Positions 1 through 64,000 of a stretch of 64,000 bases of DNA are shown here, in pieces (the first letter of the stretch is position 1; the number at the start of each line of letters is the position of its first letter). Below the pieces are notes generated by a model. The model ran no database searches and was not told the origin of the DNA. It worked only from the letters and a program-made list of their open reading frames with translations. This DNA comes from an uncultured Lachnospiraceae bacterium (GTDB lineage: Bacteria > Bacillota > Clostridia > Lachnospirales > Lachnospiraceae). The position numbers and the translations under genes were made by a program. The stretch is taken from NCBI GenBank assembly GCA_900317555.1, contig ONHF01000009.1, positions 1-64,000 of the forward strand, written 5' to 3'.

Positions 1-729
1 TTCTATCAGGATATGACAGGGCGCGAAAACCTGATTTTCTCGGGAGAGATGAACGGGCTTTCCGAAGAGCAGGCGAGGGAGCGCGCAAAGGAGCTGCTCG
101 AGAGAGTCGGCATGACGGCGGCCGCGGACAGAAAAGCGGGCACCTATTCGAGGGGTATGCGGCAGAGGCTCGGGATTGCGGATGTTTTGATGAAGGATCC
201 GAAGATCATCATCATGGATGAGCCGACGCTCGGCATCGACCCTGCCGGCATGCATGAGCTGACGAAGCTGATTCGTGATCTTTCGGTGAAAGACGGACGT
301 ACGATTCTGATTTCGTCGCATGAACTGTATCAGATACAGGAAATTTCGGACAGGGTCGGCATTTTCGTCGGAGGGAAGATGATTGCATGCGGCAAGATCG
401 GGGAGCTCGGCCGGCAGATAGAATCGGATGGCAGCTATACGCTGGACATCAAAGCCAGAGCGGCAGATCTGAACGTATCGCAGCAGGACAGCGACGATCT
501 TCTGCGGCGTCTGCTTTCGAAGGTTGCCGGCGTGCGGGAAGTTTCGGAGAACGCGGACGGAACCGTGCACATCGAAGCGGACCACAACATTGAAGCGGAG
601 CTTCTTGCGCTGATGGTCGGGAACGGGTTTGTTTTGCGTGAAATGCACGAAACCGGCGGTGATCTGGATACGATTTACAGGAAGTATTTTGAGAAAGAGG
701 GTGGAAACAATGGACGAAGCGCGGATTAA
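1..729 (+). CDS. ABC transporter ATP-binding protein (5' truncated by window edge)
   Basis: The reading frame is open from base 1, so the start and the Walker A region lie outside the window. What remains begins at the Q-loop (FYQDMTGREN) and contains an ABC signature region (YSRGMRQRL), Walker B with catalytic glutamate (IIIMDEPTLG), a D-loop and the switch histidine (ISSHE). The C-terminal tail of about 100 residues is typical of ATPases from two-gene export systems of the CcmA/NatA type. The permease start lies inside this gene's 3' end (20-base overlap), so the two are translationally coupled. The substrate cannot be told from sequence. Confidence 0.93.
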   Translation, partial: FYQDMTGRENLIFSGEMNGLSEEQARERAKELLERVGMTAAADRKAGTYSRGMRQRLGIADVLMKDPKIIIMDEPTLGIDPAGMHELTKLIRDLSVKDGRTILISSHELYQIQEISDRVGIFVGGKMIACGKIGELGRQIESDGSYTLDIKARAADLNVSQQDSDDLLRRLLSKVAGVREVSENADGTVHIEADHNIEAELLALMVGNGFVLREMHETGGDLDTIYRKYFEKEGGNNGRSAD

Positions 730-1690
730 CCGGCACGGCTTCCGGGTGCTGTTTGAAAAAGAGCTGACCGACCATCTGGAAAGCTGGCGCTTCTGGATCC
801 TGTTTCTGCTCCTGATTGTCGTCGGCGCGGCAAGTCTTCGCGGCGCGGTCAATTCCCTTACGAGCGCGGCGCAGCAGGCGAGCGCGCAGGGGGCGCAGCT
901 GACGGACTTTATGTTTCTGAAGCTTTTTACGACTTCGGGAAGCGCGATCTACAGCTTTTCGACGTTCCTCGCGTTTCTGGGGCCGGTCATCGGCATTATG
1001 CTCGGGTTTGACGCGATCAGCAGTGAGCGTGCGGGCGGCACGCTGAACCGCCTTGCCGCGCAGCCGATCTACCGAGATACGATCATCAACGCGAAGTTTC
1101 TCGCAGGGAGCGTAACGCTTTTCCTTACGGTCTTTTCGGCTGGCCTTTTGTTTACGGCGGGCGGAATTCTGATCAGCGGAATTGAACCCAGGCCGGAGGA
1201 GCTTGCGCGCATTGTCATATATCTTCTGATTGTCTGGGTATATATGTCGCTATGGCTGGCGATCGCGGTGCTCTTTTCGGTGCTGTCCAAACACGCGGCG
1301 ACCGCGGCGCTCGGGTGCATCGCGCTGTGGTTGTTTTTTACGATGTTTCTAAGCCTTCTGGCATCCGGCCTCGCGGGACTGGTGTTTCCGGGCGCGTCCG
1401 GCGGCAATGTGCTGGATGTGATCAGCGCTTACCGGCTTTCGACCGGCATCAACCGGATTTCACCTTACTATCTTCTGAGTGAGGTTACGACGGTGCTGAT
1501 GAATCCGAATGTGCGCTCTCTTGACATCATGTCCACGCTGGAGTCGCAGAACGGCGCGATCGCAAGTTATCTGCCGCTCGGGCAGAGCCTGCTGCAGGTA
1601 TGGCCGCAGACGGTCGCAATGATTGCGGAGGCGGTCATCTGCTTCGGCGCGGGCTATGTGTGCTTCATGAATAAGGAGATTCGCGCGTAA
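710..1690 (+). CDS. ABC transporter permease (ABC-2 type)
   Basis: A 326-residue integral membrane protein partnered with the upstream ATPase. I chose the ATG at 710 because GAGAAAGAGG lies just upstream; an in-frame ATG at 629 would sit deep inside the ATPase gene and give an implausible N-terminus. The protein has one N-terminal membrane segment, a long extracytoplasmic loop (residues about 40-70), then about five further hydrophobic segments, the plan of ABC-2 permeases such as NatB/GldF. The motif DAISSERAGGTLNRLAAQP after the second helix is the typical cytoplasmic coupling region of this family. Export of a small molecule, lipid or peptide is possible. Confidence 0.9.
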   Translation: MDEARINRHGFRVLFEKELTDHLESWRFWILFLLLIVVGAASLRGAVNSLTSAAQQASAQGAQLTDFMFLKLFTTSGSAIYSFSTFLAFLGPVIGIMLGFDAISSERAGGTLNRLAAQPIYRDTIINAKFLAGSVTLFLTVFSAGLLFTAGGILISGIEPRPEELARIVIYLLIVWVYMSLWLAIAVLFSVLSKHAATAALGCIALWLFFTMFLSLLASGLAGLVFPGASGGNVLDVISAYRLSTGINRISPYYLLSEVTTVLMNPNVRSLDIMSTLESQNGAIASYLPLGQSLLQVWPQTVAMIAEAVICFGAGYVCFMNKEIRA

Positions 1691-1766
1691 AGCACGGCGC
1701 GGCTTGCTTCATGCAATACGGGCGGAAAGCCGTGTGCAGCATAGGAAATTCAAGACGAATCGCGGG

Positions 1767-1819
1767 AGCGGGCGCATATTGCATAGAAAAGGGCAAAATC
1801 TATGCAATACGCGCCCGCT
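1767..1819. repeat. 21-bp TGCAATA-type inverted repeat, possible terminator
   Basis: The arms at 1767-1787 and 1799-1819 are complementary over 21 bases with a single mismatch and an 11-base loop. The stem contains TATTGCAT/ATGCAATA, a word that recurs in hairpins elsewhere in this window (around 12580-12680, 44788-44934, 55220). It lies between the ABC permease and the phosphate transporter gene and may end the upstream transcript. There is no clear T-run, so it may equally be a dispersed repeat element. Another TGCAATAC copy lies just upstream near 1711. Confidence 0.75.
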
Positions 1820-1847
1820 TTACATAAATTTAACATGGACTTTACAT
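1819..1847 (+). promoter_or_regulatory. PHO-box-like triple direct repeat
   Basis: Three copies of TTHACAT start at 1819 (TTTACAT), 1830 (TTAACAT) and 1841 (TTTACAT), exactly 11 bp apart. That is the repeat word and helical spacing of PhoP binding sites in Firmicutes (TT(A/C/T)ACA-type repeats). They stand 60-90 bp before the start of a Na/Pi cotransporter gene that is followed by a PhoP/PhoR-like pair. A further TTAACAT at 1878 is out of phase. Regulation by phosphate is inferred from motif and context. Confidence 0.72.
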
Positions 1848-1908
1848 TCGCAAGCTATCGGGGAATTTTACTTTCTTTTAACATAAGAATGCAATGAAAG
1901 GAGAGTAT

Positions 1909-3633
1909 ATGAACCAGGTACTTACGACGCTGTTCGGCCTTTTCGGCGGCCTTTCGATCTTTATTTTCGGCATGAATTCGATGAGCGAGGCGCTGCAGAA
2001 GGCTGCGGGCGAGCGAATGAAAAAGATCCTCGGCATACTGACCGTGAACCCTGTTATGGGCGCTCTCGCAGGCGCGCTTGTCACCGCGATTCTGCAGTCG
2101 AGCTCCGCAACAACGGTCATGGTCATCGGTTTTGTCAGCGCCGGCCTGATGGGACTGCCGCAGGCGATCTCGGTCATCTTCGGCGCGAATATCGGCACGA
2201 CAATGACGGCACAGCTGATCGCCTTTGATATCAGCAATTATATCTTCCCGATCATTTTCATCGGCTTTCTGGTTAACTTTGCCGGCAAGAAGGATCAGGT
2301 GAAAAACATCGGCATGGTCATTTTCTCCTTCGGCCTTCTTTTTGAAGGCATCGAGATCATGAGCTCTGTGATGAAGCCTCTTGCGCAGAGTCCTGTTTTT
2401 ACGGATCTGATGGGAAAAGTCGCCCATATTCCGGTGCTCGGGGTGCTGCTCGGCCTCTGCATGACGCTGGTCGTGCAGTCGAGCTCCGCGACGATCGCTG
2501 TTTTGCAGGGATTCGCGTCGCAGGCAGGCGCGGACGGCATTCACTCGGTCATCGGCCTTGCCGGCGCGATTCCGATCCTCCTCGGCGATAATATCGGCAC
2601 AACGATTACGGCGCTGCTTGCTTCCATCGGGCAGAGCAGAGACGCCAAGCGTACGGCGATTGCGCACAGTACTTTCAATATCACGGGCTCTCTGGTTTTC
2701 CTGTTCCTGATCAGACCGTTTGCGGCGTTCATTCAGTTTGTTTCGCCGAAGGGACCAGAGCTGCAGGTGATTTCCAGGCAGATTGCGAACGCACATACGA
2801 CCTTCAATGTTGTCTGCACGCTGATCTGGCTGCCGCTTCTTCCGTTCATGGTAATATTTGTCAAATCGGTTATTCCGGATAAAAAAGAAGAGCAGGTCAA
2901 AGGGCCGCTGTTCCTCGATCCGCGCGTAATCGCGCAGCCGTCCGCGTCCATGCTGCTTGTCAAGGAGGAACTGGAGCGGTGCGTGAAAATGACCGGCGGA
3001 ATTTTCACCCTGATTTCAAAGGAATTGGGATTTGGCGCACCTTTAACAGGCAGGAAGGATAAGGAAGCCGCAGAGGATGACAGGCAGTTTGACACGGCAA
3101 TCATGGACATCAAAGGCCTGACAAAGAGTATTATTGATTATATTTCGGGCATGTTTGCTTCCGGGTCGCTCTCCAGAGAGCAGGCGGAGGAAGCGTCGGG
3201 ACTGCTTTCCGTCGCGAACAGTCTGGACCGGATCGCCGACCGCTGTCTGGACGCGGTGACCGGACTGCGGGGCGCGAGGGCTTCGGGCAGCAGTTTTTCC
3301 GGAAGCGCGCTTTCGGAGCTTGACAACTGCATTGGTGCAGCGAAAAGTATATACAGTAAGGCTGTCGGACTTTTGTATTCCGGGTCTTTGGAAGACGCTT
3401 CGGCGATTGCCAAAGCCAAGAACAAGATGAGAAAGTCCGTCAAGCAGTTCAATAAGGCACACTTAAAGCGTGTGGAAGAGGGAAAGTGCAGTGAAGCAAT
3501 GACAACCGTCTACTCGCAGATTCTGTATAATCTCGACCGTATTGGTGATAACTGTGTCAGCATCTGTGAGGAAGCCATGGACGACAGCATTCTGCTTGCG
3601 GATCTTTTGCCGCGGCAGGAGCAGCAGGCGTAG
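1909..3633 (+). CDS. Na+/phosphate cotransporter with PhoU-like domain
   Basis: A 574-residue member of the Na/Pi-cotransporter II family (NptA/YjbB type), which couples phosphate uptake or efflux to sodium. The N-terminal half carries two related repeats, each with the signature QSSSA (ILQSSSATT near residue 64 and VVQSSSATI near 195), within about eight to nine membrane segments. The C-terminal 200 residues are helical and PhoU-like. The ATG at 1909 is preceded by AAAGGAGAG at 1897-1905; an in-frame ATG at 1894 overlaps that site and is rejected. The gene is followed 12 bases later by a response regulator, and PHO-box-like repeats lie upstream, so it is probably part of a phosphate starvation operon. 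Confidence 0.93.
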   Translation: MNQVLTTLFGLFGGLSIFIFGMNSMSEALQKAAGERMKKILGILTVNPVMGALAGALVTAILQSSSATTVMVIGFVSAGLMGLPQAISVIFGANIGTTMTAQLIAFDISNYIFPIIFIGFLVNFAGKKDQVKNIGMVIFSFGLLFEGIEIMSSVMKPLAQSPVFTDLMGKVAHIPVLGVLLGLCMTLVVQSSSATIAVLQGFASQAGADGIHSVIGLAGAIPILLGDNIGTTITALLASIGQSRDAKRTAIAHSTFNITGSLVFLFLIRPFAAFIQFVSPKGPELQVISRQIANAHTTFNVVCTLIWLPLLPFMVIFVKSVIPDKKEEQVKGPLFLDPRVIAQPSASMLLVKEELERCVKMTGGIFTLISKELGFGAPLTGRKDKEAAEDDRQFDTAIMDIKGLTKSIIDYISGMFASGSLSREQAEEASGLLSVANSLDRIADRCLDAVTGLRGARASGSSFSGSALSELDNCIGAAKSIYSKAVGLLYSGSLEDASAIAKAKNKMRKSVKQFNKAHLKRVEEGKCSEAMTTVYSQILYNLDRIGDNCVSICEEAMDDSILLADLLPRQEQQA

Positions 3634-3645
3634 AAAGGAACAGCG

Positions 3646-4347
3646 ATGGAAGATCTGATCTATATTGTGGAAGATGATGACAGCATCCGTGAGCTGGTCA
3701 GTTATACGCTGGAAAACACCGGCTTCCGGGCAGAAGGCTTCCCGGACGGCGCGGGATTATGGAAGGCGCTCGCTGTTGCGGACGCGGAGTTTCCTTCGCT
3801 CCTCCTTCTCGATATCATGCTGCCCGGAGAGGACGGCGTCGCAATTTTGCGGAGGCTCCGGGCAAACCATGCTTTTGCCGGCATACCGGTTATCATGGTT
3901 ACGGCCAAAGGCAGCGAGTATGACAAGGTAAATGCGCTTGATCTTGGCGCGGACGATTACGTGACGAAGCCCTTCGGAATGATGGAACTGGTTTCGAGAA
4001 TCCGGGCTGTCCTTCGACGGAGCGGGCGATCGGCGGAGAGCAGTGATGTTTTGAACTGCAACGGAATTTCGCTGGATCAGAAGCGCCACGAAGTGTATGT
4101 TAAAGGCGCAAGAATTGATCTTACGCTAAAGGAATATGAGCTGCTGCGGCTTCTGATGTCCAATCTGGAGGTGGTCATGACGAGGGACCAGATTCTGGAG
4201 AAGGTCTGGGGGTATTCGTTTGACGGAGAAACGCGGACCGTGGACGTGCATATGCGGACGCTCCGCGGCAAGCTAGGAGAGGCGGGCGACTGCCTTGAGA
4301 CCGTGCGCGGCGTGGGATACAGGATGCGGAACGGAGCGCTGAGATGA
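3646..4347 (+). CDS. OmpR/PhoB-family response regulator
   Basis: A 233-residue two-domain regulator. The receiver domain has the acidic pocket (E9, D10), phosphoacceptor D56 in LLLLDIMLPG, the conserved threonine in VTAK and lysine in TKPFG. The C-terminal half is a winged helix of the OmpR/PhoB class with the usual VWGYSFDGETRTVDVHMRTLR region. AAAGGA lies 8 bases before the ATG. The stop overlaps the kinase start (ATGA), so the pair is translationally coupled. From its neighbours it is probably the PhoP/PhoB-like regulator acting at the PHO-box-like repeats; members of this family cannot be told apart by sequence alone. Confidence 0.92.
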   Translation: MEDLIYIVEDDDSIRELVSYTLENTGFRAEGFPDGAGLWKALAVADAEFPSLLLLDIMLPGEDGVAILRRLRANHAFAGIPVIMVTAKGSEYDKVNALDLGADDYVTKPFGMMELVSRIRAVLRRSGRSAESSDVLNCNGISLDQKRHEVYVKGARIDLTLKEYELLRLLMSNLEVVMTRDQILEKVWGYSFDGETRTVDVHMRTLRGKLGEAGDCLETVRGVGYRMRNGALR

Positions 4348-5669
4348 GAAAAAAGATTCAGAACAGCATGTTTATGGTGGTTGCGGCGTCGCTTCTGGTG
4401 GCGTACGCAATCACCATTTTATTCATGTACGGAAAAATCAGAGAGATCACGGAGAAAAATATCCGGCAGCAGGCCGTCTACATCGGCGCCGCGATCAATA
4501 TTTCCGGCGAATCGTATCTGAGCCGGCTGGACAAGGCCTGGCCCGGCACGCGCGTGACACTAATCAGTCAGGACGGCAAGGTCCTCTACGATACGGATGA
4601 GGGCGAATATTCGTTTGAGAATCATAAGGACCGGCCGGAGGTCGAGCAGGCGCTGCGCGGCGGCGAAGGCTCCGATATCCGCCATTCCGCGACGATCGGC
4701 GAAGACATGCTGTATTACGCGGTCAGACTCGATGACGGAAATGTGATCCGCGTTGCGCAAACGCTCAGCACGGTCTGGAAAACAGCCATGCAGTTCATGC
4801 CGGTGATGCTGGGGATAGTTGCGGTTATGATGGCGGCCGCGTACTTCATCGCCAAGCAGCAGTCGAGGCGCCTCGTGCAGCCGATCAACAGATTGAACCT
4901 TGACGAGCCTCTGGAGAATGATATCTACGAAGAACTGCAGCCTCTGCTGCGGCGCATCGATGAGCAGAACAGGCAGAAAGACGCGGTCGCGAACATGCGC
5001 AAGGAGTTTTCGGCAAATGTCTCTCATGAGCTCAAAACACCGCTGACCTCGATCTCCGGCTACGCCGAAATCATGCGCGACGGCCTTGTAAAGCCGGAGG
5101 ATATGCAGAAATTCGCGAACCGGATCTATAACGAAGCGGAGCGGCTGATTCATCTGGTGAATGATATCATCAAGCTTTCCAAATTAGATGAAGGGAAAAT
5201 TTCGGCACAGAAGGAAGAAGTGAATCTTTTTGCGCTGTCGCGGGAAATCTGCGACAGACTGCAGCAGACCGCGCGGAAAAATGACGTCGGGCTTACGCTT
5301 TCGGGAGAAAACTGCGTGGTGAGCGGCATCGGCCAGCTCCTGCAGGAAATGATTTACAATCTGGTGGAAAACGCGATCAAATATAATAGAAAAGGCGGCA
5401 AGGTCAGCGTATGGACCGGGAATACGATAGAAGGTGTCTGCGTACGCGTAACGGACACCGGCATCGGGATCGCGCCCGCGGATCAGGAGCGGATATTTGA
5501 ACGGTTTTACCGAGTGGACAAGAGCCATTCCAAAGAGACCGGCGGAACGGGGCTGGGCCTTTCGATTGTAAAACACGGCGCCATGATCCACGGGGCGAAA
5601 GTGCGGGTAAAGAGTGAACTCGGCAAGGGAACGACGATGGAGATTCTGTTCCCACGCGCGGAAGGTTAA
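4344..5669 (+). CDS. sensor histidine kinase, PhoR-like
   Basis: A 441-residue membrane kinase. Membrane segments lie at about residues 9-29 and 151-170 and enclose a sensor region of about 120 residues. There is a short linker without an obvious PAS domain, then the H-box FSANVSHELKTPL (phosphorylated H228), an N-box (LVENAIKYN), and G-boxes (DTGIGI, GTGLGLS). It overlaps the response regulator gene by four bases and should phosphorylate it. The absence of a clear PAS domain makes it shorter than classic PhoR, so the assignment to phosphate sensing rests on context. A GC-rich hairpin follows at 5702-5733. Confidence 0.92.
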   Translation: MRKKIQNSMFMVVAASLLVAYAITILFMYGKIREITEKNIRQQAVYIGAAINISGESYLSRLDKAWPGTRVTLISQDGKVLYDTDEGEYSFENHKDRPEVEQALRGGEGSDIRHSATIGEDMLYYAVRLDDGNVIRVAQTLSTVWKTAMQFMPVMLGIVAVMMAAAYFIAKQQSRRLVQPINRLNLDEPLENDIYEELQPLLRRIDEQNRQKDAVANMRKEFSANVSHELKTPLTSISGYAEIMRDGLVKPEDMQKFANRIYNEAERLIHLVNDIIKLSKLDEGKISAQKEEVNLFALSREICDRLQQTARKNDVGLTLSGENCVVSGIGQLLQEMIYNLVENAIKYNRKGGKVSVWTGNTIEGVCVRVTDTGIGIAPADQERIFERFYRVDKSHSKETGGTGLGLSIVKHGAMIHGAKVRVKSELGKGTTMEILFPRAEG

Positions 5670-5701
5670 GACAGCCAGCCATGCGAAAAATTAAAGAAAC
5701 C

Positions 5702-5733
5702 GGCGGCGCGGGGAATTATCTCCCCGCGCCGCC
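5702..5733. terminator. bidirectional hairpin terminator between convergent genes
   Basis: A perfect 13-bp GC-rich stem (5702-5714 with 5721-5733, loop ATTATC) is followed by TTATCTT. It sits between the kinase gene on the plus strand and the substrate-binding protein gene on the minus strand and can serve both. Confidence 0.85.
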
Positions 5734-5751
5734 TTATCTTCCTGCGCTGCT

Positions 5752-6927
5752 TTATTTGCCTGTATAGTAGAAGTCGTCAGCAGGAAGCGCGCCGCCGACA
5801 GATTTGGGGTTCGCGTCATATAAAACCTGCAGATAGCCGGACAGCGCGGTCTTCATCTCATCGCCCGCAATGCAGACAATGTTGCAGTAAGGAAGCGCCT
5901 TTGCTGCTACCGGTGCTTTTTCGATGATCCCGTACTGCGCGACAAGACCGGCTGTTGTATCGATGTCGGAGACTGCCTTTTCGGCACTTGCCGCATGCTC
6001 TTTGAGGAATACGGATACGGCATCCGGATGGTCCTTCAGGAACTCATTCCGGACAATCGTAACGCCGGTCACCATGTGGGAGCCGTCTTTTGAAACTTTG
6101 TCCCATTCATCCGACAGCGAAAAGGCGGTTTTGAGCTCAGGATTTTTCGCCTCCGCTACAGTCACAAAAGGCTGCGGCAGAACCGCGATCTGCTGCGGGT
6201 CCGCGTTCAGTGCCGCCGCAATTTCCGTGGCCTCGGACTTGAATTCGATCTTGCAGTCTGTGACACCGTTCTTTTCAAGAAGATATGAAAGAGCGTATTC
6301 CGGTGTCGCGCCCTGACCGGTGGACAAAACAGTTTTGCCGGCAAGATCTTTCACCGAATGAATCTCCGTATTGCCGCTGACGCAGTAAATTACGCCGAGC
6401 GTGTTGATGTCGACGACGGAAACGCCGCCCTTTGTCTTGTTGTACAGAACAGATGCGAGGTTCGCGGGAACCATCGCGATATCCAGCTTACCGCCGGCGA
6501 TATCCGCCGCGATTTCATCCGGCTGCGTTGCCATCGTGAAGATGTAGGAGCCTTCGGAGGTGCCGTCTTCGGAAGCCTTCCGCAGATTGACGATGCCCAT
6601 TGTGGTGGGGCCTTTCAGGGAGCCGACACGCACGGCGTCTGTCTGCGATCCGGCAGCCGTGCCTGTCTGTTTGCCGGCAGCGGCTGCCTCCTGTGTGGAC
6701 GCCGCAGCAGCTTCCGTGGACGCCGCAGCCGGCGTCTCCTGCGTAGTCTCCGCGGCACCGGTTTCCTGCGCGGCGGTGGTCGAAGCAATGACGGTGGTTT
6801 CAGACGCGGCAGCTTCCTTTGCCGTATTTCCTGCGGAAGCGCCTGCGCCGCAGGCGGAAAGCGCGATGGTCATGACCGCCGCAGCGGCTGCCGCCGTGAA
6901 CTTTCTGAGCAATTCTTTTTGTTTCAT
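5752..6927 (-). CDS. ABC-type substrate-binding lipoprotein (NMT1/SsuA-like)
   Basis: A 391-residue secreted lipoprotein. The ATG at 6927 has AAAGGA upstream and starts a signal peptide ending in the lipobox ALSACG (lipidated C26). An Ala/Thr/Glu/Gln-rich linker of about 75 residues follows, then a periplasmic-binding fold of the nitrate/sulfonate/thiamine-precursor type (KLDIAMVPANLASVLYNK, a motif common in this family). Longer in-frame starts upstream would bury the signal peptide and are rejected. No permease or ATPase gene adjoins it, so it must use components encoded elsewhere. The ligand is unknown; thiamine precursors, sulfonates or nitrate-like anions are family possibilities. Confidence 0.85.
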   Translation of the reverse strand: MKQKELLRKFTAAAAAAVMTIALSACGAGASAGNTAKEAAASETTVIASTTAAQETGAAETTQETPAAASTEAAAASTQEAAAAGKQTGTAAGSQTDAVRVGSLKGPTTMGIVNLRKASEDGTSEGSYIFTMATQPDEIAADIAGGKLDIAMVPANLASVLYNKTKGGVSVVDINTLGVIYCVSGNTEIHSVKDLAGKTVLSTGQGATPEYALSYLLEKNGVTDCKIEFKSEATEIAAALNADPQQIAVLPQPFVTVAEAKNPELKTAFSLSDEWDKVSKDGSHMVTGVTIVRNEFLKDHPDAVSVFLKEHAASAEKAVSDIDTTAGLVAQYGIIEKAPVAAKALPYCNIVCIAGDEMKTALSGYLQVLYDANPKSVGGALPADDFYYTGK

Positions 6928-6991
6928 GTTCTTTGTCCTTTCCGGTTCTTGCAGAACCTTCTGTAATACAGTGTTTGATTCCGGGGACTTT

Positions 6992-7234
6992 TCAGATGCG
7001 GGAGTAGGCTGTTTTGACGGTAAGACCGCAGATGCGGCCGAGCTTTCCGCCAAGCGCGCCGATTGTTTTTTCCGGCGCGTCAATTGCAATGCTGACAAGG
7101 CAGACGTGTTTAGCCTTATACGGGATGCCCATGCGCCCGATGATATAGTCTTTGTATTCATGCAGCACGGCATTCATCTGATCGGTGACCGAAAGATCTT
7201 CCACAACAATCGCCAGAATGGCAAGTCTTGATCG
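6992..7234 (-). CDS. TM1266-type iron-only hydrogenase system regulator, start codon unclear
   Basis: The last 80 residues of a minus-strand frame match the short ACT-like family seen beside [FeFe] hydrogenase genes (recognisable words: LAILAIVVED, NAVLHEYKDYIIGRMGIPY, IDAPEKTIGALGGKLGRI). Family members are about 80 residues, so the match is essentially full length, and the hydrogenase itself lies 3 kb away. No ATG, GTG or TTG lies in frame near the expected start at about 7234-7240. The next in-frame ATG is about 180 bases upstream and would add a non-family N-terminus. The given start is therefore a family boundary, not a codon. The gene may use a rare start or may be damaged. Confidence 0.7.
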   Translation of the reverse strand, partial: RSRLAILAIVVEDLSVTDQMNAVLHEYKDYIIGRMGIPYKAKHVCLVSIAIDAPEKTIGALGGKLGRICGLTVKTAYSRI

Positions 7235-7452
7235 GAAGGCGTGAAAAAAGTCCCGCGAATCCGATCCGCAGGACTGAACTACATGGCAAAAAGCGCAGGG
7301 GAAAAGCCTGCCGGTTCCGGCATACGCCCCGCGTAATTCGTGTATGATCGTGTCTGCCTTCTGCCCGGGATTTTTCAAGGAAAAACGCCTCGCAGTCGGA
7401 TTCAACGTAAGAATCATAGCAAGCGCACCGGCCTGCGTCAAGAGATGTTCCT

Positions 7453-7483
7453 TTGTGTTTGCGCGGCTCTTTCTGTATAATAG
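7453..7483 (+). promoter_or_regulatory. promoter candidate for HD-domain gene
   Basis: A TATAAT hexamer (about 7478-7483) in the context CTGTATAATAG lies some 50 bases before the chosen start of the HD-domain gene. A TTTGTG/TTGCGC-like region about 17-20 bases upstream could act as a weak -35. Confidence 0.5.
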
Positions 7484-7530
7484 AAAGCATATTATCCGGG
7501 CAGGGAAGACCTGCAGAAAGGGTATGGCAT

Positions 7531-8223
7531 ATGCGGACCGGGGATCAGATGCATGGCGGCAGGCAGGGGGGCGGCGCGGCTTCGGAAAAGATCTGGGAAA
7601 TGAAGGATCAGATGTTTTCCGTGGAACATATGTACAGGTTTGTGAAGGATTTTGCCGGCCGGGCCCAGTTCCCGCAGACGCAGGCGGCACTTCCTTACGC
7701 CTTTGACAAACACAGCGGGCAGTACCGGAGGGGAAACGGGAAAGTACCGTATATTTATCATCCGCTCGTCATGACCTGCCACGCGCTTGCGCTGCAACTG
7801 GAAGAGGATGATCTGCTTGCTTCGATTCTGCTGCATGATGTCTGCGAGGATTGTTTTGACGAAAACGGGGTGAAAATACAGCCGGAATCCCTGCCGGTCG
7901 GCAGGGTTGCAAGAGAGACTGTCCGGCTGTTAACAAAACCGGAAGTGCTGTATCCCGGCTGGGAGGAGAAGTATTACGGGGGCATCTGCGGCAGCAGGCT
8001 CGCCGTGATAGTCAAGGTCCTTGACCGCTGTAACAACATTTCCATGATGGCCGCGGGCTTTTCCAGAGAGAAGATGGCGGAATATATTGTGGAAACGGAA
8101 AAATATGTTCTGCCCCTTCTGGACATTATGAAAAAGCGCTACGGGTCCACGTGCTATAACGCAGCATTCCTGATCAAATACCAGATGCTGAGCGATCTCG
8201 AAAACCTGAAACGGATACTGTGA
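7531..8223 (+). CDS. HD-domain protein, RelA/SpoT hydrolase-like
   Basis: A 230-residue protein with a metal-dependent phosphohydrolase HD core: YHPLVMTCHAL, then the HD doublet in LLHDVCED and a later KVLDRCNNI helix, the arrangement of the (p)ppGpp hydrolase half of RelA/SpoT. There is no synthetase, TGS or ACT domain, so it resembles a small alarmone hydrolase or an orphan HD enzyme. The ATG at 7531 follows AGAAAGG by about 10 bases. In-frame ATGs at 7549 and 7603 are alternatives, since the first 25 residues look poorly conserved. It precedes the hydrogenase genes by 31 bases and may be co-transcribed with them; a functional tie is not evident. Confidence 0.75.
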   Translation: MRTGDQMHGGRQGGGAASEKIWEMKDQMFSVEHMYRFVKDFAGRAQFPQTQAALPYAFDKHSGQYRRGNGKVPYIYHPLVMTCHALALQLEEDDLLASILLHDVCEDCFDENGVKIQPESLPVGRVARETVRLLTKPEVLYPGWEEKYYGGICGSRLAVIVKVLDRCNNISMMAAGFSREKMAEYIVETEKYVLPLLDIMKKRYGSTCYNAAFLIKYQMLSDLENLKRIL

Positions 8224-8254
8224 CATTTTGTGATTCTTCGGAAAGGACATCGGT

Positions 8255-10090
8255 ATGGAACGACTGAAAATCGAAAGACCCGAACAGGGTCAGCGGGTTC
8301 TCCAGAATCTTTATCAGGATATCACAAGGAGAATTACCGCGAGCCCGAACGGCATGTGCCCGGTCGATATGACGCTGAACTTCGTCCGGACAGCGCACGC
8401 GCAAAGCTGCGGAAAATGCACGCCCTGCCGGGCAGGACTCGAACAGATCGAGAAAATGATCCGCTCGATCATGTACGGCGACGCGGAAGATGATGTGCTT
8501 TCGCGGATCCGGTTCTGCGCGGAGGTGATCCGTGACACTGCGGACTGCGCGATCGGTTATGAAACCGCGGAGATGGTGCTGCAGGCGCTCTCCGGGTTCC
8601 GCGATGATTTTGAGGAACATTTGCAGCGCGGGAAATGCGCGTACGGTACGAGACAGGCGATTCCGTGCACGGCAACCTGCCCGGCGCATGTGGATGTGCC
8701 GGGCTACATTGCCCTGATCAAGGCCGGCCGTTATGAGGACGCGGTCCGCCTGATCCGCAAGGACAATCCGTTTCCTTCGGTATGCGGGTATGTATGCGAG
8801 CATCCTTGTGAAAACAAATGCCGCCGTGCCATGGTCGATGCCCCTGTCAATATCTGCGGGCTCAAGCGCTACGCGGTGGATCACGCAGGCTTTATTCCGA
8901 CGCCGCCCTGCGCGCCTTCCACAGGGAAGAAGGTGGCTGTTGTCGGCGGCGGCCCCGGCGGTCTGACTGCAGCGTATTATCTGACGCTCATGGGACACAA
9001 GGTCAGGGTCTATGAGCAGAGAGAAAAGCTTGGCGGCATGCTGCGCTATGGCATTCCCGATTACCGGCTGCCGCAGGATATTCTGGACCGGGACATTCAG
9101 TACATTCTGAATACCGGTGTCGAGGCGTGGTACAACATTGTGGTCGGAGAAGATGTGCAGATCGAAGAGCTCAAGCAGGAGTTTGACGCGGTCTATGTTT
9201 CGATTGGCGCACACGACCACAGGAGCCTCGGTATTGAGGGGGAAAACGGCACCAATGTCATCAGCGCCGTGGAAATGCTGCGTGGTGTCGGAGAGGGCAG
9301 AATCCCGGATATGCGCGGAAAGAGCGTCGTCGTTGTCGGCGGCGGAAATGTCGCAATGGACGCGACGAGGACGAGCCTGCGGCTTGGCGCTTCGAAGGTC
9401 ATCTGCGCGTACAGAAGAAGGATTGAAGATATGACCGCGCTTCCGGAAGAAGTGCAGGAAGCGCAGGCGGAGGGCGCGGATATCCGAACGCTCATGGCGC
9501 CGGATCATATCGAACTTGATGAAAACGGAAAAGTCAGGGCATTCTGGGCACAGCCGCAGATCATCTCGGCGGTGCAGCGCGGCGGCAGAACCGGCGTGCG
9601 CTCCGCGGACAAGCCGGCGGTGCGGATTCCCTGCGACTACGTGGTTGTCGCGATCGGGCAGTCGATCCATTCCAAACCGTTTGAGTCTGCCGGCATGAAA
9701 ACACACAGAGGAGCCATCGAGGCCGAGCGAACGAGCTTTGTGCCGGAGTCGGGAAATGTTTTTGCGGGAGGAGACGCGGTTTCCGGGCCTGCTACCGTGA
9801 TTCTTGCTGTCGCGGCAGGAAAAGTGGCCTCTGACAATATTGACAGTTTCCTCGGCTATCACCATAAGATCACGGTGGCTGTGGATGTGCCGGAGCCGCC
9901 GATGAACAATATGCCGCCGTGCGGCCGCGTGGTACTCAAGGCCAGGGAGCTTTCAGGAACCGAGGGGGATTTTTCACTGGTTACGGAAGGAATGTCAGAC
10001 GAGGAAGCATATCAGGAGTGCTCGCGGTGCCTTCGCTGTGACCGCTTCGGCTACGGCCTGTTCAGGGGAGGGAGGTCGCTCGAATGGTAA
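8255..10090 (+). CDS. NuoF-like Fe-S / GltD-like FAD-NAD(P) oxidoreductase, hydrogenase partner
   Basis: A 611-residue composite redox protein. Residues 31-100 resemble the NuoF Fe-S domain (C52, C55, C58 in SCGKCTPCR and C98). Residues 128-210 form the N-terminal two-cluster domain of glutamate synthase small subunit (C138, C142, then C177, C181, C185, C189). Residues 226-560 are a two-dinucleotide fold, with FAD motif VVGGGPGGLTAA near 229 and NAD(P) motif VVGGGNVAMDA. A C-terminal CSRCLRC could bind another cluster. The NuoF FMN/NADH domain is missing. It overlaps the hydrogenase gene by seven bases, so it probably passes electrons between NAD(P)H and the hydrogenase. GGAAAGGA precedes the ATG. 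Confidence 0.88.
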   Translation: MERLKIERPEQGQRVLQNLYQDITRRITASPNGMCPVDMTLNFVRTAHAQSCGKCTPCRAGLEQIEKMIRSIMYGDAEDDVLSRIRFCAEVIRDTADCAIGYETAEMVLQALSGFRDDFEEHLQRGKCAYGTRQAIPCTATCPAHVDVPGYIALIKAGRYEDAVRLIRKDNPFPSVCGYVCEHPCENKCRRAMVDAPVNICGLKRYAVDHAGFIPTPPCAPSTGKKVAVVGGGPGGLTAAYYLTLMGHKVRVYEQREKLGGMLRYGIPDYRLPQDILDRDIQYILNTGVEAWYNIVVGEDVQIEELKQEFDAVYVSIGAHDHRSLGIEGENGTNVISAVEMLRGVGEGRIPDMRGKSVVVVGGGNVAMDATRTSLRLGASKVICAYRRRIEDMTALPEEVQEAQAEGADIRTLMAPDHIELDENGKVRAFWAQPQIISAVQRGGRTGVRSADKPAVRIPCDYVVVAIGQSIHSKPFESAGMKTHRGAIEAERTSFVPESGNVFAGGDAVSGPATVILAVAAGKVASDNIDSFLGYHHKITVAVDVPEPPMNNMPPCGRVVLKARELSGTEGDFSLVTEGMSDEEAYQECSRCLRCDRFGYGLFRGGRSLEW

Positions 10091-11859
10091 CAACTATGGT
10101 GAACATCAAAATCAACGGTCTTTCGCTTTCCGTTCCCGAAGGAACGACGATTCTTACGGCAGCCGAAAGCCACGGAATTTCGATTCCGCATCTTTGTTAT
10201 CTCGAAAAAATCAACGAAATCGGCGCCTGCAGGCTCTGCTGCGTCGAGGTTAAGGGAGAAGAAAAGCTGGTGCCTTCCTGCATCACAAAGGCAGCCGAAG
10301 GCATGGAAGTGGTTACGAATTCGCAGCGCGTGCGAAGCAGAGCGAGAACGAATCTGCAGTTTCTGATGAGCCAGCACGACGGCAGGTGCACGCAGTGTGT
10401 CCTGTCCGGAAACTGCAGGCTGCAGACGCTCTGCAACGAAATGAATATCAGTCTGGACGGATTTTATGAGGACATTCCGAAGGGCAGGCGTACATACTGG
10501 CCGGCGGAGTTTCCGCTGCAGCGGGACGCGACGCGCTGCATCAAGTGCATGCGGTGCATTCAGACCTGTGACAAGGTGCAGAAGGTTTCTGTATGGGATC
10601 TGATTTCAGGCGGCGCATGGGCAAGGGTAGATGTGCATGACGGGCTTGATATCCGGGAATCGGACTGCACGCTCTGCGGGCAGTGCATTGTGAACTGTCC
10701 GACCGGCGCGCTCAAGGAGCGCAGCGACACCGAGGCCGTGATGCGCTGCATTGATAATAAAGATATCATTACTGTCGCGCAGATTGCGCCGGCGATCCGG
10801 ACGGCATGGGGCGAAAGTCTCGGCATGTCTGCGGAAGAAGCAACGAGCGAGAAGCTCTGCGGCATTTTGAAGGCGTGCGGCTTTGATTATGTTTTTGATA
10901 CCAGTTTCGGCGCGGACCTGACAATCATGGAAGAAGCGTCGGAGTTCCTTGCAAGGAAGGGAAAAGGCGATCTGGACAAATATCCGATGTTCACGAGCTG
11001 CTGTCCCGGCTGGGTACGTTTCTGCAAAACCCATTACCCTGAGCTCACAAGCCAGCTTTCGACTTCGAAGAGCCCGCATCAGATGTTCGGCGCGGTGATC
11101 AAGTCGTATTTTGCCGAAAAGGAAGGCATTGATCCTTCCAGAATCCGCACGGTTTCGATCATGCCCTGCATTGCGAAGAAGGCCGAGGCGGCGCTTCCGA
11201 CGATGAAGAATGCGGAGGGACTTTCGGATGTCGATTACGTGCTGACGACGAGAGAAGTGGTCCGCATGATCAACATGGAAAATATTCAGGCGGGAGAGAT
11301 CCGGGAAACACCGTTCGATAATCCGATGGCGGATTACACAGGCGCCGGCGTCATCTTCGGCGTGACGGGCGGCGTTATGGAGGCCGCGCTCCGCTCGGCG
11401 GCATATTTTGTCACGGGAAAGAATCCGGAGCCGGACGCGTTCAAGGCGGTGCGCGGCAGGCACGCGGAAGAATGTGCGTGGCGCGAGCTCGAGATGGAGA
11501 TCGGAGGAGAGAAAATCCGGGTTGCAGTCGCTTCGGGTCTTCGGAACGCGGATCTTCTGTGTACGGCAATTGTGCGCGGCGAAGTGAAATATGATTTTGT
11601 CGAGATCATGGCGTGCCCGAACGGATGCTCGGGCGGCGGCGGACAGCCGCGGCATCAGGATGACATCGACCGGCGCGGCAGCAGAGGAGAAGTTCTGTAT
11701 AAGATAGATCAGAAACTGCCGCTCCGTTACAGCCATGAAAATCCGGACATTCAGAAGCTCTATCACGACTATCTTGAAAAGCCTTTGTCGGAGAAGGCGG
11801 AGGAGCTGCTGCATACGGATCATTTCGGCTGGAGGATGCCGGGAGAAGAGAATATTTAA
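10084..11859 (+). CDS. [FeFe] hydrogenase catalytic subunit (group A)
   Basis: A 591-residue hydrogenase reducing protons with ferredoxin- or NAD(P)H-derived electrons. Order of domains: [2Fe-2S] (C38, C49, C52, C66), His-Cys3 [4Fe-4S] (H98, C102, C105, C111), two [4Fe-4S] (C152/155/158/162 and C195/198/201/205), then the H-cluster domain with TSCCPGW (C306, C307), MPCIAKK (C362) and ACPNGCSGGGGQP (C511, C515). The last motif has N and S where G and I/V are commoner, but both ligand cysteines are kept. GGAGGGAGG lies about 10 bases before the ATG at 10084; an ATG four codons later is possible. No maturase genes (hydE, hydF, hydG) are in the window. Confidence 0.95.
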   Translation: MVTTMVNIKINGLSLSVPEGTTILTAAESHGISIPHLCYLEKINEIGACRLCCVEVKGEEKLVPSCITKAAEGMEVVTNSQRVRSRARTNLQFLMSQHDGRCTQCVLSGNCRLQTLCNEMNISLDGFYEDIPKGRRTYWPAEFPLQRDATRCIKCMRCIQTCDKVQKVSVWDLISGGAWARVDVHDGLDIRESDCTLCGQCIVNCPTGALKERSDTEAVMRCIDNKDIITVAQIAPAIRTAWGESLGMSAEEATSEKLCGILKACGFDYVFDTSFGADLTIMEEASEFLARKGKGDLDKYPMFTSCCPGWVRFCKTHYPELTSQLSTSKSPHQMFGAVIKSYFAEKEGIDPSRIRTVSIMPCIAKKAEAALPTMKNAEGLSDVDYVLTTREVVRMINMENIQAGEIRETPFDNPMADYTGAGVIFGVTGGVMEAALRSAAYFVTGKNPEPDAFKAVRGRHAEECAWRELEMEIGGEKIRVAVASGLRNADLLCTAIVRGEVKYDFVEIMACPNGCSGGGGQPRHQDDIDRRGSRGEVLYKIDQKLPLRYSHENPDIQKLYHDYLEKPLSEKAEELLHTDHFGWRMPGEENI

Positions 11860-11866
11860 GTGAGTG

Positions 11867-11902
11867 ACAGCCGGCCCCGGGGGGAATCCCGGGGCCGGCT
11901 GT
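11867..11902 (+). terminator. strong hairpin after hydrogenase gene
   Basis: A perfect 15-bp stem (11867-11881 with 11888-11902) with loop GGGAAT starts 7 bases after the hydrogenase stop. It is very GC-rich but is followed by GTGTGT rather than a T-run, so it may protect the mRNA 3' end or act as a weak terminator. Confidence 0.75.
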
Positions 11903-12826
11903 GTGTATGGTGGGGCTGCCCTGTCCTGCGACGCGGGCGCGCGGGCATTGCGTGTGCAGGCCGGGACCTTTGAGTGCGGCCGGGCTGCAGGCGGCGACAG
12001 GCGAGGGCTTTACAAAGGAGTGCAGCCGGGCTCCGTTGGCGCGGGCAGGCCTTTATGGTGCTGCGACAGCCCGCAGAAGGAAGATTCTTGATCGGCGGCC
12101 GGCCACTCCGTGAACTGCTCTGTGTCAAATTCCATCTGCGTAGAGAAAATTAGTGCCAGTGACTAGCATGTATCCATTCTAACATCCATCTGCCCATCAA
12201 ATTTGATTTTCAGATGGACACGGACATCCTTCTGCAAGCATCTTTCAGAATCCGGATGGAATTTTGCATGTAAGAAAAATAGAGAAGACAAATCTTCGTA
12301 TCCTCTGGAACGCAAAATTGTTATACAGAAGGAATTTTTCCAAACAGCTCACTTCTCGCAAGCATTCTGCAAATGTAAATTTGTCTGGGGAAGGACAATT
12401 TCACAAATAGTGATACATTTTGCAGAAAGAGAACCTGCCGGCCTGCCATCCGAACAAAATTTTTCTTATACAGGAGGAATTGCAAGCTGTTGCGTCTCGG
12501 TGTAGGTAACGATACAGCGTCAGCGGGCAAGCCATGGCAGTCCACGAGCCTGCATTGGCCGGGATCAGGCCGGGCTTTTCATGCAATACGCCGTCACTGC
12601 ATTGTATTGCATAGAAATTTAAAGACATTTCTATCGCACGTCGCGGTATTGCCTGGATTCGGGCCGAATCCAGGCAATAGGCTCCGTGCCTTGCAAAACG
12701 TCTTGGATTATCTATGCAAATCCGGGCATACTGCCGCTATTGCATTGCACATGCCGCCGGGCACCCGGCCACGCGCCGCAAGTCATGAAAATAACTTTCG
12801 TGCCAAATAACTTTATGTCTTTCCGC
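11903..12826. other. gene-poor intergenic stretch with many inverted repeats
   Basis: No reading frame here has a ribosome binding site together with a recognisable product. Up to about 12110 the sequence is GC-rich; from 12120 to 12530 it is unusually AT-rich for the window. It contains TCCATCTG at 12131 and 12185 with the inverse CAGATGGA at 12211, around a perfect palindrome ATCAAATTTGAT at 12196-12207. From about 12575 to 12760 there are several TGCAATA/TATTGCA words in hairpins. The base composition change could mark old inserted or decayed DNA. Confidence 0.6.
12647..12679. repeat. perfect 16-bp palindrome with TATTGCC/GGCAATA ends
   Basis: The arms 12647-12662 and 12664-12679 are perfectly complementary around a single central G. 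Adjacent smaller repeats include CATGCAATAC near 12579, GTATTGCATAGAAAT near 12604 and its partner ATTTCTAT near 12628. The group belongs to the same TGCAATA hairpin family as 1767-1819 and 44788-44934. Confidence 0.7.
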
Positions 12827-12856
12827 TTGACATACCACTGCGGATTATTGTATTAT
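12827..12856 (+). promoter_or_regulatory. tRNA-Pro promoter
   Basis: A consensus TTGACA at 12827-12832 and TATTAT at 12851-12856 are separated by 18 bp. They lie about 43 bases before the mature tRNA 5' end, as expected for a housekeeping sigma promoter. Confidence 0.8.
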
Positions 12857-12898
12857 TACTCTTGCTCTGAACAAAGGATAAGTAAGAGTGATACAATT

Positions 12899-12972
12899 CG
12901 AGGCGTGGCTCAGTTTGGTAGAGCGCCGCGTTCGGGACGCGGAGGCCGCAAGTTCGAATCTTGTCGCCTCGA
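12899..12972 (+). tRNA. tRNA-Pro (anticodon CGG)
   Basis: A 74-base cloverleaf: acceptor strands CGAGGCG and CGCCTCG pair fully, the D arm contains GGCTCAGTTTGGTAGAGC, the anticodon stem CCGCG/CGCGG encloses loop TTCGGGA with anticodon CGG, and the T arm carries GTTCGAATC. The discriminator base is A at 12972. CCA is not encoded. A strong terminator follows directly. Confidence 0.96.
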
Positions 12973-12979
12973 TGACTGA

Positions 12980-13022
12980 AAAACTCCGGAATTTGCTGAA
13001 GATCAGTAAATTCCGGAGTTTT
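12980..13022 (+). terminator. Rho-independent terminator of tRNA-Pro
   Basis: A perfect 15-bp stem (12980-12994 with 13008-13022, ends AAAACTCC/GGAGTTTT) with a 13-base loop begins 8 bases after the tRNA; the 3' arm ends in TTTT followed by CGTTTAT. Confidence 0.9.
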
Positions 13023-13054
13023 CGTTTATACAGGCAGTCAGGAATGATCGGGTC

Positions 13055-13146
13055 GCACCTGCATGAAGCGCCGCATCTGCATGAATACCCCGCACCTGCG
13101 TGAAGCGCCGCATCCGCAGGAACATCCCACATCTGCATGAAAACCT
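13055..13146. repeat. imperfect 18-19-bp tandem repeats
   Basis: About five degenerate copies of a unit like GCACCTGCATGAAGCGCC stand head to tail between the tRNA terminator and the 3' end of the XRE regulator gene. Copies alternate between ATGAAGCGCC-like and ATGAATACCCC-like ends. They have no spacers and no coding support. Confidence 0.65.
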
Positions 13147-13147
13147 G

Positions 13148-14062
13148 CTATAAAATCCCGTAAACAACGCCGGCAACCGGCCAGATAATCCAGGTCATAT
13201 CCCATCTTCCGGTCAGAAATGATATCAGCAGATAAGCCGCCGTTACCGCGGACCAGTAAATGCCGCCAATCTGGCGGGAGGTTTGTTTTGCCTTCCGGGT
13301 ATAATTGCCTTCCTCAAGCAGTACCTGATATCCGCTCCTGATGATGGAAGTTTTGACGATCAGGAATACGCCGACTCCTACAAAAGCAAGAAGAAGAGCA
13401 ACGCCGACCGTTTCCCGCGCCTCTCCCATTATGCCGGACAGGATGAACAGCGGAAGACAGGAGATGACGCAAAGCCCTATGCCGATAGTCATTTCCCGGA
13501 TATACGTTCCGGAATAGTTTTTCTGACGTTCCCGAACCATGCCCTCAACACCGTACGCTGTATCCAGCGGTTCCTTTTCCAGAAATTTAAATTCTTCGGA
13601 TTTCAGTCCTCTCGAAACAAAAATCATGACGCCGATGCCGATACAAAGCAGCAGAAAGATAATTCCTGCCAGACTTTCCGTCAGGATCAGAACGACGGAT
13701 GAAATGATGCAGAGCATTACACCGATGGCGATGAAGACGGCGTTCTGCTCATTGTTCTGGAGGAAAAGATTCGCGGTTTCGAGACTGACAGGGTGAAGCG
13801 GACTGTCTTCACGGCCGGTGTTTTCCGCGTTCGCAGCCTCTCCGGGAGCGTCCGGCGGCATTTCGGCGCTGTCCTTTAACAGGAAGTCGGTGCTTACGCC
13901 GAACACCTCCGACAAAGCGATGATCTTGTTAATGTCCGGGACTGCGAGGGAGCCTTCCCATTTAGAGACGGCCTGCCGCGATACGCCGATCCTGTCTGCC
14001 AGCTCTTCCTGTGACATGCCGGCCTTTTTCCGCAGCTGTATGATTTTGTCAGCCAGTATCAT
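13148..14062 (-). CDS. XRE-family helix-turn-helix membrane protein
   Basis: A 304-residue protein with an N-terminal XRE/Cro DNA-binding domain (residues 5-60: KAGMSQEELADRIGVSRQAVSKWE), a polar linker, then hydrophobic segments at about 108-128, 130-150, 200-222, 224-244 and near the C-terminus. Such HTH-plus-membrane proteins are common in Clostridia and may sense envelope state or antimicrobial peptides. GGAGGAAA lies 7 bases before the ATG. No adjacent transporter shows what it controls; the next gene upstream on the same strand is a NUDIX hydrolase 138 bases away. The ligand is unknown. Confidence 0.88.
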   Translation of the reverse strand: MILADKIIQLRKKAGMSQEELADRIGVSRQAVSKWEGSLAVPDINKIIALSEVFGVSTDFLLKDSAEMPPDAPGEAANAENTGREDSPLHPVSLETANLFLQNNEQNAVFIAIGVMLCIISSVVLILTESLAGIIFLLLCIGIGVMIFVSRGLKSEEFKFLEKEPLDTAYGVEGMVRERQKNYSGTYIREMTIGIGLCVISCLPLFILSGIMGEARETVGVALLLAFVGVGVFLIVKTSIIRSGYQVLLEEGNYTRKAKQTSRQIGGIYWSAVTAAYLLISFLTGRWDMTWIIWPVAGVVYGIL

Positions 14063-14199
14063 GATTTGTTTCCTCCGTGCTTTGCGCCTGTGTGATTGAT
14101 CTTTACGTGTCCTTTATACCATTCCGCACAGTGGCAAAACACCACCCGCGCCTTTCAATTTGTCAACCCGCGGTTGCACGCCCGGTAGTGACGGCAGGT

Positions 14200-14718
14200 T
14201 TACAGGGACGGCACGAGTTTCGCGAATGCCGGCTGCATGCTCTTATAGTGCAGGAACTGCCCTGCCTCGCCAAGACGTTTGATCTCTTCGTAGTCTGCGA
14301 GCCGGAAGCCGTCCGTTTCCGATTCCTGCGGGTGGACGTCCTCCGGAGTAAAATCCAGACAGATATGATAAATGTCCACAAAATAATTGTTCCGTTCGCG
14401 GGGACTGTCATTTCTGTACGTGTGCAGCAGGGAAATTTCGGCGCGGGACACATCCAGCCCTGTCTCTTCACTGACTTCGCGCTTTACGGCTTCCAGAGAA
14501 GTTTCGCCGGCCTGCACGCCGCCGCCGGACACTTCAAAAGCGCCGGGAGCCCATTCTTTGTCCATTTTGCGTCTGGTAATCAGAAACTGACCTGCCTTGT
14601 TCGTTACGATGCCAAGGACCGTCAGATGATAGTCACCCGGCTGCATGGTCCAGTCGTTGCGGGCCATGGTGCGGCCTGTTTTGTGCTTGTTAATATCGTA
14701 GATATCCCATCGTTCCAT
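14200..14718 (-). CDS. NUDIX hydrolase
   Basis: A 172-residue enzyme that cleaves a nucleoside-diphosphate-linked substrate. It has a complete Nudix box, GGGVQAGETSLEAVKREVSEE followed by TGL, fitting the GX5EX7REUXEEXGU pattern. The N-terminal WDIYDINKHKTGR region resembles the Idi-like subgroup of Nudix proteins, which also includes nucleotide-clearing enzymes. The start at 14718 has GGAGAGA upstream. The rRNA methyltransferase gene ends 22 bases upstream on the same strand, so the two are likely co-transcribed. The substrate cannot be predicted. Confidence 0.9.
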   Translation of the reverse strand: MERWDIYDINKHKTGRTMARNDWTMQPGDYHLTVLGIVTNKAGQFLITRRKMDKEWAPGAFEVSGGGVQAGETSLEAVKREVSEETGLDVSRAEISLLHTYRNDSPRERNNYFVDIYHICLDFTPEDVHPQESETDGFRLADYEEIKRLGEAGQFLHYKSMQPAFAKLVPSL

Positions 14719-14739
14719 TTTGTCTCTCCGGTCGCGCCT

Positions 14740-16041
14740 TTACAGTTCGTCAACCACCTGGAAAATGAAGAACTTCAAATAATAGGATGCATCGTTCTCC
14801 CAGAGGATCGGATGATCCGGCCCCTGCTGGCGGAACTCGACCTGCCGCAGGCGTTTGTGCGCGTCATGCGCAGCCTGATCGATCGCCTGCCGCAGCAGCT
14901 CCGGCGCCATGAAGTGCGAGCAGGAGCAGGTCGCGAGAAAGCCGCCGTTTTTAACAAGCCGCAGGCCTTCGGCGTTGATTTCACGGTAGCCGTGCGCGGC
15001 TGCCTTGACGGAATTCCGGGACTTTGTAAAAGCGGGCGGATCGAGAATCACAACGTCATACTGACGGCCTTCCCGTACCTGTTCGGGAAGAAAATCGAAG
15101 ACGTCACCGGTCACATAAGTGATTTTATCCTGCAGACCGTTCAGCGCTGCGTTCTCGCGCGCCTGCGCGATCGCAAGCTCCGAAGCGTCAATCGAGGTGA
15201 CATGCGCTGCTCCTGCTGCTGCCGCGTTCAGACCAAACGAACCGGTATGGGTAAAACAATCCAGAACTTCCGCCGCATCGCTGCAGATGCCCCGGATCGC
15301 GAGGCGGTTGAATTTCTGGTCGAGGAAGAAGCCGGTTTTCTGCCCGTCCTTCACATCAACCATATATTTGATGCCGTTTTCGGTGATCGGGACGTTCGTG
15401 TCAAATTCTTCCGAGAGGAAACCTTTTGTGCGCTCCAGCCCTTCTTTCTCGCGGACTTTCGCGTCGCTCCGCTCATAAATTCCGCGCACGCGGATACCGT
15501 CCCGGAAAAGCAGCTGTACGAGACAGGCGAGGCAGAGAATCTTGAGTGTTACGCCTTCCGGCATGCCGGGCAGGGGATGCTCGAGGCCAAGGGCCAGCGA
15601 TTCTACGACCAGAACATCACCGTACTTGTCAATCGTCAGCCCCGGCAGAAAATCCGCCTCGCCGAAGATAACGCGGCAGGCGTCTTCCGTGTTTTGCCGC
15701 GGGACCGAAAGAACTTTCTTTCTGTAATTCCACGCGTCTTTCACGCGCCGGAAGATGAAGGCCGGCGTGATGACATTTTCCTGCTTCCTCGCGAGCATCC
15801 GGACGCGCAGCTTCGAGTTCATGTTCAGGAAGCCGTATCCCAGGAAAAAGCCGTCCCAGTCAAGGACCCTGACGATGGAGCCGTTTTCGGCGCCTTCGAT
15901 GGTCTGGATTTCGTTGTCGTAAATCCATGCGCCGCCAGCCTTTAAGGCGCGGCCTTCCTTCTTTCGGATGGTGACTTCGCCGGGACTTACAAGAGACTGT
16001 GTTCCCGCGCAGTCAAGCTGCAGGTAATCATTTATTGTCAT
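14740..16041 (-). CDS. class I SAM-dependent rRNA methyltransferase, RlmI-like
   Basis: A 433-residue protein with an N-terminal PUA-like domain (IRKKEGRALKAGGAWIYDNEI), a middle RNA-binding region and a C-terminal Rossmann methyltransferase (EVLDCFTHTGSFGLNAA as motif I, VVILDPPAFTKS as catalytic motif IV). This is the architecture of RlmI, which methylates a 23S rRNA cytosine at C5. I chose the ATG at 16041, which has ACGGAG about 8 bases upstream; in-frame ATGs at 16062, 16068 and 16101 have weaker sites. The specific target nucleotide is inferred from the family only. Confidence 0.9.
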   Translation of the reverse strand: MTINDYLQLDCAGTQSLVSPGEVTIRKKEGRALKAGGAWIYDNEIQTIEGAENGSIVRVLDWDGFFLGYGFLNMNSKLRVRMLARKQENVITPAFIFRRVKDAWNYRKKVLSVPRQNTEDACRVIFGEADFLPGLTIDKYGDVLVVESLALGLEHPLPGMPEGVTLKILCLACLVQLLFRDGIRVRGIYERSDAKVREKEGLERTKGFLSEEFDTNVPITENGIKYMVDVKDGQKTGFFLDQKFNRLAIRGICSDAAEVLDCFTHTGSFGLNAAAAGAAHVTSIDASELAIAQARENAALNGLQDKITYVTGDVFDFLPEQVREGRQYDVVILDPPAFTKSRNSVKAAAHGYREINAEGLRLVKNGGFLATCSCSHFMAPELLRQAIDQAAHDAHKRLRQVEFRQQGPDHPILWENDASYYLKFFIFQVVDEL

Positions 16042-16155
16042 GGCATTTGCTCCGTTTTCCATAATCATATTCAAAACTCTCTGCTTATAATATAAAAGCA
16101 CTTGGGAGATTTACAACCGCGCAGGCGCGATTTTCTTAATTTTTCTAAAACTGCA

Positions 16156-16209
16156 TTGAAACAGGGGGACGGGGAGTGTATGCTATTTACGTAGTTTTGA
16201 ATACTACGT
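16156..16209 (+). promoter_or_regulatory. degV promoter with inverted repeat downstream
   Basis: TTGAAA at 16156-16161 and TATGCT at 16179-16184, with TG just before it, are 17 bp apart. Downstream at 16189-16195 and 16203-16209, ACGTAGT and ACTACGT form a perfect 7-bp inverted repeat around TTTGAAT, positioned where a repressor would block transcription. The binding protein is unknown. Confidence 0.6.
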
Positions 16210-16231
16210 CTATCAGACGGGGGAAAGACCT

Positions 16232-17092
16232 ATGAACGAACAGAAGACAGCGATTCTTGTGGATTCCGGCTGCGATATCCCCAAGGTCATCCGTGAACAG
16301 TACGATATCCGTATCCTTCCGCTTCGCGTGATTTATCCCGAGAAGGATTACCGGGACGGCGTGGATATCGATCCTATGATGGTCTACAAAAGGTTCCCGG
16401 AAGAATTTCCCTCCACTTCCACGCCTTCGATTGCGGAAGTGACGGATGAGTTCGAAAAGCTCGCCGATGAGGGATTCAGGAAAGTCATTGCGGTTACGAT
16501 TTCGAGCGGTCTGTCCGGCACGTTCAACACGATCCGCCTCGCGGCGTCGGAAGAGGAACGGCTCGAGGTTTTTCCGTTTGACACAAAGAACATATCGATC
16601 GGTTCCGGCCTGTTCGCGATCTGGGCGGCCAGAAAGCTGCAGGAAGGCATGACTTTTGAGGAGCTGAAGGAAGCACTTCCTTTGAAAATCGCGGATAGCA
16701 AGGTCTTCTTCTATATGGATACGCTCAAGTATCTGCAAAGAGGCGGCAGAATCGGCAAGGTGGCAGGCGCCGTCGGCGATCTGCTCCGGCTCAAACCGAT
16801 GATTTCCTGCGATGAGAACGGAACTTATTATACGGTGGCCAAGATCCGCGGAACGAAATTCGCGAAGCTGCGGCTCATGGAAGAGGTGGTTAAATTCTGC
16901 CTAGGACACCGTTCGTGGATTGTCGTGGAAGAGGGCGATGCGCATGCCGAAGCCATGGAGATGGAGAACATGCTGCAGTCCCATGAGCTGCTGCTGAACA
17001 AGGAAATTCTGTTCGAGCAGCAGATTACGGCGACGATGGCGATCAACACAGGCCCCGGTCTTGTGGGCGTGGGGGTTCTGCGCAATCCGTAA
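16232..17092 (+). CDS. DegV family fatty-acid-binding protein
   Basis: A 286-residue EDD-fold protein. DegV/FakB proteins bind a fatty acid and present it to the FakA kinase. Typical family features are the start ILVDSGCDIP, the loop STSTPSIAEV, TISSGLSGTFNT, and KYLQRGGRI. The ATG has GGGGGAAAGACC upstream. It is monocistronic: its own promoter lies in front and a hairpin follows at 17268-17314. No fakA gene is nearby, as is usual for the many DegV paralogues of Clostridia. Confidence 0.93.
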   Translation: MNEQKTAILVDSGCDIPKVIREQYDIRILPLRVIYPEKDYRDGVDIDPMMVYKRFPEEFPSTSTPSIAEVTDEFEKLADEGFRKVIAVTISSGLSGTFNTIRLAASEEERLEVFPFDTKNISIGSGLFAIWAARKLQEGMTFEELKEALPLKIADSKVFFYMDTLKYLQRGGRIGKVAGAVGDLLRLKPMISCDENGTYYTVAKIRGTKFAKLRLMEEVVKFCLGHRSWIVVEEGDAHAEAMEMENMLQSHELLLNKEILFEQQITATMAINTGPGLVGVGVLRNP

Positions 17093-18647
<1,555 letters not shown>

Positions 18648-18651
<4 letters not shown>

Positions 18652-19325
18652 CGAAGAAAGAACGGGTGGAGGGGATTCTCCGCCTTCTGGATGAACATTA
18701 CGGAACAGACCTTGGCGCTACGCTCGACTATGCGCCGGACAAGGCGTGGCAGCTTTTATTTTCAACGATACTGTCTGCGCAGTGCACGGATGCGCGCGTC
18801 AACATGGTGACGAAGGATCTGTATGTCAAATACAAGGATGTGCAGGCGTTTGCGGACGCGGATCTTCACGAGCTGGAACAGGACATTCACTCGATCGGCT
18901 TCTATCACAGCAAGGCGAAGAATCTGATCGCCTGCGCGAAGAAGCTGATCAGCGATTTCGAAGGGCAGGTGCCGCGGACGATCGAAGAACTGACGTCGCT
19001 CCCGGGCGTCGGCAGGAAGACCGCCAACGTCATCCGCGGGAATATTTATCATGATCCGAGTATTGTCGTGGACACCCATGTCGGGCGTATCTCGCGGCGG
19101 CTCGGACTTACGAAGGAAACAGAGCCTGCCAAAGTCGAGCGGGACCTCATGAAGGCGCTGCCGGAAGACCACTGGATTCTCATCAATTTGCAGGGAATCA
19201 CACTCGGGCGGGAAATCTGCAAGGCGCCGACGCCGCGCTGCGGGGAATGTTTTCTCACGCAGTACTGCCGGTACTATGAGCAGAACGAAAAGGCGGCGAA
19301 GCGGAAACAGAAGGAGACGGAATGA
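18648..19325 (+). CDS. nth: endonuclease III (base-excision DNA glycosylase/AP lyase)
   Basis: A 225-residue enzyme that removes oxidised pyrimidines and nicks AP sites. It has the helix-hairpin-helix SLPGVGRKTANVI with catalytic K124, catalytic D142 in VVDTHVGR, and the [4Fe-4S] loop C192-x6-C199-x2-C202-x5-C208. Length is normal for the family. The start overlaps the galactokinase stop (ATGA), and its own stop overlaps the next glycosyltransferase start, so it is embedded in what looks like one transcription unit with glycan genes, an odd place for a repair gene. Confidence 0.96.
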
Positions 19326-20350
19326 AGCTTATCAGCGTGGTTGTTCCCTGCTACAATGAGGAAGAGAATGTCTTCCCGTTTTACGAGGAATTCATGAAAA
19401 ACAAACCATTCCTCGATGCAAACGATCTGAACTACGAGATCCTTTATATCGATGACGGCTGCAGGGACCATACAGCGGACAAGGTAAAAGAGCTGATCGA
19501 AAAAGACAGGCATATCCGTCTGATTTCGTTTTCGCGCAATTTCGGGAAGGAGGCCGGCATCTACGCGGGGCTTTCCCATGCCCGGGGCGACTATGTCTGC
19601 ATGATGGACGCCGATCTGCAGGACCCGCCGGCGCTGCTGCCGGAGCTTTACAAGGCAGTCACAGAAGAAGGCTATGACTGCGCGGCGACAAGGCGCGTGG
19701 ACCGGAAAGGAGAACCGCCGATCCGTTCGTTCTTCGCGAGGCGCTTCTATGCCCTGATGAAAAAGTTTTCGGACGCGGACCTTGTGGACGGCGCGAGAGA
19801 CTACCGGCTGATGACGAGGCAGATGGTCGATGCTGTTTTGTCGATGCAGGAGTACAACCGTTTTTCCAAAGGAATCTTCGGCTGGATCGGCTTCCGGACG
19901 AAATGGATTGAATTTGAGAACATCGAACGTCTGCACGGCGAGACGAAATGGAACTTCTGGAGTCTGTTTGCGTATGCTGTGGACGGAATTATCGATTTTT
20001 CGAGCATGCCGCTGACCTTCGCGGCAGTCATGGGATTTGTGCTGTCTTTTGTCGCGATTGTCATGCTGGTTTTTGTCTTCCTGCGGGCAGCCATCTTCGG
20101 CGATCCGGTCGCCGGCTGGCCGTCCACAATCTGCATCATGCTCCTGATCGCGGGACTGCAGATGCTGATGCTGGGTGTCATCGGTCAGTACCTTTCCAAG
20201 ACGTACCTTGAGGTGAAACGGCGCCCGATTTATATTCTGCGGGAGGAGCTTGGCGGAGAAGCTGCCGTGCGGGCAGATGACGCGGCTTCCGGCGTCCGGA
20301 AGGACGCTGCGGATCATGCTTTGCCCGGCACAGAGGATACAAAGGCATGA
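19322..20350 (+). CDS. polyprenyl-phosphate glycosyltransferase, family 2 (GtrB/DPM1-like)
   Basis: A 342-residue GT2 enzyme that probably moves a sugar from a nucleotide donor to undecaprenyl phosphate. The catalytic half starts with VVVPCYNEEEN, has IDDGCRDHT and the metal-binding DADLQDPP, and two hydrophobic segments lie at about 227-252 and 264-288, as in GtrB and bactoprenol glucosyltransferases. The last 40 residues are polar and Ala/Asp-rich. It overlaps nth by four bases and the sugar-phosphate transferase by four bases. It is the first gene of the glycan assembly cluster 19322-29208. Confidence 0.9.
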   Translation: MKLISVVVPCYNEEENVFPFYEEFMKNKPFLDANDLNYEILYIDDGCRDHTADKVKELIEKDRHIRLISFSRNFGKEAGIYAGLSHARGDYVCMMDADLQDPPALLPELYKAVTEEGYDCAATRRVDRKGEPPIRSFFARRFYALMKKFSDADLVDGARDYRLMTRQMVDAVLSMQEYNRFSKGIFGWIGFRTKWIEFENIERLHGETKWNFWSLFAYAVDGIIDFSSMPLTFAAVMGFVLSFVAIVMLVFVFLRAAIFGDPVAGWPSTICIMLLIAGLQMLMLGVIGQYLSKTYLEVKRRPIYILREELGGEAAVRADDAASGVRKDAADHALPGTEDTKA

Positions 20351-21726
20351 AGAGCAAAACAAACGCAATCCGGAAAATCATCGCGATGGAGCTGCCGCTG
20401 CTGGGGATTCTGATTCAGGTGGCAGGTTACGCCCTGATCTGGTTCCGGTACTATTATCCGCTCGTGCGGCTGCGCCTGAAATTCTACTTTAACGGGCATG
20501 CGCTGGTGCTGGTGATTTATTTTATTCTGCTGCTGTTTTTCATGGCGACCTACGGAGGATTCAACGCGGGCTACATGAAAAAGGCAGATGTCATTCTGTC
20601 CCAGAGCTTTTCTCTGCTTGCCGTAAACGTGATCTCGTATCTGGAGGACTCGCTGCTGCGCAACTGGCTGCTGCCTGCGGTGCCGCTGCTCGTTCTGACG
20701 GCGGCGCAGATTGCGTTCGCGGTTGTCTGGGTCGGCTTTTGCGACAGGGCATATAAGAGGGCATTTCCGCCGCTCTCTCTTTCCCTGATTCACGGCAGCC
20801 GCGACATCAAAGAGATCATGCGCAAGTTCGGGACCCGCCCCGACAAGTATGTCATCGCGCGGACGATTGATATCAGCGCCGGGATGGAGAAGGTGCAGGA
20901 AGAAATCTTAAAGGACGGCAGGGGCGTTGTTCTCTGGGATATCCCGACATCTTTCCGCAACGAGCTCATCAAGTCCTGCTACGCGAACGGCATCCGTATC
21001 TACATGATGCCGAAGATCCCGGATGTGCTGATCAAGGGATCGCTCCAGATGCACCTGTTCGATACGCCGCTTTACATGACAAGGGAGTACGCGCTGACGT
21101 TCCGCCAGCGCTTCTGGAAGCGGGTCATTGATGTTGTCTGCTCGCTGCTTCTTCTGATCATTACTTCGCCGTTCTTTCTCATTACGGCGATTGTGATCAA
21201 GGCGTATGACCACGGACCTGTTTTCTATAAACAGGTGCGATGCACGCAGGGCGGCCGTGAATTCCGGATCATCAAGTTCCGCAGCATGAAAGTGGACGCG
21301 GAGAAAGACGGTGTCGCGAGGCTTGCCTCGCAGAACGATGACAGGATCACGCCGGTCGGGCATTTTATCAGGAAAGTCCGTATTGACGAGCTGCCCCAGC
21401 TGATCAATATTTTAAAAGGCGAGATGTCCTTCATCGGTCCACGCCCGGAGCGGCCGGAGATTATCCGGCAGTATGTGAAGGAAATGCCGGAATTTGTTTT
21501 CCGGATGAAAGTCAAGGCGGGGCTTGCCGGCTACGCGCAGGTCTACGGCAAGTACAACACGACGCCTTATGACAAGCTCAAGCTGGATCTGACGTATATT
21601 CAGAATTACAGTGTATGGATGGATATCAAGCTGATGCTGCTGACACTGAAAATTCTGCTGACGCCGGAGAGCACGGAAGGCGTCAGTGACGGACAGGTCA
21701 CAGCCATGCACTCGGAGGAAGAATGA
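20347..21726 (+). CDS. undecaprenyl-phosphate sugar phosphotransferase (WbaP/bacterial sugar transferase family)
   Basis: A 459-residue initiating enzyme that transfers sugar-1-phosphate to undecaprenyl phosphate. The N-terminus has about four membrane segments (residues 10-30, 48-68, 80-100 and 105-130), followed by a Rossmann-like region and the C-terminal catalytic domain: KRVIDVVCSLLLLIITSPFF as the re-entrant helix, GPVFYKQVR, IIKFRSM, DELPQLINILKGEMSFIGPRP. This is the ExoY/WbaP type with an additional N-terminal half. It is translationally coupled on both sides. It most likely starts synthesis of the repeat unit built by this cluster. Confidence 0.93.
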   Translation: MKSKTNAIRKIIAMELPLLGILIQVAGYALIWFRYYYPLVRLRLKFYFNGHALVLVIYFILLLFFMATYGGFNAGYMKKADVILSQSFSLLAVNVISYLEDSLLRNWLLPAVPLLVLTAAQIAFAVVWVGFCDRAYKRAFPPLSLSLIHGSRDIKEIMRKFGTRPDKYVIARTIDISAGMEKVQEEILKDGRGVVLWDIPTSFRNELIKSCYANGIRIYMMPKIPDVLIKGSLQMHLFDTPLYMTREYALTFRQRFWKRVIDVVCSLLLLIITSPFFLITAIVIKAYDHGPVFYKQVRCTQGGREFRIIKFRSMKVDAEKDGVARLASQNDDRITPVGHFIRKVRIDELPQLINILKGEMSFIGPRPERPEIIRQYVKEMPEFVFRMKVKAGLAGYAQVYGKYNTTPYDKLKLDLTYIQNYSVWMDIKLMLLTLKILLTPESTEGVSDGQVTAMHSEEE

Positions 21727-22796
21727 AGAGGGAAACTGATACAGAGCAGAATACATGTGCCGTTTCCGGCCGTTCGCTGTACCTGCGTATGCTGCGCAGG
21801 CTCTGGATCGTGCCGCTTGCGGCGCTGGTTCTTGCTGTCCTCTTCGGCCTTGTCTATCACTGCGCGCTTTTACTGCAGCCCGGAAGAAAGCTGTACCGGC
21901 AGACCGCCAAATACTATATTCACTTTGCCTTTAACGACAAAACACAGAAGACGTATGACTACTATAACGCGGCGACCTGGGAAGACATTGTTTTTTCGGA
22001 CCCGTTGATCCGGGACGCGCTCGCGGCAAAGCTTCCCGCCGGCATGACGATGGATGAGGCGCGGGAAGATACACAGATCACCCTGATTTCGGACATCCGC
22101 CTGATGACCGCGGAAGTGAACGCGAAGTCGGAGGAAGAGTGCGCGGCTGTGATTGGCGGCCTTACAGACGGCCTGCAGACGTTCGCGGGGGCGCGGGAAG
22201 AGTTTGACAGCATTGAGTTTCTGTCGGCTTCGGAACCGGAGCCGGTCCTGTACCATGACCGAACGAGGAACGCGGTGCTTCTTGGCGCGTTTCTGGGACT
22301 GCTCTTTGGTTTCTGCCTTCTGTGGATCGCCGAATCCGGGAGCGGACGGGTATATGTTCCCGAAGAAGCCGAAGATGTGCTGGGGCTTCCGGTACTTGGC
22401 GTGTTTGCCGGAAACCGGAGCAGGGAACTGCCGGCATTTCTTGCAGCGCAGACGAAAATCAATCTGGAGAAGTTTGCAGCGGCGTCCGGAGAAAAGCCGC
22501 TGCTGCTTGTATCGGCATCGGGCAGGGAAACCGCGGAAGGCGCGGCAAAGCTATGGAAAGAACTGCAAAGCGGCGCTGACCGGCCGGCACTTCTGCCTTC
22601 GGGAGATCCCGCGGACCCTTCGTTTGCAGAGGCTGCCGCGCAGGCGATGGAAGCACTCATCGTCCTGCCGGCAGGAAGAGAAAATGCCGCGCGGACGCTG
22701 GCGCTTGTCCGGCAGCTGCGGAAGATGGATGTTACTCCGGCCGGCATTCTTTTTGTGAACGCGGACGGAAAGTTTTTGAGATATTACTACAGATGA
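21723..22796 (+). CDS. Wzz-type chain-length protein with degenerate kinase-like domain
   Basis: A 357-residue protein. Membrane segments at about 28-50 and 184-203 enclose an extracytoplasmic region, the plan of Wzz/CapA polysaccharide co-polymerases. Unlike short CapA-type proteins it continues with about 150 residues that follow the layout of a CpsD/BY-kinase domain: VLGLPVLGVF, LLLVSASGRETAEGA where Walker A should be, ALIVLPAGRENAARTL, GILFVNAD, and a terminal RYYYR. The Walker A lysine and the Walker A' DxD are absent, so it should not bind ATP in the usual way. It overlaps its neighbours by four bases on each side. Confidence 0.78.
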   Translation: MKRETDTEQNTCAVSGRSLYLRMLRRLWIVPLAALVLAVLFGLVYHCALLLQPGRKLYRQTAKYYIHFAFNDKTQKTYDYYNAATWEDIVFSDPLIRDALAAKLPAGMTMDEAREDTQITLISDIRLMTAEVNAKSEEECAAVIGGLTDGLQTFAGAREEFDSIEFLSASEPEPVLYHDRTRNAVLLGAFLGLLFGFCLLWIAESGSGRVYVPEEAEDVLGLPVLGVFAGNRSRELPAFLAAQTKINLEKFAAASGEKPLLLVSASGRETAEGAAKLWKELQSGADRPALLPSGDPADPSFAEAAAQAMEALIVLPAGRENAARTLALVRQLRKMDVTPAGILFVNADGKFLRYYYR

Positions 22797-23575
22797 AAGT
22801 TCAGGTACTGGTAGCCGCCGTGCAGGAAAATGACATCATGCTGGCGGAACATATGAATATATCGACGGAAGCCGTGATCTGCAACCAGTGTCAGGAGGTC
22901 GCATACAAGGAATTCGAGCGCAAGGGGCGGCTTGTCCGCTCGTACGCGTTCGAGGACCGGGGCGTCGGCAGAAACCGCAATAATGCGCTGCTTCGCGCGG
23001 ACGGTGACCTTGTTCTGTTCGCGGATGAAGACATTGTCTACGATGATGACTATGAGGCGAAGATCATCAGCGAATTTGAGCAGATGCAGGACGCGGACAT
23101 CATCATGTTCAACGTCGCCGCGGTCGAATCCCGGCAGACCTACGAGAACACGAGAAGGAAACGGGTGCGCTGGTACAACTACGGACGCTATCCTACCTAC
23201 GCGATGTGCTGCAGACTGAGTGCGCTTCGGAAGGCAAATGTGTGGTTTTCGCTGCTGTTCGGGGGAGGCGCGCAGTACAGTAACGGAGAGGACAGCCTGT
23301 TCATTCATGACTGCTTAAAGAAAGGCCTGAAGATTTACGCGGCCGCAGTCTCGATCGGGCATGAAAGAGCGAGAAAGAACGGGGAGTCTACCTGGTTCAA
23401 AGGGTACAACGAGAAGTTTTTCTATGACAGGGGTGTCCTGTATCACTACCTGTACGGGCATATGCAGCGGCCGTTCGCGCTGCGCTTCCTGTTCTCGCAC
23501 AAGGCGCTGATGTGCCGGCAGATTCCGGTACGGCAGGCGTACAAGCTGATGGTCAAAGGAATGAAGGAAGCTTGA
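22793..23575 (+). CDS. glycosyltransferase family 2-like protein
   Basis: A 260-residue cytoplasmic protein with a compact GT-A fold. GRNRNNALLRADGDLVLF followed by ADED is the donor/metal-binding region, and GGGAQYSNGEDSLF resembles the acceptor-side ED motif of inverting family 2 enzymes. The N-terminus (VQVLVAAVQENDIML) lacks the usual VSVVIPxYN form. It lies in the glycan cluster, overlapping the Wzz-like gene by four bases, and the next gene starts at its stop codon. Donor and acceptor are unknown. Confidence 0.8.
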   Translation: MKVQVLVAAVQENDIMLAEHMNISTEAVICNQCQEVAYKEFERKGRLVRSYAFEDRGVGRNRNNALLRADGDLVLFADEDIVYDDDYEAKIISEFEQMQDADIIMFNVAAVESRQTYENTRRKRVRWYNYGRYPTYAMCCRLSALRKANVWFSLLFGGGAQYSNGEDSLFIHDCLKKGLKIYAAAVSIGHERARKNGESTWFKGYNEKFFYDRGVLYHYLYGHMQRPFALRFLFSHKALMCRQIPVRQAYKLMVKGMKEA

Positions 23576-24690
23576 TTCTGTATATTCTGATCACAACGGC
23601 GGCGCTGCTGCCTGCATATTACGCGCAAAAACATGAGCGTTCCGGAAAAGCCTGCCTTTTTACGATTTTCCTTGTGCTGGCAGTCCCCGCCGTGCTCCGG
23701 CAGGAAACCGGCAATGACTATATGCGCTACGTCGAGGTGTTTCACCTCGCGGCTTCCCGGGCCGTGGTACCGACGGAACCGGGCTTTAACCGGCTGGCGA
23801 GGCTTGTCTACGCGCTCTGCGGATATGAGAATTACCTGCTGCTGTTTGCAATTTACGCGGTTCTCACGGTGTTCTTTTTCCTGCTTGCCATGAAAAGGCT
23901 CTCGCCGGATTTTGCCTTTACGCTTTTTGTGTTTCTGACGTCCGGCTATTATTTTCAGAGTTATAATACGGTGCGGTATTATTTCGCGCTTTCGATTGTT
24001 CTTTTCGCATTGTATTTCTTTCTGCGGCGGGAGTACGTGTGGTTCCTTTTACTGGTCGGCCTCGCGGCACTGTTTCATAAATCCGCGCTGCTTGTACTGG
24101 CTTTCTACCCGCTCGCTCTGCATGTCTTCAGAAAATGGCAGGCCGTGGTGCCGGCCCTTTTCGGAGCGGGAATGCTGCTGTTTAAAGAACCGGTCATGGT
24201 GCTTGTAAGAAAGCTATATCCCTCGTATGAGGGAACGGAAATCCTCGCTGCCGGCGGCCGGCCGAGCGCCGGGAACATTCTGCGCTGCACGCTGGTGCTG
24301 CTTCTCGCGCTTGGAATACTCGTCAGGACAGGGAAGGCGCGGGAGACATTGGAAAGTCCCGCGGGTACACGCGGCCGCGCGCGGGTTTTCTATATCAACT
24401 GCACGGCCATGGCACTTCTTCTGTATGTCTTCGGCTGGTTTATTCCCGAGCTTTCGCGCATCTGTTACTACCTGACGATGACGCAGATTTTCCTGCTGCC
24501 GGATGTTTTATCCCTGCTTCCTGCGGAAAGCAGGCAGCGGAAGGTGCTGACAGGCGCGGTTCTTGCGGCAGGGATTCTGGTGTTTGCCGTGTTTTTGAAG
24601 AACGCTGCCGCGCCGGACATCCGGATTCTGCCGTACAGGACGTTTCTTTTTCACGAGATGTCACAGACGCCATCGCGCAGTATCCGCTGA
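23572..24690 (+). CDS. EpsG-family membrane protein (putative polysaccharide polymerase)
   Basis: A 372-residue protein with about ten hydrophobic segments. The RQETGNDYMRYVEVF motif after the second segment and the long periplasmic loop fit the EpsG family, which is thought to polymerise exopolysaccharide repeat units like Wzy. I take TTG at 23572 as the start: it overlaps the previous stop codon, has AAGGA just upstream, and begins directly with the first membrane helix. Starts further upstream lie within the preceding gene. The following gene begins 36 bases after the stop. Confidence 0.82.
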   Translation: MILYILITTAALLPAYYAQKHERSGKACLFTIFLVLAVPAVLRQETGNDYMRYVEVFHLAASRAVVPTEPGFNRLARLVYALCGYENYLLLFAIYAVLTVFFFLLAMKRLSPDFAFTLFVFLTSGYYFQSYNTVRYYFALSIVLFALYFFLRREYVWFLLLVGLAALFHKSALLVLAFYPLALHVFRKWQAVVPALFGAGMLLFKEPVMVLVRKLYPSYEGTEILAAGGRPSAGNILRCTLVLLLALGILVRTGKARETLESPAGTRGRARVFYINCTAMALLLYVFGWFIPELSRICYYLTMTQIFLLPDVLSLLPAESRQRKVLTGAVLAAGILVFAVFLKNAAAPDIRILPYRTFLFHEMSQTPSRSIR

Positions 24691-24726
24691 GCTGTTTCCC
24701 GGCGCGCCGCACCATAAGGATAGCCA

Positions 24727-25533
24727 ATGAACACACCGTTTTACTCGATTATTGTTGTTTCCTATAACGCCGGAGAAAAGCTTTCGGCTACCATAAAGAG
24801 CATTCTTTCCCAGACGTTCGGAGAATACGAGATCATAGTAAAGGACGCGCTGTCGACGGACGGATCGACAGCGAAGCTCCCGGAGGATCCGAGAATCCGC
24901 CTGATTCAGGGAAAGGATCGCGGCATATACGACGGCATGAATATCGCGCTTTTGTCTTCGCGGGGCGAATATATTTATTTCCTGAACTGCGGCGACCTGC
25001 TGGCCTCGGAAGCTGTGCTCGAAAAGGTACACGCGGAAATCAGCCGGAAAGAAGACGGGCAGTCCGTTCCCGCGATCTTTTACGGACATGTGCTGGAGCG
25101 CAGAACAGGACAGACCGTCTTTGCGGCGCCGTCCATGAGCCATTTTGCGATGTACCGGTCGCTGCCCTGCCATCAGGCTTGTTTTTACGGCAGAGAACTG
25201 TTCGCGGAGCGGGCGTTTGACCTGCACTTCGCGGTGCGCGCGGACTATGAGCATTTCCTCTGGTGCGTCATGAAGAAGGGCGCGGCCGCGGTCCGGCTGG
25301 ATCTTGTGATCTGCGACTACGAAGGCGGCGGCTTTTCGGAAACGAAAAAGAACCGGGAGAGAAGTGCGCGGGAACATGAAGAGATCGCGCGGATGTATTT
25401 TACAGGCAAAGAACGCTTCCTTTACAGGACGTATATGATCGTTACCCTGCAGCCGCTGCGCGAGAAGATCGCGCACGGAAAACATACGGCTGCGCTTTAT
25501 GACAGGATCAGAAACCGTTTCTACGGCGGATAA
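24727..25533 (+). CDS. glycosyltransferase family 2 (WcaE/colanic-acid type)
   Basis: A 268-residue GT2 protein. The N-terminus SIIVVSYNAGEKL and the QGKDRGIYDGMNIALLSSRG segment are typical of the WcaE-like subgroup. The usual DxD appears as NCGD in YFLNCGDLL. RADYEHFLWCVMKKG fits the acceptor-side region. AAGGA lies upstream of the ATG. It belongs to the glycan cluster and would add one sugar to the lipid-linked repeat unit on the cytoplasmic face. Confidence 0.85.
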   Translation: MNTPFYSIIVVSYNAGEKLSATIKSILSQTFGEYEIIVKDALSTDGSTAKLPEDPRIRLIQGKDRGIYDGMNIALLSSRGEYIYFLNCGDLLASEAVLEKVHAEISRKEDGQSVPAIFYGHVLERRTGQTVFAAPSMSHFAMYRSLPCHQACFYGRELFAERAFDLHFAVRADYEHFLWCVMKKGAAAVRLDLVICDYEGGGFSETKKNRERSAREHEEIARMYFTGKERFLYRTYMIVTLQPLREKIAHGKHTAALYDRIRNRFYGG

Positions 25534-25539
25534 AAGACT

Positions 25540-26847
25540 ATGAAAGTACTCTGGTTATGCAATATCATGCTTCCGGCTTTCGCGAAAGCCTGCGGGCTGC
25601 CCTATTCCAACCGCGAAGGGTGGCTGACCGGAAGCTTTGAACGGCTGGTCAGCGAGCCTCTTCGCGGCGGAAGCAGTACGAGGCTCGTTGATCTTGGCGT
25701 CTGCTGTCCGGTGCCGGACAATCCCGGGGACTGCAGGATGGAAGTGGACGGCGCTGTTTTCTACGGATTTCATGAAAACCTGAACACGCCGGAAGTCTAC
25801 GACCACGCGCTCGAGGATCGTTTCTTTGCGATTCTCAAGGACTTCAAGCCGGATATCGTGCATATCTTCGGCACGGAGTTTCCGCACACGCTTGCAATGG
25901 TGCGCTCGTTCGGACATCCGGAGCGGACGCTGATCGGTATTCAGGGTCTTTGCTGCAGCATCGCGGACGCTTATATGGCGGATCTGCCGTACAGTGTGCA
26001 GCGAAGAGAGACATTCCGCGACCGTGTGAAAAACGACTCGTTGAAAATGCAGCGGCACAAATTCCGGATCCGCGCGCGGATGGAGGAGCAGGCGCTGCGG
26101 CATACCGCGCATATCACAGGGCGCACTTCGTTTGACAGGAGAGTTACGTCCGAAATCAATCCGGACGCGGTCTACCATTTCATGAATGAGACGATGCGGC
26201 CTGAATTCTATACCGGAGAGTGGAGCGCCGGGGACATGCAGCCGCACAGCATTTTCCTGAGTCAGGGAGACTATCCGCTCAAGGGCTTTCACTATATGCT
26301 GCAGGCAATGCCGGAAATTCTGCGGCACTTTCCGGACGCGCATCTGTATGTCGCGGGCAACAGCATTATCGGAAATGTCGGCGGCGTCCTTCCCGAAAAG
26401 AAAAAGTACCCGATGCCGTTGTGGATCACCTCCTACGGACTTTACCTTCGAAAGCTGATCCGCGAGAACGGGCTGTCATCGCATGTTACGATGCTGGGGA
26501 AGCTGAACGCGGAGCAGATGAAGCAGCAGTATCTCCACTCGAATGTTTTTGTCTGTTCGTCCATCATCGAGAATTCGCCGAACTCGGTCTGTGAGGCGAT
26601 GCTTCTCGGGATGCCGGTCGTCGCGGCAAAGGTCGGCGGCATCGGTGATCTGATTGACGACGGCCACGAAGGAATTCTGTTTCCGGGCGGCCGTTATATG
26701 GAACTTGCCGAAGGCGTCAAAACAATTTTTTTCGACAACGATCTCGCCGCCTGGCTCGGGAGCAGCGCCAGGGAACGCGCGCTGATTGTGCATAATCCGG
26801 ACACGAATTTCCGGCGGCTGATTGAAATTTACAGGAGCATTCTGTAA
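25540..26847 (+). CDS. glycosyltransferase family 4 (GT-B fold)
   Basis: A 435-residue protein with a GT-B architecture. The N-terminal domain starts VLWLCNIMLPAFAK and includes DIVHIFGTEFPH. The C-terminal donor-binding domain has SIIENSPNSVCEAMLLGMPVVA, the E-x7-E-type signature of family 4. The start lies 6 bases after the previous stop and the following gene starts 4 bases after this stop. It is part of the glycan assembly operon; sugar specificity cannot be predicted. Confidence 0.88.
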   Translation: MKVLWLCNIMLPAFAKACGLPYSNREGWLTGSFERLVSEPLRGGSSTRLVDLGVCCPVPDNPGDCRMEVDGAVFYGFHENLNTPEVYDHALEDRFFAILKDFKPDIVHIFGTEFPHTLAMVRSFGHPERTLIGIQGLCCSIADAYMADLPYSVQRRETFRDRVKNDSLKMQRHKFRIRARMEEQALRHTAHITGRTSFDRRVTSEINPDAVYHFMNETMRPEFYTGEWSAGDMQPHSIFLSQGDYPLKGFHYMLQAMPEILRHFPDAHLYVAGNSIIGNVGGVLPEKKKYPMPLWITSYGLYLRKLIRENGLSSHVTMLGKLNAEQMKQQYLHSNVFVCSSIIENSPNSVCEAMLLGMPVVAAKVGGIGDLIDDGHEGILFPGGRYMELAEGVKTIFFDNDLAAWLGSSARERALIVHNPDTNFRRLIEIYRSIL

Positions 26848-26851
26848 CAGC

Positions 26852-28096
26852 ATGAGCAGTATTTCCATAACACTTGTTTCCAATTATATGAACCACCATC
26901 AGCTTCCGTTCTGCGAAGCCGTCATGAAAGAGGAAGATGTGGATTTTACCTTTATCCAGACGCAGGCGATGGAAGAAGAACGAAAGAAGATGGGCTGGGA
27001 AGATTATGACGGCCTCGGTTTTGTAAGATATCTGTACGACGATCCGGAAGGCGCGAGGGCGCTTATCCGGGACAGCGACGTTGTTTTGTACGGCTGGGCG
27101 CCGGAAGCCGCCGCGGAAATCCGCGCGCGCGCAGCGGAGGGGAAGCCGCTTGTCTGTGTCAGCGAACGGCTGTACAGGGAAGGGCAGTGGCGGATGTTCT
27201 CCCCTCGCGGACTGGTTGACAAATACAGAAATTTCGTCCGGTTCCGGGACAAACCGTACTATCTGTTCTGCGCGGGAGCCTATGTGGCTTCGGACTTTTC
27301 ACTGATTCACGCGTTTCCGGGGAAAATGCTGCGCTGGGGATATTTCCCGCAGCTGCGAAGATACGCGCCGGGCGAGCTCGAAAAGATCAAGGACGATGCG
27401 CAGCACGGCAAAACAATCGAAGTCACCTGGGCTGGCCGCTTTCTGGAGCTCAAACACCCCGAGTTCGCGCTTCGCCTTGCGAAGGACTTAAAGGACATGG
27501 GAGTTCTCATACATCTGAACATGATCGGCGCCGGAGACAAAGACGAGGAGTGCCGGTGTTTCGCGCAGGAGAACGGAATCGAAGATAATGTGACTTTTCA
27601 TGGCTTCCTGCCGGCAGATGAAGTGCGCGGCATTATGGAAAAGAGCCGTGTCTTTCTGTTTACGAGCGATCACGGCGAAGGCTGGGGCGCGGTTGTCAAC
27701 GAAGCGATGAACAGCGGATGCGCCGTGATCGCCGGTTCCGAAGCAGGCTGCGTCCCGGTTCTTATCCGGAACGGAGTCAGCGGCGTAATCTACAACCGGG
27801 AGAACTACGATGATTTTCTGGCAAAAGCCTATGCGGTCATCACCAATAAAGATCTGATGTACCGCCTCGGAGCCGGCGCGGCAAGAACAATCGGTGAAAT
27901 CTGGAACGAGGAGGTCGCGGCCAAGCGGCTCGTTCCGTTCTGCCGCAGCCTCAAAGACGGAAAAGACCCGATGCGCGATGCGGCAATGGAAGGGCCGTTA
28001 AGCCCGGCGCCGGTTCTGAAGCCGTTTCTTTCCGTGCCGGTCATGCGGCTCGAAAAGACGGTGTCCGGCATGCTCAGCACCGGAGGCGGCATATGA
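26852..28096 (+). CDS. glycosyltransferase family 4 (GT-B fold)
   Basis: A 414-residue protein. The C-terminal domain has VTWAGRFLELKHPEFALRLA, FHGFLPADEVRGIMEKS and TSDHGEGWGAVVNEAMNSGC, the standard family 4 donor site. The N-terminal domain is less typical (MNHHQLPFCEAVMKE). I take the ATG at 26852, just after the previous stop at 26847; AGGAG at about 26832 is somewhat distant. The last four bases overlap the next gene. Function in glycan assembly is inferred from the cluster. Confidence 0.87.
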   Translation: MSSISITLVSNYMNHHQLPFCEAVMKEEDVDFTFIQTQAMEEERKKMGWEDYDGLGFVRYLYDDPEGARALIRDSDVVLYGWAPEAAAEIRARAAEGKPLVCVSERLYREGQWRMFSPRGLVDKYRNFVRFRDKPYYLFCAGAYVASDFSLIHAFPGKMLRWGYFPQLRRYAPGELEKIKDDAQHGKTIEVTWAGRFLELKHPEFALRLAKDLKDMGVLIHLNMIGAGDKDEECRCFAQENGIEDNVTFHGFLPADEVRGIMEKSRVFLFTSDHGEGWGAVVNEAMNSGCAVIAGSEAGCVPVLIRNGVSGVIYNRENYDDFLAKAYAVITNKDLMYRLGAGAARTIGEIWNEEVAAKRLVPFCRSLKDGKDPMRDAAMEGPLSPAPVLKPFLSVPVMRLEKTVSGMLSTGGGI

Positions 28097-29208
28097 CGGC
28101 GGGCGGCAGCTCCGCGGGGCAGGAGCCGTTAGTATCGGTGATTGTGCCGGTTTTCAACGCGGAGAAGTTTCTTTCAAAAACGCTGTCCTCGATCCGCGGC
28201 CAGACTTACCGCAATCTGGAAATCATTCTGGTGGATGACGGATCGAGGGACCGGTCACTTGCGATCTGCCGCGAAGCGGCGCAGGAAGATGACAGGATCA
28301 AAGTCCTGACCAAAGAAAACGGCGGAGCCGGTTCCGCGAGAAACATGGGGATTCTTGCGGCGCAGGGCGCGTTGATCGGTTTTGCCGATTCGGACGATCT
28401 TCTGTACCCCGATATGTATGAAACGCTGGTTGCGGGATATCTGCAGGCCGGAGAAGAGCTGGCGAAGGCCGGCAGAACAGACGCCGCTCCGGCAGCAGAC
28501 ACGGGAGCAAAAGATGCGTTTTCCGGAAAGCCGTTTCTTATCCAGACGGGGCGCGAAGAAATTGACGAGGAAGGAAAACGCCTGCCGGACGCGGTGATAC
28601 CGCCTGCCTCTGTCACCCGGATCCGGGCGTCTGATTTCGCAAGGTCGCTCCTTCTGTATACCGGGGACTCGTCCATGTGTACCAAGCTGACGCCGGCAGG
28701 GCTTCTGCGGGAGAATCTGTTCGAGGAAAAAACGCTCGGAGAAGATTTCGGCCTTTTGATGCGGCTGTGCGGCCGGATCGCCGGTGTCGTGAATCTGCCA
28801 TCCACGGGTTACCGCGTCGTGCACCGCGCGGGAAGCGCGACGAGAAGGGGAAGCGCAGCTCAGTTTTCCAAAGCCTATGTGGACATCGTGCGGCAGGCCG
28901 ACAAGGTCGAGGAGGAGATTGTGCCGGAGCATCCGGAGCTTTCGGATGCCGCGAAGGCATTCGCGCTGATCGAACGGCTCGATTATCTGCTGCATGTCCC
29001 GGTCCGGGACATGAACCGGCAGAATCTGTTTTACACGGAAGTCTGCGGGTATCTGCGCCGCAATTTACGCGTTATGTGCGCAAGCCCTCTGATCGGGGCA
29101 AAGAAGAAGCTGTATCTGCTTCTTCTGACAGCAGCGCCCGTAACCGTAAGAAAGGTGCATCTTCTGCTGCGCGGCAGGAAGATGGCGAAAGAGAAGATGA
29201 CAAGGTAA
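28093..29208 (+). CDS. glycosyltransferase family 2
   Basis: A 371-residue GT2 protein, last gene of the glycan cluster. It begins VSVIVPVFNAEKFLSKTL, has VDDGSRDRS and NGGAGSARNMGI, and the metal-binding pair in FADSDDLLYPD. The region 120-180 is an Ala/Asp-rich insertion. EKTLGEDFGLLMRL is the acceptor-side ED motif. The C-terminal 100 residues are helical and basic, perhaps for membrane association. The start overlaps the upstream stop (ATGA). Confidence 0.88.
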   Translation: MTAGGSSAGQEPLVSVIVPVFNAEKFLSKTLSSIRGQTYRNLEIILVDDGSRDRSLAICREAAQEDDRIKVLTKENGGAGSARNMGILAAQGALIGFADSDDLLYPDMYETLVAGYLQAGEELAKAGRTDAAPAADTGAKDAFSGKPFLIQTGREEIDEEGKRLPDAVIPPASVTRIRASDFARSLLLYTGDSSMCTKLTPAGLLRENLFEEKTLGEDFGLLMRLCGRIAGVVNLPSTGYRVVHRAGSATRRGSAAQFSKAYVDIVRQADKVEEEIVPEHPELSDAAKAFALIERLDYLLHVPVRDMNRQNLFYTEVCGYLRRNLRVMCASPLIGAKKKLYLLLLTAAPVTVRKVHLLLRGRKMAKEKMTR

Positions 29209-29278
29209 TGCCGCGGAAAGATGACCGTGGCGTGCCGCCGGGCAGCACCGCAGCCGCAGGGTCGGCACACGGTATATC

Positions 29279-29307
29279 TTGACATCCGGAACGCGCTGAA
29301 GTAAGGT
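29279..29307 (+). promoter_or_regulatory. promoter candidate for thiamine operon
   Basis: A consensus TTGACA at 29279-29284 is followed 17 bp later by TAAGGT at 29302-29307. It lies about 50 bases before the TPP aptamer, so the aptamer would be in the 5' leader. The -10 is weak. Confidence 0.5.
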
Positions 29308-29355
29308 TAATAGCTGTGGACGGTTTCGTCCGGATTCCAAATTCATAAATGAACA

Positions 29356-29440
29356 TCGCTAGGGGCGCTGACGCTGAGACTCCGCATTCGCGGGGACCCT
29401 TATTACTTGAACCGGATAATACCGGCGTAAGGAAGCAGAT
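29356..29440 (+). ncRNA. TPP riboswitch aptamer (THI element)
   Basis: The conserved THI-box parts appear in order: AGGGGCGCTGACGCTGAGA, an arm hairpin, ACCCTT, ACTTGA, CCGGATAAT, CCGGCGTAAGGAAGC. Flanking GCT and AGC can close P1. It precedes a thiamine salvage operon, so thiamine pyrophosphate binding should switch the operon off through the hairpin at 29458-29483. Confidence 0.95.
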
Positions 29441-29457
29441 TATCTGATAACGCGCAG

Positions 29458-29483
29458 CCTCCCGGTGTCCCGGGAGGTTTTTT
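29458..29483 (+). terminator. riboswitch terminator that also contains the thiM ribosome binding site
   Basis: CCTCCCGG (29458-29465) pairs with CCGGGAGG (29470-29477) around TGTC and is followed by six T. GGGAGG of the 3' arm is also the only Shine-Dalgarno sequence for the ATG at 29485. The same hairpin could therefore stop transcription or hide the ribosome site. Confidence 0.85.
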
Positions 29484-29484
29484 G

Positions 29485-30285
29485 ATGCCCAGTTCTGTTT
29501 TCGCGGCCGTACGCGCGCGGCAGCCCCTGATTCACGCAATTACAAATCCGGTAACGATGAATGACGTTGTCAACATGATTCTCGCCAGCGGTGCGCTCGC
29601 CATCTGCGCGGACAATCCGGAGGAAACGCGGGAGATCACGCTTCTTTCGGACGGACTTCTTCTCAATACCGGTATGCCCTGTGACGAGAAGCTGCGCGCG
29701 ATGATCCGGGCAGGACGGGCTGCAAATGAAAAGGGAATTCCGGTCGTTCTGGATCCTGTCGGCGCAGGCGCTTCGCAATATCGAAAGCGTTTCCTGAAGG
29801 AGCTGCTGCGGCAGGTGCGGGTGGACTGCGTCCGCGCGAACCGGTCGGAGACGGCGGCCCTCTGCGGCGTTTCGTTCGAAGCACGCGGCGTTGAAAGCGC
29901 CGATGTATCCGCGGATACGGACAGTATCCGGCGACTTTCGGAAAAGCTCGACGCCGTGATCGCGGTTACGGGCGAAGAAGATCTGGCTGTGTATAAAGAA
30001 ACGGTACTGAAAAGCCGCACCGGCTGCGCGATGCAGAAGAGGATCACCGGCGCGGGATGCATGCTGGGCGGCCTGATCGCGGCGGCGCTTGCGGGAAACC
30101 GGAAGAGCCTTTCTTCGAAAGGGGAGCAGCCTGCCGGCGCCGCGGATGTACTGGCCGTGCACGAAGTGCTGCAGGCGTATGGCGAAGCGGCGGAAATTGC
30201 ACAGGAGCGCACGCTGTCGGATCAAAAGGCAGGGACGGCATCGTTTAAAACCTTTTTCATCGATGCGGTCAGCCGGATGGAGTAA
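29485..30285 (+). CDS. thiM: hydroxyethylthiazole kinase
   Basis: A 266-residue ribokinase-like enzyme that phosphorylates 4-methyl-5-hydroxyethylthiazole for thiamine salvage. Family marks are the N-terminal PLIHAITNPVTMNDVVN, VVLDPVGAGAS with conserved catalytic residues, and ITGAGCMLGG as the anion-hole motif containing the catalytic cysteine region. A TTG one codon upstream is possible, but ATG at 29485 is 7 bases from GGGAGG. It is the first gene behind the TPP riboswitch. thiE follows 34 bases later. Confidence 0.95.
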   Translation: MPSSVFAAVRARQPLIHAITNPVTMNDVVNMILASGALAICADNPEETREITLLSDGLLLNTGMPCDEKLRAMIRAGRAANEKGIPVVLDPVGAGASQYRKRFLKELLRQVRVDCVRANRSETAALCGVSFEARGVESADVSADTDSIRRLSEKLDAVIAVTGEEDLAVYKETVLKSRTGCAMQKRITGAGCMLGGLIAAALAGNRKSLSSKGEQPAGAADVLAVHEVLQAYGEAAEIAQERTLSDQKAGTASFKTFFIDAVSRME

Positions 30286-30319
30286 GAGGCGCTGCGCGGC
30301 CTGCAGGAGGATTTATGTC

Positions 30320-30955
30320 ATGAGATTCAATGAAGAGATGCTGCGCGTCTATGCTGTCACGGACAGAAGATGGCTGCGAGGGAAGACGCTTCCGGAGGCC
30401 GTGGAGGAAGCGCTCAAAGGCGGCGCTACGCTTGTGCAGCTGCGCGAGAAAGAGATGGACAGCGAAAGCCTTGCGGAAGAGGCGGTGCAGGTGCTGGCCG
30501 TATGCAGAAGATACGGCGTGCCTCTGATTATCGATGACAATGTCCGGGTCTGCCTGGAGAGCGGCGCGGACGGCGTACATGTCGGTCAGTCGGATATGAA
30601 CGTCCTTGAGGCAAGAAAGCTTCTCGGGCCGGAGCGGATTGTCGGCGCGACCGCGCACAATCTTTCGGAAGCGCTGCAGGCACAGGAAGAAGGCGCCGAT
30701 TATCTCGGCTGCGGCGCTGCGTTCGGCTCCGCCACCAAGAAAGACGCAAAGCCGATTAACCGCGCGCAGTACAAGGTGATCACGTCATCTGTGCGGATAC
30801 CGGTCTGCGCGATCGGCGGCATCACAAAAGAGAATATTAAGGAGCTGCATGGCGCGGGGCTTTCGGGCGTCGCGGTCGTATCCGCACTCTTTGCGGCGGA
30901 CGATATAGAAGAGGCGGCTTCGGAGCTTAAAAAGCTTTCGGAAGGACTTGTGTAA
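30320..30955 (+). CDS. thiE: thiamine-phosphate synthase
   Basis: A 211-residue TIM-barrel enzyme joining the pyrimidine diphosphate to thiazole phosphate. Typical motifs: YAVTDRRW, TLVQLREKEMDS, LIIDDNVRVCLESGADGVHVGQSDM, GATAHNLSEA (usually GxSxH or GxTxH), GCGAAFGSATKKDA, and PVCAIGGI. AGGAGG at 30305-30310 supports the ATG at 30320; a longer in-frame extension into thiM has no support. It lies between thiM and thiW. Confidence 0.95.
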   Translation: MRFNEEMLRVYAVTDRRWLRGKTLPEAVEEALKGGATLVQLREKEMDSESLAEEAVQVLAVCRRYGVPLIIDDNVRVCLESGADGVHVGQSDMNVLEARKLLGPERIVGATAHNLSEALQAQEEGADYLGCGAAFGSATKKDAKPINRAQYKVITSSVRIPVCAIGGITKENIKELHGAGLSGVAVVSALFAADDIEEAASELKKLSEGLV

Positions 30956-30992
30956 CACCGGTCATTTTCTTATGAACTGGAGGAAATAGATT

Positions 30993-31499
30993 ATGAAACA
31001 TGAAACACTGAAAAAACTGGCGGCGTCAGGGATGATGGTCGCGCTGATTATTGTTTTGTCGGGATTCTATATTCCGGTCGGCGCTTCGAAATGCTTCCCC
31101 GTGCAGCACATGATGAACATCCTTTCGGCGGTTCTTCTGGGACCGTTCTGGGGCGTCGGCATCGCGTTCTGCGCGTCTCTCATACGGAATCTTATGGGAA
31201 CCGGAACCTTGATGGCGTTTCCGGGGAGCATGGTCGGCGCGCTCTGCTGCGGGCTTGTTTTTTCTAAAACCAGGAAGTTCCTTCCGACCTACATCGCGGA
31301 AGTCGCCGGCACGGGCATTCTGGGAGGACTTCTCGCATACCCTGTCGCGGTTTATCTGATGGGTAAGGAAGCGGCGCTGTTCACTTATGTCGTGCCTTTC
31401 CTTGTCAGCACGGCCGGAGGTACGCTCATCGCGGCGGTCCTGATCGGAATTCTTTTAAAAACGCACGCGCTTGGCAAGCTCAGAGAGCTTGCACAGTGA
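30993..31499 (+). CDS. thiW: ThiW, substrate-binding S component of an ECF thiazole transporter
   Basis: A 168-residue membrane protein with about five to six hydrophobic segments. ThiW proteins are S components that capture hydroxyethylthiazole and use shared EcfA/EcfT units encoded elsewhere. The segment PVGASKCFPVQHMMNILSAV and GTGTLMAFPGSMVGAL are characteristic. A TGGAGGAAA site precedes the ATG. It is followed by two small hairpins before thiD, one of them GGTTCCG/CGGAACC at 31502-31520. Confidence 0.92.
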   Translation: MKHETLKKLAASGMMVALIIVLSGFYIPVGASKCFPVQHMMNILSAVLLGPFWGVGIAFCASLIRNLMGTGTLMAFPGSMVGALCCGLVFSKTRKFLPTYIAEVAGTGILGGLLAYPVAVYLMGKEAALFTYVVPFLVSTAGGTLIAAVLIGILLKTHALGKLRELAQ

Positions 31500-31600
31500 C
31501 AGGTTCCGGATAACGGAACCACCGGCAGGCCGGGGGCACCACCTTCTGCCGGTATAGAAAATTAGTGCATTGTTTCTCGGAAAGGCAGAGGAGGTAAAGA

Positions 31601-32428
31601 ATGAGAACAGCATTAACAATCGCCGGAAGTGATTCCAGCGGAGGCGCCGGCATTCAGGCAGATATCAAAACAATGATGGCCAACGGCGTTTTCGCCATGA
31701 GCGCCATCACGGCAATGACTGCGCAGAATACGACCGGCGTTACGGCAATCATGGACGCCACTCCCGAATTTTTGAAAGCGGAGCTGGACGAAGTATTTAC
31801 GGATATCTTCCCGGATGCGGTAAAAATCGGTATGGTATCGAAGAGCAGCCTGATCCGCGTGATCGCGGAAAGGCTGCGGTTTTACAAGCCTGGATTTATT
31901 GTTGTGGACCCTGTCATGGTCGCGACTAGCGGCGCGAAACTGATCAGCGACGAGGCGGTGCGCACACTCAGGGAAGAGCTGCTTCCGCTCGCGACAATTC
32001 TGACGCCGAACATTCCGGAGACCGAAGTGCTCTCGGGAATGGAAGTCCGGGGGCCGGAGGATATGATCCGCGCGGCGGAAAAGATCAGCAGGAACTATCA
32101 CTGCGCGGTTCTTTGCAAAGGCGGACACAATGTCAGCGACGCGAACGACCTTCTGTACCGGGACGGCTCTTACCGGTGGTTCTACGGAAAGCGGATCGAC
32201 AACCCGAATACGCACGGCACGGGCTGCACGCTCTCGAGCGCCATTGCCTCGAATCTTGCCAAAGGCTTTGACCTCGATACATCGGTTGAACGCGCAAAAG
32301 CCTATATCTCGGGCGCGCTCGGCGCAATGCTGGATCTTGGACACGGGAGCGGTCCGATGAATCATTCGTTCGCCTTCTCCGGAAGATTTATGGAAATGCC
32401 GGACGCGGCAGAGGAGGCGAACGCATGA
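31601..32428 (+). CDS. thiD: hydroxymethylpyrimidine/phosphomethylpyrimidine kinase
   Basis: A 275-residue ribokinase-fold enzyme making HMP pyrophosphate in two steps. Marks: TIAGSDSSGGAGIQADIKTM at the N-terminus, VVDPVMVATSGAKL, LTPNIPE, and the anion hole NTHGTGCTLSSAIASNLAKG with catalytic cysteine. GCAGAGGAGG lies upstream of the ATG. The 100-base gap after thiW holds hairpins that may process or attenuate the message. The stop overlaps the start of cytX by four bases. Confidence 0.95.
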   Translation: MRTALTIAGSDSSGGAGIQADIKTMMANGVFAMSAITAMTAQNTTGVTAIMDATPEFLKAELDEVFTDIFPDAVKIGMVSKSSLIRVIAERLRFYKPGFIVVDPVMVATSGAKLISDEAVRTLREELLPLATILTPNIPETEVLSGMEVRGPEDMIRAAEKISRNYHCAVLCKGGHNVSDANDLLYRDGSYRWFYGKRIDNPNTHGTGCTLSSAIASNLAKGFDLDTSVERAKAYISGALGAMLDLGHGSGPMNHSFAFSGRFMEMPDAAEEANA

Positions 32429-33654
32429 AAAAACTGACCCCGTTTCAGTCGGCCCTCATCTGGTTCGGCGCCGGCGTTTCCATTGCCGAGATCTTAACAG
32501 GAACGTACTTCGCGCCGCTTGGTTTTGCGAAAGGGCTCGCGGCCATTCTGACCGGGCATGTCATCGGGTGTGTCATGATGTTTCTCGCCGGGATTATCGG
32601 CGGCAGAACGCGGCGCAGCGCGATGGAAACCACGAAAATGAGCTTCGGAAAAAGAGGCGGCGTTTTCTTCGCAGCCATCAATGTGCTGCAGCTGGTCGGC
32701 TGGACCGCGATCATGATCTATGACGGCGCGGATGCGACAAAAAGTCTGTTCGGAGGAAGCTCCCGCGGGTTACTTTCCGGATCTTTTCTCTGGTGCCTTG
32801 TGATCGGCGGTCTGATCCTTTTATGGATTGCAGTCGGCATTACAAATCTCGGCATTATCAATAAGATTTCGATGTCCGCGCTGTTCATTCTTTCGATCGT
32901 TCTGAGCGTCATCATCTTCCAGGGAGGCGCGGGAAGTGCGGCGCCTGCAGCGGGAGATGCGATCTCGTTCGGCAGCGCCGTGGAGCTTGCGGTCGCAATG
33001 CCGCTGTCCTGGCTGCCTCTGATCAGTGATTACACAAGAGAAGCGGAAAAGCCTGTTGCTGCGACAGCCGCGAGCGTCATTACCTACGGACTGATTTCGG
33101 TCTGGATGTATGTGATCGGCATGGGCTCGGCTATCTATACAGGCGAAAGCAATATCGCAAATGTTCTGGCTGCCGCGGGACTTGGCGCGGCAGCGCTTGT
33201 CATTCTGATTCTGTCCACGGTTACGACGACATTTCTGGATGCCTGGTCTGCCGGTATTTCCGCCGAGTCGCTGACGGAAAGCTCCGGGGTGCCGGAGGAA
33301 GCTAAGAAGCGCTTCCGCTTCGACGGCAGAAAAACCGCGTTCGCGGTCACAATCCTCGGCATGGTACTCGCCGCGCTGTTCAACATGGACGACATCACGC
33401 CGTTTCTGTATCTGATCGGTTCTGTTTTCGCGCCGATGATCGCGGTGCAGATTGCAGACTATTTCATTCTGAAGCAGGATCACTTTGAAGAGAAGTGCAG
33501 CGTCCGCTCAATGCTTGTGTGGGCGGCCGGGTTTGTTTTGTACAGACTCCTGATGAAAGTGGATCTGCCGCTCGGAAACACGCTGCCGGATATGCTGATT
33601 ACGACGGCGCTCGCCGTACTTGCGGGAAAATTCGCTGCGGGGAAAAACAGATAG
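32425..33654 (+). CDS. cytX: putative hydroxymethylpyrimidine transporter (CytX, NCS1 family)
   Basis: A 409-residue membrane protein of the cytosine/purine permease class with about twelve hydrophobic segments. The start (TPFQSALIWFGAGVSIAEILTG) and LSWLPLISDYTREAEKP are typical of CytX, a family found next to thiamine genes and thought to import HMP. It overlaps thiD by four bases and closes the TPP-regulated operon. With ThiW it gives uptake of both thiamine halves. Confidence 0.92.
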   Translation: MKKLTPFQSALIWFGAGVSIAEILTGTYFAPLGFAKGLAAILTGHVIGCVMMFLAGIIGGRTRRSAMETTKMSFGKRGGVFFAAINVLQLVGWTAIMIYDGADATKSLFGGSSRGLLSGSFLWCLVIGGLILLWIAVGITNLGIINKISMSALFILSIVLSVIIFQGGAGSAAPAAGDAISFGSAVELAVAMPLSWLPLISDYTREAEKPVAATAASVITYGLISVWMYVIGMGSAIYTGESNIANVLAAAGLGAAALVILILSTVTTTFLDAWSAGISAESLTESSGVPEEAKKRFRFDGRKTAFAVTILGMVLAALFNMDDITPFLYLIGSVFAPMIAVQIADYFILKQDHFEEKCSVRSMLVWAAGFVLYRLLMKVDLPLGNTLPDMLITTALAVLAGKFAAGKNR

Positions 33655-33686
33655 TATTTCGAAAAAGATGTCGTGATTATATATGA

Positions 33687-33739
33687 ATACCACCGTCCCG
33701 CTCGCCGTTTCTATGGAAAACACAGGGGGATGGTGGTAT
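33687..33739 (+). terminator. long-loop hairpin after thiamine operon
   Basis: ATACCACCGTCCC (33687-33699) pairs with GGGATGGTGGTAT (33727-33739) with one G-T pair and a 27-base loop; ATTTAT follows. It may end the thiamine operon or act in the ilvE leader. Confidence 0.5.
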
Positions 33740-33865
33740 ATTTATCTGTAATCCGCACTGTTTTCCATCGGAAGACACGGACAAAGCCGGCAAAAGGCCC
33801 CCGCAGCGCAGCAGCCGCGGACCTGACATATGATCATACGGACAGACGTAAGAGGAGTGAAAACC

Positions 33866-34903
33866 ATGGAGAAGAAAAATCTGGACTGGGAAAATCTGAG
33901 TTTTGCTTACATCAGGACAGACTACCGCTATGTCGCGAACTATACGGCGAAGGCAGGCTGCTGGGATGAGGGAGCACTGACAGAAGATGACAAGATTGTG
34001 ATGAGCGAGGACGCGGGCGTTCTGCAGTATTCACAGTCTGTTTTTGAAGGCCTAAAGGCTTATACGACCAAGGACGGACATATCGTATGCTTCCGCCCCG
34101 ATCTGAACGCACAGAGAATGTATGATTCCGCGCTTCGTCTTGAAATTCCGCCGGTTCCCGTTGAACAGTTCGTGGACGGCGTACATAAGGTTGTCGAAGC
34201 CAATGCGGCATGGGTTCCGCCGTACGGAACAGGTGCGACGCTCTATATCAGACCTTATGTCTTCGGGATCAGCCCGGTCATCGGTGTAAAGCCCGCGGAC
34301 GACTATCAGTTCAGAATTTTCACGACGCCGGTCGGACCGTATTTCAAAGGCGGCGCGAAGCCGATTTATGTAAGAGTCACGGACTATGACAGAGCGGCAC
34401 CGCACGGTACCGGCAATATCAAGGCAGGCCTGAACTACGCGATGTCTCTGAAGGCGATTGTGGACGCGCATGAAAAGGGATTTGCCGAGAACATCTATCT
34501 GGACGCGGCAACAAGAACGAAGATCGAGGAAACCGGCGGCGCAAATATCCTCTTCGTCGATCAGGACAATACACTTGTTGTTCCCAAGTCGGATTCGATT
34601 CTTCCTTCGATCACAAGAAGAAGCCTTGTCTATGTTGCGGAGCATTACCTTGGCATGAAGGTCGATGAAAGACCGGTCTACTTCAAGGAAGTCCGGGACG
34701 GAAACTTCAAGGAGTGCGGCCTGTGCGGTACCGCGGCTGTCATCAGCCCGATCGGAAAGATCAATGACCATGGCACGGACATCACACTTGCTTCCGGCAT
34801 GGAGAAGATGGGCCCCTGGATGACAAAGCTGCGCGAGACGCTGCTCGGCATTCAGGAAGGCGAGCTTGAGGCTCCCGAAGGCTGGATTCACAGAATTATG
34901 TAA
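33866..34903 (+). CDS. ilvE: branched-chain amino acid aminotransferase
   Basis: A 345-residue PLP enzyme of fold type IV (class II-like, larger form) that transaminates leucine, isoleucine and valine. Recognisable parts: SVFEGLKAY, FRPDLNAQRM, YIRPYVFG, the PLP lysine in GNIKAGLNYA, and CGTAAVISPIG. AGAGGAG lies about 8 bases before the ATG at 33866; an earlier in-frame ATG at 33830 is less supported. It appears monocistronic, and no T-box leader is visible upstream. Confidence 0.94.
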   Translation: MEKKNLDWENLSFAYIRTDYRYVANYTAKAGCWDEGALTEDDKIVMSEDAGVLQYSQSVFEGLKAYTTKDGHIVCFRPDLNAQRMYDSALRLEIPPVPVEQFVDGVHKVVEANAAWVPPYGTGATLYIRPYVFGISPVIGVKPADDYQFRIFTTPVGPYFKGGAKPIYVRVTDYDRAAPHGTGNIKAGLNYAMSLKAIVDAHEKGFAENIYLDAATRTKIEETGGANILFVDQDNTLVVPKSDSILPSITRRSLVYVAEHYLGMKVDERPVYFKEVRDGNFKECGLCGTAAVISPIGKINDHGTDITLASGMEKMGPWMTKLRETLLGIQEGELEAPEGWIHRIM

Positions 34904-34984
34904 TTTGGATCTGCAAGGCCTGCGGGCGGCTGCCACGGGATCGCGCTGAAAACGCGGCTGCCCCCGGCAGGCAATGGGGGAAAC

Positions 34985-35746
34985 ATGACAGAAGAGGACA
35001 AAATCCGGACATTGAATCAACTGATCCGGGGAAGCGAAAATGTTGTTTTCTTCGGCGGCGCGGGCGTCTCGACGGAAAGCGGCGTACCCGATTTCCGTTC
35101 ACAGGACGGTCTCTACAACCAGCACTACAAATATCCGCCGGAGACCATCTTAAGTCATACGTTTTACCGGCAGCTCCCCGGCGAGTTCTACCGGTTTTAC
35201 AGGGACAAGATCCTTCTGCCCGGCAGAAACGCAAAGCCCAACGCCGCACATTTGAAGCTTGCACAGTGGACGAAGGAAGGCAGACTGAAGGCGATCATCA
35301 CGCAGAACATTGACGGCCTGCATCAGGCGGCCGCGAGGGCTGTGGGAGCGCCCGAGGACAATATTCTGGAGCTGCACGGCAGTGTCCTTCGCAATTACTG
35401 CGAGCGCTGCCACGCGTTTTACGATGTGCAGTATATGATCGATCACAGCAAAGGCGGCGCGGTGCCGAAGTGCGAAAAGTGCGGAGGCCCCGTAAAGCCG
35501 GATGTCGTTCTGTACGAAGAAGGCCTGAACATGACCACCTTAAATCGCGCGGTGGACGCAATCACGAATGCGGACGTTCTGATTATCGGCGGAACGTCTC
35601 TTGTCGTTTATCCGGCAGCAGGGCTGATCGATTATTACCAGGGCCATAAGCTTGTCCTGATTAATAAAAGCGCGACCAGCCGTGATTCGCAGGCGGATCT
35701 TGTTATTTCGGACAGTATCGGTAAAGTTCTCGGGAGCCTTGATTAA
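34985..35746 (+). CDS. NAD-dependent protein deacylase (sirtuin)
   Basis: A 253-residue Sir2-family enzyme removing acyl groups from lysine with NAD+ as co-substrate. It shows GAGVSTESGVPDFRS, TQNIDGLH, the catalytic histidine in LELHGS, the zinc site C-x2-C (YCERC) and C-x2-C (KCEKC), and GTSLVVYPAAGL. The length and the zinc pairs fit bacterial class U/III sirtuins. It starts 81 bases after ilvE with no clear strong terminator between, so read-through is possible. Confidence 0.95.
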   Translation: MTEEDKIRTLNQLIRGSENVVFFGGAGVSTESGVPDFRSQDGLYNQHYKYPPETILSHTFYRQLPGEFYRFYRDKILLPGRNAKPNAAHLKLAQWTKEGRLKAIITQNIDGLHQAAARAVGAPEDNILELHGSVLRNYCERCHAFYDVQYMIDHSKGGAVPKCEKCGGPVKPDVVLYEEGLNMTTLNRAVDAITNADVLIIGGTSLVVYPAAGLIDYYQGHKLVLINKSATSRDSQADLVISDSIGKVLGSLD

Positions 35747-35769
35747 TTACAGCTCCCGTAAAATTTTAC

Positions 35770-35799
35770 TTGAACTTTCAGGCGGACGCATGCTATTAT
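35770..35799 (+). promoter_or_regulatory. rpsF operon promoter
   Basis: TTGAAC at 35770-35775 and TATTAT at 35794-35799 are 18 bp apart, with a TG two bases before the -10. This gives a leader of about 125 bases before rpsF. Confidence 0.75.
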
Positions 35800-35806
35800 G
35801 TAAGTC

Positions 35807-35925
35807 CGTGGGGATTTTATCCCTGCTGTCTTTGCGCCTTTTTTACAAAGAACGCAGGCAGCGTGAACAAATTTTTCCTTGTTTCTGCCGGAAAGGCAGA
35901 AGCCGGAGACCAGAAGGAGGTAGAA
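35807..35925 (+). promoter_or_regulatory. rpsF leader with hairpin, possible S6:S18 autoregulatory site
   Basis: The untranslated leader includes a 7-bp hairpin TTCTGCC/GGCAGAA with loop GGAAA (35883-35901), then CCGGAGACC and the ribosome site. Firmicutes rpsF leaders often bind the S6:S18 complex; the CCG near the hairpin would suit this, but I could not check the consensus. Confidence 0.4.
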
Positions 35926-35929
35926 GCAC

Positions 35930-36280
35930 ATGAGCAAATACGAGTTAGCCGTTGTTGTGAATGCGCAGATTGATGATGAAGCGAGAGCTGCTGTCGTCAA
36001 TAACTGCAAAGAGCTCGTCGAAAGATTCGGCGCAGTCAATGTAGTTGTTGACTCCAGCTGGGGCAAGAAGAAGCTTGCTTACCCCATTCAGAAGATGGAC
36101 GAGGGATATTATTACTTCGTTCGTTTCGAGGCTGAAGGTTCTGCAATCGCTGAGATCGAGAGCAGAATGCGCATTATGGACAATGTCATCAGATATCTGT
36201 GCATTAAGCAGGATGCTGTTGAACAGACCACTGACAAACAGACCGCTGCTAAACAGGATGCTGCTGAGCAGAACGCTTAA
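35930..36280 (+). CDS. rpsF: ribosomal protein bS6
   Basis: A 116-residue small-subunit protein. It begins YELAVVVNAQIDDE, and has WGKKKLAYPIQKMDEGYYYFVRFE and a final NVIRYLCIK, all standard for bS6. The C-terminal 22 residues are Gln/Thr/Ala/Lys-rich and go beyond the core. AAGGAGG precedes the ATG. It is followed by ssb and rpsR in the conserved Firmicutes order. Confidence 0.97.
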   Translation: MSKYELAVVVNAQIDDEARAAVVNNCKELVERFGAVNVVVDSSWGKKKLAYPIQKMDEGYYYFVRFEAEGSAIAEIESRMRIMDNVIRYLCIKQDAVEQTTDKQTAAKQDAAEQNA

Positions 36281-36298
36281 CAGAAAGCAGAGGAATCT

Positions 36299-36778
36299 AT
36301 GAACAAAGTAGTCCTTATGGGACGTTTAACAAGAGACCCTGAGGTCAGATATTCTCAGAGTGACAACTCGATGGCAATCGCGAGGTTTTCCCTGGCGGTA
36401 GACAGAAGAAGAGGGCGCAACAGCGGAGACGGACAGCAGACAGCCGATTTCCTGAACTGCGTGGCGTTCGGCAAGCTTGGCGAGTTCGTAGAGAAGTATC
36501 TCCACAAAGGAACCAAGGTTGTTTTGTCCGGAAGAATCCAGACCGGCAGCTATACGAATAAGGATGGCGTCAAGGTTTATACCACCGATATCGTAGCCGA
36601 AGATCTGGAGTTCGCGGAGAGCAAGTCGGCACAGGCAGGCAGCCAGGATTATTCCGCAGCGCCTGCGCGTACCAGCGCGCCCGCACCTTCCGCGGCACCG
36701 TCTTCCCAGCCGCAGAGTTCCGTTGAGGGATTCATGAATATCCCTGACGGCATCGACGAGGAACTGCCATTCACATGA
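36299..36778 (+). CDS. ssb: single-stranded DNA-binding protein
   Basis: A 159-residue SSB with an OB fold (MNKVVLMGRLTRDPEVRYSQ, FLNCVAFGKLGEFVEKYL, VVLSGRIQTGSYTNKDG), a disordered Ala/Ser/Pro/Gln linker, and the acidic protein-binding tail ending in DEELPFT. The last residue is Thr where the classic tail ends in F/FF followed by nothing; the LPF core is kept. It lies 18 bases after rpsF with AGAGGAA as ribosome site. Confidence 0.97.
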   Translation: MNKVVLMGRLTRDPEVRYSQSDNSMAIARFSLAVDRRRGRNSGDGQQTADFLNCVAFGKLGEFVEKYLHKGTKVVLSGRIQTGSYTNKDGVKVYTTDIVAEDLEFAESKSAQAGSQDYSAAPARTSAPAPSAAPSSQPQSSVEGFMNIPDGIDEELPFT

Positions 36779-36834
36779 CCGCCGGGTGGTCTTTACAGAC
36801 TGCGTTTCTTAAGGAAACGGATTAGGAGGAAATC

Positions 36835-37095
36835 ATGGCTTTCAATAGAAATGATGGCGATAAGCCCTTCAGACGCAAGGGAAATTTCCACAGAAAGAGA
36901 AAAGTTTGCGTATTCTGCGGAAAGAACAGCACAATTGACTACAAGGACGCAGCTACACTGCGTAAGTACATCTCCGAGGGAGGAAAGATCCTTCCCAGAA
37001 GAATTACAGGCACATGCGCTACACATCAGAGAGCTCTTACCGTAGCGGTTAAGAGAGCGCGTCACCTCGCAATTCTTCCTTATGCGGAGAAGTAA
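36835..37095 (+). CDS. rpsR: ribosomal protein bS18
   Basis: An 86-residue small-subunit protein with the family core [46 protein letters not shown] split over its length. The N-terminal 20 residues are basic. Two cysteines at VCVFC suggest the zinc-associated form. TAGGAGG precedes the ATG. A strong terminator follows at 37114-37166. Confidence 0.97.
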
Positions 37096-37113
37096 TTTTT
37101 AAAGAGCTGCATC

Positions 37114-37166
37114 GGGGCTGCCACACAGGATGATTTTGTTTCATTCTGTGCGGCAGCCCCTGTTTT
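37114..37166 (+). terminator. terminator of rpsF-ssb-rpsR operon
   Basis: A 20-base arm (37114-37133) pairs with 37141-37160 with one mismatch and one G-T pair, loop TTTTGTT, then TGTTTT. Confidence 0.9.
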
Positions 37167-37323
37167 ATGCTCGTTTTTCGGGAGATAGGGACTTTTCCTG
37201 ACCCGTATGTTATAATTAATCTGATTGTTTTTACTCTTTTCCGCAGAATATGATAGCCCGCGGAGAAGAAGACGGGCGACCTGTGCGTGGAAGCGCGCGG
37301 ATGCCGACAGGCAGAGGAAAACG

Positions 37324-39369
37324 ATGAAAAAGCGAGTCAAGATCAAGGGAAAGCTCTCCGGATATTTCAACGCTCCGCTCCGGCTGGGACTTTTTATGGT
37401 TCTGGCCAATATTCTGATTTACTTTATCAGCTGGCCGGCGGGCATTGTCCTTACTGTATTTCTGGTTATTTATTTCGCGGTCACCGTATCGCAGCTTTTG
37501 AACAGCAGGGTTCTGCTGCTCAACGAGATGGTCAGTTTTGCCACTGAATACGGACAGGTGCAGAAAAAGCTCCTCAAGGAGCTGGATCTGCCCTATGCTA
37601 TCCTCGATGATACGGGGCGTGTTATCTGGATCAACCAGGCATTTGACCGGGTTGTTCACGGGGAGAAGATCCTGCGCAAACCGGTCAGTTCGGTTTTCCC
37701 GTCCATCACGAAGGATTCCCTTCCCGCGACGGACGAGGACGTGAAGCTGCAGGTTGACTACGAGAGCAGCAACTACCGGGTTGAGATGAAGCGTATCCCG
37801 CTCGACCAGATGGAGGAAGACAGTGACATTGTCGAGGCGGCCGGCTACGAGGACGCCCTGATCGCGCTGTATCTGTTCGACGAAACGGCGGTCCGGCTGG
37901 CAATTCAGGAAGTGGATGACCAGAGCGTTGTCATCGGCTTCATCTACATGGACAATTACGAAGAAGCGCTTGACAGCGTGGAAGATGTCCGCCGTTCGCT
38001 CCTGACTGCCCTGATCGACCGTAAGGTCAACAAATATATTTCTTCGATCGACGGCATCTGCAGCAAGATCGAGAAGGACAAGTACCTGATCATCCTGCGG
38101 AAGAAGTCGCTGCGACAGCTGCAGGAGGCGCATTTCGAGCTCCTTTCCGACGTCAAAACAGTGAACATCGGCAACGAAATGGCGATCACGCTCAGCATCG
38201 GCATCGGTATGGACGGGCTGACCTACGCGCAGAATTATGAGTTCGCGCGCAACGCGATTGACCTTGCGCTCGGAAGAGGCGGAGATCAGGCGGTCATCAA
38301 GATGCCCGACAACATCATTTACTACGGCGGCAAGACCCAGCAGGTCGAAAAGAGCACCCGTGTCAAGGCAAGAGTCAAGGCGCAGGCGATGAAGGAAATC
38401 ATCTCGGCCAAGGATACGGTGTTTATTATGGGACACCGGATCGGGGATATCGATTGTTTTGGCGCGGCAGTCGGCGTCTTCCGGATATCAACAACACTTG
38501 GCAGAGAAGCGCATATCGTGCTGAACGATATTTCGACCTCACTGGCGCCGATTGTGGATCTGTTCCGGAATAATCCGGAGTATCCGCCGGATATGTTTTA
38601 CACCAGCGCGCAGGCGGTCGAGAAGGTTACGGACAACTCGTCGCTTGTCGTCGTGGATGTCAATAAACCGAGCATTACGGAATGTCCGGAGCTGCTGCGG
38701 CTGTGCAAGTCGATCATTGTGCTGGACCATCACAGGCAGGGAACCGAAACGATCGAGAACGCGACGCTTTCCTACATTGAGGCGTATGCTTCCTCAACCT
38801 GCGAGATGGTTTCCGAGATTCTGCAGTACATTGACGACAATATCAAGATCCGGCAGGAAGAGGCTGACGCTCTGTATGCGGGCATCGTCATTGACACAAA
38901 CAATTTTCAGAGCAAAACAGGTGTGCGTACCTTCGAGGCTGCCGCTTTTCTTCGAAGATGCGGCACGGATGTCACAAGGGTACGCAAGCTCTTCCGCGAG
39001 GACGCACTTGAGTACAAGGCCAAGGCGGACGCGGTTTCACAGGCGGAGATCTACAGGAATACCTACGCGATCTCGATCTGTCCCGGGCAGGGCATTCAGA
39101 GCCCGACAATTGTCGGCGCGCAGGCAGCCAACGAGCTGCTGAATATTAAAGGGGTCAAGGCAAGCTTTGTTTTGACCGAATATCAGAATCAGATTTTCAT
39201 CTCCGCGCGTTCGATCGACGAAGTGAACGTGCAGATTGTCATGGAGCATCTGGGCGGAGGCGGTCACATGAATATCGCGGGCTGTCAGATGCAGGATGTG
39301 ACGCTTGCAGAAGCAATCGGTGTCTTGAAGCATACGATTGATACGATGATCAGCGACGGAGAACTGTAG
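37324..39369 (+). CDS. gdpP: c-di-AMP phosphodiesterase GdpP
   Basis: A 681-residue membrane enzyme that hydrolyses c-di-AMP. Two membrane segments lie at about residues 20-55, followed by a PAS-like region (LPYAILDDTGRVIWINQAF), a degenerate GGDEF domain (SIGIGMDGL), then DHH (MGHRIGDIDCFGAAVG, VVDVNKP, DHHRQG) and DHHA1 with GGGGHMNIAG. I chose the ATG at 37324, which has AGAGGAAAA upstream. It is followed by rplI and dnaB, the usual Firmicutes neighbours. Confidence 0.95.
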   Translation: MKKRVKIKGKLSGYFNAPLRLGLFMVLANILIYFISWPAGIVLTVFLVIYFAVTVSQLLNSRVLLLNEMVSFATEYGQVQKKLLKELDLPYAILDDTGRVIWINQAFDRVVHGEKILRKPVSSVFPSITKDSLPATDEDVKLQVDYESSNYRVEMKRIPLDQMEEDSDIVEAAGYEDALIALYLFDETAVRLAIQEVDDQSVVIGFIYMDNYEEALDSVEDVRRSLLTALIDRKVNKYISSIDGICSKIEKDKYLIILRKKSLRQLQEAHFELLSDVKTVNIGNEMAITLSIGIGMDGLTYAQNYEFARNAIDLALGRGGDQAVIKMPDNIIYYGGKTQQVEKSTRVKARVKAQAMKEIISAKDTVFIMGHRIGDIDCFGAAVGVFRISTTLGREAHIVLNDISTSLAPIVDLFRNNPEYPPDMFYTSAQAVEKVTDNSSLVVVDVNKPSITECPELLRLCKSIIVLDHHRQGTETIENATLSYIEAYASSTCEMVSEILQYIDDNIKIRQEEADALYAGIVIDTNNFQSKTGVRTFEAAAFLRRCGTDVTRVRKLFREDALEYKAKADAVSQAEIYRNTYAISICPGQGIQSPTIVGAQAANELLNIKGVKASFVLTEYQNQIFISARSIDEVNVQIVMEHLGGGGHMNIAGCQMQDVTLAEAIGVLKHTIDTMISDGEL

Positions 39370-39417
39370 ACAAGGAGCGCCGCACGGCGCGTTATCACAA
39401 CAGAAGGAGTAAACCCC

Positions 39418-39864
39418 ATGAAAGTAATCTTATTGCAGGATGTAAAGTCACTTGGCAAGAAAGGCCAGATTGTCAATGTCAGCGACGGGTATGCCCGCAA
39501 CTTCGTCCTTCCCAAAGGAGTCGGCGTGGAAGCCAACGAGAAGAACAAGAACGATCTGAAGCTGCAGAAGATGCATGAAGACAAGATCGCGGCACAGAAG
39601 CTGCAGGAAGCAAAGGATCTTGCGCAGAAGCTCGAAGGCTGCAAGATCGAGGTAAAGCTCAAGGCAGGCGAGAACGGCAGCGTCTTCGGATCGGTCGCAT
39701 CCAAGGAAATTGCGGAGGCAGCCGGCCGGCAGTACGGTCTGGAACTGGACAAGAAGAAAATTGTGCTTCCTGATCCGATCCGCACGTTCGGCATGCATGA
39801 GGTGCCGATCAAACTGCATCCGGAAGTAACCGGAACGCTGTATGTTCTTGTAAAGGAACTGTAA
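39418..39864 (+). CDS. rplI: ribosomal protein bL9
   Basis: A 148-residue large-subunit protein with the standard N-terminal domain ([33 protein letters not shown] in parts), a long connecting helix, and the C-terminal domain ([34 protein letters not shown]). AGAAGGAGT lies upstream. The stop codon overlaps the dnaB ATG by one base. Confidence 0.97.
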
Positions 39865-41228
39865 TGGCTGATGAACAGATAACCAGAGTCATGCCTTTCG
39901 ACGCCGAAGCCGAGATGTCCGTCATCGGTTCGATGCTGATGGATGAAAAGGCGATCGGCGACGCGATGGAATACGTGACCGCGGATGACTTTTACATGAA
40001 GCAGTACGGCCTGATGTTTCAGGCGATTGTCGAGCTGGACCAGGCCGGCATGGCAGCGGACCCTGTGACCGTGCAGTCGAAGCTGCGCGAGAAGAATCTG
40101 CCGCCGGAAACGTACAGCTCCGAGGCGCTTGCCGCGATTATCGCGCAGGTGCCGACGTCGGTCAACGTCGTTTCCTACGCAAAGACGGTCGCGGACTATT
40201 CGCTCCGGCGCCAGCTGATCAGGATGTCGGAAGGACTTGCCGCGGACGGTTATCAGCATGAGCTTGCAACGGACGCTCTTCTTGAGAAGGCCGAGAGCGA
40301 GGCGTTTCATCTTTCGCAGAGCCGGATGTCATCGGATTTTGTCAGCATTCAGCAGGTCGTGCGCAGTGCCATGCACAAGCTCGAGGATGCGGCCAGAACG
40401 AGAGGAAACGTGACCGGAATTGCGTCCGGTTTCACCGATCTCGACAACATGACGACCGGTTTCCAGAATTCGGATTTTGTGCTGATCGCGGCGAGGCCTT
40501 CGATGGGCAAAACAGCACTGACCCTCAACATCGCCGAAAACGTAGCTGTGCGCCAGCATAAGCATGTGGCAATCTTCTCGCTCGAAATGTCGAGGGAGCA
40601 GCTGATTAACCGTGTTTTGTCGATGAATTCGCATGTTGACTCTCAGAAGATGCGAACCGGACAGCTGGAGGAAGCGGACTGGTCCAATCTGATTGAAAGC
40701 GCGGATGTCATCTCCAGAAGCGGTCTGATTCTCGACGAAACGCCGGCAATCACGGTCGCGGAAATGCGCTCGAAGTGCCGGCGGTTCAAGAAGGATTTCG
40801 GGCTGGATCTTGTCATGATCGACTACCTGCAGCTGATGTCGGGGAGCGGCGCGAGAAACAACGACTCGAGACAGCAGGAGGTTTCGGAGATTTCAAGATC
40901 GCTCAAGGCACTCGCGAGAGAGCTGAATGTTCCGGTGATCTGTCTGTCGCAGCTTTCACGTGCGGTTGAATCCAGAACGGACAAACGCCCGATGCTGTCC
41001 GATCTTCGTGAATCCGGCGCAATCGAGCAGGATGCCGACGTCGTTATGTTTATCTACCGCGACGACTATTACCATCCGGAATCCGCGGACAAGGGCATTT
41101 CGGAGATTATCATCGCAAAACAGCGAAACGGCCCGGTCGGCACAGTAAAGCTCAAGTGGATTCCGGAACTTACCAAGTTCGCGAACCTTGCCGGCGCAGC
41201 GCCGCAGGAACGCGGGATTCAGGATTGA
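39864..41228 (+). CDS. dnaB: replicative DNA helicase
   Basis: A 454-residue hexameric helicase. The N-terminal domain starts MPFDAEAEMSVIGSML. The RecA-like motor has Walker A ARPSMGKTAL, the DnaB-specific FSLEMSREQL, Walker B LVMIDYLQLM, and the arginine finger region SQLSRAVESR and LSDLRESGAIEQDAD. It has no intein. It begins at the last base of rplI, so the two are coupled. The gene after it starts 48 bases downstream. Confidence 0.97.
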   Translation: MADEQITRVMPFDAEAEMSVIGSMLMDEKAIGDAMEYVTADDFYMKQYGLMFQAIVELDQAGMAADPVTVQSKLREKNLPPETYSSEALAAIIAQVPTSVNVVSYAKTVADYSLRRQLIRMSEGLAADGYQHELATDALLEKAESEAFHLSQSRMSSDFVSIQQVVRSAMHKLEDAARTRGNVTGIASGFTDLDNMTTGFQNSDFVLIAARPSMGKTALTLNIAENVAVRQHKHVAIFSLEMSREQLINRVLSMNSHVDSQKMRTGQLEEADWSNLIESADVISRSGLILDETPAITVAEMRSKCRRFKKDFGLDLVMIDYLQLMSGSGARNNDSRQQEVSEISRSLKALARELNVPVICLSQLSRAVESRTDKRPMLSDLRESGAIEQDADVVMFIYRDDYYHPESADKGISEIIIAKQRNGPVGTVKLKWIPELTKFANLAGAAPQERGIQD

Positions 41229-41276
41229 TAGTCTGCCTTTCCGGCAGGATCGAACAGGCGCTCCGCGCACAAATAT

Positions 41277-43256
41277 ATGAATAATAAAATGATGGAACAT
41301 AAAGCCGGAGAAACTGCGGGGGCGGAAACGTCTTCGAAGACGGCTTTTGATAAGCCTATTCAAGGCGAAGCCGCCCGGCAGGAATACGACAAATCGGAAA
41401 ATGATAAAGCCCGGAAGATGATCTTCGGGGGCGATGACCGGCGGGACGGCAAACACGCTTACCGGAAATCGGGGCATCTGCTGCACCGCGTCTTTCATGT
41501 TCTGACGAAAAGACAGAAGCGGGTCATGGTGATCCTGTTCGCGATGATGGTGGTGGGCGCTGCGCTTGAAACGATCGGAACTTCTCTTATTCTGCCCCTG
41601 ATTACGGCGGCGACCAGCCCGGAATCTGTTTCCGGCAACAAGTACATGCGCATGATCAGCGAACACTGGCATCTTGAGAGTGTCAACCAGTTCCTGATTC
41701 TGATTATTATTGCGCTGATTATTGTTTTTATCGCGAAAAATCTGTACCTGTTCTTTATGTATTATGCACAGTACCGGTTTGTCTATAATGGCCAGTACAA
41801 TACTTCCAGAGTGCTGTTTAAGGAAATTCTGCACAGACCGTACGAATTCTTTCTGGATGCCAGCACACCTCTTGTCATTCAGCACATTGTCAGCGATGTC
41901 AACGGTACCTACAACCTGATTCTGACCTATCTGCAGCTGTTTACGGAGCTGATTGTTTTTGTTTTCCTGATTGCGCTTTCTCTCGCGGTCAGCCCGGTCA
42001 TGACGCTGATGATGGGATTTTTCATCGGCCTTGTGCTTCTGATTAACCGGAAGTTTTTCAGTCCGATGCTGCGGCGTTTCGGTCAGGAGGTCAAGGACAA
42101 TCAGGCGCTGCAGACGAAATGGCTCCTGCAGTCCATGAACGGCATCAAGGAGACGAAGGTGCTGAACAAGGAGCATTATTTTGCCTCCCAGTTTGAAATC
42201 AGTGCCGGCAGACTCAACCAGATCCAGCAGATGCAGCAGACATTCTCGAATGTGCCAAGACTCAGTATCGAAACCGTTATGATCGTCGGGATACTCGCAA
42301 TGCTGGGCATATTTCTCGGAAGCGGCAGCGAGTCGGGGACCGGCAGTATGATCGGGCAGGTCGGCGTGCTCGCGATGGTTGCAGTCCGGATTATGCCGAG
42401 CGCGAACCGCGTTGTTTCGTGCCTGAACAACATTTCGTATTATGAGCCGGCCTTTCTCGATGTCGAAGACATTATTCAGCATGCGCACACGCTCGAGAAG
42501 GAAAAACATTACGAGAACGAAGAAAACGCCGAGCCGATCCGTTTTACGAAAGAAGTGAAGCTCGAGGATATCACTTATCATTATCCCGGGAAGGAAGACG
42601 TGGATATCTTAAAGAACGCGTCGCTCATAATTCCGAAGGGAAAATCGATCGGTCTGGTCGGGCCTTCCGGCGCCGGGAAATCCACGACGGTTGATCTGAT
42701 TCTGGGGCTCCTCGCGCCGCAGGCGGGAAAGATCACGGTTGACGGGGAAGATATCAGAAACAATCTTTCCGGCTGGTATAAGGATATCGGTTATGTGCCG
42801 CAGCTTATGTACATGCTGGATGATACAATCAGGCGCAATGTCGCCTATGGCGTTCCGGACGATCAGATAGATGATGAGAAGGTCTGGAAAGCACTGAAAC
42901 AAGCCCAGATTGACGGTTTTGTCCGCAGCCAGAAGTACGGCCTGGACTCCGGAATCGGAGAGAGAGGCGTGCGGATTTCGGGTGGCCAGCGGCAGAGAAT
43001 CGGTATTGCGAGAGCTTTGTACAATGATCCTGAAATCATGATCTTTGACGAGGCGACGTCTGCGCTTGACAATGATACAGAGACTGCCATCATGGAAGCC
43101 ATTGAGGCTCTGCATGGCAAGAAAACGCTGATTATCGTGGCTCACAGGCTGACGACCATCCAGAACTGCGATTATGTATACCGCGTCGATCATCAGGGCT
43201 TTACGCTGCAGGAAGAACTGGGACGCGGCCAGCCGCTGCGCGGACAGGCGGATTGA
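41277..43256 (+). CDS. ABC transporter, PglK/MsbA-like lipid-linked glycan flippase candidate
   Basis: A 659-residue half-transporter with fused membrane and ATPase parts. The first 75 residues are charged. About six membrane segments occupy 85-370, and the ATPase has Walker A GPSGAGKST, signature ISGGQRQRIGIARAL, Walker B IMIFDEATSALD and switch AHRLTT. The membrane half resembles PglK and related exporters (ETKVLNKEHYF). The next gene encodes a large DUF6056 membrane protein. A role in flipping the lipid-linked repeat unit from the cluster at 19322-29208 is an inference, since that cluster has no Wzx. No strong ribosome site precedes the ATG. Confidence 0.85.
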   Translation: MNNKMMEHKAGETAGAETSSKTAFDKPIQGEAARQEYDKSENDKARKMIFGGDDRRDGKHAYRKSGHLLHRVFHVLTKRQKRVMVILFAMMVVGAALETIGTSLILPLITAATSPESVSGNKYMRMISEHWHLESVNQFLILIIIALIIVFIAKNLYLFFMYYAQYRFVYNGQYNTSRVLFKEILHRPYEFFLDASTPLVIQHIVSDVNGTYNLILTYLQLFTELIVFVFLIALSLAVSPVMTLMMGFFIGLVLLINRKFFSPMLRRFGQEVKDNQALQTKWLLQSMNGIKETKVLNKEHYFASQFEISAGRLNQIQQMQQTFSNVPRLSIETVMIVGILAMLGIFLGSGSESGTGSMIGQVGVLAMVAVRIMPSANRVVSCLNNISYYEPAFLDVEDIIQHAHTLEKEKHYENEENAEPIRFTKEVKLEDITYHYPGKEDVDILKNASLIIPKGKSIGLVGPSGAGKSTTVDLILGLLAPQAGKITVDGEDIRNNLSGWYKDIGYVPQLMYMLDDTIRRNVAYGVPDDQIDDEKVWKALKQAQIDGFVRSQKYGLDSGIGERGVRISGGQRQRIGIARALYNDPEIMIFDEATSALDNDTETAIMEAIEALHGKKTLIIVAHRLTTIQNCDYVYRVDHQGFTLQEELGRGQPLRGQAD

Positions 43257-43269
43257 AAGGACAAATGCA

Positions 43270-44781
43270 ATGAAGCTGCGGAATCCGAAGAAGACAGCCA
43301 TGTATCTGATCGCGCTGTTTTCATTTGTGGCGATTTTCATATTCAACTATTTCACGCCATTTCTTTCTGACGATTACGGCTACGCCGCGCAGGCGCGGAC
43401 CGCGCGGGGGCTTACGGATCTGATCGCGCAGGAATATCACCAGTATATGACATGGATCGGACGGTCGGTTGCGCACCTGATTCTGCGGATTTCCCTGAGA
43501 CTCCCTCTGATCCTGTTCAAAACAGCAAACAGCATCGTTTTCGTGCTTCTCTCGTTCCTGATTTATTTGCAGATACCGCACCGCAAAAAGTACGATCCCA
43601 TCGTCTTTCTGCTGATCCAGTTGAGCCTGTGGCTGTTTACTGTTGATTTCCGTCAGACCGTTCTGTGGCAGACCGGTGCGTGCAACTATCTCTGGACGAC
43701 AACGATCATTCTTGCCATGATGACAACGATGCACCGTTTACGCCGAGCCAACGGCACGTCTGGCGGCGCGCCTGTCAGCGCGCCGCAGCGGAAGGGCTGG
43801 CGCGGACTGCTCCTTCTGATTCTGCTGTTCGTGTTTGGCGTTGTCGCGGGCTGGTGCAGCGAAAATACATCCGGCGCATGCCTCGTCTACATCCTTCTGC
43901 TTGTCATTGATGAAAGAGTAAATGAAAAGAGATGGTTCGCGGAAGGCATCGCAGGCGCTTTAGGAACACTGACAGGGCTGTTGTTTATGGTGCTCGCGCC
44001 GGGCAACGCGCTTCGCGCGCAGGTGAGGGAAAAGGGCAATTATACAGGCCTTCTCGGACTTGCTTCCCGCTTTCAGAAGGTAACGCTGATTGTCTGCCAG
44101 TATTTCTTTGTGCTGCTGTGTGTCGCCGGGATTCTGCTGATTGTCATTCATCTGCTTATGCGGAAAGAGGAACGCAGAGCGCGCCTTCGGCTGATTCGGC
44201 GGCCGCTGGTTTTTCTGTTTCTGTTCCTGATCACCGCATACGCGCTGATTCTGACAGAGCCGACGCAGCCGCGCGCGTATTTCGGCGCGGGTATCTTCCT
44301 GATCATTGCGGTGATATCTCTTATCCGCATTGCGTTAAATCTGGAAATCAGAACCGATCAGGCCATAGGCGTACGAACAGTGATGTATTCGATTCTGCTG
44401 GTGCTGTCTTTATATTTTGTCTTTATGTATTTCCGGTGCGGCGCTTCAAATGTGCGGATCTACCGTGACTGGAAAGAGCGCGCAGACTACATTGAGAAGC
44501 AGATTGCGGAAGGAAACGACGACATTACTGTCGCGCAGGTCCACAAGGACTTTTATAACGATTATTCTGCGCTGCCGGAGATGGAGCTGACGGAAGACCC
44601 AGACTACTGGACCAACGTCGGTTATGAAGAGTATTATGGCGTGAGCAGTATCCGTGCGATTCCGTATGATGACTGGGCGGTCGCGAACGGGCTGGAGACG
44701 CAGGAGGAAGCCGATTATTCGAAGAAGATGGAGGAGACACCGGCTGCGCCGTTTATCAATCCGGTGGTGCCGGGGTACTAG
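43270..44781 (+). CDS. DUF6056 family polytopic membrane protein
   Basis: A 503-residue membrane protein with about ten to eleven hydrophobic segments. The first external loop has FLSDDYGYAAQARTARG and YMTWIGRSVAH, and an HTTG-free loop QTVLWQTGACNYLWT follows, the pattern of DUF6056 proteins, which look like membrane glycosyltransferases of the GT-C kind. The C-terminal 110 residues are soluble and Tyr/Asp/Glu-rich. AAAGGA lies 7 bases before ATG 43270; an earlier in-frame ATG would lie inside the ABC gene. It may add sugars outside the membrane. Confidence 0.75.
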   Translation: MKLRNPKKTAMYLIALFSFVAIFIFNYFTPFLSDDYGYAAQARTARGLTDLIAQEYHQYMTWIGRSVAHLILRISLRLPLILFKTANSIVFVLLSFLIYLQIPHRKKYDPIVFLLIQLSLWLFTVDFRQTVLWQTGACNYLWTTTIILAMMTTMHRLRRANGTSGGAPVSAPQRKGWRGLLLLILLFVFGVVAGWCSENTSGACLVYILLLVIDERVNEKRWFAEGIAGALGTLTGLLFMVLAPGNALRAQVREKGNYTGLLGLASRFQKVTLIVCQYFFVLLCVAGILLIVIHLLMRKEERRARLRLIRRPLVFLFLFLITAYALILTEPTQPRAYFGAGIFLIIAVISLIRIALNLEIRTDQAIGVRTVMYSILLVLSLYFVFMYFRCGASNVRIYRDWKERADYIEKQIAEGNDDITVAQVHKDFYNDYSALPEMELTEDPDYWTNVGYEEYYGVSSIRAIPYDDWAVANGLETQEEADYSKKMEETPAAPFINPVVPGY

Positions 44782-44787
44782 TCTCCA

Positions 44788-44934
44788 TGCAATATGCGAA
44801 GCACTATTGCATGAAGACAAACGAAGTCCCCACTGCAATATGCGAAGCACTATTGCATGAAGACAAACGAAGTTCCCACTGCAATATGCGAAGCACTATT
44901 GCATGAAGACAAACAAAAGTCCCCACTGCAAGAC
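44788..44934. repeat. three-copy 46-bp tandem repeat with TGCAATA hairpins
   Basis: TGCAATATGCGAAGCACTAT recurs at 44788, 44834 and 44880, exactly 46 bp apart, and a fourth partial copy starts at 44927. Each unit holds TGCAATA/TATTGCA around a 10-base loop. The units are nearly identical and directly follow the DUF6056 gene. Confidence 0.92.
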
Positions 44935-44943
44935 TTCACAGAG

Positions 44944-44987
44944 AAACCCCTGTCATGAGCAGCAACTGCTGCTCATGACAGGGGTTT
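44944..44987. terminator. bidirectional terminator between DUF6056 and ferredoxin genes
   Basis: A perfect 21-bp stem (44944-44964 with 44967-44987) with a two-base centre. Ends AAACCCC/GGGGTTT give a short T-run on each strand, fitting the convergent genes on both sides. Confidence 0.88.
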
Positions 44988-45020
44988 CATCAAATCTGTC
45001 TGTATAATCCGGCGTGAGGA

Positions 45021-45191
45021 TTAAGCCTCGGAAATAGCGCCAACAGGGCACTGTGCTTCGCAAGCGCCGCAGTCGATGCACTTGTCAGCATCGATTTCGT
45101 AGTGAGAATCACCCTGAGAAATAGCCTCAACGGGGCACTGTGCTGCGCAGGAACCGCAGGAAATGCAGGAATCACTGATCTGTCTAGGCAT
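45021..45191 (-). CDS. 2[4Fe-4S] ferredoxin
   Basis: A 56-residue clostridial ferredoxin with two cluster motifs, CISCGSCAAQCP and CIDCGACEAQCP. It carries low-potential electrons between enzymes such as pyruvate:ferredoxin oxidoreductase and hydrogenase. I chose the ATG at 45191, which has GGAGGA upstream. It lies downstream of the PFOR gene in the same direction, but a terminator hairpin at 45273-45305 stands between, so it likely has its own promoter. Confidence 0.96.
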   Translation of the reverse strand: MPRQISDSCISCGSCAAQCPVEAISQGDSHYEIDADKCIDCGACEAQCPVGAISEA

Positions 45192-45272
45192 TGTAGAATC
45201 CTCCTTCAATACATAAATATCGTTATAAAAATGACATCCACGCAAGCCGCATGGAACTGTCTCCTATAATAT

Positions 45273-45305
45273 CTGAGCACAGGCGCTCAAAGCACCTGTG
45301 CTCAG
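45273..45305 (-). terminator. hairpin downstream of pyruvate:ferredoxin oxidoreductase gene
   Basis: CTGAGCACAGG (45273-45283) and CCTGTGCTCAG (45295-45305) form a perfect 11-bp stem with an 11-base loop. On the minus strand it is followed by ATATTAT. It can end or trim the PFOR transcript. Confidence 0.75.
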
Positions 45306-45387
45306 AACAGTTACATATTACAACCCGAAGTGTGAGTTAGACAATGCTAATTTTAGCCTTGTCATTGCTGCCGGCAGCGGCTGAAAA

Positions 45388-48300
45388 TCAGTCGTTGTAC
45401 AGAGCACCCAGCTTCTGCAGGTATGCGTAGTGATCCTTTGCGTGCTGTTCAGCCTCTGCAAAGAGTCTTGCAGCTCTCTCAGGATTCTTAGCCTTCAGGG
45501 AAGCATAACGAACTTCTCCGCCAAGGAACTCGCTGTATTCCTTTGTAGCCGGCTTGGAGTCCAAAGTGAACTTCTTGCTGCCGCCTGCAGGATTGAATCT
45601 GAACAGGTTGTAGTAGCCTGTCTCGACTGCGAGCTTCTCTTCGGTCATAGCCTTGTTCATACCCTTCTTGATACCCTGGTTGATGCAAGGTGCGTATCCG
45701 ATAACGATAGACGGTCCCGGATAAGCTTCTGCTTCGGAGATAGCCTTGATTGCCTGATTGTAGTCAGCACCCATGGAGATCTGAGCTACATATACATAGC
45801 CGTAGGACATTGCCATTGCGGCAAGATCCTTCTGAACGGTTTCCTTGCCGGCTGCAGCGAACTGAGCAACTGCGCCTTCAGGAGTAGCCTTGGAGGACTG
45901 TCCGCCGGTGTTGGAATATACCTCGGTATTTACAACGAAGATGTTGACATCCTTGCCGGAAGCAAGAACGTGGTCAACGCCGCCGTAGCCGATATCGAAT
46001 GCCCAGCCATCACCACCGAAGATCCACTGAGACTTCTTGTTGAGGAAGTCCTTCTCAGCGAGGATATCCTTGGCAGCATCAGAGCCATCAGCTTCCAGAC
46101 CTGCGATCAGCTTCTTTGTAGCAGCCTGGTTAGCGTTGCCGTTTGCGAATGTATCAAGCCATTCCTGAGCGCCTTCACCGTTCCAAGCAGTTACCTTCTC
46201 CTTGAGCTGTGCACGGATTGCGTCGTTCGCAAGGAACATACCAAAGCCGAACTCAGCAGCATCCTCGAACAGAGAGTTGGACCATGCCGGGCCGTGACCT
46301 TCCGCGTTTACCGTGTAAGGAGTAGAAGGCGAAGAGTTGCCCCAGATAGAGGAGCAGCCTGTTGCGTTGCCGACCATCATGTGATCGCCGAACAGCTGTG
46401 TAATCAGCTTGATATAAGGTGTCTCGCCGCAGCCAGCGCATGCGCCGGAGAACTCAAGCAGAGGCTGCTTGAACTGAGAGCCCTTAACCGTTGTAGGCTT
46501 GAAGTGCTCGACAACCTCATCCTTTACAGGAAGCTTGACGCCATAGTTGAATGCAGCCTGCTGGTTCGGAAGCTTCTCTGCATCTTCCTTGAGTGTCATT
46601 GTCAGAGTCGCGTTCTTTACGTTGCCGGGGCATACATTCGCGCAGGAACCGCAGCCTGTGCAGTCGAGCGTGGATACAACGATGGCAAACTTATAACCGG
46701 GCATACCTGTCAGATCCTTTGTAAGGGTTCCTTCAGGAAGCTTTGCTGCCTCTTCCTCTGTCATTGCAACCGGACGGATTGCAGCGTGAGGGCATACATA
46801 GGAGCAGAAAGTACACTCGATACATGTGGAAGCATCCCAAACCGGTACGTTAACCGCGATGCCGCGCTTCTCGAATGCGGATGTGCCGGACGGTGTGGAG
46901 CCGTCAGCATAAGGAAGGACATCGGAAACCTTCAGGCTGTTGCCTTCCTGAGAAGAAACAGCGATCTGAATGTTGTTAACGAAGTCCTCAGCATCCTTGC
47001 GGTCTGTTGTAACCTTATGGAATTCAAGGCCTTCATCAACGCCGTTTGCCCAGGAAGCGGGAACTTCTACCTTGTGCCAGTTCTTGGCGCCGGCATCAAT
47101 AGCCTTCCAGTTCTTCTCAACGACATCCTGACCCTTGCGGCCGTATGTCTTCTGAGCTGCGTCCTTCATCAGCTGGATCGCCTGATCTTCAGGAATGATC
47201 TTTGTGATGCTGAAGAATGCGGACTGCAGAATGGTGTTGATTCTTGTCGGTCCCATGCCTGTCTCGATACCAAGCTTTACGCCATCGATCGTATACAGGT
47301 TGATCTTGTGATCATAAATGAACTTCTTAACCTGGCCGGGAAGTTCCTTCTCAAGATCTTCATCGGACCAGTTGCAGTTCAGCAGGAAGCTGCCGCCGTC
47401 AACCAGTTCCTGAACCATGTTGAACATGCGGATATATTCCTTCTTGTGGCATGCAACAAAGTTCGCCTGATGAATCAGGTAGGTGGACTTAATCGGCTTC
47501 TTACCAAAACGAAGGTGGGACATTGTTACGCCGCCGGACTTCTTGGAGTCATAATCGAAGTATGCCTGTGCGTACATATCCGTATTGTCGCCGATGATCT
47601 TAATGGAGTTCTTGTTCGCGCCTACAGTACCGTCAGCGCCAAGGCCCCAGAACTTGCAGCATACGGTTCCTTCCGGAGTTGTAACAACTTCCTTGCCGGT
47701 AGGAAGGGAAAGATTTGTTACATCATCGGTGATGCCGATCGTGAATCTCTTCTTTTCGGTGTTGTCATAAACCGCGATGATCTGTGCGGGTGTTGTATCC
47801 TTGGAACCAAGACCGTAACGGCCGCCGAAAACTTCGACATCCTTGAACTTGGAATCCTTGAGAGCTGCAACAACATCAAGGAACAGAGGCTCGCCGATGG
47901 AGCCGGGCTCCTTTGTTCTGTCAAGAACGGAGATCTTCTTAACAGTATCCGGAATCGCGTTAATCAGAGCTTCCGCGCTGAAAGGTCTGTACAGGTGAAC
48001 TTCAACGACACCGACCTTGCGCCCTGCAGCGTTCAGATAATCAACTGTCTCTTCGATCGTCTGGTTTACAGAGCCCATCGCGATGATGATCTGCTCTGCA
48101 TCCGCAGCGCCGTAGTAGTTGAACAGGCTGTAGTTTGTGCCGATCTTCTCGTTGACCTTCTGCATGTACTTCTCGACAATGGCGGGCATTGCGTCGTAGT
48201 ACTTGTTGCAGGCTTCACGTGTTGTGAAGAAGATATCCGGGTTCTGAGCGGAACCCATCTGACGGGGATGGTTGGAATTCAGAGCGTTGTCACGGAACTC

Positions 48301-48903
48301 CTGAACCTTCTTGAGATCGATGAGATCCTTGAGATCTTCGTAATCCCAAACCTGAATCTTCTGAATTTCGTGAGATGTGCGGAAACCGTCGAAGAAGTTG
48401 ATGAAAGGAAGCTTTCCGTCTACTGCAGCGCAGTAAGCAACGGGTGTCAGATCCATAACTTCCTGAACGGAGCCGGAGCAGAGCATTGCGGCACCGGTCT
48501 GACGGCATGCATAAACGTCGGAGTGATCGCCGAAGATGTTCAGAGCGTGTGTAGCTACGCAGCGGGCAGATACGTTAAATACTGCCGGAAGGCCTTCACC
48601 TGCGATCTTGTAGATGTTCGGGATCATCAGAAGAAGTCCCTGAGAAGCTGTGAAGGTGGATGTCATGGCACCGGCAACGATGGAGCCGTGTGTGGCACCC
48701 GCAGCGCCGGCTTCAGACTGCATCTCGGTTACGTGTACAACATCACCGAAAATGTTCTTACGTCCGGCAGTAGCCCACTCATCAACATGCTCAGGCATAA
48801 CTGATGAAGGCGTGATCGGGTAGATGGTAGCAACTTCGGTATAAGCGTACGCCGCATGTGCGGCAGCTTCGTTACCATCCATGGTTAAATACTTTCTTGC
48901 CAT
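45388..48903 (-). CDS. nifJ: pyruvate:ferredoxin (flavodoxin) oxidoreductase
   Basis: A 1171-residue single-chain enzyme that oxidises pyruvate to acetyl-CoA and CO2, reducing ferredoxin. Order: N-terminal domain (TMDGNEAAAHAAYAYTEVA, YPITPSS), gamma-type domain, CoA-binding region, two [4Fe-4S] motifs (CIECTFCSYVCP and CTGCGSCANVCPG), then the TPP domain with CAGCGETPY and GDGWAFDIGYGG. The ATG at 48903 has AGGAGGA upstream. Codon use is biased towards C/T-ending preferred codons unlike neighbouring genes, consistent with high expression. It is the main electron source for the ferredoxin and probably the hydrogenase. Confidence 0.97.
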   Translation of the reverse strand: MARKYLTMDGNEAAAHAAYAYTEVATIYPITPSSVMPEHVDEWATAGRKNIFGDVVHVTEMQSEAGAAGATHGSIVAGAMTSTFTASQGLLLMIPNIYKIAGEGLPAVFNVSARCVATHALNIFGDHSDVYACRQTGAAMLCSGSVQEVMDLTPVAYCAAVDGKLPFINFFDGFRTSHEIQKIQVWDYEDLKDLIDLKKVQEFRDNALNSNHPRQMGSAQNPDIFFTTREACNKYYDAMPAIVEKYMQKVNEKIGTNYSLFNYYGAADAEQIIIAMGSVNQTIEETVDYLNAAGRKVGVVEVHLYRPFSAEALINAIPDTVKKISVLDRTKEPGSIGEPLFLDVVAALKDSKFKDVEVFGGRYGLGSKDTTPAQIIAVYDNTEKKRFTIGITDDVTNLSLPTGKEVVTTPEGTVCCKFWGLGADGTVGANKNSIKIIGDNTDMYAQAYFDYDSKKSGGVTMSHLRFGKKPIKSTYLIHQANFVACHKKEYIRMFNMVQELVDGGSFLLNCNWSDEDLEKELPGQVKKFIYDHKINLYTIDGVKLGIETGMGPTRINTILQSAFFSITKIIPEDQAIQLMKDAAQKTYGRKGQDVVEKNWKAIDAGAKNWHKVEVPASWANGVDEGLEFHKVTTDRKDAEDFVNNIQIAVSSQEGNSLKVSDVLPYADGSTPSGTSAFEKRGIAVNVPVWDASTCIECTFCSYVCPHAAIRPVAMTEEEAAKLPEGTLTKDLTGMPGYKFAIVVSTLDCTGCGSCANVCPGNVKNATLTMTLKEDAEKLPNQQAAFNYGVKLPVKDEVVEHFKPTTVKGSQFKQPLLEFSGACAGCGETPYIKLITQLFGDHMMVGNATGCSSIWGNSSPSTPYTVNAEGHGPAWSNSLFEDAAEFGFGMFLANDAIRAQLKEKVTAWNGEGAQEWLDTFANGNANQAATKKLIAGLEADGSDAAKDILAEKDFLNKKSQWIFGGDGWAFDIGYGGVDHVLASGKDVNIFVVNTEVYSNTGGQSSKATPEGAVAQFAAAGKETVQKDLAAMAMSYGYVYVAQISMGADYNQAIKAISEAEAYPGPSIVIGYAPCINQGIKKGMNKAMTEEKLAVETGYYNLFRFNPAGGSKKFTLDSKPATKEYSEFLGGEVRYASLKAKNPERAARLFAEAEQHAKDHYAYLQKLGALYND

Positions 48904-49140
48904 AGTAGTTTGTCCTCCTGTTTTATTTGATGTTGCGCAGGGGGCACGGCAAAATGCATCCCGCACAACGAATCTATCATACAGATAGTACCATTGAGGC
49001 CCTCAAAATGCAATGTTTGGACTGTTAAAATAGCCAATTGCCATATAACACATGGATGTGTTTTGGTGGATAGTTCACAATACTTATAAAACTAATATAA
49101 AATGACAGAAAACTTAACGAAAGAGTTTTTCGTAAGTGAA
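48904..49140. other. pyruvate:ferredoxin oxidoreductase upstream region
   Basis: On the minus strand, TTGCAT and TACTAT about 16 bp apart (near 49010-48985) could be a promoter. TGAGG/CCTCA (near 48993-49003) and AACACAT/ATGTGTT (near 49049-49064) are small perfect inverted repeats that could be operators. No gene is visible. Confidence 0.45.
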
Positions 49141-49147
49141 AAGAAAC

Positions 49148-49178
49148 CCCTTTTCCACGCGGAAAGCGCGAAAAAGGG
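49148..49178 (-). terminator. terminator of mecA
   Basis: CCCTTTT and AAAAGGG arms with an inner GC-rich part lie 40 bases after the mecA stop on the minus strand, followed there by GTTTCTTTTC. Confidence 0.7.
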
Positions 49179-49217
49179 ATCCGATACGAATTATGTCAAA
49201 ACAAAAAAGAGTGCGGT

Positions 49218-49970
49218 TTACAGCTCGCACAGCTCATGGAGTGCATGTCCTTCAATCAGTATGCGGCAGTGCTCGGACAGATGCCTTCGTCTGCCGTCAG
49301 TTGCGGGAAGCTGCGTGCCGAATTCGGAAAGAGCCGCGAGAACGCACTGCTGCAGGCTCACTTCTTCCATTGTCGGCATGGAGAGCATGAGATAATAAGT
49401 TCCGTCCGCTTCGTCAAGGACAAGTGTGCTCTCATCCGGATAAGAGCCGCCCGAAGCCCTTGCGGCTTCGATTACCTCGTTCATCGATGAAAAAGCATAC
49501 AGGCGGTTGAGCATCAGATAATTCCGCAGTTCGGTTAACTGCTGGGCGTTTTGACGCACTGCTCTGCCTGCGCCGGCCGGCGTATCGGTACTCTGCGCTC
49601 CCTCCGCGGCCTTGCTGATCGTATTGATCAGCTGTTCAAAAGCATTCGGCTCGTCAGCGCTTTCTCCGGGAACCGCCTGCACGCCGGGAGCAAAGCTCGC
49701 AAAGCGGGTGTCAAGCTCCTCGGGATTTTCTACCTTCGTGACAACAAGAACAATGCTGTCGGAAGATGTGGGAACCGCTTCGATCATAAGCGGCATGTTT
49801 TCGGTAAAAAAACCGTATTTCGCAGCTGCCTGCTGCATCAGATCGCGGAACAGAGCCCTTGCCTTATCGGTTCCGTAGGCGAGCTCACTGAGCCGGAGCT
49901 GCCTTTGCGCGAGATCCTCGCTGGTCAGTGTGCAACGGATCTGGTTATCATTTATTTTTTCGATCTTCAT
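49218..49970 (-). CDS. mecA: adaptor protein MecA
   Basis: A 250-residue adaptor that delivers substrates to the ClpC ATPase and promotes its assembly. The N-terminal domain MKIEKINDNQIRCTLTSEDL is characteristic. An Ala/Thr/Glu-rich linker (about residues 95-140) follows, then the C-terminal ClpC-binding domain (YAFSSMNEVIEAAR, GSYPDESTLVLDE, EFGTQ). GGAGGTGC lies upstream. The gene has its own terminator and appears monocistronic. Confidence 0.95.
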   Translation of the reverse strand: MKIEKINDNQIRCTLTSEDLAQRQLRLSELAYGTDKARALFRDLMQQAAAKYGFFTENMPLMIEAVPTSSDSIVLVVTKVENPEELDTRFASFAPGVQAVPGESADEPNAFEQLINTISKAAEGAQSTDTPAGAGRAVRQNAQQLTELRNYLMLNRLYAFSSMNEVIEAARASGGSYPDESTLVLDEADGTYYLMLSMPTMEEVSLQQCVLAALSEFGTQLPATDGRRRHLSEHCRILIEGHALHELCEL

Positions 49971-50296
49971 TCAGGGCACCTCCTCCCCTTTAACATTACC
50001 GGAGTCTGTAAAATTCAGTCTGTACCGGTTCATTTAGTTTTACTCCCGGATCCGCGGAGCGTCAACCGCGACGGCGGATTCTTTATAAAAGTTTAAGTGC
50101 TCTTCCTGCCGGGTTCCGGCACTGTTTTGCGGCTGTTTGTTAACAATTACATGACATGTTCCCATTGCACAGCGTATCCGGAAGCTGCCATAGAAAAATC
50201 ATACAAAATATTCGCGGTCATATTCTGCAGTTTTTACGCAAATGAAAAAACATGCCGATAATCTGCCGGCGGTCTTTTCCGCTGTTTCACAGGTGG

Positions 50297-50302
50297 TATG
50301 AT
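50297..50302 (+). promoter_or_regulatory. -10 element for candidate structured RNA
   Basis: TATGAT at 50297-50302 is 17 bp downstream of a weak TTTTCC (50274-50279). It would start transcription near 50309, exactly where the first stem of the candidate RNA begins. A TTGTTAACAA palindrome lies further upstream at 50137-50146. Confidence 0.4.
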
Positions 50303-50308
50303 TGTTAC

Positions 50309-50583
50309 TGCCGACGACATGAAAATCCGGTGTCGTAGGGAGGTGATGATCTGCATACCTGTCTGATTCATTTCCTGAATCACATCTGATTACGGCAACA
50401 GCCGTATCAAGGCCGGCTCCGGCCGATTTAGAACAGGTTTTCCACTATTTGCTGCTGCAGTACAAAACGACCTATTTATGTCCCGGCAGGACGCGCCGAT
50501 GCAAGGATACGGTCCCCACGGAATGAACCTTCCGGTCCCTCGGCAAGTCAGCAGTTCTGCGCCGCGAGAAGCGGCATCTTGTT
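50309..50583 (+). ncRNA. candidate structured non-coding RNA
   Basis: This segment is packed with small perfect hairpins in order: ACGACA/TGTCGT (50314, 50331), TGATTCA/TGAATCA (50364, 50376), TACGGC/GCCGTA (50391, 50401), GGCCGG/CCGGCC (50411, 50419) and CGGAA/TTCCG (50519, 50530). A long-range pair TGCCGA (50309) with TCGGCA (50540) could close the whole. It ends with GCCGC/GCGGC (50561-50575) followed by ATCTTGTT. No reading frame here looks like protein. The layout recalls abundant Firmicutes RNAs such as raiA, but I could not compare sequences. Confidence 0.5.
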
Positions 50584-50681
50584 ACATATCTTATATACCA
50601 TTTCTGCTGCCGGCCAGCAAGGATATGGCCGCGCGTCTTGAACGGATGCGGCAGGACATGTGTTTCTTCATTAATAATAGC

Positions 50682-50783
50682 AAATCAGGGGGCCCCGCTG
50701 TCTCCGCAAAGAGAAAGAAGAATCATATGCCTCTGCCGCATTCTGTTTGATGTTCCGCAGCCGCTGGCTGCCCTGATTTTTCA
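50682..50783 (+). other. long inverted-repeat region ending in T-run
   Basis: AAATCAGGG (about 50682-50690) and CCCTGATTT (about 50771-50779) are complementary and flank about 80 bases with further partial pairing; the 3' arm ends in TTTTTC. It may terminate transcription from upstream before the GH18 gene. Confidence 0.4.
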
Positions 50784-50806
50784 ATGACGCCTACACGGCA
50801 TTCTGC

Positions 50807-50812
50807 TATAAT
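50807..50812 (+). promoter_or_regulatory. promoter -10 for GH18 gene
   Basis: An extended -10, TGCTATAAT, with TATAAT at 50807-50812, stands 40 bases before the GH18 start. ATGACG 17 bp upstream is a poor -35. Confidence 0.6.
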
Positions 50813-50852
50813 TACTTGCAGACCCGGAAAACGGGCATGGAAAGGAAGTCAG

Positions 50853-52874
50853 ATGAGCGGAAACGGCAGAAGAACCTACCAGTTTGAAGATGATTACTTC
50901 GACGAATTTGAACCTGTTGAAGATTACGATACAGCATACGATGAATACGGGGATTATGAGGATTATAACAATAATGGAAGAGACGGAAGCAGCGCGGGCG
51001 GCGGTGGATCGCGCCGCGGCGGAAAAGAGACAGGAAAGAGAAAATCAGCGCAGGGAAAGAGCGTGAACAGGAATACGCGAAGGCAGGATCCCCGGCGGAA
51101 ATCCGCGGCTTCCCGCAGAAACGGCGGCGCTTCCGCGGGAACACGCAGGGGGAGATCCGGCGGTTCCAAGGGAGCGCCGGTGCTTCTCGTGATCCTGATG
51201 ATTGTCATTTTATGCGGCGCGTTCGGCGTGAAACTGGTGCTGGACAAGTATTCCTATTCCAAAAAAAAGGCGGATCTTGCGAGCGAGTACGGCATTACCG
51301 GAGACACGGATGTGGCAATCGTGTGGGGAAACCAGTATTCCGATGTACGCGCCAGGCTTCTGGACGGCAAGTACTATATGGCACTTGCGGATGTCAAGAA
51401 GAACCTGAACGACCGTTTTTACTATGGTAAGCAGAATAATGATGATACGACAGGGATTATCCTGTACGCACTGCCGGACAAGGTGGTTTCCACAATCCCG
51501 GGGACAACGCAGGTGAGCGTCGGTCAGGATCAGCAGACGCTCGACTACATGCCTGCCAGAAAAGAGGGCGACACAGTTTATCTTGCACTGGATTTTGTAA
51601 AACAATACACGAATTTCTCCTATCAGGCATTTAAAGATCCGAACCGCCTGCAGCTTGACAGTTCCTTTGACGAGCAGACCGTGGCGACAGTGAACAAAGA
51701 CACACAGATCCGGATCAGCGGCGGTATCAAGAGTGACGTAATGGAAGAGCTGTCCAAGGGAGCCAAAGTCACGATTCTCGAGAAGATGGACAACTGGTCC
51801 AAGGTGAAGTCGGAAGATGCGATTATCGGGTATGTGGAAAACAAACGCCTGTCCGGAGAAACCAAAGAGACGCCGCAGGCTGTGACGGACTACAAGGAGC
51901 CGGAATTTAAATCCAAGATGCTCGGCAAAAAGGTGAACATGGCTTTCCATGCCGTCTGGGGATCACAGGGAAATGTAACGCTGCAGTCCTATATGGCACC
52001 GACGAAGGATGTCAATGTCGTCGCGCCGACATGGTTCTGGATTACAAGCGACAATGGAGATATTACCAGTGCCGCGCAGCAAAGCTATGTGGATCAGGTT
52101 CACCAGATGGGCGCGCAGGTCTGGGCAGTTGTGGATAATTTCAATTCCACGGAGCTGCAGGACCGCTCAAAATTCCTTGCAACGCTTGATTCGAGGACGC
52201 ACCTGATAGAGCAGGTGATCAGAGAGGCTACAACTTACGGAATTGACGGAATCAATGTCGATTTTGAAATGATCGATCAGTCCTACGGACAGGATTACAT
52301 ACAGTTTATCCGTGAGCTGTCCATTGCCTGCCGCGCGAACAACCTGACATTGTCGGTGGACGATTATCCGGCTTATGATTTCAACAGCTTTTATGATATC
52401 AAGGAGCAGGGCGTTTTCGCGGATTATGTGGTTATCATGGGATACGACGAGCACTATCAGGGAAGTCAGGAGGCCGGCAGTGTTGCGTCAATCGGTTATG
52501 TGACCGAAGGAATCACGATGGCTCTGAAAAAGGTGCCGGCGCAGAAACTGATCAACGCGATTCCGTTCTATTCGAGAATCTGGTACACGGAAAACGGCAA
52601 GGTGACTTCCGAAGCCTATGGCATGCAGGATATTCAGAATTTTATCTCGGAGCATAATATGAGCGTGAACTGGAACGCGGAGGCGGGCCAGAACTATGCG
52701 GAAACGACGGAAGGTGATAAACTGATTCAGATCTGGGTCGAAGATTCCCAGTCCATTAAGCAGAAGCTGGATGTCATGACGGCGAACAAGCTGGCAGGTG
52801 TCGCGGAATGGAGGCTGCAGTTTGAAACGGCCGATGTCTGGGATGTTATCAGCAACTATATGAATCAGGAATAA
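50853..52874 (+). CDS. membrane-anchored glycoside hydrolase family 18 protein
   Basis: A 673-residue envelope protein. The first 105 residues are disordered, acidic then Arg/Gly/Ser-rich, ahead of a single membrane anchor at about 108-128. Residues 130-280 resemble a copper-amine-oxidase-like/stalk domain, about 285-340 an SH3-like domain (TQIRISGGIKSD, ENKRL), and the C-terminal 310 residues a GH18 barrel with catalytic DGINVDFE (E472), as in YaaH/YdhD-type spore or wall glycosidases. GGAAAGGAAG precedes the ATG. It probably trims peptidoglycan or another GlcNAc polymer outside the cell. Confidence 0.88.
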   Translation: MSGNGRRTYQFEDDYFDEFEPVEDYDTAYDEYGDYEDYNNNGRDGSSAGGGGSRRGGKETGKRKSAQGKSVNRNTRRQDPRRKSAASRRNGGASAGTRRGRSGGSKGAPVLLVILMIVILCGAFGVKLVLDKYSYSKKKADLASEYGITGDTDVAIVWGNQYSDVRARLLDGKYYMALADVKKNLNDRFYYGKQNNDDTTGIILYALPDKVVSTIPGTTQVSVGQDQQTLDYMPARKEGDTVYLALDFVKQYTNFSYQAFKDPNRLQLDSSFDEQTVATVNKDTQIRISGGIKSDVMEELSKGAKVTILEKMDNWSKVKSEDAIIGYVENKRLSGETKETPQAVTDYKEPEFKSKMLGKKVNMAFHAVWGSQGNVTLQSYMAPTKDVNVVAPTWFWITSDNGDITSAAQQSYVDQVHQMGAQVWAVVDNFNSTELQDRSKFLATLDSRTHLIEQVIREATTYGIDGINVDFEMIDQSYGQDYIQFIRELSIACRANNLTLSVDDYPAYDFNSFYDIKEQGVFADYVVIMGYDEHYQGSQEAGSVASIGYVTEGITMALKKVPAQKLINAIPFYSRIWYTENGKVTSEAYGMQDIQNFISEHNMSVNWNAEAGQNYAETTEGDKLIQIWVEDSQSIKQKLDVMTANKLAGVAEWRLQFETADVWDVISNYMNQE

Positions 52875-52930
52875 TTCCTGTCGTGCCGGAAACGGCGGCA
52901 GAGACAGAAGAACATGCAGAGGCAGTGATT

Positions 52931-53980
52931 TTGAGAACAGAATATGTATCAATGACCGAGGACTCCATAGATCTTAAGGCGATCGAAAGAGCCGGCAGTA
53001 TTTTAAAGGATGGCGGTCTGGTGGCTTTTCCCACGGAAACAGTATACGGGCTTGGCGGAGACGCGCTGAACCCGCAGTCCTCCATGAAAATATATGCGGC
53101 AAAGGGCCGGCCATCAGACAATCCTCTGATTGTCCATATCTGCAGAATAGAAGACCTGTATGAGATTGTACGCGAAGTGCCGGAGGAAGCGCGCAGGCTT
53201 GCGGACGCTTTCTGGCCGGGACCGATGACGATGATCTTTTACAAGAGCGGCAGAGTGCCATATGAGACGACCGGCGGTCTGGAAACAGTCGCTGTGCGCT
53301 TTCCCAGCAATAAAATCGCGAAAGCCCTGATTGAAGCCGGCGGCGGTTTTGTAGCGGCGCCATCGGCAAACCGTTCCGGAAGACCCTCGCCCACAATGGC
53401 GCAGTACTGCCGGGAGGACTTGGACGGGCGCGTTGAGATGATCATCGACGGCGGACAGGTCGGTATCGGTCTGGAATCCAGTATTATCGATCTGACGGAT
53501 AAAAAGCCGACCATCCTGCGCCCCGGATATATCACAAAGGAGATGTTCGAGAGCGTTGTCGGCGGCGTAGATGTCGACCACACGATCATTGATCCTTCCT
53601 CGAAAGAGGTTCCGAAAGCGCCCGGAATGAAATACCGCCATTACGCGCCCAAAGGAGATCTTACGATAGTTGAAGGAGAGCGGGAAAAAGTTGTAAACTA
53701 TATCAATGAAAAGACCGCGCAGGCCCGCTCGCGCGGAGAGAAGACCGGCGTTATCTGCACGGATGAAACGAAGGACAGATACAACGCGGATGCGGTGAAG
53801 AGCGTCGGAACAAGAAAGGACGAAGAGACGGTGGCACATGAGCTGTTTCACGTCCTTCGCGAATTTGATGATGAAAATGTGACGGTCATGTATTCGGAGT
53901 CGTTCGACAGTGAGGGCATCGGCATGGCAATCATGAACCGGCTGAAGAAAGCGGCAGGGCAGCAGATTGTCCGGCTGTGA
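52931..53980 (+). CDS. L-threonylcarbamoyladenylate synthase (Sua5/YwlC)
   Basis: A 349-residue enzyme making threonylcarbamoyl-AMP for tRNA t6A. The YrdC domain has LVAFPTETVYGLGGDA, KGRPSDNPLIVHI, APSANRSGRPSPT and ESSIIDLT; the Sua5 C-terminal domain begins after APGMKYRHYAP. I favour TTG at 52931 (AGAGG upstream), which gives the usual family N-terminus. GTG at 52883 and ATG at 52952 are alternatives. A perfect CAGGAAT/ATTCCTG repeat (52866-52880) overlaps the upstream stop codon. Confidence 0.92.
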   Translation: MRTEYVSMTEDSIDLKAIERAGSILKDGGLVAFPTETVYGLGGDALNPQSSMKIYAAKGRPSDNPLIVHICRIEDLYEIVREVPEEARRLADAFWPGPMTMIFYKSGRVPYETTGGLETVAVRFPSNKIAKALIEAGGGFVAAPSANRSGRPSPTMAQYCREDLDGRVEMIIDGGQVGIGLESSIIDLTDKKPTILRPGYITKEMFESVVGGVDVDHTIIDPSSKEVPKAPGMKYRHYAPKGDLTIVEGEREKVVNYINEKTAQARSRGEKTGVICTDETKDRYNADAVKSVGTRKDEETVAHELFHVLREFDDENVTVMYSESFDSEGIGMAIMNRLKKAAGQQIVRL

Positions 53981-54061
53981 CAGTGAAGCGGAATTTTCCG
54001 GGGAATTCCTGAAGTAATAAAAGGACCGCGGGCATATGTACGAAGATATGGAGGAGAAGGT

Positions 54062-54499
54062 ATGATAGCGATTGCTTCTGATCACGGCGGCTTTGACCTG
54101 AAGGAAGCTGTCAGGAAGCATCTTGAAGAAAAGGGAATCACTTGCAAAGATTTTGGCACGGACAGCAAGGCTTCGTGTGATTATCCTGATTTTGCGGGAG
54201 CTGCCGCGAAGGCGGTCGCGGACGGCAAGTGCGAGAAAGGCATCGTGATCTGTACAACCGGCATCGGCGTCAGTATTGTGGCGAATAAAGTGAACGGCAT
54301 CCGGTGCGGGCTCTGCACAAACGTAACACAGGCAAGACTGACCAGAGAACACAATGACGCTAACATGCTGGCGCTTGGCGCGGGGATTACGGGACAGACG
54401 GCAGCTATGGATATAGTGGATACTTTCCTTTCTACAGAGTTTTCGCATGGAGAAAGGCATGAGCGCCGCGTCCGTAAGATCGCGGAGTATGAGGAATAA
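54062..54499 (+). CDS. rpiB: ribose-5-phosphate isomerase B
   Basis: A 145-residue RpiB/LacAB-family isomerase. It has [58 protein letters not shown] with the catalytic cysteine region, and [22 protein letters not shown] lies upstream of the ATG. It sits between the Sua5 and upp genes, an order common in Firmicutes ahead of the ATP synthase operon. Confidence 0.96.
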
Positions 54500-54546
54500 G
54501 GGGTAAGCTTTGCCGGAGGCGGCAATGCAGAGAAAAGGAGAAAACA

Positions 54547-55176
54547 ATGGCTAAAGTAGTAGTAATGGATCATCCGCTGATTCAGCACAAGATTGGTTTT
54601 ATCAGGAGAAGAACAACCGGGACCAAGTCGTTCCGTGAGACAGTAGGCGAAATCGCCATGCTGCTCTGCTATGAGGCGACAAGAGATCTTGAGCTGGAAG
54701 ATGTCGAGATTGACACGCCGATCGCGCACATGACTGCCAAGCAGCTCAAGGGCAAGAAGCTCGCGGTTGTCCCGATTCTGCGTGCGGGACTTGGCATGGT
54801 AGACGGAATGCTGAAGATGATTCCCGCCGCGAAGGTCGGGCACATCGGTCTTTACAGAGACCCGAAGACCTTGAAGCCGGTGGAATACTACTGCAAGCTG
54901 CCCGCGGACTGCGCTGACAGAGAAGTGTTTGTTGTCGATCCCATGCTGGCGACCGGCGGCTCATCGGTTGATGCCGTGGCGCTTCTCAAACAGCACGGCT
55001 GCCGCAAAATCCACTTCCTCTGCATTATCGCGGCTCCGGAAGGCGTGAAGGCATTTACACAGGCGCATCCGGATGTGGATCTTTATATCGGCGCTCTTGA
55101 TGATCATCTGAATGAAAACGGATACATCGTGCCGGGGCTTGGAGATGCAGGAGACCGGATTTTCGGAACTAAATAA
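54547..55176 (+). CDS. upp: uracil phosphoribosyltransferase
   Basis: A 209-residue enzyme making UMP from uracil and PRPP. It shows [35 protein letters not shown], the PRPP-binding [11 protein letters not shown], and [13 protein letters not shown] at the C-terminus, all typical. AAAGGAG precedes the ATG. A terminator follows at 55191-55215. Confidence 0.97.
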
Positions 55177-55190
55177 TACTGCTGGTACGG

Positions 55191-55215
55191 AGCCGGTGCC
55201 GTCAGGGCGCCGGCT
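55191..55215 (+). terminator. hairpin after upp
   Basis: AGCCGGTGCC (55191-55200) pairs with GGCGCCGGCT (55206-55215) with one G-T pair, followed by TCCTT and then by TGCAATAC, the same word found in the window's repeat family. Confidence 0.7.
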
Positions 55216-55282
55216 TCCTTGCAATACGCGGAAACGCCGTGCCGGCTGCAGCAGCCGGCCGGGGGATCGCGCGGAGGTGAAT

Positions 55283-55771
55283 ATGTCATCCAAACGCAAA
55301 GATTATATCAGTTGGGACGAGTATTTCATGGGCGTCGCCCAGCTTGCGGGCATGCGCTCGAAGGACCCGAACACACAGGTCGGCTCCTGCATTGTCAGCA
55401 GTGATCATAAGATTCTTTCCATGGGGTATAATGGCCTGCCGAAGGGGTGCGACGATGATGTTTTTCCGTGGGACAGGGACGGAGCGGACCAGCTGATGAC
55501 CAAATATCCGTATGTCACACACAGTGAACTGAATGCGATATTAAATTACCGTGGTGGATCGCTGGAAGGCGCGACTTTATATGTCTCTCTTTTCCCATGC
55601 AATGAATGCGCGAAGGCGATCATTCAGGCGGGCATCAAGAATGTCGTTTACGACAGCGACAAGTATGCGGATTCGGAGGCAACGATCGCGAGCAAACGGA
55701 TGTTTAACGCGGCAGGGGTAAGGTACTATCAGTATCAGCGGACGGGCAGAAAAATTGAGCTGAATGTTTAG
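55283..55771 (+). CDS. dCMP deaminase family protein
   Basis: A 162-residue zinc deaminase converting dCMP to dUMP (ComEB-like). The zinc site is THSELNAI, where Ser replaces the usual Ala of HAE, and PCNECAK with both cysteines. SWDEYFMGVAQLAGMRSKDPNTQVG is the family N-terminus. GGAGGTG lies 5 bases before the ATG at 55283. Upstream in-frame codons extend into the upp terminator and are rejected. Confidence 0.93.
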   Translation: MSSKRKDYISWDEYFMGVAQLAGMRSKDPNTQVGSCIVSSDHKILSMGYNGLPKGCDDDVFPWDRDGADQLMTKYPYVTHSELNAILNYRGGSLEGATLYVSLFPCNECAKAIIQAGIKNVVYDSDKYADSEATIASKRMFNAAGVRYYQYQRTGRKIELNV

Positions 55772-55798
55772 GAATAGCCGGGCGGAGCGGATTTCTTA

Positions 55799-57097
55799 AT
55801 GGGGAAAAAGACAGACGGACAGATGAAAAACAGGAAAGGCGGGGCGAGCGTTCAAAGGTGCGTTCTTTCGGTGTGCGCGCTTCTGGGGGCTGCCTTTCTA
55901 ACCATGTCTTTTCCTCTTAGCGCAAGAGCGGATATCAAGGAAACGCAGAAGAAGCTTGACGACGCCAAAAAGGCGGCCTCAGAGACGAAAGACGCGATCG
56001 GCAGCAACCAGAACACAATTGACAGTCTGGAAGATACGCATTCCGAGCTGACGGGGCAGCTTGCGGATTTTAATTCGCAGATGACACAGATTACCGGAAA
56101 GCTCAATGATCTGGACAATCAGATCACGAAGAAACAAGACGAGATTGCGGGCACGCAGCAGTCGCTTTCCGATACGCAGGAGACGCTCGACGAGACACAG
56201 AAGTCTCTGGAAGAAGCGCAGAAGAAAATGGCGGACCAGTATGCCGCGATGAAAAAGCGTGTCCAGTTTATCTATGAACGGGGATCGAGATATTATCTGC
56301 AGACACTCATCGAGTCCAGATCGCTTTCCGAATTTTTAAGCCGGAAAGAATATATCGAGAAGCTTTCCGCGTACGATAAAAAAACGCTGGAGAATTACCG
56401 GCAGCTGGCAAAAGAGATCTCCGAAAAGAAGCAGGAAGTCGAGAAGAAAAAGGAAGAGCTCGAGCAGCAGAAGGCGTCGCTCGAATCCCAGCAGTCGGAT
56501 CTGGTCGGTCTTCACAGCGAGCAGAAGAACCAGCAGAATAAAGTATCGGATCTGATTAACCGGACGAACGGCAGCATTTCACTGACAACGCAGCAGCTGG
56601 CGGACGCGAACGCGGTCGCGGATTCCCTCCAGCAGAAGCTGGATGAGCAGAATCAGCAGATTTCCGCTCTGGAGAAGCAGCTGGCGGAGGAAAAACGGCT
56701 GCAGGCACTTTCCGACGCGAGTGTCTGGAGAGATATCTCCCAGATTACATTTGCCGATGGAGACCGGTATCTTCTTGCCAATCTGATATATTGCGAGGCA
56801 GGCAACCAACCCTATGAGGGACAGGTTGCGGTCGGAGCGGTCGTCATGAACCGCGTGATGTCGGGCGCGTTTCCGAGTACGGTTTCCGGCGTGATTTACC
56901 AGTCCTGGCAGTTTGAACCCGCCGCGACAGGAAGGCTCGCGATCGCGCTTGCGAATGACGAGGCAACCGACGCCTGCTATCAGGCAGCCGATGCCGCGAT
57001 GAGCGGACAGACGCCGGTCGGGAACTGTCTGTTTTTCCGGACACCGATTCCGGAGGTGACTCCGAAGTATACAATCGGCGGACATATTTTCTATTGA
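55799..57097 (+). CDS. secreted coiled-coil protein with SleB-type cell wall hydrolase domain
   Basis: A 432-residue exported protein. A signal peptide with a hydrophobic core at about residues 26-43 ends near ARA. A very long coiled coil follows (45-300), PcsB/EnvC-like, Gln/Glu/Lys-rich. The last 120 residues are a Hydrolase_2 (SleB/CwlJ) domain with LIYCEAGNQPYEGQVAVGAVVMNR split over its length and QFEPAATGRL. Such fusions are thought to be switched on by an FtsEX-like partner. The ATG at 55799 has GGAG upstream; ATG 55823 is possible. Confidence 0.9.
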   Translation: MGKKTDGQMKNRKGGASVQRCVLSVCALLGAAFLTMSFPLSARADIKETQKKLDDAKKAASETKDAIGSNQNTIDSLEDTHSELTGQLADFNSQMTQITGKLNDLDNQITKKQDEIAGTQQSLSDTQETLDETQKSLEEAQKKMADQYAAMKKRVQFIYERGSRYYLQTLIESRSLSEFLSRKEYIEKLSAYDKKTLENYRQLAKEISEKKQEVEKKKEELEQQKASLESQQSDLVGLHSEQKNQQNKVSDLINRTNGSISLTTQQLADANAVADSLQQKLDEQNQQISALEKQLAEEKRLQALSDASVWRDISQITFADGDRYLLANLIYCEAGNQPYEGQVAVGAVVMNRVMSGAFPSTVSGVIYQSWQFEPAATGRLAIALANDEATDACYQAADAAMSGQTPVGNCLFFRTPIPEVTPKYTIGGHIFY

Positions 57098-57176
57098 CGG
57101 GGTGAAATGTTGCATAAATCAGCGTTGTCGGTTTTCGACTATTCTACAGAAAATAAAAACCGCTCCGTAAATTCCG

Positions 57177-57203
57177 TTGAGAGCCCGCGACAAATAGTAT
57201 AAT
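57177..57203 (+). promoter_or_regulatory. ATP synthase operon promoter candidate
   Basis: TTGAGA at 57177-57182 and TATAAT at 57198-57203 are 15 bp apart, slightly short. They lie about 50 bases before the first small gene of the atp operon. Confidence 0.6.
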
Positions 57204-57254
57204 ATTGTATTAATCGTTTGCGGGATTTCTTATTCTGCAGCGGGGGAAGAAGTT

Positions 57255-57539
57255 ATGGAAGGCAGTACGTTTTTGAAACAGTGGTCTGAAATCCTGAGAA
57301 ATATAACGCTTCTGGGACAGCTGGGGCTTTCGCTCGCAATGCCGCTGCTTCTATGCCTTGCAGTGTGCTGGCTGCTGATCGTAAAAGGCGGGCTTTCCGC
57401 ATGGATCTATGTGCCGGGCTTTATTCTTGGTATCGGCGCGTCCTGCATGACCGCGTACAAGGTTTACAAGGCAGCCATGGCGAAGGAAGACAGGAACCGG
57501 AAGAACCGGCCTTCGAGAGGCTATAACCGGCATATTTGA
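57255..57539 (+). CDS. AtpZ/AtpI-like small membrane protein
   Basis: A 94-residue protein with two hydrophobic segments (about 20-43 and 48-70), a charged N-terminus and basic C-terminus, the shape of AtpZ. AtpZ-like proteins precede atp operons and may assist Mg2+ uptake or rotor assembly. GGGGGAAGAAG lies upstream. The identity rests mainly on position, size and topology. Confidence 0.7.
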   Translation: MEGSTFLKQWSEILRNITLLGQLGLSLAMPLLLCLAVCWLLIVKGGLSAWIYVPGFILGIGASCMTAYKVYKAAMAKEDRNRKNRPSRGYNRHI

Positions 57540-57605
57540 ATACGCGGAGTAACACAAAGACGAGTTTTGACGGCCTTCAGAAGCCGGAAGGAATACGGAC
57601 AGCAA

Positions 57606-58097
57606 ATGAAGATACAGAAGGCAGTATGGAAGGAAACGGGATTTGTGGCGGCCGGAACCGGGGCAGGAACGATTCTGATGATCGCTGTTTTCGCGGGGCT
57701 GCACAAGGTAATGCCCGCATCTGTTCCTATGGATGCGCCGGTAGCCGCAGGAGCAGCCGCAGGCTTTTGCGTTGCGGTTTTGAATTTTTTCCTGATGGGG
57801 TTAGCTGTACAGAAGGTGGCCGGCAGTACGAATGAAGACTTTGCACGCCGGGCAATGACGGTGAGCTACCGGTACCGCACGCTGATGCAGCTTTTGTGGT
57901 GTGTGCTTGCTTTCGCGCTTCCTGTTTTCAACGCGGCGGCGGGGATTATTCCTTTGTTTATTCCGAGTGTTCTCATTAAGGCAAGAGGCATTCTTTTGAA
58001 AGGAAAAGGAAGGAAGCCTTCCGCGGGAGAAGAGCGCGTAGACATTCATAAAGAGCAGCAAGATGGTGAAACGAAGGAGGTGGATGCGCAGGTATGA
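57606..58097 (+). CDS. ATP synthase subunit I-like membrane protein
   Basis: A 163-residue protein with four hydrophobic segments and a polar C-terminal tail, in the usual place of atpI before atpB. SYRYRTLMQLLWCVLAF fits ATP synthase I proteins, which act as chaperones for c-ring assembly. The ATG at 57606 is my choice; one at 57567 is also in frame. Its stop overlaps the atpB start by four bases. Confidence 0.72.
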   Translation: MKIQKAVWKETGFVAAGTGAGTILMIAVFAGLHKVMPASVPMDAPVAAGAAAGFCVAVLNFFLMGLAVQKVAGSTNEDFARRAMTVSYRYRTLMQLLWCVLAFALPVFNAAAGIIPLFIPSVLIKARGILLKGKGRKPSAGEERVDIHKEQQDGETKEVDAQV

Positions 58098-58858
58098 CCT
58101 TTTCAATTGAAGGGGCAAGGATATTCGCGAGGATTCACACAGGGATTCCGGTACTAGGGGATATTCTGATTTCCGAGACGCTCGTAGTCAGCTGGATTGT
58201 CATGGCTATCATTACAGTTCTGTGTATCGTGCTGACAAGAAACCTGAAGGTTACGAACATTTCAAAGCGGCAGGCTCTTGCGGAAATGCTTGTGGAGACG
58301 GCGAATAATTTTGTCCGGAACAATACCGGCGGCGGACATAAGTTTGATAAACTGATCCCGTTCGTGGCGGCGCTGTTTACAACAAGCGTTATTTCGAATC
58401 TGATTTCTCTGATCGGGCTTCGCAGCCCTACGGCAGATCTTTCAACGGAGGCCGCCTGGGCTGTCGTAGTCTTCATCATGATCACCGCGGAGAAGATCAA
58501 GGCAAGCGGAATCCTCGGTTATCTGAAAGGATTCACAACGCCGATTTTCATTATGACGCCGTTTAATATTCTGTCGGAAATCGCAACGCCGATCAGTATG
58601 GCATGCCGTCATTTCGGCAATATCCTTTCCGGCGTTGTTATCAACGGACTGATTTACTGGTCTTTATCCGTAGCTACAAACCGTCTGTTCGGGCTGATTC
58701 CCGGCGCGGTCGGAAGAGTTCTATCGAACATTCCGTTTCTCGACGTCGGACTTCCGGCAATCCTGTCGGTATATTTTGACTGGTTCTCGGGGATCATGCA
58801 GGCATTCATTTTCTCGATGCTGACAATCATGTACATAGCAAATGCATCCGAGGGATAA
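58094..58858 (+). CDS. atpB: F0F1 ATP synthase subunit a
   Basis: A 254-residue membrane stator subunit. It has five to six hydrophobic segments, and the essential arginine is in SMACRHFGNILSG on the fourth. The C-terminal helix AIFSMLTIMY-type segment (here AFIFSMLTIMYIANA) is typical. AAGGAGG lies upstream. It forms the ion half-channels against the c ring. Confidence 0.95.
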   Translation: MTFSIEGARIFARIHTGIPVLGDILISETLVVSWIVMAIITVLCIVLTRNLKVTNISKRQALAEMLVETANNFVRNNTGGGHKFDKLIPFVAALFTTSVISNLISLIGLRSPTADLSTEAAWAVVVFIMITAEKIKASGILGYLKGFTTPIFIMTPFNILSEIATPISMACRHFGNILSGVVINGLIYWSLSVATNRLFGLIPGAVGRVLSNIPFLDVGLPAILSVYFDWFSGIMQAFIFSMLTIMYIANASEG

Positions 58859-58861
58859 TAA

Positions 58862-59158
<297 letters not shown>

Positions 59159-59188
59159 GGGAGAAATCTGAAGCAAGGGAGAATTCAA

Positions 59189-59695
59189 ATGCAGGAAACA
59201 CAATCGCTGGTAACGATTATACCGTGGACCTTCATTGCGCAGATCCTGAACCTGTTCATTCAGATGTACCTGATCAAGAAGTTTCTTTTTAAGCCGATCA
59301 ACAAGCTGCTCTCGAAGCGCGCGCAGCTTGCGGACAAGGAAATCAAGGACGCGGAGGCTGCAAAGTCCGAGGCGGACGGCTTGAAACAGCAGTATGAGGA
59401 AGGCCTCGCCAAGGCACAGGCACAGGCTACGCAGATTGTCCAGGACGCGCAGAAGACCGCACAGATCCGCGCCGAAGAAGTCGTCAAAGAGGCTCAGGAC
59501 CATGCGGCAGCCATCAAGGCGCAGGCCCAGGCAGATATTGAGCAGGAGAAGAAGAAAGCTGTCAATGAAGCCAAGAACCAGATCGGCGGCCTTGCCATGG
59601 ATATTGCAGGCAAGGTTGTTGAAAAGGAAATCCGCGAGGAAGACCACAAAAAGCTCATTGACGAGTTTATTGAGAACGTGGGTGACGCATCATGA
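59189..59695 (+). CDS. atpF: F0F1 ATP synthase subunit b
   Basis: A 168-residue peripheral stalk subunit. One N-terminal membrane helix (about 8-28), then FKPINKLLSKR and a long Ala/Gln/Lys/Glu-rich helix to the C-terminus. AAGGGAGA lies upstream. The stop overlaps the start of atpH. Confidence 0.95.
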   Translation: MQETQSLVTIIPWTFIAQILNLFIQMYLIKKFLFKPINKLLSKRAQLADKEIKDAEAAKSEADGLKQQYEEGLAKAQAQATQIVQDAQKTAQIRAEEVVKEAQDHAAAIKAQAQADIEQEKKKAVNEAKNQIGGLAMDIAGKVVEKEIREEDHKKLIDEFIENVGDAS

Positions 59696-60231
59696 TGAAG
59701 GATTCCGATCTTTACGGACAGAGTCTGTATGATCTGGCTTCTTCGGAGAATCTTGCAGATGATATTCTGTGTCAGATGCAGACAGTCCGGCAGCTTTTCA
59801 CCGAAAATCCGGATTATGTGCGTCTTCTGACAGAACCTTCAATCCCGAAGAAGCAAAGGCTTGCACTACTGGACGAAGCGTTCGGAAGCGATATGCAGCC
59901 ATATCTTCTGAACTTTTTAAAGATCCTTGTCGAGAATGGAATGGTTCGTGATTTCGGCGGCTGTTGCAGAAGATACACAGCGCTTTACAATGCCGACAGA
60001 GGAATCGCACAGGCAGAGGTGACGAGTGCGGTGCCTTTAAGCGGGCAGCAGCTTGAACGCCTGCGCGCAAAGCTGGAAGAGATCAGCGGAAAGAAAATTC
60101 AGCTGCAGCCGAAGGTTGACCCTTCGGTGCTCGGAGGACTTCGTGTTTCACTTGAAGGCAAACTCTTGGACGGTACAGTGAAGGGAAGGCTGGACGATCT
60201 TCGAAGGAAAGTCAGCGAAACAGTAATGTAA
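59692..60231 (+). CDS. atpH: F0F1 ATP synthase subunit delta
   Basis: A 179-residue stator subunit (OSCP-like). N-terminal helical bundle with LYGQSLYDLA, LTEPSIPKKQRLALLDEAF, and the C-terminal motif VDPSVLGGLRVSLEGKLLDGTVKGRL. Start ATGATG at 59692 overlaps atpF by four bases; the second ATG is equally possible. A 68-base gap leads to atpA. Confidence 0.94.
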   Translation: MMKDSDLYGQSLYDLASSENLADDILCQMQTVRQLFTENPDYVRLLTEPSIPKKQRLALLDEAFGSDMQPYLLNFLKILVENGMVRDFGGCCRRYTALYNADRGIAQAEVTSAVPLSGQQLERLRAKLEEISGKKIQLQPKVDPSVLGGLRVSLEGKLLDGTVKGRLDDLRRKVSETVM

Positions 60232-60299
60232 CAGGAACTGCCGCGTTTTTAGCGGCTGGAATCGCGCCCGCCGCAGGACGCGACAAGAAGGTGGTTTGA

Positions 60300-61835
60300 A
60301 TGGAATTAAAACCGGAAAAAATATCCGAGGTAATCCGAAGCCAGATCAAACATTACCAGAATGCCATCATTCAGAACGAAACCGGCACCGTTCTTACGGT
60401 CGGTGACGGTATTTCCAGAGTCAGCGGGCTTTTGAACTGCATGTCCGGAGAACTGCTGGAATTCGAAAACGGCACATATGGTATGGCTTTGAACCTCGAA
60501 GAGAACAGCGTTTCGGCTGTTTTGTTCGGCGAAGACACCGGTATCGCCGAAGGGCAGACCGTGAAGCGGACCGGCAGAGTTGTATCTGTACCGGCAGGAG
60601 AGGCCATGATCGGCCGTGTTGTAAATGCAATTGGACAGCCGATTGACGGCGCAGGACCGATTGCAGCGTCCGAGTATCGCCCGGTCGAGTCGCCGGCGCC
60701 CGGTATTCTGGACCGGCAGCCCGTTAAGGAACCGCTGCAGACAGGCATCAAGGCGATCGACTCCATGATCCCGATCGGCCGGGGACAGAGAGAGCTGATT
60801 ATCGGAGACCGTCAGACCGGTAAGACGACAATCGCGATTGACACAATCCTGAACCAGAAAGATAAGAATGTCATTTGTATTTATGTAGCCATCGGTCAGA
60901 AGCGTTCGACAGTGTCGAATCTGGTATCTCAGCTGCAGGCAGGCGGCGCAATGGCTTACACGATCGTGGTTGCGGCGACGGCTTCGGAGCCTTCTCCGCT
61001 GCAGTACATTGCTCCGTACGCAGGCTGTGCGATGGGTGAGTACTTCATGCACAAGGGGCGGCACGTGCTGATCATCTACGATGATCTGTCCAAGCACGCG
61101 GTTGCTTACCGTGCACTTTCCCTGCTGATCAGAAGACCGCCGGGACGTGAGGCATATCCCGGAGATGTCTTCTATCTGCACTCCAGGCTCCTTGAAAGAG
61201 CGGCGAAGCTCTCGGATGAAAAGGGCGGCGGTTCGCTGACCGCGCTCCCGATCATCGAGACACAGGCAGGCGATGTGTCGGCTTATATCCCGACAAACGT
61301 TATTTCGATTACGGACGGACAGATTTTCCTCGAAACCGAGCTGTTCCACTCCGGCATTATGCCGGCGGTCAACCCCGGTATTTCGGTATCCCGTGTCGGC
61401 GGTAACGCGCAGATCAAGGCGATGAAAAAGGTTGCCGGCACACTGAAGCTTGTTTACTCCCAGTACAGGGAGCTGCAGAGCTTCGCGCAATTCGGTTCCG
61501 ACCTCGATGAAGATACAAAGGCTCGTCTTGCGCAAGGTGAGCGCATCGTGGAGGTGCTTAAACAAAAGAACGCAAGTCCGGTGCCGGTTGAGAAGCAGGT
61601 CGCGATTCTGTACGCGGTTGTCCATGGCATTATTACAAATGTGGCCGTTACAGATATCGCGGAATATGAGCAGGGCTTATACCATTATCTGGATGAGAAT
61701 CCGGACGGCATTGCCGCGATGAAGGAGATCCGCGAAAGCGGAAAGCTCGAAGCGGATACCGAAGACAAGCTGAAATCCGCACTGGAGACCTATACGCAGA
61801 ACTTTCTGAAGGGAAAAGAAGCTGCAAAAGCCTGA
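60300..61835 (+). CDS. atpA: F0F1 ATP synthase subunit alpha
   Basis: A 511-residue nucleotide-binding subunit. It has the Walker A GDRQTGKT (169-176), [23 protein letters not shown], the arginine finger region [18 protein letters not shown], and normal length. AAGGTGG lies upstream of the ATG. It is non-catalytic but essential in the alpha3beta3 head. Confidence 0.97.
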
Positions 61836-61861
61836 CACAGAAGTGATAAGGAGGAATTTTC

Positions 61862-62728
61862 ATGGCTGGAGCAAATATGAAGGCCGTCAAACTCCGGATC
61901 AGCAGTGTCCAGAATACGATGCAGATCACGAAGGCCATGCAGCTGGTGGCAGCATCGAAGCTGCGCAAGGCAAAGGAACGGGCGGATGAGAGCAAGCCCT
62001 ATCTTTCCATCCTCGGAAAGACACTGGAAGACATAGCGAACTCGAACCGCGACTTCCAGTCGCCATACTCGAAGCCGTCCGGCAGCGACAGGTGGCTGTT
62101 TATAGTCATCGCCGGCGACAGAGGACTTGCGGGAGGCTATAATTCGAATCTTTTCCGTTTCATGGAGAGCGAGACAAAGGGCCGGGACTATGATGTTTTT
62201 CCCCTTGGCAGGAAGAGCGTAGAATATTTCCGGCATAAAAACGTAAAGCTTTTCACCGAGGAATATGCGGAGGTTGCGAAGGTTGGAGTTTCAGACTGCT
62301 TTGAAATCGCGCGTGAAATCTGCGATGCGTTTCGGAAAGGGGAGTATGGCCATGTATTTCTGTGCTATACAAACTTTGTTTCCATGCTGAATCAGACACC
62401 GTCAGCGACGTCCCTTCTTCCTCTGTCCGATTTCAGAACCGGGGAAAAGAGAGAATCAGATGGCAAGGCGAAGAATCTGATTCTGTATGAGCCGGATTCG
62501 GAAGAGGTATTCAACACAGTAGTTCCGGAATATCTGGCAGGACTTCTGTACACAAGTATCAATGTATCCGTTGCCAGTGAACTCGCCGCGCGGCGGACAG
62601 CAATGGAAGCCGCGACAGATAATGCAGAGGAAATGATCGAAAACCTGAGCCTGTTCTACAACAGAGCGCGGCAGGCAAGCATTACGCAGGAGATCACGGA
62701 GATCGTCGCGGGTGCGGAAGAACCCTGA
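61862..62728 (+). CDS. atpG: F0F1 ATP synthase subunit gamma
   Basis: A 288-residue central shaft subunit: N-terminal helix MKAVKLRISSVQNTMQITKAMQLVAASKLRKA in parts, the Rossmann region VIAGDRGLAGGYNSNL, and the C-terminal helix ASELAARRTAMEAATDNAEEMI then RQASITQEITEIVAGAE. AAGGAGG precedes the ATG. Order a-c-b-delta-alpha-gamma-beta is standard. Confidence 0.96.
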   Translation: MAGANMKAVKLRISSVQNTMQITKAMQLVAASKLRKAKERADESKPYLSILGKTLEDIANSNRDFQSPYSKPSGSDRWLFIVIAGDRGLAGGYNSNLFRFMESETKGRDYDVFPLGRKSVEYFRHKNVKLFTEEYAEVAKVGVSDCFEIAREICDAFRKGEYGHVFLCYTNFVSMLNQTPSATSLLPLSDFRTGEKRESDGKAKNLILYEPDSEEVFNTVVPEYLAGLLYTSINVSVASELAARRTAMEAATDNAEEMIENLSLFYNRARQASITQEITEIVAGAEEP

Positions 62729-62758
62729 GACGCTGCTGTTTGGCATGGGAGGAGTTAA

Positions 62759-64000
<1,242 letters not shown>

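Follow-up and report, generated by a model that had tools for sequence, protein, structure and literature searches.

Relation to described stabilisers and stand-alone RNAs

Agaisse and Lereclus reportedly described the STAB-SD type of 5′ stabilisers of Bacillus mRNAs in 1996. For Bacilli, a review states that a strong Shine-Dalgarno (SD) sequence stabilises untranslated leaders even when an initiation codon is lacking (PMC3997798). The locus analyzed here lies in a 64-kb stretch of Lachnospiraceae DNA (the window) and resembles such elements in three respects: a strong SD, complementary over 9 nt in the window, is located close to the putative 5′ end, a usable start codon is unneeded, and the genome carries an RNase J gene (3.8e-184). 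It differs from them in that the SD-like block is part of a structured RNA, which has a putative promoter to itself, whereas STAB-SD elements lie in leaders of protein-coding genes.

Several stand-alone RNAs offer further points of comparison. raiA/ModT (RF03072; PMC11706538) is a stand-alone folded RNA of Bacillota, as the RNA described here would be. However, it occupies another locus, and no covariance match over its cut-off was obtained for the mecA-GH18 RNA. raiA is not known to contain an SD-like block. OLE is likewise a large, ornate non-coding RNA, but measures about 600 nt, and Rfam gave no match between it and the mecA-GH18 RNA. Sponge RNAs of the CsrB/RsmY type carry several copies of a short motif, GGA, whereas the motif of the mecA-GH18 RNA is CA(U/C)(A/U)UCU, present in zero to five copies. 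Also, Clostridiales-1, an uncharacterised RNA of Clostridiales, was encountered in one member of the genus (RF01699, 113.5 bits; L037, positions 4650-4826), upstream of the folded RNA. This is a separate element on the opposite strand and does not match the mecA-GH18 RNA.

We consider the mecA-GH18 RNA a real representative of a conserved, uncatalogued class of structured RNAs, whose structure is well supported but whose function is weakly understood. The segment from 50297 to about 50750-50781 is read as a single-copy RNA gene. The sequences show that it is conserved, syntenic, and confined to one strand, that it is structured and enriched in boxes, that its SD match is long and no frame behind it is conserved, and that the genome encodes RNase J; its transcription, 30S docking, stabilisation, trans role, and partner are inferred. 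With it, the Lachnospiraceae, abundant bacteria of the gut and rumen, gain an RNA that is conserved, covaries, and lies outside the Rfam 15 families. Among the articles covered by a literature search, none described an RNA beside mecA in this family.

Genomic context

The source assembly comprises 2.29 Mb in 32 contigs. The gap between mecA and the GH18 gene measured 882 nt in the window, in agreement with the length of about 880 bp in the initial annotation, whose sequence features were recovered at the same positions. mecA (49218-49970) is divergent and lies on the reverse strand, as derived from its open reading frame and a Pfam match (PF05389, 2.3e-58). The other flank is formed by a GH18 gene whose product also contains a bacterial SH3 domain (50853-52874; PF00704, 5.1e-24; PF08239, 1.5e-7) on the forward strand, with the start codon at 50853 being our choice within the frame. 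All features of the RNA given below are also on the forward strand. The GH18 protein was present in 61 of the 62 genus genomes, and 60 stretches upstream of it were extracted (30 loci and 30 regions), most of which were examined by reading. The 17 named relatives were all metagenome bins.

Putative promoter and extent of the RNA

Transcription would start near 50309 from a promoter of the RNA's own. The −10 box TATGAT, noted earlier ahead of the first paired segment, is present at 50297-50302; a sigma-70 scan, however, reported no promoter at this place, indicating that a good −35 hexamer is missing. The preceding TGG fits an extended −10.

Downstream, the RNA reaches further than first proposed. 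The GC hairpin with a T-rich tail that had been taken as the end of the unit (GCCGC/GCGGC, GCCGCGAGAAGCGGC, 50561-50575) turned out to be internal, with conservation running on past it to about 50747. A long imperfect hairpin with GGGGGCCCCGC inside occupies 50641-50747, followed at 50757-50781 by a terminator-like hairpin, GCAGCCGCTGGCTGC with the tail CCTGATTTTT, a consensus match that possibly marks the transcript end. In total, the consensus scan gave five terminator-like sites in the region, compared with 0.9 in shuffled sequences. With the long hairpin and the terminator-like site as its end, the transcript would measure about 440-470 nt; on our best reading, the RNA gene is predicted to span 50297 to about 50750-50781, roughly 450 nt. 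In many relatives, examined by reading, the final element is also a long hairpin, which includes a GGNCCC(C)GC stretch and is followed by a T-rich tail. A match to MIR1223 at 50642-50745 (E 0.015) was discarded, since it reflects the long imperfect hairpin only.

Hairpins and predicted fold in the window

Between 50309 and 50583, we counted six non-overlapping perfect hairpins, each having 5 bp or more in its stem. Shuffled sequences contained 1.85 on average, and none of 500 shuffles reached six, so the hairpin density pointed out in the initial annotation holds, although the number given there was five. The fold energy corresponded to a z-score of −1.88 (8 of 200 shuffles were as good), with −2.15 for the reverse strand, and alone would not convince.

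The minimum free energy (MFE) fold and the hairpin analysis define the following elements: (i) the long-range stem P1, in which CTGCCG (50308-50313) pairs with CGGCAG (50484-50489), at a place where the long-range stem covaries in relatives; (ii) the 5′ hairpin P2, ACGACAT/GTGTCGT (50314-50336); (iii) the hairpins B1 (50364-50382, a perfect 7-bp stem), B2 (50391-50406), and B3 (GGCCG/CGGCC, 50411-50424); and (iv) domain C (50495-50544), formed by the MFE stem GCCGA/TCGGC and inner helices, whose equivalent in relatives shows changes on both sides of the stem. The hexamers TGCCGA (50309-50314) and TCGGCA (50540-50545), which had been thought to enclose the hairpins as a long-range pair, do occur in the sequence, but this pairing was rejected: the MFE fold engages CTGCCG in P1 and pairs TCGGC (50540-50544) with GCCGA (50495-50499) in domain C. 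The order of the MFE helices in the window equals the order supported by covariation in relatives.

Conservation and covariation in the genus

Identity to the sister genome G004 was 95.5% for the RNA, 94.8% for positions 50564-50640, and 95.5% for 50641-50752, compared with 82.5% for the spacer ahead of the promoter and 91.4% for mecA (618 bases compared). This difference points to selection on the RNA. By BLAST, the RNA was clearly found in G004 only, at 95%.

For one clade of 14 RNAs (A3), a MAFFT alignment revealed three shared elements: a long-range stem, made up of three helices, that surrounds a central domain; a hairpin in the centre; and the 3′ domain C. Five helices, picked from a scan of this same alignment and therefore favoured by the choice, were paired in 95.6% of the cells and displayed changes on both sides in 8 pairs, versus 1.8 after shuffling (0 of 500 shuffles as high). 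When the partner was slid by one to three columns, at most 49.5% of the cells were paired. RNAalifold, run unaided, picked the same stems, including the long-range stem. The A3 equivalent of P2 was paired in 68 of 70 cells, with no changes on both sides. In the window, the P2 bases can alternatively extend P1, giving a duplex of −24.3 kcal/mol. Since P2 and the inner P1 helices share bases both in clade A3 and in the window (50308-50336), the 5′ element is possibly bistable.

A covariance model (R1) was trained on the 14 A3 RNAs only, with the window left out. Searched against the genus, it matched 18 of 62 genomes, 14 of which formed the training set, with one match in each matched genome. 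The matches outside the training set were at the same place, in G080 (7.5e-9), G023 (5.3e-6), G019 (9.2e-5), and the sister G004 (0.0023), all values per genome. A further species, G020, matched with 1.2e-6 in a search over 48 sources and was unreported in the whole-genome search. Conservation of the segment in relatives, on which the earlier proposal depended, is thus seen at the same place in the genus, with R1 matches in five further species. For the window itself, R1 scored 13.4 bits on the 882-nt gap (model positions 21-195, E 2.9e-4) and 11.3 bits among the 48 sources (E 0.28), and the whole-genome search did not report the window RNA; the local R1 alignment puts the window P1 elsewhere than the MFE fold does. 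In the alignment of 19 matches fitted to R1, which leans towards its own model, changes on both sides were seen in 34 of 52 pairs, compared with 12.5 after shuffling. Aligning homologous loci, as had been suggested, therefore yielded covariation above that of shuffled sequences in both alignments.

A simple sense signature was also scanned for, consisting of a −10-like hexamer 34-46 nt before a purine-rich SD-like motif, with either a CACG loop or a box (see below) further downstream. Of the 60 loci, 5 fell short of the 900 nt required; among the remaining 55, it was present in 39, versus a mean of 0.45 in shuffled sequences, and in 30 with both the CACG loop and the box (shuffled mean 0.05); it was found in none of the 55 on the reverse strand. 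Some of the misses are members of the R1 clade that the simple pattern does not catch. A test of the GTATC/GATAC helix separated own from swapped partners weakly, with means of 4.63 and 4.29 ± 0.19, the former inside the swapped maximum of 4.90; strong helices were found in 25 of 39 loci, compared with a swapped mean of 17.9 and a maximum of 24. For this test, 5 of 44 listed loci had been dropped for want of a CACG loop, and its lack of a clear separation is due to most sequences sharing the same strand.

We also noted that one assembly (G030) contains two GH18 loci, on contigs C3 and C27 (L034 and L072). An RNA-like stretch was recognized by reading upstream of the first, and the signature (−10-like hexamer, SD-like motif, and CACG loop or box) precedes the second, as in G028 (L074). 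With two GH18 loci, each preceded by such a stretch, the assembly may be mixed.

Boxes and enriched motifs

Three copies of the motif CA[TC][AT]TCT occur in the window: box 1, CACATCT (50381-50387), whose first two bases overlap hairpin B1, box 2, CATATCT (50585-50591), and box 3, CATTTCT (50599-50605). In 30 hand-chosen genus RNAs, counted over the stretch that begins with the SD block and ends at the putative GH18 promoter, the motif was present in 57 copies, compared with a mean of 5.9 and a maximum of 12 in 200 shuffles, and in 2 copies on the reverse strand. Individual RNAs carried zero to five boxes, with at least two in 16 of the 30, one in 13, and none in 1. An open ranking of 7-mers in the same RNAs was led by CACGGAA and CATATCT, with AAGGAGG and CATTGTC just behind. 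CACGGAA, located in domain C of the window (50517-50523), was the most enriched, being present in 19 of 30 RNAs versus 0.95 expected. As the sequences are related, the box and 7-mer counts are not independent. The CA(U/C)(A/U)UCU box may bind a partner.

A Shine-Dalgarno-like block as a candidate docking site

The SD-like block GGAGGTGAT (50339-50347) consists of nine contiguous bases complementary to the 3′ tail of 16S rRNA and is situated about 30 nt from the predicted transcript start. Matches of at least 8 bases to the 16S tail are confined to 18 clusters in the whole window on both strands, the block included. Of the 62 genus assemblies, 2 contained an exact copy of the 19-base 16S end. 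Among 51 hand-anchored loci of the 60, 42 carried at least 8 contiguous complementary bases (8-11 nt). By lineage, the block slides along the 16S complement, with AGAAAGGAGG in some and GGAGGTGAT in others. Such sliding is expected if the selected partner is the ribosome and not a fixed part of the same RNA. Start codons at a distance of 4-10 nt behind the SD core were seen in only 2 of the 51 loci, 25 of the 51 had no start codon at 0-12 nt, and no conserved, properly spaced reading frame was found behind the SD in these loci.

By analogy with STAB-SD elements, we favour, with a likelihood a little short of even, a structured non-coding RNA that is independent of its neighbours and docks the 30S subunit at its 5′ end without translation. 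In this proposal, the 5′ end would fold into the long-range P1 and the small hairpin P2, followed by the strong SD-like block, which would pair with the free 3′ end of 16S rRNA and so dock a 30S subunit. For want of a start codon at the proper distance, this subunit would rarely or never initiate. Together with the 5′ stem, it could block 5′-to-3′ decay by RNase J and render the RNA long-lived. The stabilised body, comprising the central hairpins, domain C with its CACGGAA loop, the boxes, and the long 3′ hairpin, might then act in trans, and the CA(U/C)(A/U)UCU boxes would be where a partner, either protein or RNA, makes contact. A complement of 8-11 nt to 16S rRNA with no well-spaced start codon makes for a clear prediction, namely 30S docking without initiation.

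More tentatively, the RNA may be viewed as a new class of large structured Lachnospiraceae RNA that offers a near-maximal docking site and no gene. It would recruit 30S subunits for its stability or for the sensing or holding of idle ribosomes, its boxes would titrate a partner, and it would have a common origin with the leader of a small protein gene found divergent from mecA in part of the family.

A sensor of ribosome availability or a sponge for 30S subunits appears unlikely. Here, the SD block would bind free 30S subunits, and internal stretches resembling an anti-SD (CCUUCC, the boxes, and GCUUCCC in relatives) would compete for it, so that the fold reports or lowers the amount of free 30S. 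The 16S complementarity in 42 of 51 loci fits this idea, as does the capacity of the block to pair internally: it forms 8 bp with UGCUUCCC in 14 of 14 A3 sequences, and RNAalifold pairs it with a UCAUAUCU box. The internal pairings show no covariation, however, and a sponge would need to be abundant. The capacity of the block to pair internally also speaks against the favoured docking.

Position ahead of the GH18 gene

Orientation and synteny link the RNA with the GH18 gene in the genus, and both the 3′ hairpin and the terminator-like site lie ahead of this gene. The RNA could thus act in cis as a leader or attenuator that senses a ligand or state, with the 3′ hairpin deciding on read-through. 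We regard this as improbable, as the window has a promoter-like site after the hairpin and ahead of GH18. This site (50784-50812) agrees with the sigma-70 consensus at 10 of 12 positions and contains TATAAT at 50807-50812 preceded by TG; as a consensus match, it belongs to 2 sites found versus 1.6 in shuffles. In many relatives, reading also revealed a TGCTATAAT-like box between the final hairpin and GH18. Moreover, a different small gene takes the place of GH18 in other genera. The initial annotation had favoured a folded RNA over an mRNA leader. Within the genus, this is likely, given the promoter-like site that separates GH18 from the RNA. Elsewhere, however, a similar RNA directly precedes a small gene.

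Similar layouts beside mecA in other genera

In other genera, a similar layout was found upstream of mecA or of a gene for a protein of 65-80 aa. Where mecA and the small gene are divergent, it consists of an SD-like block near the promoter and a long-range 5′ helix. In 15 of 19 hand-picked leaders, the duplex between the 5′ and 3′ parts had a z-score of about −2 or lower (mean −2.35). Of 30 small-gene loci, 20 carry the motif [TA]AT[AG]TCA[CT] ahead of the frame, and TA?TATCAC was present in 14 copies in 18 leaders, versus 1.0 in shuffles. The small protein gene was detected in 83 of 150 genomes, each from a different genus, and is absent from the window genome.

Besides the window's own, 29 loci upstream of mecA were inspected, 17 from outside the family and 12 from inside, one of the latter being only 128 nt long. 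The 17 extra-family loci lacked the UAUAUCAC/CACGGAA-type motif except for L127 and L129, where it lies in the mecA leader itself. Seven of the 12 in-family loci (L115, L116, L118-L121, L128) displayed the RNA layout by reading.

The small protein itself, of about 65-80 aa, has a motif like YMxDFxxDxxGxIxEIxFDxV (L098 from 1507 onward, L101, L103, L104, L115, L128, L143-L172) and gave no Pfam or NCBIfam match above chance. Its gene is divergent from mecA in some genomes and, by reading, located behind a CpaE-like gene in others.

Possibly, the genus RNA descends from a family-wide leader that regulates the small protein gene beside mecA; this gene would have been lost in the genus, and the RNA kept as a stand-alone regulator or a relic. 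The similar layouts, the duplex scores, the motif in small-gene loci, and the distribution of the gene, present in 83 genomes and missing from that of the window, speak for such a descent. On the other hand, R1 matched none of the 150 genomes (one per genus), so that homology at the family level rests on layout, without covariance proof, and the CA(U/C)(A/U)UCU box was absent from the 18 leaders of other genera. A relic alone is improbable, since the RNA is more conserved than the compared part of mecA (95.5 vs. 91.4%). We judge the descent as a whole doubtful. A link between the genus RNA and the leaders of other genera may exist on the basis of their sequence layout. For the favoured stand-alone RNA, the association with mecA and the small protein of many genera provides a route to its function.

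Start codons close to the block and known RNA classes

The ATG following the block in the window lies only 2 nt behind GGAGG and opens the tiny frame MICIPV behind GGAGGTGAT, which had been pointed out before. The frame is there, but it is not conserved: as noted above, about half of the loci have no nearby start, and the frames differ between clades. That the SD block starts a leader peptide of a short coding RNA is very improbable: a start codon 0-3 nt behind the core occurs in 24 of the 51 loci (at 2 nt in 15, the window included) and close relatives share similar peptides, but spacings of 0-3 nt are shorter than usual for initiation, starts at 4-10 nt are nearly lacking, and the peptides differ between clades.

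The possibility that the RNA is a raiA/ModT, 6S, OLE, or Clostridiales-1 RNA, a T-box, or a riboswitch can practically be set aside, although it resembles raiA and OLE in its size and its ornate folding. A search of the gap with Rfam at E up to 10 returned six hits, all below the cut-off and raiA not among them; the RNA had no match at gathering thresholds in 20 relatives, and a search of 12 loci with E allowed up to 0.5 returned no more than two leader matches, both below threshold (L119, L121). The covariance search proposed at the outset for raiA, 6S, and OLE thus yielded no family over the cut-off on the RNA. The suggested likeness to raiA was not borne out either: RF03072 (cut-off 101.3 bits) was reached in none of the 62 genus genomes, where the best score was 14.9 bits on contigs other than that of the GH18 locus, and in none of 100 family genomes, the own one included, in scans in which no control genome exceeded the cut-off. 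The other suggestion of the initial annotation, that the RNA is compactly folded and belongs to an unrecognised class, is supported by the synteny in the genus, the covariation, and the absence from Rfam 15. In the window, Rfam 15 at gathering thresholds found nothing on the RNA; its only matches lie elsewhere, a tRNA at 12899-12972 and a TPP riboswitch at 29351-29450.
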